Source: a virus
Length of the DNA: 24,149 nt
Virus record (IMG/VR): IMGVR_UViG_3300030450_001844
Location: 1 to 24,149 of that record
Strand: one strand, 5' to 3'
Part shown: positions 1 to 24,149 of the stretch, piece by piece
How the letters are laid out: the number at the start of each line of letters is the position of its first letter
Numbering within the stretch: position 1 is the stretch's first letter
Made by a program: the position numbers and the translations under genes
The notes under the pieces: generated by a model
What the model saw: the letters and a program-made list of their open reading frames with translations, nothing else
What the model was told of the DNA's origin: nothing
Databases searched by the model: none

Positions 1-264
1 GGGGGTTACTATGACCAGATTAAAATAACAGCCCCTACGACTAATGTAAACGGAAAGGTGGATGTTCTTAGGTTAAGTAATCTTTATACTAAAGGTGGTC
101 CTTGTGTTCTAAAGAGAATCAAGGCAGGAACTATTGACATTACTTTGAACGAGGTAGGTAACGGAGATGGGTTCGCAGCTAAAGACTTCATCATAGCTAA
201 TACAGTGATCTACAAGACATTCAATAACATAGACAACGTAGAGGAATCTATTAGTCCTCCGTAA
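1..264 (+). CDS. C-terminal end of a late-type phage protein (partial)
   Basis: The frame is open from the first base of the window and ends with TAA at 262-264, giving the last 87 residues of a protein that started upstream. A GTG at 58 is in frame, but the frame is already open before it with no ribosome-binding site, so it is probably internal. The visible part is rich in Thr, Asn, Gly, Ile and Val with short alternating hydrophobic stretches, as in beta-rich virion or tail proteins, but I recognise no family. It is read on the same strand as the structural operon at the other end of the window, which suggests that it closes that late operon. Its stop codon directly abuts the stop of the convergent leftward operon with no bases between them. 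The function is unknown. Confidence 0.6.
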   Translation, partial: GGYYDQIKITAPTTNVNGKVDVLRLSNLYTKGGPCVLKRIKAGTIDITLNEVGNGDGFAAKDFIIANTVIYKTFNNIDNVEESISPP

Positions 265-546
265 TTAATCCTTTTTCCCAAACACGCTTCCTGTTAATAA
301 AGCACCAAAAGATAGATGAAATATTCCACCTCCCTTTAATGTGAAGGGTTCATGTTGTGATACAAGTTTCTTTAAATATTCCATTTGTACTAAAGGGTCT
401 TCAATTGCTTGTAGGTGACTCATATAATCAGCTAAGTCCAATCCCATCCTTGCAATCCCATAATAGATAGGCACGAACATAAAGTCATATATGCAGATTA
501 CTAGATATACAATCAAAGCTGTCCATCGCCATCGCATGATATTCAT
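265..546 (-). CDS. Putative phage holin (small membrane protein)
   Basis: A 93-residue protein with a hydrophobic segment at about residues 8-32 and a second one at about 72-90 that includes GGGIFHLSFGALL. The arrangement WRW at the N-terminus, a first span rich in aromatics, a short charged loop, then a Gly-rich 'GGG-FH-FGA' second span matches, from memory, small holins of many marine and environmental tailed phages. Holins sit in the inner membrane and permeabilise it at the end of infection. The start is preceded by CTGGGAGAAATAA, a good ribosome-binding site lying inside the end of the upstream gene. It is the last gene of the leftward operon. No endolysin gene is visible beside it, so the lysis role rests on the sequence pattern alone. 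Confidence 0.55.
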   Translation of the reverse strand: MNIMRWRWTALIVYLVICIYDFMFVPIYYGIARMGLDLADYMSHLQAIEDPLVQMEYLKKLVSQHEPFTLKGGGIFHLSFGALLTGSVFGKKD

Positions 547-750
547 TTAGTTATTTCTCCCAGTGTCTATGAATTCAATTATTGATTCCAAGTGCCATGT
601 CCGAAGCTTCTTATCACCTCCTATGAGTTTAATAAATTCTTCTGTATACCATGGTTTATTAAGATCAGTCTCCACTGCTTTTTTAACCTCGTCAAGTATA
701 TCTGAGTCTCGTTTCCAGTTTTCAATTTGATCTAATGTTATTTCACTCAT
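547..750 (-). CDS. Small hypothetical protein, 67 residues
   Basis: A soluble, charged protein (many Glu, Asp and Lys) with predicted helical character and no recognised motif. The start is well supported: GGGAGAAATAATA precedes the ATG, and this ribosome-binding site is part of a 29-bp repeat also found before the gene that starts at 1291. Its stop codon overlaps the leader of the holin-like gene (TAA followed directly by ATG), so the two are probably translated together. I do not recognise a family. Confidence 0.6.
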   Translation of the reverse strand: MSEITLDQIENWKRDSDILDEVKKAVETDLNKPWYTEEFIKLIGGDKKLRTWHLESIIEFIDTGRNN

Positions 751-752
751 TA

Positions 753-781
753 TTATTTCTCCCAGGGTATTTCTTTTATTA
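753..781 (-). repeat. 29-bp direct repeat, copy 1
   Basis: This segment is identical to 1292-1320. Both copies lie just before a gene on the minus strand and supply its GGGAG ribosome-binding site. A shorter 13-bp form of the same sequence (551-563) precedes the holin-like gene. In copy 1 the repeat follows the TAA of the 779-1291 gene. It could also be read as the end of a 13-codon mini-frame starting at a GTG (792-794), with GGAG nine bases before it. That frame ends in the same residues (IKEIPWEK, stop) as the 41-residue protein at 1292-1417. Confidence 0.8.
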
Positions 782-1291
782 TGTTGCTATCCACGGACTA
801 TTCTCCTGTAAGATTTCTATTATTAATTCTCTGTAAGCTAACTCCAATGTAGGTTTTTCTTGATGATCGCCTTCTATGCTAGATTCTAATCTACTTAGCA
901 AGTTGTACTCATGTATTTCTACTACTCTTTCGATAAAACCTGATAGCGACCCTATGCCTTTACCTTCTAGGTATTGCTGTTTGAATTCATTACCCCTTGC
1001 AGGTGAAGGTCTATGAGCCTGTTGTTTAGCTATAGCCTTAAACCAATAATCAATAAATGTATCGTCAGTTTTCTTTCCATCAGAATTAGGAGTAGTAAAA
1101 TCATAATCCAAGTAATCCTTTAGATACTTCTTCACCTCTCGCTTCATAGTCCTTTTACTAGCACCACTCCTAGTAACACAATTCCAAATTTCATTATGAC
1201 AATACACAACTAGCTCTTTAGAGATGTTTCTATCAAGTGCTTGTTGGAATGTAATTGAACCAAATCTAATTTCCGTACCATTTAATTTCAT
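779..1291 (-). CDS. Hypothetical protein, 170 residues
   Basis: A soluble, mostly helical, charged protein. A basic stretch lies at about residues 46-56 (KRTMKREVKKYLK) and the C-terminal half is rich in Glu and Leu. It has no signal peptide or membrane span, and I do not recognise a family. The start is strongly supported by GGGAG seven bases upstream in the second copy of the 29-bp repeat. The start codon directly abuts the stop of the preceding 41-residue membrane protein, so the two genes are probably translationally coupled. Confidence 0.65.
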   Translation of the reverse strand: MKLNGTEIRFGSITFQQALDRNISKELVVYCHNEIWNCVTRSGASKRTMKREVKKYLKDYLDYDFTTPNSDGKKTDDTFIDYWFKAIAKQQAHRPSPARGNEFKQQYLEGKGIGSLSGFIERVVEIHEYNLLSRLESSIEGDHQEKPTLELAYRELIIEILQENSPWIAT

Positions 1292-1320
1292 TTATTTCTC
1301 CCAGGGTATTTCTTTTATTA
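1292..1320 (-). repeat. 29-bp direct repeat, copy 2
   Basis: Identical to 753-781. In this copy the repeat does two jobs: it encodes the last eight residues (IKEIPWEK) and stop of the 41-residue membrane protein, and its GGGAG is the ribosome-binding site of the gene that starts at 1291. Confidence 0.8.
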
Positions 1321-1417
1321 ATGATTTAAGATCGTAGTAGCTTCTGATCCTAGAGATCGAGAGTACTAGTAGCACTAGTCCTGCTAACCCTATGACTGCC
1401 TTCATTGTGCGTTTCAT
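1292..1417 (-). CDS. 41-residue single-span membrane protein
   Basis: A short gene with an ATG at 1415-1417 and GGAGTAATC directly upstream, the same style of ribosome-binding site used throughout this operon. The protein begins MKRTMK and is followed by a hydrophobic span of about 14 residues (AVIGLAGLVLLVLS), then a polar tail ending IPWEK. This suggests an N-in single-pass membrane protein with a short tail outside. The TAA at 1292-1294 directly abuts the next ATG, and the upstream gene ends two bases before this start, so the packing is typical of a real gene. Together with the holin-like gene at the operon end, a role in lysis (pinholin- or spanin-like) is possible but unproven. No lipobox is present. 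Confidence 0.65.
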   Translation of the reverse strand: MKRTMKAVIGLAGLVLLVLSISRIRSYYDLKSLIKEIPWEK

Positions 1418-1419
1418 GA

Positions 1420-1626
1420 TTACTCCAATTCTTCTAATAGTTTTCTGAAATCTCTGACCAAATCTATTTGAAGTTCTCCAGTAGTTATATATTTATTAAG
1501 GGCTTTTGATTGCCTGATAAAGTTTATTATTTCTTGTACGCCTTGTGCAGTAGGTGTCGGCATTAGTAACTCTAGTTTATATATAACGTCATCTAGTATC
1601 TGTGAATGTAGTTTTGGTTTATTCAC
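1420..1626 (-). CDS. Small hypothetical protein, 68 residues, GTG start
   Basis: A helical, soluble protein with no recognised motif. The frame is open further back to an ATG at 1647, but that ATG has no ribosome-binding site. A GTG at 1624-1626 has GAGGAG about nine bases upstream and overlaps the preceding RusA-like gene by only eight bases. I therefore prefer the GTG. The gene ends GAG TAA, and that GGAGTAA also serves as the ribosome-binding site of the 41-residue membrane protein that follows. The function is unknown. Confidence 0.55.
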   Translation of the reverse strand: MNKPKLHSQILDDVIYKLELLMPTPTAQGVQEIINFIRQSKALNKYITTGELQIDLVRDFRKLLEELE

Positions 1627-2092
1627 TTTGCATCTCCTCAAATTCAAATATAACCTTTGGTTCTTTTACGGATGATTTATAGTACAGTTTAATACAAGGC
1701 ATTATTTCTGCTGAGTCATCTTCTATTACCAGGCCAACAGTTCCATCTATGTATCCCTTCTGTGACCCAAGTAAACCATCAAGGTCTTGTATTCTTTTGT
1801 TCTTACTAAAGAAGCTAATAGTTAAAGACACAGGAGGTTTAAGAAATGCAGCAGGTTTACCCTTCTTACCAATTAGTTCTCTCATTAATTCCCCTTGTTC
1901 TTGTTTTATTGCATTGATTTTCATATGGTATAGAGTTCTTAGTCTATTTGGGGCTAACCTGTAATCAATGCCACTTTGTTTTGTCATGCTTTGTTCTTTC
2001 AGGAACATGCTGTCTGTCTCTTTATATAACTTGAGAGAGTTTTTCTTAGTACTGTAGTATTTCTCAGTAACGACTATTTCATAGGTTCGCAT
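1619..2092 (-). CDS. RusA-like Holliday junction resolvase
   Basis: The C-terminal half carries the pattern of RusA-family crossover-junction endonucleases. A hydrophobic strand (PPVSLTISFF, about 86-95) leads into the acidic motif DLD (103-105), followed by a helix and 'YIDG...VIEDDSAEI' (114-130). In RusA proteins, two aspartates of the D-x-D motif and a later aspartate bind the metal that cleaves Holliday junctions. Here the residue after DLD is Gly instead of the usual Asn. At 157 residues it is slightly longer than E. coli RusA. Such resolvases trim branched DNA before packaging. The start has GAGGTG upstream and overlaps the previous gene by 19 bases. The neighbouring nuclease and primase genes agree with a DNA-metabolism role. 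Confidence 0.65.
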   Translation of the reverse strand: MRTYEIVVTEKYYSTKKNSLKLYKETDSMFLKEQSMTKQSGIDYRLAPNRLRTLYHMKINAIKQEQGELMRELIGKKGKPAAFLKPPVSLTISFFSKNKRIQDLDGLLGSQKGYIDGTVGLVIEDDSAEIMPCIKLYYKSSVKEPKVIFEFEEMQSE

Positions 2093-2667
2093 GAACTACA
2101 CCTCACAACATTGTAATATTCTCCCATTTCAGGGCACTCCCCTTCTGCACTACCCTTGCTATATATACACCTCTTAAAGCCCCTTAGCCTTATTTCCTTC
2201 TCAACGTCACTCCACTTACCAAGCAGGTCTGCGAACTCATCCTGTTCGGTAGGGGATGCCTCTATGGGATTACCCTTTGCATCATGAAAGTACTGGCCAT
2301 TTAGTTGGCATAATATACGTTGAGTATCTCGTAAAAATTCTGTTAATTCCTGCATTGCTTTCCTCATAATTACAGTGAAGTCACACTCGTACCCATTGCC
2401 TTCTTTTACGCCTGGAACACGAATAGGATATCGTTTATAAGAATGAATCATTCTCGTAATGTATTCATCTTTGCTCTCATCCCTGAATCCACCTAGCTTA
2501 CCTTCGGCAACCCATTTCTTGACATCGGTGTCTATTACCTTGAAACCAGTAACCCTCCAGTTTGCATTTTGTAATTTCTTTTTTATCTGGGTAGGATTGT
2601 GTTCTGGTGTACTACGGCTACCTATAATCTTTTGATGTTCTACAAATAAGTTGTTAAGTAAATCCAT
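2074..2667 (-). CDS. Hypothetical protein with C-terminal cysteine cluster, 197 residues
   Basis: The N-terminal two thirds are soluble and charged with helical stretches. The C-terminus holds four cysteines (about C167, C178, C190 and C193, the last pair as CSSC) that could bind one zinc ion. This layout suggests a nucleic-acid-binding protein, but I recognise no family. The ATG has AAGG at a workable distance upstream. A 67-base gap separates it from the primase-like gene. That gap contains a weak hairpin (TGGAC with GTCCA) but no poly-T run, so I do not call a terminator. The RusA-like gene starts inside its end. Confidence 0.6.
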   Translation of the reverse strand: MDLLNNLFVEHQKIIGSRSTPEHNPTQIKKKLQNANWRVTGFKVIDTDVKKWVAEGKLGGFRDESKDEYITRMIHSYKRYPIRVPGVKEGNGYECDFTVIMRKAMQELTEFLRDTQRILCQLNGQYFHDAKGNPIEASPTEQDEFADLLGKWSDVEKEIRLRGFKRCIYSKGSAEGECPEMGEYYNVVRCSSCEPMK

Positions 2668-2734
2668 ATTAAACCTTATTGGACAGTTTTAACTCATGTC
2701 CAGGAGTACCACAAACTTGTGCTTTGGGGTTAGA

Positions 2735-3673
2735 TTACAGGAGTTTTATATCTGTACATATATTCATTATACTATTACCTGACGAATCCTCCATTAACAA
2801 ATCATTGAAATCCTTGCCGTTGGGTGCTTTATAGTAAGAAGTATGATACCGACCCCTATACGATTGCAAACAATCTTTCACAGCCTTATCCCCAGCATCA
2901 TCTCCATCACCAAATATTATCAATTTGCTCACAGAATCAGGAAACTCAAGTTGCCTCATAAAATGGCTGCCCAATGCAGCCCATACTGGTATCTTTAACA
3001 CTTGATGCAAAGACAATGCATCTTCTATACCTTCTGCTATTCCTACAATGTTACCCACAGAGCCGAATTTAACTGCATTACCTAGTATTGAACCTAGGCT
3101 CATCTTTGCAATGCCCTCTGTGTGCTTTCTAGAGCCACTAAGGTATATTCTTTGCAACCCCTTTATGTCACCATTAACATCTGTGACTTTAGCAACCAGG
3201 CATTCTTCCTCTTTTTTTGTTTCCGAGTAATACAATGATTTATGGAACCTTAATGCATCAGGTTTTATACGGATGCCTCTGCTCATAAGATACAAAGCAG
3301 CATTGTTATTCATTAGTTCTACTGAAGAGTTCCATATAGTCTTCACACGTTTATCATTATCGGACTTAGTATCTACCCTATGGGTTTGTATAGCCAGGGG
3401 AGCACCATACATCTCTCTTTCATGAAAACCACACTTACAATCTTGTATTCTATGCCACCAACCATCAAATTTCTTATTATATTTTAAAGGTTTATCGTCT
3501 TTGTCAAGTTGTGATATTCTTTTGTTAGTGCAAACCATGTTGTATTTTTCAGGAGGGTCATTAGGGAACCAAACCCCATGACACCTCCCTTTTTCTTTGT
3601 TATCTTTTATCCCTGAGTGAGACTCACATTTGTAGCAAGGATTACTCGGTGTAAAATTCACATAAATGCCCAT
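2735..3673 (-). CDS. TOPRIM-domain primase-like protein with N-terminal zinc cluster
   Basis: The N-terminal region has paired cysteines (C13, C16, C31, C48, then C79 and C81), as in the zinc-binding domain of DnaG-type primases. The middle part contains NNNAALYLMSRGI, a helix typical of phage TOPRIM primases. The catalytic TOPRIM motifs follow: glutamate in GIAEGIEDAL (E214), aspartates in IIFGDGDDAGD (D256 and D258), then PNGKDFNDLL near the end. It should make RNA primers or otherwise act on DNA in replication. No helicase domain is fused to it: at 312 residues it has only the primase part. The gene starts two bases after the previous stop with no strong ribosome-binding site, which suggests translational coupling to the ParB-like gene. 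Confidence 0.75.
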   Translation of the reverse strand: MGIYVNFTPSNPCYKCESHSGIKDNKEKGRCHGVWFPNDPPEKYNMVCTNKRISQLDKDDKPLKYNKKFDGWWHRIQDCKCGFHEREMYGAPLAIQTHRVDTKSDNDKRVKTIWNSSVELMNNNAALYLMSRGIRIKPDALRFHKSLYYSETKKEEECLVAKVTDVNGDIKGLQRIYLSGSRKHTEGIAKMSLGSILGNAVKFGSVGNIVGIAEGIEDALSLHQVLKIPVWAALGSHFMRQLEFPDSVSKLIIFGDGDDAGDKAVKDCLQSYRGRYHTSYYKAPNGKDFNDLLMEDSSGNSIMNICTDIKLL

Positions 3674-3675
3674 AA

Positions 3676-4647
3676 CTATACCAAGTAGTCTGTTTTCATT
3701 TTTCTAACAGTATTAACATTCATATCAATCCATCTGACCATTTCGTCATTGTTATTTGTTATCTTATTTTTGCTATTCTTCGTTGTAGCGTTATAGCAAT
3801 CTATGAAAGCTATTGAGAAAGACTCGCCGTCTCCACCAGTTTTACCTCCACCTTTCCTAGGATAAAATTCATCGGCCTTCTTTTTTATTTCTAATGGAGA
3901 ATAAGTTTCCATAGTTTCCTGCATCCTCTCTTGTGAATAGAATCGTGTTCCGTCATAAGAAGCAATGAAATTAGCGATTCCATTTACAGTAAATGCCGAA
4001 GTGTTATACTTACAGTCTTTCCAGACAGGAAACATACTCAACAATGTCTTCCTAAGTACCTCCCCATTTTTGAGATTCGGTTCTATTATCTTTTTTTCAT
4101 ATATAAGCCGTAGTGCGTTGACACAAGTTATCACATTGTTTATTACCTTCCCCTGGTTAGCACCAAAAGTTTCGCCTCTGAAAGGTAATCGCAACTCAGG
4201 TGTTTCCTGTATCAATTCCCATATAAAAACTGCATAAGGTATGTTTTTTATTAGATGTGGCTCAAGTTTGTCAAAAGCATTCAAGTTTCGTTTAACAGTG
4301 TTAACTTTCAAAAACGCATCTGTTTCTTCCTCAAGACTAGATAGATTCAATATCTGTATTGGTACTCTGTGGAATCTTTCATTTGCCACCTTTCTAACTG
4401 CGTGAACTCTGTGCTGTCCATCAATGACTACCAGTCTGTCATTTTCCCATGATCTTCTGTTAACTGAGAGTGGCTGAAAGACTGATGGATCAAATGAATC
4501 TGCTATTGTTTTAGCATGTCCTGGACTTAAGTTCCTTTGATATCTTGGGTCTGTTATTAATTCATTAACATCTATATAATCCATTTCAGGATACTCATCC
4601 ATTAAAGGGGTGTTGTCTGTTAATACTTTTTTGTCAATCTTTGTCAT
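3676..4647 (-). CDS. ParB-like nuclease-fold protein with DGQHR motif
   Basis: The N-terminal third has the ParB/sulfiredoxin-fold pattern: 'VNELITDPRYQR' (about 27-38), a helix, then VVIDGQHRVHAVRK (73-86), the nucleotide-binding signature of this fold. The remaining 230 residues are helical and positively charged, with a Gly-rich stretch near residue 265 (KGGGKTGGDGE). In phages such proteins occur as DNA-binding or CTP-dependent partition-like factors, nucleases, or regulators. I cannot say which applies here. The start has AAAGG upstream. It lies between the nuclease and primase genes, so a replication or recombination role is likely (inference). No partner ParA gene is visible. Confidence 0.65.
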   Translation of the reverse strand: MTKIDKKVLTDNTPLMDEYPEMDYIDVNELITDPRYQRNLSPGHAKTIADSFDPSVFQPLSVNRRSWENDRLVVIDGQHRVHAVRKVANERFHRVPIQILNLSSLEEETDAFLKVNTVKRNLNAFDKLEPHLIKNIPYAVFIWELIQETPELRLPFRGETFGANQGKVINNVITCVNALRLIYEKKIIEPNLKNGEVLRKTLLSMFPVWKDCKYNTSAFTVNGIANFIASYDGTRFYSQERMQETMETYSPLEIKKKADEFYPRKGGGKTGGDGESFSIAFIDCYNATTKNSKNKITNNNDEMVRWIDMNVNTVRKMKTDYLV

Positions 4648-4677
4648 CTACTTAACCTTTCTGTTGTTTTTACCATG

Positions 4678-5520
4678 TTACCTAGCCCACTTACCTCTAT
4701 GAGATTGCCATGCCTTTAGTTTGTAAGCATGGATAAATTCCTCTTTGTGATAAGGAATGTTACGTACCTCTTTAACCTCGATGGAGTCATCTTCGGTTTT
4801 AGGTAGCCTTATAGCCAATGCCCTTACATACTTGAAGTAATTAGGGTCAAACTTCTTTATTTCATCTCCGATACAGAAATCAAGACCCATTACATAAGCT
4901 GCAAGTTGTAAGCAAACTTCAGGATATAATCTAGAGCCAGTTTTGTAATCAGCTATAACTAGATTTCCATCAGGATCAAGGGCTACTAAATCAGCAGTAC
5001 CAGCAAAAGATATCCCTAGTTCATGGTGATAAAAAGATATCTCAGTACCAATAATATCTAACTTAGAATCAGACATGTACTGTCTCCAGCTATCTACAAC
5101 ACTTTGAAACTTTGAATCCACATAGGTGTTGGGGTCTACGGCTAACTGCTGTAAAAGATCATGTGCCTGTGACCCAAATGTAGCAGCAGTATCCCTCTTT
5201 TGCTCATGGGCAAGAGCAGCATCATTTAAAACTAACTCCAGGGCATCCGTTGGTGACTGCTCTTTTTTACGGATAGTCTCAAACAGATTATCCCTGACAT
5301 AGTTAAGTGCCATGTTCATAGCCCATGTTCTGAGAGCAAATTTATCAATGATGCCTAATACATCAGTCACCCTGATTAATTTATCGTCCTCTGTGAGCCT
5401 ACTATCGCCTTTAACGATGTATTCTTTTTCAGAATCATCTAGGTAAACACTAATGCCATCATTCCAATTGCCAAGAGTTTCCCTAAGCTTGTCTCTTCGG
5501 TCTAGCTTTTTGTCTAACAT
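4678..5520 (-). CDS. RecB-like PD-(D/E)XK family exonuclease
   Basis: The motifs of the RecB/Cas4-type nuclease fold appear in order. GSQAH (116-120) supplies the first histidine, E160 sits in 'IIGTEISF', GTAD (D177) and then IADYKTG (D191 and K193) form the metal-binding core, and QLAAYVMGL (205-213) is the typical closing helix. The 280-residue length is right for a stand-alone phage exonuclease. It probably degrades or resects phage DNA ends for recombination. Its neighbour at 5541-6305 may be a partner that binds single-stranded DNA. The start is clear: AAGGAGTAACA precedes the ATG, the standard leader of this operon. Confidence 0.8.
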   Translation of the reverse strand: MLDKKLDRRDKLRETLGNWNDGISVYLDDSEKEYIVKGDSRLTEDDKLIRVTDVLGIIDKFALRTWAMNMALNYVRDNLFETIRKKEQSPTDALELVLNDAALAHEQKRDTAATFGSQAHDLLQQLAVDPNTYVDSKFQSVVDSWRQYMSDSKLDIIGTEISFYHHELGISFAGTADLVALDPDGNLVIADYKTGSRLYPEVCLQLAAYVMGLDFCIGDEIKKFDPNYFKYVRALAIRLPKTEDDSIEVKEVRNIPYHKEEFIHAYKLKAWQSHRGKWAR

Positions 5521-5540
5521 TGTTACTCCTTATGTTTTGA

Positions 5541-6305
5541 CTATCCTTGATCTATTAAATCTTGTACTTGATCATCATCCTTGCTTGGATCGTTACCTGA
5601 ATCCCATAAGTTATCGGAAGAAGATGTTGTTTCAGGGTTTTTACCTGAAAGAATACGTTCATATTGGTCTGTTAAATACTTTATAGTATCCAAACCCTTC
5701 TCATCTTTTTTCTCGATAGAATTAAAGGCACATATTCTAAGCCTTAAAGAATCATTGTCTTTAGAGGTTTGTGTACCTTGTTGCTGTTGTGCCTGTTGAG
5801 GCTGCTGAGCCTGTTGAGGCTGTTGTACCTGTGGGGCTTGTTGTATTATGTTAGGTGCAGAAAATGTATGGGGCTGCGAACCTTTAGACATCTGATTTCT
5901 TTGAGGTTCTGTTTCATCCATCCATTCATTTATGTACCACTTGTAATGGTAATTTTGTGAACCATCGTGTTCTGTTCCTGATGGATGTCCTTGCCCACTA
6001 AAACATTTCTTACAGCCTCTGTCTCCTGCCCTTGATAATTTACCCCTAGATGCAACTATTTTAGCCTCGTAAGGAGGTGCATATGGAGTTTCTTTTACCT
6101 GTGGTTGTCCATTTTCATCAATGAAAGAAGGATTTAACCATGACGGAGCTGAAGCCTTATCAGTCCAAACTCTTACTGCCCAATTTGGAGTCCAGGGGAA
6201 TTTTCCTTCTATTTCCCATTGTTCTCCATCTCTACCAGCTACAGATTTAACACTTTCCACATAAAAATTAGTAGTTTCTTGTACTCTTTCGTACTGATTA
6301 ACCAT
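5541..6305 (-). CDS. Glutamine-rich protein, possible single-stranded DNA-binding protein
   Basis: A 254-residue protein in three parts. The N-terminal 130 residues are rich in aromatics and alternate hydrophobic and polar residues (for example NFYVESVKSV and AVRVWTD), and contain CKKC. A low-complexity linker of Gln and Pro (about 155-180) follows, encoded by a near-repetitive stretch. A short charged domain then leads to an acidic tail (SKDDDQVQDLIDQG). A folded head, a Gln-rich linker and an acidic tip is the architecture of SSB proteins, and the gene lies directly upstream of a RecB-like nuclease. I cannot identify an OB fold with certainty, and the tip lacks the usual final Phe. AAAGGAGTATCTA precedes the ATG. 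The assignment is tentative. Confidence 0.5.
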   Translation of the reverse strand: MVNQYERVQETTNFYVESVKSVAGRDGEQWEIEGKFPWTPNWAVRVWTDKASAPSWLNPSFIDENGQPQVKETPYAPPYEAKIVASRGKLSRAGDRGCKKCFSGQGHPSGTEHDGSQNYHYKWYINEWMDETEPQRNQMSKGSQPHTFSAPNIIQQAPQVQQPQQAQQPQQAQQQQGTQTSKDNDSLRLRICAFNSIEKKDEKGLDTIKYLTDQYERILSGKNPETTSSSDNLWDSGNDPSKDDDQVQDLIDQG

Positions 6306-6528
6306 TAGATACTCCTTTGGTTGATTTGTTGTTTAATTGATAATTCATCTTATCAATGTCGGATTCTGTATAATAATTACCTCTTTGTATAAACGTAGGT
6401 TTCATTTTCCCACTTAATTTATACCTGGTAACTGTAATACGATGTCTATTTAAACGATCTGAAGTCTCTTGAACTCCATAAAGTTTATTGTCGTGACCAC
6501 ATTTGCCACAGGGAATGCTAATTGCCAT
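6298..6528 (-). CDS. Small protein with CxxC motif, 76 residues
   Basis: The N-terminus reads MAISIPCGKCGHDNKLYG. One CGKC knuckle could bind zinc as half of a ribbon, but no second pair follows. The rest is basic and polar. An in-frame GTG lies 12 bases further upstream, but it sits inside the GTGGAGTTCTTT that serves as ribosome-binding site for the ATG at 6526-6528, so I chose the ATG. Its end overlaps the glutamine-rich gene by eight bases. The 77-base gap upstream (6541-6617) contains only AT-rich sequence with no clear promoter. Confidence 0.55.
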   Translation of the reverse strand: MAISIPCGKCGHDNKLYGVQETSDRLNRHRITVTRYKLSGKMKPTFIQRGNYYTESDIDKMNYQLNNKSTKGVSNG

Positions 6529-6617
6529 AAAGAACTCCACTTCTTTAAAGGTTTTAACGTCTAGTATTACAAGCTAGACTAGTGTACTGTAACATAACAG
6601 AAACATAAATGCAACAT

Positions 6618-6959
6618 CTAAATATCCCAATCAAATGTATCAATATAAGGGAAAGCTTTTTGCAGAGTATCAGCAACTGTTTCGTCAACTTCAGATGCAT
6701 CTTCAGGTACTAAAAAGGATGTTACTACTCTTAACATTACCTTCATTGAAGTTGTATCTTTTATAACCAATGGGCTTTCCTGGTCAAAGTAATCTGATTC
6801 TAGCAGCTTTAGAGCCAAAGTTAAGGCTCTAGCTATAACCACCAATCCCCTATCGGTCTTCATGAAACTTCGTATCTCTAATCGATCTTCGATAGGTACA
6901 CCTATAAGCCTTTTAAATAACTCGTCAATGCTGTCGTTCGAATTGTTTTTATCTTTCAT
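6618..6959 (-). CDS. Hypothetical acidic protein, 113 residues
   Basis: A soluble acidic protein with helical segments, for example 'GLVVIARALTLALKLLES' in the middle, and an acidic C-terminus (DTFDWDI). It has no recognised motif. AAGGGAGTAATAAC precedes the ATG and agrees with the operon's standard leader. It starts four bases after the stop of the next upstream gene, so it is part of the same transcript. Confidence 0.6.
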   Translation of the reverse strand: MKDKNNSNDSIDELFKRLIGVPIEDRLEIRSFMKTDRGLVVIARALTLALKLLESDYFDQESPLVIKDTTSMKVMLRVVTSFLVPEDASEVDETVADTLQKAFPYIDTFDWDI

Positions 6960-6963
6960 GTTA

Positions 6964-7203
6964 TTACTCCCTTAATCTGTCTATAACTGACTGAATTTTA
7001 TTGTTTAAGTCTGCTCTTTCCGTTACTGTGATATGTCTTTGTACTTTAAAGTTATGTTGCATCTGATTTATGAAAACATCTATCATAGCATGTAATTTCG
7101 TGTCGTTCATGTCCTTATGATTTACAAGGTAAGCTAACGACTTAACTAAAAACCTGACAACCTGTTTCTCTACATCAGTAAGCTGTAATTCTGAATCTAC
7201 CAT
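6964..7203 (-). CDS. Small hypothetical helical protein, 79 residues
   Basis: The sequence looks almost entirely helical (TDVEKQVVRFLVKSLAYLV and NNKIQSVIDRLRE), perhaps forming a small bundle or dimer. No membrane span or metal site is visible, and I do not recognise a family. The start is supported by AGAGAGGTG upstream. It is separated from the clamp-motif gene by 46 bases without other features. Confidence 0.55.
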   Translation of the reverse strand: MVDSELQLTDVEKQVVRFLVKSLAYLVNHKDMNDTKLHAMIDVFINQMQHNFKVQRHITVTERADLNNKIQSVIDRLRE

Positions 7204-7249
7204 AGTACACCTCTCTTTAAACCTAAAATGTTAACACAGGAGTTAGAAA

Positions 7250-7558
7250 CTAAAACAGAGACATCTGTCCTTCGGTCTGCCTTTTTTCTACTACCCATTC
7301 AAGTAAATCTTTTATCGGAATGTAGTATGCTCTACCTATTTTACCTTTGGTTATTACAGGATACTGCAATGCCTTCTCTTTAGTGATACGATAAGTATCA
7401 GGGTACAAGTATTTACCTTTTTTGTTCTTGTATCCTATCTTCAAGTTAACGTAGCCGTAGTGGGCAAACCTGTAATCTGCTATGGAAACTGCTCTTTGGC
7501 CTCCTAGTTCCTTACAATTCCACATAGGTTCTTCTATTGTATAAGTGTTAAGCAGCAT
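7250..7558 (-). CDS. 102-residue protein ending in a beta-clamp-binding motif
   Basis: The last five residues are QMSLF, a close fit to the consensus QL(S/D)LF by which bacterial proteins dock on the DNA polymerase sliding clamp. Being at the extreme C-terminus after a flexible stretch (KRQTEGQ) is the usual place for such a peptide. The body is basic and aromatic-rich, with YRITKEKALQYPVI and 'GRAYYIPIKDLLEW' resembling a small helix-turn-helix or excisionase-like fold (weak impression). It may recruit, block or use the host clamp during replication (inference). The start has the standard GGGGGAGTAACA leader. The gene lies in the early part of the leftward operon. Confidence 0.6.
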   Translation of the reverse strand: MLLNTYTIEEPMWNCKELGGQRAVSIADYRFAHYGYVNLKIGYKNKKGKYLYPDTYRITKEKALQYPVITKGKIGRAYYIPIKDLLEWVVEKRQTEGQMSLF

Positions 7559-7560
7559 TG

Positions 7561-7743
7561 TTACTCCCCCTTATGTTTCTCGTATACGTTGAATATTTTT
7601 TTCATGCAATCTGTATGAAACCATGTTTCTGCTACGTCATTTACATTGATCCAACCATCATCAATATCTGCACCTATAATTCCTTCTGCCTGTCCTTCAA
7701 TAGCTTTGTAGCAACAGGCACAGTCTACTTCATTCCAACTCAT
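7561..7743 (-). CDS. 60-residue zinc-binding (CxxC...HxxC) protein
   Basis: Metal ligands are visible as C8-A-C10-C11 and H43-T-D-C46, the spacing of a small treble-clef or LIM-like zinc knuckle. The rest is acidic and aromatic. Such mini-proteins in phage early regions often bind nucleic acid or host proteins, but no specific role can be inferred. The ATG has AAGGAGAATAAAA upstream and lies inside the last codons of the preceding gene (14-base overlap). The stop is two bases before the start of the clamp-motif gene. Confidence 0.6.
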   Translation of the reverse strand: MSWNEVDCACCYKAIEGQAEGIIGADIDDGWINVNDVAETWFHTDCMKKIFNVYEKHKGE

Positions 7744-8077
7744 TTTTATTCTCCTTATGTTCTAGTGTCAAAAATGTATCTACTTCAAGCTCTTTTGCTT
7801 TATCCTCATCATGCGACACATCTATACCAAACTTATCTAGCACTTCTGTAAAACTATCTATTACATCTTCTACATCTGCACTTACTTGAGTAATACTAAT
7901 GGATTCAAACTCGTTTATTCTCCTATGCTCTTCCATTTCTTCTTGTTGACAATATAATGTTATTCCAAAATCGTATCCTTCTTTATATCCAGGTGTTCTT
8001 TTGGAATCGTCTCTAGTTCCATTTAACAGACCATCACTAACACCATCTTTAAATTCTTTTATATTAAATTCAGGCAT
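7730..8077 (-). CDS. Hypothetical acidic protein, 115 residues
   Basis: The N-terminal 45 residues contain a run of small and aromatic residues, NGTRDDSKRTPGYKEGYDFG, which resembles short 'GY-EGYDFG' motifs of other small phage proteins. The rest is a strongly acidic helical tail (EDVIDSFTEVLDKFGIDV and DEDKAKELEVD). It has no membrane span, and its role is unknown. The start is supported by AAGGAGCATAACA, which lies within the end of the 29-residue gene upstream. Confidence 0.55.
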   Translation of the reverse strand: MPEFNIKEFKDGVSDGLLNGTRDDSKRTPGYKEGYDFGITLYCQQEEMEEHRRINEFESISITQVSADVEDVIDSFTEVLDKFGIDVSHDEDKAKELEVDTFLTLEHKENKNELE

Positions 8078-8159
8078 TGTTATGCTCCTTATATATTTTA
8101 GTTAGTTTCTTTTTAAGATCATCAAAACCTTTTGCTGTTATCCTTATACGTTTAATCAT
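8070..8159 (-). CDS. 29-residue basic small protein
   Basis: A short gene: the ATG at 8157-8159 has AAGGAGTTAAT directly upstream and overlaps the TGA of the 8156-8599 gene as ATGA, the classic sign of translational coupling. The product (MIKRIRITAKGFDDLKKKLT, then nine more residues) is basic and amphipathic. It ends with TGA at 8070-8072, eight bases into the following gene, whose ribosome-binding site it contains. Without it there would be a 78-base gap in an otherwise tightly packed operon. I know no family for it. It could also be a mere coupling leader. Confidence 0.55.
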   Translation of the reverse strand: MIKRIRITAKGFDDLKKKLTKIYKEHNNA

Positions 8160-8599
8160 ATTAACTCCTTGTATGCGTCAATTTCAGCCTTGTAGATGTA
8201 TTCACGTTCTCTAATGTCCTTGATATAATTCTCCAAGTATTCAAATGCAGAATCTAAATCCTTAAATTTCTTATCAGTTAATTGTTTTATTTCTTGTCTA
8301 CCTTTTGAGTCGTAAGTAAGCACACGAATGGTACAAAGCTTATCAAATAGTAGGTGAGGGTATACGTCAAAATGATAGCCACCTAGCATACCTCGTAATT
8401 TTTCAGATATAACCTTATCTGTAGTAAAAAAGAAGTAATGACTGCGTTCTTCTATTATTTCTTCGTAAACGTAGTTACAATTGAATCCTGATCCAAAATG
8501 TTTCATAGTTTCCTGGTCGAAGAAATATGATCCTTGTTCTTTGTTCTCTTGTCTTATAGCATCGATTGTTAAATCAGATACCTTTAATAATCTGCTCAT
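8156..8599 (-). CDS. Hypothetical protein, 147 residues
   Basis: The N-terminal part, AIRQENKEQGSYFFDQETM followed by KHFGS, resembles small phage proteins with a 'G-x-FF-x(3)-TM-x-FF-S' signature seen next to early genes in many phages. From memory these are a domain of unknown function. A second aromatic strand follows (HYFFFTTDKV), and then a helical, charged C-terminus. It has no catalytic motif. The ATG is preceded by ACGGAGTAACACA, the operon's standard leader. It ends in an ATGA overlap with the 29-residue gene. A 56-base AT-rich gap lies upstream of it. Confidence 0.6.
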   Translation of the reverse strand: MSRLLKVSDLTIDAIRQENKEQGSYFFDQETMKHFGSGFNCNYVYEEIIEERSHYFFFTTDKVISEKLRGMLGGYHFDVYPHLLFDKLCTIRVLTYDSKGRQEIKQLTDKKFKDLDSAFEYLENYIKDIREREYIYKAEIDAYKELI

Positions 8600-8655
8600 T
8601 GTGTTACTCCGTATTTAAAATATTAATATTCCAATCTAAGCCAATTCTCGTATTT

Positions 8656-8943
8656 TTATAATTGTTTATCCTCTCTTCCTTTTAGATAGTTTTTAAATTG
8701 ATCTGTAAGGTTCATGTATTCATCTGTGACGTTAGTATTCCAATATCCTTCTTTAGAATTGAATAAGCATTTATATATGGTCACATTCCATGCATCATCA
8801 ATGTCATCATCATCATGCCAAAAGTTTATGTCTAGCATTCTTCCTTTAAACATATCCATTTCCCACCAATCGCCCTCACGTGATTCTTTCCATTTCTTAT
8901 ATACTCCGTAAAGATCATCCATTGTTATAAGATTGTTAGGCAT
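8656..8943 (-). CDS. Acidic tryptophan-rich protein, 95 residues
   Basis: A small acidic protein with many aromatic residues (EGDWWEMDMF and FWHDDDDIDDAW). Its strongly acidic centre suggests either a metal site or DNA mimicry, as in some phage anti-host proteins, but this is only an impression from composition. The start has CAGGAGTAAATAACA upstream. That leader is part of the first copy of the repeat that flanks the gp88-like gene. Confidence 0.55.
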   Translation of the reverse strand: MPNNLITMDDLYGVYKKWKESREGDWWEMDMFKGRMLDINFWHDDDDIDDAWNVTIYKCLFNSKEGYWNTNVTDEYMNLTDQFKNYLKGREDKQL

Positions 8944-8963
8944 TGTTATTTACTCCTGGATAT

Positions 8964-8987
8964 TAAGGTTTGATGATACCGAATTTA
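8964..8987 (-). repeat. 24-bp repeat flanking the gp88-like gene, downstream copy
   Basis: Matches 9683-9706 at 23 of 24 positions, and similarity continues more loosely through the adjoining ribosome-binding site to the next start codon (about 8941-8987 against 9663-9706). This copy includes the stop codon of the gp88-like gene. Neither copy forms an obvious hairpin. Confidence 0.75.
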
Positions 8988-9665
8988 ATGTTTTGCATAT
9001 GCTACGTTTTTAACTTCTGGATTCCAACATGCTCTACAATCTAAACATTGATTTTCTTGTTTAGGTGCTGGACATTTGAAAGTTTTATAATTAATTTCGT
9101 TTGATGGTTTTGTTGATACTGTACTTGTTGGCAAATTATATTTATTCTTAGTTGGTGCAACATCTACCATATGAGCAGATAATCGAATAACTAGATTTTT
9201 TGGTTTGGTGTTAACTTTCATATAATCATTGACTATCTTATATTCTCTAGTAGGTAGCCAGTGTTTAACGTTAGGTGTTAACTCTGCTACTTTTGATATT
9301 TTTTGTAGATGTTCTACGTCTATTAAATCGCCACTATCGTGCCATCTAAATATAGCAATTCCGAATTTTTCATACTCATAATTTATATCAAATGCCATAG
9401 CCTCAACCCATTGAGGATTATTTTTTATAGCCTCATACCTACGCATTCCAGCAGGTATTATAGTTTTTGCATATTTTAGGTAATTACCTTTTAAGGCATA
9501 ACATCCACTACAAGTTGAGCCTTTAATGTTAACTAATTTACTACCTGTATTGCACATGATCGCTGGTGTATTGTAGCTTTTACATGGCATTTTAGACGTA
9601 GCAGTTAATCCTTGATGAATTTGTTTTGCTTGGTTTCTATTTGTGACAGATTTTAATAATGTCAT
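8985..9665 (-). CDS. gp88-family phage protein (function unknown)
   Basis: A 226-residue protein with the hallmarks I associate with the phage gp88 family: KMPCKSYN near residue 25, CNTGSKLVNIKGSTCSGCYA (38-57) with a CxxC pair, the block FRWHDSGDL (106-114), and WLPTREYKIVNDY (about 136-148). The C-terminus adds CLDCRACW and another upstream Cys. The conserved cysteines suggest a bound metal or iron-sulfur cluster. The family's activity is not known to me. The start carries the standard TGGAGTAACACA leader. The gene is bracketed by two copies of a 24-bp repeat, so it may be a cassette inserted into the operon. Confidence 0.75.
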   Translation of the reverse strand: MTLLKSVTNRNQAKQIHQGLTATSKMPCKSYNTPAIMCNTGSKLVNIKGSTCSGCYALKGNYLKYAKTIIPAGMRRYEAIKNNPQWVEAMAFDINYEYEKFGIAIFRWHDSGDLIDVEHLQKISKVAELTPNVKHWLPTREYKIVNDYMKVNTKPKNLVIRLSAHMVDVAPTKNKYNLPTSTVSTKPSNEINYKTFKCPAPKQENQCLDCRACWNPEVKNVAYAKH

Positions 9666-9682
9666 TGTGTTACTCCAGGTTC

Positions 9683-9706
9683 TAAGGTTTTATGATACCG
9701 AATTTA
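9683..9706 (-). repeat. 24-bp repeat flanking the gp88-like gene, upstream copy
   Basis: The partner of 8964-8987, with one mismatch. It occupies the gap between the stop of the zinc-ribbon gene and the ribosome-binding site of the gp88-like gene. Confidence 0.75.
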
Positions 9707-9711
9707 TTTAG

Positions 9712-9948
9712 TTAGGATCGTAAATATGCAAAATAACTGTTTTCTCGTGCTGTATCAATAATTGTGTATTTGCTACAGTCAAGACATTTAATATTGAAGG
9801 TTCGTGGTCGATCTTTGCTATATATGTATAAAACACACTCTTTTTTGTTTACTTGTTGTTCGCCACACTCCACACAAGTTGAATTGCATTTGTCCGTTAT
9901 GTAAATATAATTTTCGATATCTGCCATTCGTGAATTGCTTTTAGCCAT
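9712..9948 (-). CDS. Small zinc-ribbon protein, first gene of the leftward operon
   Basis: A 78-residue protein with ligands C21, C25-V-E-C28 and C55-L-D-C58, the two knuckles of a zinc ribbon separated by a beta-rich stretch (CVLYIYSKDRPRTFNIKC). Such ribbons bind nucleic acid or RNA polymerase, and as the first gene after the promoter it could be an early regulator (inference). The start codon has TTGGAGTAACAAA directly upstream, and a near-perfect extended -10 box lies about 33 bases before the ATG. Ser and Asn residues at the N-terminus are probably disordered. Confidence 0.65.
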   Translation of the reverse strand: MAKSNSRMADIENYIYITDKCNSTCVECGEQQVNKKECVLYIYSKDRPRTFNIKCLDCSKYTIIDTARENSYFAYLRS

Positions 9949-9977
9949 TTTGTTACTCCAATAATTTAACCTATGAA

Positions 9978-9989
9978 TAAATTATATCA
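9978..9989 (-). promoter_or_regulatory. Extended -10 promoter of the leftward operon
   Basis: Read on the minus strand, this is TGATATAATTTA: a perfect TATAAT (9981-9986) with the TG of an extended -10 in the correct place. No good -35 is visible (the best spacing gives TATTCT), which fits an extended -10 promoter. Transcription would start near 9974, leaving a leader of about 25 bases with GGAGTAACA before the first gene. The same 12 bases recur at 10977-10988. Confidence 0.6.
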
Positions 9990-10072
9990 TATAATGTTAC
10001 TGTAGAATAGCAATAGTATATAAATAACATAGCTACATTTAAATCAATTATTGCAATGTTAGCAAATAACGG

Positions 10073-10091
10073 AAAAACTATAAAAATATAG
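10073..10091 (-). terminator. Weak leftward terminator candidate
   Basis: On the minus strand this reads CTATA, TTTT, TATAG and then five T. The stem is five pairs, almost all A-T, with a four-base loop and an immediate U tract. More T runs lie just upstream on the same strand (10096-10140). The stem is weak, so the call is tentative. The site is well placed, just before the promoter of the leftward operon, to end any RNA started at the upstream promoter copy. Confidence 0.3.
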
Positions 10092-10173
10092 CGAAAATGC
10101 CCATAAAAAAACATAAAAAACAGTAAAACAGTAAACAAAAAAGTAACAGTAATATACAATAGCTAATGATAAC

Positions 10174-10246
10174 CAATGGTAGCTAGAGGGTTTTTGGTGC
10201 TGTTGTATATGCACCAGTCCATAACACGCAACATAAAAACCCATTG
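10174..10246. repeat. Nested inverted repeat
   Basis: The outer arms are GGGTTTTT (10188-10195) with AAAAACCC (10235-10242). A further CAAT (10174-10177) can pair with ATTG (10243-10246). An inner stem, TGGTGC (10195-10200) with GCACCA (10211-10216), has a 10-base loop. It has no U tract in the right place for a terminator. It could be a structured RNA domain or a protein-binding site. Confidence 0.5.
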
Positions 10247-10261
10247 CAAAGTTTCAAAGGC

Positions 10262-10600
10262 TACAAGTAGCTAACACGTAGGCACATTGCAACAATGGCA
10301 GCAATTGAAACAGCAACAATTAAAAACAAAAGGTTGCGTTGTCTTTGGTATTGGTACAATGACGAAGGCACAAGCAACCCAACAACCCAAAACCCAACAC
10401 AGCAGACACAACGCCGACACCAACAGCAACCCAATAACCTGGCTACGGAGAGTGACAATGGCAACAGCTTGCATTAGTAGCATTGGACGCAGTCCTTTGA
10501 TACTAGGGCAAGGGGGTAGCCCTTGGCATCTCGTAGTAGTAGTGGTATCTACCCCTGCCAATTTAGTTTTTGTAAAAAGCCCCTTTTACCCAAACCCCTG
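10262..10600. other. Gene-free segment with strong A/C strand bias and short repeats
   Basis: The plus strand from about 10262 to 10445 is made largely of CAA, CAG and AACCCAA-type words (AACCCAA or close variants recur between 10374 and 10435), with few T. Open frames exist on both strands, but none has a ribosome-binding site and their proteins are low-complexity (for example MQQWQQLKQQQ), so I do not call genes. A 6-bp hairpin, CAAGGG (10509-10514) with CCCTTG (10520-10525), and a (GTA)n patch follow, then GTAAAA with TTTTAC near 10572-10589. Such biased, repeat-rich DNA between divergent operons could be a replication origin or part of an untranslated RNA. Confidence 0.4.
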
Positions 10601-10606
10601 TAACTA

Positions 10607-10704
10607 GTTACTACTGTTACTGTTACTGTTACTATAACTCCTCTTTAGTTACTTATCCGTTATATAGTTACTAGTTACTAGTTACTATAGTAACTAGTGT
10701 TACT
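10607..10704. repeat. Array of nine GTTACT hexamers
   Basis: GTTACT occurs nine times in 98 bases (starting at 10607, 10616, 10622, 10628, 10648, 10667, 10674, 10681 and 10699), partly as head-to-tail GTTACTGTTACT and partly as GTTACTA units. Inverted copies (AGTAAC) are interspersed. Read backwards, AGTAAC is also the core of the operon's GGAGTAACA ribosome-binding site, but there are no start codons here. Possible protein-binding iterons. Confidence 0.8.
10677..10698. repeat. Perfect 22-bp palindrome
   Basis: The two halves, ACTAGTTACTA and TAGTAACTAGT, are exact reverse complements with no spacer. It ends the GTTACT array and directly precedes the alternating purine-pyrimidine tract. Candidate operator, initiator-binding or nicking site. 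Confidence 0.85.
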
Positions 10705-10743
10705 ACGTGCGTGCGTGTGTACGCGTGTACGTGCGTGCGTATA
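10704..10743. other. 40-bp perfectly alternating purine-pyrimidine tract
   Basis: Every base from 10704 to 10743 alternates pyrimidine and purine, mostly as GT, GC and AC steps, with the 13-bp word TACGTGCGTGCGT present twice (10704-10716 and 10728-10740). Such DNA can adopt the left-handed Z form under negative supercoiling. It stands out sharply from the AT-rich surroundings. Confidence 0.85.
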
Positions 10744-10760
10744 GGGGGTGATTTTTCGTT

Positions 10761-10819
10761 GGTAATTTGGGAGGGCTGGAGTAATAAACGAAGTGGAGAA
10801 GTCATGTGATTACCAGCCC
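10761..10819. repeat. Two overlapping, mutually exclusive inverted repeats
   Basis: GGTAAT (10761-10766) can pair with ATTACC (10809-10814). GGGCTGG (10773-10779) can pair with CCAGCCC (10813-10819). The two right arms share bases 10813-10814, so only one stem can form completely. This could be an RNA switch or two operator half-sites. It has no poly-T run. Confidence 0.5.
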
Positions 10820-10848
10820 CTTACTATTTTATACGTTATATGACGTTA

Positions 10849-10879
10849 TTGACAATAATAGTAGATATGAACGTATTTT
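10849..10879 (+). promoter_or_regulatory. Candidate rightward (late) promoter
   Basis: A perfect TTGACA (10849-10854) is followed by TATTTT (10874-10879) at a spacing of 19, longer than the usual 17. Transcription would start near 10886, just before the hairpin at 10891. No better candidate lies upstream of the late operon. A phage-specific promoter could also be used and would not be recognised here. Confidence 0.3.
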
Positions 10880-10890
10880 AGTTGGGGTTT

Positions 10891-10943
10891 AGGGAGTCAT
10901 CGGTCATTTCATAGGTTGGATCAGATGTAACCAACGACTCCCT
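10891..10943. repeat. Hairpin I: 8-bp inverted repeat with inner stem
   Basis: AGGGAGTC (10891-10898) pairs with GACTCCCT (10936-10943). Directly inside the right arm, GTTGG (10915-10919) pairs with CCAAC (10931-10935) across an 11-base loop, so the two stems would stack. It has no poly-T tail, so I do not call it a terminator. It lies at the predicted start of the late leader. Confidence 0.6.
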
Positions 10944-10976
10944 GATGTCTATTTGTTGGAGTAACAACAATAGGAT

Positions 10977-10988
10977 TAAATTATATCA
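10977..10988 (-). promoter_or_regulatory. Second copy of the extended -10 promoter, leftward
   Basis: The minus strand reads TGATATAATTTA, identical to the promoter of the leftward operon at 9978-9989. Here a partial -35, TTGGTG, lies 16 bases upstream. It would start an RNA near 10973 running leftwards through the gene-free region. GGAGTAACAACAATA (10958-10972, plus strand) nearby resembles the operon's ribosome-binding site but has no start codon. Confidence 0.45.
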
Positions 10989-10997
10989 CAAAAAAGC

Positions 10998-11055
10998 ACA
11001 CCACCAAAGTAAAATTGTGCATCAGTTTTCGTTTGATTAGTGTCTTTGATGGTGT
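10998..11055. repeat. Hairpin II: 12-bp inverted repeat with one mismatch
   Basis: ACACCACCAAAG (10998-11009) pairs with CTTTGATGGTGT (11044-11055) at 11 of 12 positions, with a 34-base loop. It lies between hairpins I and III upstream of the late operon. Confidence 0.6.
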
Positions 11056-11082
11056 TCTTTACATTGTAGCAAATATGTCAAG

Positions 11083-11169
11083 GCAAGGGTGACCTGGTTT
11101 AGTACAGAGATACATTATCAGACGGACGCAATAGTGAGGCAGTTCACTTCTCTGGTTTACGACCCTTGC
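11083..11169 (+). ncRNA. Hairpin III: 87-nt multi-stem RNA-like element before the first late gene
   Basis: The closing stem is GCAAGGGT (11083-11090) with ACCCTTGC (11162-11169), a perfect 8 bp. Inside it, CAGAGA (11105-11110) pairs with TCTCTG (11149-11154), and AGTGA (11133-11137) pairs with TCACT (11144-11148) around a six-base loop. Three nested perfect stems in 87 bases suggest a real folded RNA or a cis-acting leader structure (antitermination or translational control). The length and closing stem resemble a tRNA with a long variable arm, but no T-arm or anticodon arm fits, so I do not call a tRNA. The strand is chosen because the late operon starts 22 bases downstream. The stems could equally form on the minus-strand RNA. 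Confidence 0.35.
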
Positions 11170-11191
11170 AATTCTATGTTAGCATATTGGT

Positions 11192-11635
11192 ATGTTAGCG
11201 AAGATAGAGGTTTGTCCTAGGTGTTCTGGGCAAATTAGTAATTCTGGGAGTATTTTTGGATTTTCAGGGTATACAGAGATTTGCTGCATACATTGTGGGT
11301 GGGCTGAATATATATATGAAGAAGATAAAAGCAAGAGGCCTAGAGAGTATTTTGACAGACAGATAGTGCCTTATGATGAGGCTTTGATTTCTGAGAAAAA
11401 GAAAGACAGGCCTAAGTATGGGTATCCTGATATAGAGGTATATACGGACTTCACAGTTTTCAATTCTGGATTTGAAAGGATTGTTATTTCTAGCAGGTGT
11501 CCATTTTGTGATAGAGACAAGAAAACTTACAAATCGAAGAAAACCAGAAGGCTTAATTTACTAAGAAGTGTTTGCGAAAAGAAACATGTGTGGTATTTTA
11601 ATGTAAAGGACAAAGAACCTATTTCATGGAGGTGA
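11192..11635 (+). CDS. Double zinc-finger protein, first gene of the late operon
   Basis: A 147-residue protein with an N-terminal zinc ribbon (C8-P-R-C11 and C32-I-H-C35) and a second cysteine cluster near the C-terminus (C103-P-F-C106, then C128 and H132). Between them lies a charged, Tyr-rich segment. Two metal knuckles suggest nucleic-acid binding, perhaps regulation of the late operon or DNA packaging (inference from position). The ATG at 11192 is the only possible Met in the frame, and the frame is closed just upstream. No Shine-Dalgarno sequence precedes it, which is unusual here. The next gene follows three bases after the stop, with a GGAGGTGAT site spanning this gene's end. Confidence 0.6.
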   Translation: MLAKIEVCPRCSGQISNSGSIFGFSGYTEICCIHCGWAEYIYEEDKSKRPREYFDRQIVPYDEALISEKKKDRPKYGYPDIEVYTDFTVFNSGFERIVISSRCPFCDRDKKTYKSKKTRRLNLLRSVCEKKHVWYFNVKDKEPISWR

Positions 11636-11638
11636 TAC

Positions 11639-11746
11639 ATGCCTAAAGTAGGAAAGAAGAAGTTTCCCTATACTAAATCTGGTATGGCTAGAGCTAAGAA
11701 AGCTGCTAAGAAAACTGGCAGAAAAATGAAAAAGAAGAAGTATTAA
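11639..11746 (+). CDS. 35-residue very basic phage protein
   Basis: The ATG at 11639 follows GGAGGTGATAC, the strongest ribosome-binding site in the region. The product begins MPKVGKKKFPYTKSGMARAK and continues with repeated Lys and Ala to a KKKKY end. About 18 of 35 residues are Lys or Arg. Near-identical mini-proteins occur beside terminase genes in many environmental podoviruses (from memory). They are probably DNA-binding or virion-associated, but no function is established. Its stop shares one base with the ATG of the next gene (TAATG), so the two are translationally coupled. Confidence 0.75.
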   Translation: MPKVGKKKFPYTKSGMARAKKAAKKTGRKMKKKKY

Positions 11747-12024
11747 TGCCTAAGAAGGGTCAGTACAAGGCTAACGCTTCGAAGGAAACAGTTAGGCAAC
11801 GCAAGAAGAATCAGACACCTAGTCAGATGAAGAAAAGGGTTGCTAGGAATTCGGCTAGACGCAAGGCTATTAAGGCAGGTAGCGTTACGAAGACTGCTGG
11901 CAATGCTGGGAATCCCAGGCGAAAGCCAGAGGTAGATCATTACAAAGGTGGAACTAGGGTTATTTCTCATAAAAAGAACAGAAGTAGAGATAACAACAAG
12001 AATCATAAGGGGAAGAAGAAATGA
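11746..12024 (+). CDS. Small basic protein with degenerate HNH-like motif
   Basis: A 92-residue, strongly basic protein. The middle (VARNSARRKAIKAG) followed by EVDHYKGGTRVISHKKNRSR resembles the small HNH endonucleases often encoded beside terminase: Asp-His, a short loop, then Asn/His-rich residues that hold the metal. The match is partial because the second histidine and final Asn spacing are shorter than in typical HNH domains. In phages with cohesive ends such HNH proteins help terminase cut. The start overlaps the previous stop as TAATG, and the end overlaps the terminase small subunit as ATGA. It could alternatively be only a DNA-binding structural protein. Confidence 0.5.
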   Translation: MPKKGQYKANASKETVRQRKKNQTPSQMKKRVARNSARRKAIKAGSVTKTAGNAGNPRRKPEVDHYKGGTRVISHKKNRSRDNNKNHKGKKK

Positions 12025-12458
12025 CTGCATCTAACACAGGTATAAAGGGTATAAGTCCAGTGGATGTTATGAAACGTCAGGAGTTATTTCTCACGGCTTA
12101 TGACAAGATTGGCAGTATAAGGGGTGCTTGTGAGGCTATTGGATTGAACAGGGTTACAGTTCAGGCTTGGAACAGGTCAGATGTTCATGGTTTCAGGGAT
12201 AAATTTGAGTTAGCCAAGTATAATTTCAGGGAATCGTTACAGGATTTAGCTGTTGACAGGGTTAAGCAGCAGAAAGTTTCTGATAATCCTACATTATTGA
12301 TAGCATTGCTTAATGCTCACTGGCCTGAGAAGTACAGGCCACAGGTTAATGATTCAAGTGATAATGCCAAAGAGGTTATGTTAGAGATTAGGGAGAGTTT
12401 CAAGAGGCTTGGTGCTAATGCTAAGGTTATTGACCAGAAAACAGAAAAGGAAGGATAA
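12021..12458 (+). CDS. terS: Terminase small subunit
   Basis: A 145-residue protein. The N-terminal region contains a helix-turn-helix (about residues 22-60: SIRGACEAIGLNRVTVQAW), as in small terminases that recognise the packaging site on DNA. A helical oligomerisation region follows, and then 'LLIALLNAHWPEKYRP' (about 92-107), a block common to this family. Position directly before the large subunit supports the call. The small subunit forms a ring that binds phage DNA and regulates cutting by the large subunit. The start overlaps the upstream stop (ATGA) and the end overlaps the next start (TAATG). Confidence 0.8.
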   Translation: MTASNTGIKGISPVDVMKRQELFLTAYDKIGSIRGACEAIGLNRVTVQAWNRSDVHGFRDKFELAKYNFRESLQDLAVDRVKQQKVSDNPTLLIALLNAHWPEKYRPQVNDSSDNAKEVMLEIRESFKRLGANAKVIDQKTEKEG

Positions 12459-13819
12459 TGGTATTAACTTCCACTGATTCTGGCCTTTTACAAGGAGCTA
12501 AGGAGTTATATAACAGGGTTTCTTTCGACCCTACAGACTTACAGTTGTCCATATTGAGTTCGAGGAAGCGTTTTACGTTAGTTGCTGGGGGTGAACAGGC
12601 AGGTAAATCTATGGTTGCTTCCAAGTATTTGTTAGCCAGGGTATTTGAGGATGATCCTCCTGGTTTATATTGGTTAGTTGCTGCTGATTATGAACGAACA
12701 AGAGCAGAATTTGAATATTTAGTAGAGGACTTTGGTACTCTTGGGTTGTTGCAAGAATCCTCAAAAAGGGTTGATCCAGGCAGGATTATTCTTGCAGATG
12801 GAACTAGGATAGAGACTAAATCAGCTAAAGACCCCAGAACATTAGCTATGAGGGCTCCGAATGGGATTATAGGTTGCGAGGCATCACAGTTAGACCTGGA
12901 GACATTCCACCGATTAAGAGGTAGATGTGCACCTAAACGAGGGTGGATGTTTTTGGGGGGTACATTTGAGGGCTCATTAGGATGGTATCCACAGATGTAT
13001 CAAGCATGGAAGCATTCTTCCGTTGATGATGAGCAGTCGTTTTCATTGCCAAGTTATTCAAATAAGTATTTATATCCTGGGGGTCGAGAAGACCCAGAGA
13101 TTTTGGCTTTAGAGAGGGCCTCATCTGATGACTTTTTCATGGAGAGAATTGAGGGTATACCTTCTCCACCGAGGGGGTTAGTATTCAATGAGATCAGGGC
13201 TGACATTCATATACAGAATGTAGAGTATGAGCCTGATGTTCCAGTTCATATTTGGATTGATCCAGGTTATTCAGAGGCTTATGCTTGTGAAATTGTTCAG
13301 ATAGTTAATGACCAGGTACGAGTTATAGATGAAATATATGAAAGAGATTTGATTACTGATGATATTATTCAGATAGCACAGTCTAAGCCATGGTGGAAGG
13401 ATGTTAGGTTTGGGGTTATTGACGTAGCTGGGTTTCAGCATCAAGCGATGGCAGCTCCAGCAGAGGTTTGGATGGATACAACTGGTATATATTTTGATTC
13501 TCAGAAGATAAGGATTAACGAGGGAACTGAGAGATTGAAGTCATTTTTAAAGACAGACCCAGTTGATAAAAGGGAGCCAAGAATTGTATTTAATCCTAAG
13601 TGTAAGGGGATATTGTCGGAATTTGGGGTAAGACCAAATCCATTTGATGAACAGACAAGAGCATATAGATGGAAAATGGATAGAGATGGTACAATAGTTG
13701 GTGAAACTCCTGAAGACAGGTATAATCATGGCATTAAGGCAGTGATTTATGGTTTGATTAATAGATATGGTTACGGCTATATCAGTGAAAACAGCACTAT
13801 AAAAGTGAGAAGGTGGTAA
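12458..13819 (+). CDS. terL: Terminase large subunit (packaging ATPase and nuclease)
   Basis: The ATPase domain shows a Walker A motif, GGEQAGKS (44-51), and a Walker B-like block, 'GIIGCEASQLD' (about 136-146), with the acidic pair typical of terminases. The C-terminal nuclease domain begins with WIDPGY (D268), has a second acidic motif in 'FGVIDVAG', and a closing helix 'YNHGIKAVIYGLINRYG' (about 422-438). In most relatives the closing helix carries a third acidic residue where this protein has Lys. The 453-residue length is normal. It pumps DNA into the prohead through the portal and cuts it. AAGGA precedes the ATG, which overlaps the terS stop. The portal gene follows directly. Confidence 0.9.
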   Translation: MVLTSTDSGLLQGAKELYNRVSFDPTDLQLSILSSRKRFTLVAGGEQAGKSMVASKYLLARVFEDDPPGLYWLVAADYERTRAEFEYLVEDFGTLGLLQESSKRVDPGRIILADGTRIETKSAKDPRTLAMRAPNGIIGCEASQLDLETFHRLRGRCAPKRGWMFLGGTFEGSLGWYPQMYQAWKHSSVDDEQSFSLPSYSNKYLYPGGREDPEILALERASSDDFFMERIEGIPSPPRGLVFNEIRADIHIQNVEYEPDVPVHIWIDPGYSEAYACEIVQIVNDQVRVIDEIYERDLITDDIIQIAQSKPWWKDVRFGVIDVAGFQHQAMAAPAEVWMDTTGIYFDSQKIRINEGTERLKSFLKTDPVDKREPRIVFNPKCKGILSEFGVRPNPFDEQTRAYRWKMDRDGTIVGETPEDRYNHGIKAVIYGLINRYGYGYISENSTIKVRRW

Positions 13820-15682
13820 ATGGCTAATTATAAACCAGAAGAAATTATTGCCTTAGTAGACAATCACTATGATTTAACAGAGCCACTTCGTACTCGAATG
13901 GATGATGATCATAAGCTTTATAGATTGGAAGCGTATGATGCAGGTGATGGTTATCAGTCTTATACATCAAATGAACCCCAAGTATATGCAGACAAGTTAA
14001 TTTCGTGGTTATCTTCTGCTGAAATGGTAGTCAGGATTCCTTATGGGAACACTAAAAGGGAGGACAGGGAAAACAATGATGCTAAAGAGAAGTTTTTAAT
14101 TGGATTGATTAAAGCTGCTGATGACAGACTTATTGACAGGATGCAACCTACAGTTAGGCATCAATTAGGTTGGTTTATCACTTTAAGGGGTTGGTATGCA
14201 GCAAGGGCTTTGCTAGTTAAAGACGATGAGGGTGAAACTCACGTAGAGATTCAACCATGGGACCCACTTCACACATATTGGGGTGAAGGTAAGAAGGGCT
14301 TAGCATGGGCTTGTTATAAAACAAAGAAGACTCCTACTGAAATTAAGGCTATTTGGGGTGTAGAGGTTCAGGGTGAGGGCAAAGGCCCAGATGATGACGA
14401 TGGCATAGATGTTTATGATTTTTATGATTCAGATGACAATATTGTATGCACAGATACTACTGTTTTAAAAAAGAGGACAAAACACGGCTCTAAGAGAGTT
14501 CCTGTTGTTTTAGGCCCTGTTGGTGCTACTCCGTTAGTACAGGCTATTACTGATACAGGTAACTTAGATACAATAGAGGATTATGGAGAATCATGTTATA
14601 AGTCTTCCAGGGAACTATTTGACAAACATAATTTTATGATGAGTTCGTTGCTTGAGATGACTGCAAGGTCTAGAAAGCAAGGGTTAAAGATAAAGTCCAG
14701 AGATGGTAATAAATCGCTAGAGGAAGACCCTTATGTAGAAGGTTCCGAAATATCATTGGCTCAAGGGGAAGATGTAGAACCTTTGGGTTTACTAGAAATG
14801 GCTAAGGAATCTGGTATGTTTATGGGGCTTGTATCTGGTGAGATGCAAAGAGGTGGTTTGCCTCATTCTATTTATGGCCAGTTAGAATTTCAATTATCAG
14901 GATTTGCCATAAATACATTGAGACAAGGTGTGGAGACTGTATTAGTTCCTAGATTACAAGCTATGGAAAAGGCTTACAGGTCTATATTTCAGGTTATTTG
15001 TGATCAGTATATAACTGGTGCATTTAAGTCATTTGAGGTTAGTGGTCAAGATAAAAACAGAATGTATTTTAGTGAGCAAGTTACTCCTGAGATGATTCGC
15101 AATGCTGGTGATGTAGAAGTTAGCTTTATTGGTCAGCTTCCACAGGATGAAATGGGTAAGATGTCTATGGCACAGATTGCTAGAGAAGGTCAGACCCCAT
15201 TATTACCAGATGTTTACATACGAGATAATATATTAGGATTACAGTCAGCAGACCAAATGGAAGATGCTATAAATACTCAGGTAGCAGAACGCACTCTACC
15301 TGAAGCTACTTTATGGTCGCTGTTGCAAGCAGCTAATCGACAAGGCAGAGAAGATTTAGCTGAACTGTATCAAGCAGAGTTGAGGCGTTTGTTTATGACT
15401 AAGCAAATGGAGGAGATGCAGATGGTAATGGCAGCTCAAGGAGTTGGGCAAGGAGCCCCACCACCAGGAGGTGCTCCACCTCAAGGAGGTGCTCCACCTC
15501 AAGGAGGTGCAGGCCCAATGTTACCACCAACAGTTATGCCTAATGCAGCATTAGGGGTTCCACCTCCAATGCCTACAGCACCTGTTCGTAGTGTTGCTCC
15601 AGGAACGCCAAGACCAGGAGCACAAAATACAGAAAGTCGATTAGCAAGTTTAGGATTAGTACCACCAGCAGGAGGTGAGTAA
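13820..15682 (+). CDS. Portal protein
   Basis: A 620-residue protein directly after the large terminase, with features of phage portals: an early helical segment (LRTRMDDDHKLY), 'SYTSNEPQVYADKLISWLSSAEMVVRIP' style wing sequence, and 'GGLPHSIYGQLEFQLSGFAINTLRQGVETVL', followed by a long clip and crown helix. The last 100 residues are a Pro/Gly-rich tail (GAPPQGGAPPQGG) encoded by 18-bp tandem repeats (15467-15502 plus a partial third), then a short C-terminal helix. The portal is a ring at one capsid vertex through which DNA is packed. AAGGTGG lies before the ATG, and the stop overlaps the next start (TAATG). Confidence 0.75.
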   Translation: MANYKPEEIIALVDNHYDLTEPLRTRMDDDHKLYRLEAYDAGDGYQSYTSNEPQVYADKLISWLSSAEMVVRIPYGNTKREDRENNDAKEKFLIGLIKAADDRLIDRMQPTVRHQLGWFITLRGWYAARALLVKDDEGETHVEIQPWDPLHTYWGEGKKGLAWACYKTKKTPTEIKAIWGVEVQGEGKGPDDDDGIDVYDFYDSDDNIVCTDTTVLKKRTKHGSKRVPVVLGPVGATPLVQAITDTGNLDTIEDYGESCYKSSRELFDKHNFMMSSLLEMTARSRKQGLKIKSRDGNKSLEEDPYVEGSEISLAQGEDVEPLGLLEMAKESGMFMGLVSGEMQRGGLPHSIYGQLEFQLSGFAINTLRQGVETVLVPRLQAMEKAYRSIFQVICDQYITGAFKSFEVSGQDKNRMYFSEQVTPEMIRNAGDVEVSFIGQLPQDEMGKMSMAQIAREGQTPLLPDVYIRDNILGLQSADQMEDAINTQVAERTLPEATLWSLLQAANRQGREDLAELYQAELRRLFMTKQMEEMQMVMAAQGVGQGAPPPGGAPPQGGAPPQGGAGPMLPPTVMPNAALGVPPPMPTAPVRSVAPGTPRPGAQNTESRLASLGLVPPAGGE

Positions 15683-17790
15683 TGGCATTCCCATTCAATT
15701 TCGGTCAAAAAAAAGGTTCAAAAGGAATAGAGTTTGGTTTTAAAGGAGGGGAAGGGCTTACAGGAGGAGGATTTACTGTTAAGCAGAGGGAAGGGCAAGC
15801 TGATGCTGATCCAGCCGTAGTTCGTATGCGAACAGCAGATGATTATATTAATAGAGCTAAAGAAGCATGGGCTAGGCCAGATGAATACATTAATGGTGTA
15901 CTTTATACTAAAACTGACAGGCTGGCATCTATTTTAAGTTCATTACAGTCAGATTTGGCAGCAGGTCTTGTTGGTGAAGAAGAAGCCATAAGGGTGTTAA
16001 GAAGTCCGTTTGGGCCAAATAGAGTTACAGGTGGCATGGATTATAGCCAGGCTACTGGCATGATATCAGGATGGAATAGGGCTGCTGGTGCAGATGCTTT
16101 TCGTGGTTTTGGTGATCAGTTACCAGATAGTATGCTTGAAGGCATGGGTGCTGCTGGCACAGCTTCACCAGGTGCTGGTGCTTTTGGTTGGACTGATGAA
16201 GGATGGGACCCTTATTCTGACGAGGCAACTGAGCAGAGGTTAGCTCTGGAAGAAGCTGAAAGACAAGCTGCTTTAAAAAAATCGTCATTTGAATTAGGTA
16301 AAACTCCTACTAGTTTAGAACAAAACTTAGCTGAAGCTGAAAGAAAAAGGGCTCTAGCTACTATGGGCGAAGGGTTCAACTTGGTAGGGTCAGAATTTCA
16401 GGATAAGATAGACGTTAACAGAGCTAAAGAAAATGTTGACATTGCAAAAAGGGATAATGATGCAGCTAAGAAAGCTCTAGGTGATGCGACAACAGATGAA
16501 GAAAAAGCCAAAGCTAAAGCTGATGCTGATGCTGCTAAAAAAATACTTGATGATGCAAACACGAATTTAAAGAATATAACTACTCTAGGTGGAGGCGAGC
16601 CTGCTAAGAAGCCTATCGTTACTACTACTGGGCTTTTGTCTGGAGTTACTGACCTAACTGGATTAAGAAATGCAGTTCTGTCCGATACTGGTGGAAAACT
16701 AAATTCTCTTGATATAGAGGGATGGTTAAAGGCTAATGGTTACACCTCTAGTGAAGCATCTACACTTATGTATAATATGCTTAAAGAAAGAGATGCAGGT
16801 GTTAAACCTCCAGGTGATAAACCTACAGGTGATAAACCTACAGGTGACACGGATGGGTCTAAAGATGTATCAGGAGGCATGGTTGTAAAATCTGGAGCTC
16901 AGCAATCTGAGGTGGGGACACAACCTGGGGTAGATGCTGAGACACAAAGGCAAATGATACAGATGAGATCAGCAGGTGCTTTACCCACTCCTATACAGTC
17001 TGGAATTGGGTTAGGACAGGCTATGGCAACTCCAGGTGAGGCTTTTCAACAGTATAGGTTGTCACAGTATGGTGGTCAGCCTAGTGCAGCAGAATTAGCT
17101 AGAGCACAAAGAACTGGAGCTTTATATACAGGTTTTCAGCCTTCTTATGGTAGATTTTTGCTTTCGGCTACGAGGCCTACTTCTGATATAGAGCTTGGTG
17201 CTTTCGGTGACGAACAAGCTGAAGGAGAGGCGTTTGCTAGGTTTTTGCGTTCAGGTCAGAGGGCTCCTATTGGTGACGTTAGGTCTGCTTATGGGGGATT
17301 AGCTGATTATTTGACTCAGATTTCTCAGGGGGGTATGCCTGGTGGTGAATCAGGACTTAGGTATGGTGCTGTTTTTGGTCAAGACTTGGGGCCACAGCAA
17401 ATTAAAGGGAATCTATTAGAAACCACTATGGCTTCGTTGGGGATGGCTCCAGGTATGGGAGGCAGAACTTATCGTAATTTGGCTAACATCTATGACACGA
17501 TGCAAGCTCAGTATGGACAAGAAGCAGGGGCTGCTAACTTTGCTAATTGGGTTTCAGGTGGTTTGGGCAATCAGTCTAGTCCAAATGCTTTTAATTCTTT
17601 TAATCCGACACAATCTACTTACACTCCAGCTCAACAGACGGCTATTAGGAAAATGAGGCCGACATCATCTGACATCATAAATAGGCAAGCAATGGCTAAT
17701 GAGATGACTGGTGGGTATATTGGTGGAGGGTGGAATCCTAGGGTCACTGATGATTTAGAGGACGTTATGGTTACAGGAGGAGGATTCTAA
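15682..17790 (+). CDS. Large virion-type protein with coiled-coil region, 702 residues
   Basis: The start has AGGAGGTGAG and overlaps the portal stop. The N-terminal 50 residues are Gly/Phe-rich and look disordered. A helical head follows (about 50-200), then a long charged coiled coil of Ala, Lys, Asp and Glu (about 215-300, 'AKAKADADAAKKILDDA'). A linker holds three copies of PTGDK-type repeats (about 374-390). The C-terminal 270 residues are Gly, Gln and Ala-rich. This composition, with no enzyme motif, suits a structural or DNA-ejection protein. Its place between portal and the 1882-residue protein is like that of internal virion proteins of podoviruses (inference). Confidence 0.5.
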   Translation: MAFPFNFGQKKGSKGIEFGFKGGEGLTGGGFTVKQREGQADADPAVVRMRTADDYINRAKEAWARPDEYINGVLYTKTDRLASILSSLQSDLAAGLVGEEEAIRVLRSPFGPNRVTGGMDYSQATGMISGWNRAAGADAFRGFGDQLPDSMLEGMGAAGTASPGAGAFGWTDEGWDPYSDEATEQRLALEEAERQAALKKSSFELGKTPTSLEQNLAEAERKRALATMGEGFNLVGSEFQDKIDVNRAKENVDIAKRDNDAAKKALGDATTDEEKAKAKADADAAKKILDDANTNLKNITTLGGGEPAKKPIVTTTGLLSGVTDLTGLRNAVLSDTGGKLNSLDIEGWLKANGYTSSEASTLMYNMLKERDAGVKPPGDKPTGDKPTGDTDGSKDVSGGMVVKSGAQQSEVGTQPGVDAETQRQMIQMRSAGALPTPIQSGIGLGQAMATPGEAFQQYRLSQYGGQPSAAELARAQRTGALYTGFQPSYGRFLLSATRPTSDIELGAFGDEQAEGEAFARFLRSGQRAPIGDVRSAYGGLADYLTQISQGGMPGGESGLRYGAVFGQDLGPQQIKGNLLETTMASLGMAPGMGGRTYRNLANIYDTMQAQYGQEAGAANFANWVSGGLGNQSSPNAFNSFNPTQSTYTPAQQTAIRKMRPTSSDIINRQAMANEMTGGYIGGGWNPRVTDDLEDVMVTGGGF

Positions 17791-17791
17791 G

Positions 17792-18157
17792 ATGCCTGAA
17801 GATTATAATGCATTTGATAACTTTTATACTAACCTTTTAGACGTTGATCCTCAGATGGCTTATTTTGGTCAAGCTAGTAGTTGGACTCCGTCAGGTTCTG
17901 CAGGACAGTCTCCTGCTATGGACAGGGCACAAGATTGGGCTATGGGGCAATATTCTAATTTTTATAATAGGTATTTGGGTAATGTTGGTAGAGAATATGG
18001 TAGAAGAGCACGTGGTGAACAGCCTGGTAAGATAGGCACTTTTGCTGAATATTTACAAGATGATCCATTTACTGAAAGATATTCGAGGTTAACTCCGTAT
18101 CAAAAGGGAGTGTCAACAAGTAAGTTTGCTCCTAGTACAAGGTACATATTCTTTTAA
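17792..18157 (+). CDS. Hypothetical virion-type protein, 121 residues
   Basis: A small protein rich in Tyr, Gln, Gly and Ser, with no membrane span or catalytic motif. A strong GGAGGAGG site is 8 to 10 bases before the ATG and lies at the end of the previous gene. The stop overlaps the start of the giant gene as TAATG. Residues such as YSNFYNRYLGNVGREYGRR share the style of the C-terminal part of the 702-residue protein, so the two may act together. The function is unknown. Confidence 0.5.
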   Translation: MPEDYNAFDNFYTNLLDVDPQMAYFGQASSWTPSGSAGQSPAMDRAQDWAMGQYSNFYNRYLGNVGREYGRRARGEQPGKIGTFAEYLQDDPFTERYSRLTPYQKGVSTSKFAPSTRYIFF

Positions 18158-21100
18158 TGTCTATGCAAAATAACAATATGAATGACCCAAGTGTTTGGGA
18201 TAGGTTTATGCCAGCATTACAGCAGGCTGGGGGTACTTTAGGTCAAGCTGGAGGGCAAGCATTCGAGGGATTTGTTAATTTGCCTGGTATCAAACAAGGG
18301 CTTGGTTTGATTGAGGGTGTTTCTGAAAAAGCTGTGAATCCTTTTGTTAGTCAGATTATAGCAGGTTCTCCGATACAGGGTATAACTAAAGACCCTGAAA
18401 GAAGGTGGGAGGCATTTAAAACTCCAGATGGAGGTATTTCTTGGAGTGCAGTTGCACAGGCTAATCCTTTCTCTTTACTTGCTAGGGGTATTGGTGGTGT
18501 AGCCAGGGAGAACATCCCTTCATTACAGAATTTTAGGTTAGCTCCTCAGAATACTATAAAAGCACAAAGGTTGAGAGACGAAGAAGCAAGGCGTGAAGCT
18601 GAACTTGGCAGACAGTTAACTGGCAGGGAATTAAGGATGATGGAGCAGGAAATGTATGCATTACCTAAGCATGTTAGGGGTGCATTGCAGGAAGCTCCGT
18701 TTTTAGCCATTCCTCCAACTGCTGCTATTAGGGCTTCTTCTGCTGCAGCTAGAACTGGCACTGCTATTTCAAAATTGGGTAAAGCTGCTCCTGTTGCTAA
18801 GGCAGGATTAAAGGGAGCAGAGGCTGGTTTATATCCTTTCCAAGTTTTGGAGAAGGGAGCTGAGAAGGCACTGAAGTTACCTATTAAGGGTACTGCTAAG
18901 GGTCTTGGTTTTGTTGGAGCAAAAACAGGTGTTACTCCTGCTGCAGTTGCTGCCTTTCGTGCAGGAGCTAGGAAAGTAGGAAGAGAAGCTAGGGCTGCTG
19001 AAATCATAGAAGGTTCTGCTGGCAAATATCAACCAGGTCAATGGCAATGGGACCCTAAAGCCAGAAAGTCTAAGGGAGATTGGGATGAACTCGAAGAAGC
19101 ATTAAGAAGAAATGAAGAATTATTTACTGACCCTAATGCTGATATTATAAGGGGTCATATCAAAAAGTTTGGCAGGGGTTTCGATGACTTAAATATAAGT
19201 AATATGCAACTTGTGCCTAATGCTGCTAAAGCTAAGGCTATTGAGGCAGGTAGAAAGGCTAAACAAACCTGGACTTCTGAAGATTATGACAAGGTTGTTC
19301 GTGTGGATGCTGATATTGAGAGACTTAAGGACACTCCTGTTTATGAAGAAATACCTACTGACCCTGATGTGGCCATGAAGGTAGGAGGGGCACTTGAACG
19401 AGATGTTTTAAGGCAAATAGGAATGGAAGTTCCAGATGTTGGCCCTGGTAGGTATAATTCTTTGCCAGATACCAGAGATGCTTCAGCAATAAGGAGGGAA
19501 GCTAATGATGTGTTTAACGAAAGCCCAGAGATGGATGTTGACGAGGCTTTTGCTGCTAGTGAGGCTAGGCTATATGGTAGAGAAGGAGAGAATTGGTTCA
19601 AGGATGAATATATTTCGTTACAAAATCCTAGAGAAGCTGATATGGGGTATAGAGTTTACAAGTCCGTTAGAGATGGATTTGGTAATAATGTGGAAACTCC
19701 ATTCAATACAGGAATAGATGCGATTAGAAATGCTGTTAGGTCTGGGGCTATACGTAACACTGCTAACAAGATGGTCGGTAAAACTGCTGCTGAAAAGATA
19801 GACAATGCAGTCAAGAGTGTTACAAAGAAGTTCCCTGCTCATACTGCTGATGTATTCGTTACTAATATAATGAAGTTTTGGGATGGACAGTTTGGTACTA
19901 GGATATTACAGGATTATTTATCAGAAGCTGCAAGAAACAGAGCAGGCCATCCTGGGTCTGCGACTGCTTTTGGAAGCCAGTATTTAGCAAAGAAGATAGT
20001 CTCTTTGGGAGACTTGATTCCTAGGGTGACAGGGTCTGCTTCTGCTCGTGGTGGGGATAGATGGATTAATTTTCACGTATCAGAGATACAGCCGTTGCTT
20101 CAGGTTGGTATTGCTACATCAGATATAGAGAAAAGACTTTTTGCTAAAGTTTGGTTGAGACATTATGGTAATGCAAAAAAAATCGCTACGGCTGAAGGGG
20201 AAAACTTAGCAAAGAATTTCTCCGTACCTCAATATTTTGATAAGAAAACAGGTTTAAAGCATACGGATGATAATGCTTACAAACATATAGGGATCAAGGC
20301 AAAGGGGCAAAGTCAGCTCGATGCTGATATTGATATGCTACGAAATTGGGACGATAACAATTGGTGGCTACAACAAACTAATGATGTTACTGGCGATTTG
20401 TATTCTCAGGCCCAGATAGATGCTGCGAGGAAGGGCATGTTGAGGACATCCAAGATGTATGCTGAGGAAAGGGTTGGGTTATTGAGGGAGGGTATAATCA
20501 GTCCTGCTGATTATGAGAACTTCAGGAAATGGAAGTTTTATAGCCCTACTAAGGTATTAGATAACAGGCTTAGTGAGGAATATGTAGCTATAAAGAATTA
20601 TGCAGGAAGAAAGGGTAATCTGAGTCTATTGGACAGGGAAATATATAACTTGTCACAACATAGTTCTCAGAGAAAAGCGTTACCTCCAATAGACGAGGTG
20701 CTTGGGCAGGAGTTGATAAAGAATCAATTGAATATAGGTAAAAACAAAATAATGAGACAGTTCATAAATTCTGGGATTCCTGAAGAGTTAAACCTAAAGG
20801 AAGTGACGGATCAATTTTTTAAGATAGACCCAGTTACAGGGAAGCAAGTTCGTTCTATATATAAGACGGCTAAAGGTAAAGAGGTTGCCAAGCCTTTATA
20901 TGATGAAAAGATGAAGTCTGGATATCTCTCCTATTCTAAAGATGGCAGGATTGTCGTTTTTGGTGATGCGAAAGGAAAGGCTATCCCTAAAGTATTATGG
21001 GATAGTTTGAATGGTCCTGGTGGAATGGCGTTAAGGTCGGAATGGGAGGCCCAGCATATACTTAAAGCTGCTAATGGATTCTTTAGGTCTGTGTATACTT

Positions 21101-23805
21101 CACAAAACCCTGTGTTTGCTGTAAAGAATGGAATAATTGACTCCCTTACGATTCAACTCAGAGCAGGCGTAGGCATCCATAAATCAGGGGCAGCTATTAT
21201 TAAAAGTGTTACTAAAGCTGCGTTCAATATTGAGGATAGGTTGGCTACTTCAATGCAGGAGTCTGCTGGATTGGGTGGAAATTTCTACCAGAACAGGCAG
21301 ATAAAACGGATACAGGAACAATTAGCTGCGAAGAAGCAAACAGGTGCAGTGCTAATTGAGGATGCTATGAAGCTGAATGATATAGCTGGAATATTAAACA
21401 AAAGCGTATGGGACAAGGTAAGAAATGTTGCCCCTGCTTTTGGTTCTGCTATAGAACAAGCACCTAGATTGGCTGTTGCTAAGAAGTCATTGATTAAACA
21501 AATAGGAAAGAAAGAATATGACAGATTATTTAATGAACTTTCCTTAGGTGATTTTAACAGAGAAATGAGAGAAGGTTGGAGAAGGGTATATGACGTTGAT
21601 GGCAGAAGGGTGGATACATCGATAATAGATACTAATTCTAAGGGCTTTGCACAGTCTGTGGAGTTTCAAAGGGCTGCGTCTAATGGAATAGAAGCATCAC
21701 TGGACTTTGCTAGGGGTGGAGAGCAAATACGAAAGTGGAATGAATACTTTTTGTTTTTAAATGCATCTATGGAGGCTGTAAAAATGCCGTTTAGATCATT
21801 AGGGGTTAATTTATTTCCAGTAATCAAACCAAGGGTTAGGGGAGCAATGGGAAAGCCAGGGAGAAAAGGAGGAGAAGATGTATTTGAATGGGGGAGCCCT
21901 ACTGAACAGATGGATCATTATATAAATGAAGCTACTAGAATCTTGAGTTTAGGTGCATTGGGTAAGCGTTCTACTGGGGTTACTGGTAGGGTGTTCGATG
22001 ATGTGTCTGGAGGACCTAAAGCTGCAGCGTTACGTATGGGGGCTGCATTGAGTACATACATGTTGATACAGAATCAATGGAACAAGCAATTTGAGTTTAA
22101 TGGAACCCCATTGTATTACGACATACCTTCTTATATCCGATATAATTCCTTGATATTTATGTTGCCTCCTGATAAAGATGAGAATGGGGATGTTATTATA
22201 GACCCTGCTACAGGAAGACCGAAGCTTAATTATATTGTTGCACCTCACAAGTTACGTGAATGGAATATGTTATTTCAGACTGCTACGTATATTGATGAGG
22301 CTACTGATGAAGATGTACCTATGGATAAAGCGAAGTTTTTTAAGGAGTTAGGTAAAAGTACAAGTCCTTTAGATATAGAAAATATAATTCCTTTACCAGA
22401 GGCAGTTAATGTAGCTTGGGAAGAGCTTAGTGGTCGAGATCGTTATTTCGACAGAGATATAGTTGATCCTGATTTACAGGAGTTACCTCCAGAAGATCAG
22501 TATAGCAAGTATACATCTAAAACGGCTAGGAACTTAGCTGGTGCTATTGATGATGTATTGCCTGATGGGTTACCAGTACCTGAGTTTTTTGAAGAATTGG
22601 TTACTAGTCCTCAGAGGTTAGAGCATTTATATGAGAACATATTTGGAACTATTGGTAGAGAGTCTTTAAATGCGTCAGATCATGTTATAGATGTTTTTAG
22701 GTCGTTAAGAGGCATTGAACCTAGGGCCATGCAGCAGAATGTTGCTGAATTCAGGGATACTATGACTCCAACTGAACGTAAGGAGTTCATAGCTTCTTTG
22801 TCAGAAGAGGATTATGCTGAATTTCGGAAGGAAATGAAAGAAGCTGAATCAACCACTCCTATTTATGATGCTTTAAAACGATCTTATTATCCACAAAGAG
22901 GTGGTGGTTTAAGGGAATTGGCTAGGTCTGAGACTCAAAAGGCTTTTCCTGATATAGATCAGGATGCTACCTATAAGGCAGGCAAGCAGGCTGCTAAGGA
23001 CAGGCAGGCTATTAAATTCAAACAGGACAAAGATGATGATCAGTTATCTTTATTCTTGTCTAAGGGTAGGGGTAATGGAATGACTCCTAAAGAATGGATA
23101 GAAAGTCGTTCTGCTAACTGGGCTCTTTACAGGTATGATATTGATCGCCTTTCAGAGGAATATCCAGGTTCTATTTATGCACAGCCTAAAGAGGCTAGAG
23201 AGGCTTATTATCAGTCTATAAATACAATAGCTGGTAATATTGCTGACATGCGAGATGCTGCTGATGTTGCTCTAGCTGGTTATTATGCTATCGAGCCACC
23301 TAGTGATGATCCTACTAATGTTGAATGGAATAGGTATTTCTCGGCTTTAGATGAGTATGTTGATGCTCTTAGGGTTTCTTCTGAGGCAAAGGGTGATGAG
23401 GTTTATGCTAACTTCATTAGACGAAGAGAGGCTAATGATTCCGACACTGTTAAGAGTTATTATCAGGCAAGGAGATTAATGTCTACTTATTGGAATGTTG
23501 GCAGAGATGTTATGGAGTTATATCCTGGGTTACAACAAGGTGCTGAACGATTCCAGTCTATGTGGGATGAGTATTTGAATGCAGATAGTATAACTAAGTC
23601 TAGACTCAGGGAGACTAATCGTTACATCAAAACTATGGTTAATAGGCGTAATGTTATGAGGAGAAACATGATTATACAGGATGCTTTAGCTAATGATGGC
23701 AAGGCTATTCTTGAAACTACGTTGATTTTTTGGCATGGTGAGGATTATTATAGAAGTCCTATAACTAGAGAAGGTAGGGCTTATTATTCTAAGATGTATG
23801 AATAA
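18157..23805 (+). CDS. Giant virion or polyvalent protein, 1882 residues
   Basis: The longest gene here, a single open frame of 5.6 kb. The N-terminus has Gly/Ala-rich hydrophobic stretches (about 180-275), possibly membrane-seeking. The middle is helical and charged. At about 984 is NPVFAVKNGIIDS, and from about 1300 comes 'WNKQFEFNGTPLYYDIPSYIR' leading to a Leu/Pro-rich block. These two segments resemble, from memory, the large polyvalent protein domain LPD38 found in phage proteins that enter the cell with the DNA. The C-terminus is acidic and helical and contains QLSLF (1629-1633). I see no transglycosylase, RNA polymerase or protease motif. Likely an ejected internal protein. It starts by TAATG overlap, with AAGG about 15 bases upstream. 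Confidence 0.6.
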   Translation: MSMQNNNMNDPSVWDRFMPALQQAGGTLGQAGGQAFEGFVNLPGIKQGLGLIEGVSEKAVNPFVSQIIAGSPIQGITKDPERRWEAFKTPDGGISWSAVAQANPFSLLARGIGGVARENIPSLQNFRLAPQNTIKAQRLRDEEARREAELGRQLTGRELRMMEQEMYALPKHVRGALQEAPFLAIPPTAAIRASSAAARTGTAISKLGKAAPVAKAGLKGAEAGLYPFQVLEKGAEKALKLPIKGTAKGLGFVGAKTGVTPAAVAAFRAGARKVGREARAAEIIEGSAGKYQPGQWQWDPKARKSKGDWDELEEALRRNEELFTDPNADIIRGHIKKFGRGFDDLNISNMQLVPNAAKAKAIEAGRKAKQTWTSEDYDKVVRVDADIERLKDTPVYEEIPTDPDVAMKVGGALERDVLRQIGMEVPDVGPGRYNSLPDTRDASAIRREANDVFNESPEMDVDEAFAASEARLYGREGENWFKDEYISLQNPREADMGYRVYKSVRDGFGNNVETPFNTGIDAIRNAVRSGAIRNTANKMVGKTAAEKIDNAVKSVTKKFPAHTADVFVTNIMKFWDGQFGTRILQDYLSEAARNRAGHPGSATAFGSQYLAKKIVSLGDLIPRVTGSASARGGDRWINFHVSEIQPLLQVGIATSDIEKRLFAKVWLRHYGNAKKIATAEGENLAKNFSVPQYFDKKTGLKHTDDNAYKHIGIKAKGQSQLDADIDMLRNWDDNNWWLQQTNDVTGDLYSQAQIDAARKGMLRTSKMYAEERVGLLREGIISPADYENFRKWKFYSPTKVLDNRLSEEYVAIKNYAGRKGNLSLLDREIYNLSQHSSQRKALPPIDEVLGQELIKNQLNIGKNKIMRQFINSGIPEELNLKEVTDQFFKIDPVTGKQVRSIYKTAKGKEVAKPLYDEKMKSGYLSYSKDGRIVVFGDAKGKAIPKVLWDSLNGPGGMALRSEWEAQHILKAANGFFRSVYTSQNPVFAVKNGIIDSLTIQLRAGVGIHKSGAAIIKSVTKAAFNIEDRLATSMQESAGLGGNFYQNRQIKRIQEQLAAKKQTGAVLIEDAMKLNDIAGILNKSVWDKVRNVAPAFGSAIEQAPRLAVAKKSLIKQIGKKEYDRLFNELSLGDFNREMREGWRRVYDVDGRRVDTSIIDTNSKGFAQSVEFQRAASNGIEASLDFARGGEQIRKWNEYFLFLNASMEAVKMPFRSLGVNLFPVIKPRVRGAMGKPGRKGGEDVFEWGSPTEQMDHYINEATRILSLGALGKRSTGVTGRVFDDVSGGPKAAALRMGAALSTYMLIQNQWNKQFEFNGTPLYYDIPSYIRYNSLIFMLPPDKDENGDVIIDPATGRPKLNYIVAPHKLREWNMLFQTATYIDEATDEDVPMDKAKFFKELGKSTSPLDIENIIPLPEAVNVAWEELSGRDRYFDRDIVDPDLQELPPEDQYSKYTSKTARNLAGAIDDVLPDGLPVPEFFEELVTSPQRLEHLYENIFGTIGRESLNASDHVIDVFRSLRGIEPRAMQQNVAEFRDTMTPTERKEFIASLSEEDYAEFRKEMKEAESTTPIYDALKRSYYPQRGGGLRELARSETQKAFPDIDQDATYKAGKQAAKDRQAIKFKQDKDDDQLSLFLSKGRGNGMTPKEWIESRSANWALYRYDIDRLSEEYPGSIYAQPKEAREAYYQSINTIAGNIADMRDAADVALAGYYAIEPPSDDPTNVEWNRYFSALDEYVDALRVSSEAKGDEVYANFIRRREANDSDTVKSYYQARRLMSTYWNVGRDVMELYPGLQQGAERFQSMWDEYLNADSITKSRLRETNRYIKTMVNRRNVMRRNMIIQDALANDGKAILETTLIFWHGEDYYRSPITREGRAYYSKMYE

Positions 23806-23813
23806 ATTTATTG

Positions 23814-23819
23814 TATAAT
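23814..23819 (+). promoter_or_regulatory. Possible promoter of the scaffold and capsid genes
   Basis: A perfect TATAAT lies in the only real gap (47 bases) of the late operon after the portal, just before the scaffold-like gene. No good -35 is visible at 16-18 bases, and TATAAT is easy to meet by chance in AT-rich DNA. An extra promoter here would make sense for the abundant scaffold and capsid products. Confidence 0.25.
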
Positions 23820-23852
23820 GGTAATAGCAAATTATAAAAGTAGAGGTAAATA

Positions 23853-24149
23853 ATGGTAAATAAGGCAGAACAACCAGAACAACAACCTATAGAAAGTCCT
23901 GTTAATACTACTGTGGATGTCACTGATCAGTTTAATGATGTGGATACACCACCTGATGGTAGTAATAGTGTGTCTGAGGCAGATGCATCGCCATCTACCG
24001 AGCCAGACACTGCTTCTACATCAGAAGGTACTGAACAGCCTTCTGTTGAGTCACCTCCCCCTGCTGCTGAGACTCCTGTAGCACAACCTCCAGTTGATGA
24101 TTTGGAGAAGCGAATACAGGAAATTGAACAACAGAATATTCAATATAGA
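23853..24149 (+). CDS. Scaffold-like protein (partial, runs off the right edge)
   Basis: The ATG at 23853 is preceded by AGAGGTAAATA. Ninety-nine codons are visible with no stop. The first 80 residues are acidic and rich in Glu, Pro, Ser, Thr and Gln with no hydrophobic core. A coiled-coil-like helix then begins (DLEKRIQEIEQQN). A disordered acidic start followed by a coiled coil is the pattern of phage capsid scaffolding proteins, which lie just before the major capsid gene. The capsid gene would be expected just outside the window. The call rests on composition and position. Confidence 0.55.
   Translation, partial: MVNKAEQPEQQPIESPVNTTVDVTDQFNDVDTPPDGSNSVSEADASPSTEPDTASTSEGTEQPSVESPPPAAETPVAQPPVDDLEKRIQEIEQQNIQYR

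Follow-up and report, generated by a model that had tools for sequence, protein, structure and literature searches.

Phage HK022 carries putL just downstream of its early promoter, and its put RNA is a nascent antitermination element of two stem-loops, with no pseudoknot described, that alters RNA polymerase and, needing no protein factor, suppresses pausing and termination (PMC9378689). Bidirectional bacterial promoters have a symmetric -10 with divergent starts 7-25 bp apart, usually 18 (PMC10268837). Stem-loops at the 5' end, of the papA and aprE type, are mRNA stabilisers (cited in PMC3997798). How does the control region of a marine phage compare with these?

The window, i.e. the whole stretch of DNA analysed, is a marine virus contig of 24,149 bases from a tailed phage lineage known here from metagenome contigs alone. 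A leftward operon begins at 9948 (primase, ParB-like, PD-(D/E)XK exonuclease and Gp88-like genes) and a rightward one at 11192 (a 147-aa cysteine-rich protein and the small and large terminase subunits). The interval between them is a divergent control region, with early genes to the left and terminase (late) genes to the right. The large terminase subunit (TerL) has only distant likeness, about 25% identity, to actinobacteriophage terminases; TerL searches found no relative in 84,980 species genomes and none in plasmids, INPHARED phages gave no useful related DNA, and a tRNA search found none. A TerL search supplied 80 viral contigs as relatives (L numbers below), and 81 loci entered the model search described next. 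Their control regions have a common layout: early genes, an A/T-rich stretch, Element C, direct repeats, hairpin modules, Element A, a symmetric box and late genes (Table 1).

Table 1. Features of the control region, in window coordinates
Feature	Position	Strand	Sequence or remark
Left copy of the reported box	9978-9989	-	Promoter-like, ahead of the first leftward gene (ATG 9948, GGAG ribosome site); 5' hairpin not seen
Element C	10512-10583		Conserved motif GGGGGTA..CTTGG..TCTACCC.TG....TTTA.TTT..TAAAAAG
Short direct repeats	10600-10740		GTTACTAG, GTTACT, TACGTGCGTGCG; origin-like or operator-like
Module 4	10773-10855	-	Promoter-like TTGTCA-18-TAAAAT (10855-10826), 6 nt, hairpin GGGCTGG/CCAGCCC (10773-10819)
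Module 3	10891-10988	-	Extended -10 TGATATAAT (10980-10988), small hairpin 10953-10970, large hairpin 10891-10943
Module 2	10998-11071	-	Extended -10 TGCTACAAT (11063-11071), 7 nt, hairpin ACACCATCAAAG/CTTTGGTGGTGT (10998-11055)
Element A	11083-11169	- (predicted)	87-nt conserved fold with H-type pseudoknot; predicted +1 at about 11169
Element A, P1	11083-11090/11162-11169
Element A, P3 (pseudoknot)	11094-11097/11118-11121
Element A, P2	11105-11110/11149-11154
Element A, P4	11133-11137/11144-11148
Element A, possible P5	11123-11124/11160-11161
Symmetric box	11176-11185		ATGTTAGCAT; extended -10 (TGNTANNAT) on both strands, identified from sequence
First late gene	11192-11635	+	147-aa cysteine-rich (zinc-ribbon-like) protein; ATG 6 nt after -10, without Shine-Dalgarno

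Prominent in this region is Element A. Its covariance model scores the sole copy in the window at 90.7 bits (E 3e-19) and has strong matches, one each, in 35 of the 81 loci; no copy was detected where TerL is at most 73% identical (L061-L080). When 33 distinct copies are compared helix by helix, the four helices are kept despite wide sequence change, and the P3 pseudoknot helix alone is found as CTGG/CCAG, CTAG/CTAG, CCAG/CTGG, ACGA/TCGT and GCAG/CTGC. In a 19-sequence alignment, 85.1% of cells are paired, as against 38-46% with partners slid; 23 of the 26 pairs show double changes, on both sides, and the covariation score is 0.564 compared with 0.12-0.17 slid. Since P2 and P3 cross, they form an H-type pseudoknot enclosed by P1, unless the two are alternatives. 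RNAalifold, which cannot draw pseudoknots, chooses P1, P3 and P4, and single-sequence folds of the window's copy are weak on either strand (z about -1.3). There are also conserved unpaired bases, read on the minus strand as CTAA near P3 and others.

No family in Rfam 15 corresponds to Element A on either strand, the only matches (miRNA, snoRNA, RT-3) being far below the gathering score, and Rfam searches of the window and its relatives at gathering and permissive E-value thresholds returned nothing. The pattern has no match in the 84,980 species genomes. A literature search found no account of a similar fold, though one may have been published elsewhere. Among the libraries searched, Rfam 15 included, the fold is new.

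Which strand carries the RNA? Wobble pairs in Element A are few, and G-U versus A-C pairs favour neither strand; judged by base pairing, the plus strand or a role as single-stranded DNA would fit as well. The strand is taken to be minus because promoter spacing and leader position, not base pairs, point leftward. The symmetric box, ATGNTANCAT in 33 of the 36 distinct copies, reads TGNTANCAT on both strands, and the starts predicted from it are 11169 leftward and 11192 (the A of the ATG) rightward, 23 bp apart. Element A starts 6 nt from the box in the window, and in nearly all copies 5-7 nt separate the leftward -10 from the start of P1 (15 nt in L175). The rightward -10 is usually 6-7 nt before the ATG, mostly without a Shine-Dalgarno sequence, and the 147-aa late gene probably has a leaderless mRNA. 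The leftward TG of the box is kept in 36 of 36 copies and the rightward TG in 33. Its two free N positions are mostly non-complementary, as might be expected of two overlapping extended -10s rather than of a protein's palindrome.

Position relative to genes bears on the same question. In two sub-lineages a leftward gene with a Shine-Dalgarno sequence comes shortly after Element A: in L025, L055 and L199-L203 the minus strand reads, beyond the fold, AAGGAAA and then the ATG of a gene of 56-57 codons, whose product (56-57 aa; L025, L055) has a hydrophobic C-terminal half. Five contigs were found with this protein, those of L025 and L055 included, and in all of them the fold has the same position. 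What comes after Element A in most phages is a further promoter-like element rather than a gene.

These further elements are also oriented leftward. Across 25 representative control regions, the extended -10 pattern TGNTAN(A/C)AT was scored 50 times on minus and a single time on plus; the symmetric box was counted on minus but not on plus, where too little sequence lies beyond it, and leaving the box out gives a ratio of about 27 to 1 even so. In 36 of the 50, a stem no shorter than 7 bp is present 5-8 nt after the extended -10, compared with 9% of random positions. The 36 include copies of Element A, and about 15 of the remaining 27 elements qualify. Wobble pairs in module stems number nine G-U read on minus and two read on plus. 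The sequences compared are related and the counts are not independent events, but they are good evidence that hairpins stand at the start of the predicted leftward RNAs. TANCAT, the variant -10, matches TATAAT weakly. Pairing in the large hairpin of Module 3 is kept in L003 by a compensatory change (GGAGTC/GACTCC to GGTGTC/GACACC), and the (G)GGCTGG hairpin after an extended -10 is found also in L003, L006, L010, L012, L016, L031, L045 and L049.

Several other observations concern the modules. In L012 (2952-3686), L031 and L045 a leftward gene, PD-(D/E)XK-like by eye, stands directly after the GGCTGG hairpin module; the L012 copy has no Pfam or PHROG match. Hairpin loops adjoining Element A carry CTCC on the minus strand (L017, L186, L178, L039, L057, L054, L042, L172, L012), and several contain (T)CACCTCC(T), the anti-Shine-Dalgarno sequence of 16S rRNA. 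CTCC is present in 7 of 22 module loops versus 3.2 in shuffles (p 0.02, a value that ignores kinship). On the plus strand the same loop bases are a ribosome site, followed in some phages by a short ORF.

Element C occurs also where Element A was undetected (L061, L062, L066, L074, L077, L079). A motif of about 70 bases (GGGGGTA.G.CTTG ... TACCC.T.....TTTAATTT.TAAAAG) was seen in nearly all relatives inspected: in the window at 10512-10583 and in L003, L009, L019, L025, L037, L041, L049, L054, L055, L059, L061, L062 and L079. It was considered as a covarying RNA, but pairing by eye is mostly constant or inconsistent, and it is left as a conserved motif.

The control region is, on balance, probably an array of leftward promoters and leaders whose outermost RNA starts with Element A and which shares a divergent symmetric box with the late genes. 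That Element A is the 5' leader of leftward transcripts can be proposed with considerable confidence, judging from its sequence context. The comparison of related sequences supports four points: the fold with its covariation, its almost constant spacing from the leftward -10, the modules' bias towards one strand and the leader place in two sub-lineages. If, as we infer, the promoters work, the symmetric box would start transcription both rightward, into the leaderless late gene, and leftward, into an RNA that begins with the 87-nt pseudoknotted fold, and promoters farther downstream would start leftward RNAs headed by simple hairpins. One RNA polymerase at the shared box would presumably exclude the other direction.

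What might Element A do? Candidate actions are on RNA polymerase, protection of the 5' end, or ligand binding. It may work in cis, on the transcript that carries it, the likeliest ways being modification of RNA polymerase in the manner of HK022 put and 5'-end protection. No terminator or element needing antitermination was identified. Inspection by eye of the L025 and L055 leaders revealed neither a terminator nor a sequestered ribosome site after the fold, which may speak somewhat against an ordinary riboswitch. A put-like action is a doubtful proposition, drawn by analogy. Equally speculative is the notion that Element A represents a new class of nascent RNA in phages, one able to modify the transcribing RNA polymerase and coupled to a symmetric promoter; if true, a single polymerase could take up either the early leftward programme or the late rightward one.

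Might the 5' hairpins, Element A included, only shield RNA 5' ends from decay? The stems start at the predicted +1, and the Bacillus subtilis pyrophosphohydrolase RppH requires unpaired 5' nucleotides (PMC3997798). Shielding alone leaves the pseudoknot and the conserved unpaired bases of Element A unexplained, and the latter argue for more than end protection; we regard it as rather unlikely to be the whole role.

The elements might instead act as DNA, in a replication origin that would comprise iterons, inverted repeats and single-strand structures and in which the promoter-like boxes would be of secondary importance. The cumulative GC skew has its minimum, or sign change, within the control region, where short repeats, an A/T-rich flank and hairpins are also found, and Element A has very few wobble pairs. 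However, the skew also tracks gene direction, and its sign change is compatible with gene direction as well as with an origin. The stems stand at a near-fixed distance from leftward extended -10s, module wobbles favour the minus strand, and Element A serves as a leader ahead of a gene with a ribosome site. An origin as the primary role is accordingly given little credence, and we consider it decidedly unlikely. At the place equivalent to 10600-10740, relatives have repeats of other sequence. Upstream of Element A, L020 and L021 have a long GTACT / ACTGT repeat block and other relatives GTTACTAG repeats. Multi-G runs at short spacing (G-quadruplex-like) lie between repeats and modules in L007, L017, L019, L039, L054, L057 and L178, and the separate contigs L178, L179 and L189 end within a few bases of each other at the G-run region.

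A third reading makes Element A a cis-regulatory, riboswitch-like 5' leader of the rightward late operon. Element A is always upstream of late genes, and its few G-U pairs fit the plus strand. Yet the rightward -10 stands between fold and gene, close to an ATG that mostly lacks a Shine-Dalgarno sequence, and there is no recurring plus-strand extended -10 upstream of Element A. The fold also persists without the 147-aa gene: in L034, L039, L040 and L044 that gene is not next to the box, but fold and box are kept. In L025, L055 and L057, the exceptions that have lost only the rightward TG, a gene other than that of the 147-aa protein comes next and, farther downstream, there is a new rightward -10-like element, whereas Element A and its leftward -10 are retained. 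The rightward riboswitch was dropped owing to these three copies, and a rightward leader of any kind appears very unlikely.

The proposed leader array takes in a stretch that the earlier note had read as a possible separate untranslated leftward RNA of about 0.9 kb, possibly of the ROOL or GOLLD type, between two identical promoters. TGATATAATTTA does occur twice on the minus strand, at exactly 9978-9989 and 10977-10988; with one mismatch allowed, the window has three sites against 0.43 expected (2 of 100 shuffles reach three). The inverted repeats listed between 9974 and 10990 exist, and no conserved ORF was seen between the two operons. The boxes are promoter-like, but their sameness does not extend beyond the 9-base extended -10: in L003 the right site reads TGATATAATATC and the left one TGATATACTGTA. 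As the bases after the -10 differ there, the pair represents two ordinary extended -10 elements, not a special unit, and further leftward -10-like elements lie nearby (11176-11184, 11063-11071 and about 10826-10833). The TGATATAATTTA boxes are two of about five such predicted elements in the divergent control region.

The proposed end and extent of this RNA fare less well. The terminator-like hairpin at 10073-10091 has an A/T-rich stem that the terminator scan did not report, that is broken in L003 and that is absent in L002. The control region folds better than shuffles on either strand (z -4.1 for minus and -3.1 for plus) and does not single out a strand. Covariance models of ROOL and GOLLD had no match at gathering score in the window or its relatives. 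Compensatory changes in related phages, which the note had suggested looking for, are indeed found in a structured, predicted leftward RNA, but the most conserved fold, 11083-11169, lies outside the proposed 0.9 kb. The interval is of similar length in L003 but is not kept as a unit: bases from about 10304 to 10430 are largely missing or unalignable in L003 and L002, though other pieces align, its middle has many insertions and deletions between relatives, a leftward protein gene sits there in L012, L031 and L045, other relatives have unrelated sequence, and only scattered hairpins are retained. One independent leftward noncoding RNA of this length is thus highly improbable. The earlier note was right that something structured and leftward is present, and wrong on its extent, end and kind; the stretch seems likelier to be an untranslated promoter and leader array ahead of the early operon.

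Element A, as a pseudoknotted and strongly covarying RNA fold, is a marker of the early/late switch region in this lineage of marine phages, and it offers a defined RNA for testing action on host RNA polymerase or RNA decay. The symmetric box would be a natural promoter, and many relatives are at hand for comparing its two directions. Among known systems, ROOL and GOLLD resemble the RNA first proposed in being structured noncoding RNAs of phages; they are far larger than Element A. Stabilisers of the papA and aprE type have, as Element A would by prediction, a stem at or near the RNA 5' end; Element A has a pseudoknot and conserved unpaired bases as well. The closest functional model, by analogy, may be HK022 put, likewise a structured leader, some 70-90 nt long, with which a leftward phage transcript opens (PMC9378689; the position of Element A is predicted). 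The folds differ, two stem-loops in put versus an enclosed pseudoknot with covariation in Element A, and the two are likened by description and position. The phage box shares with bidirectional bacterial promoters a single symmetric box and divergent starts, here predicted (PMC10268837). It departs from the usual ones in its shared extended -10, in the 23 bp, rather than 18, that separate its predicted starts, and in that one of its RNAs would begin with a conserved fold.
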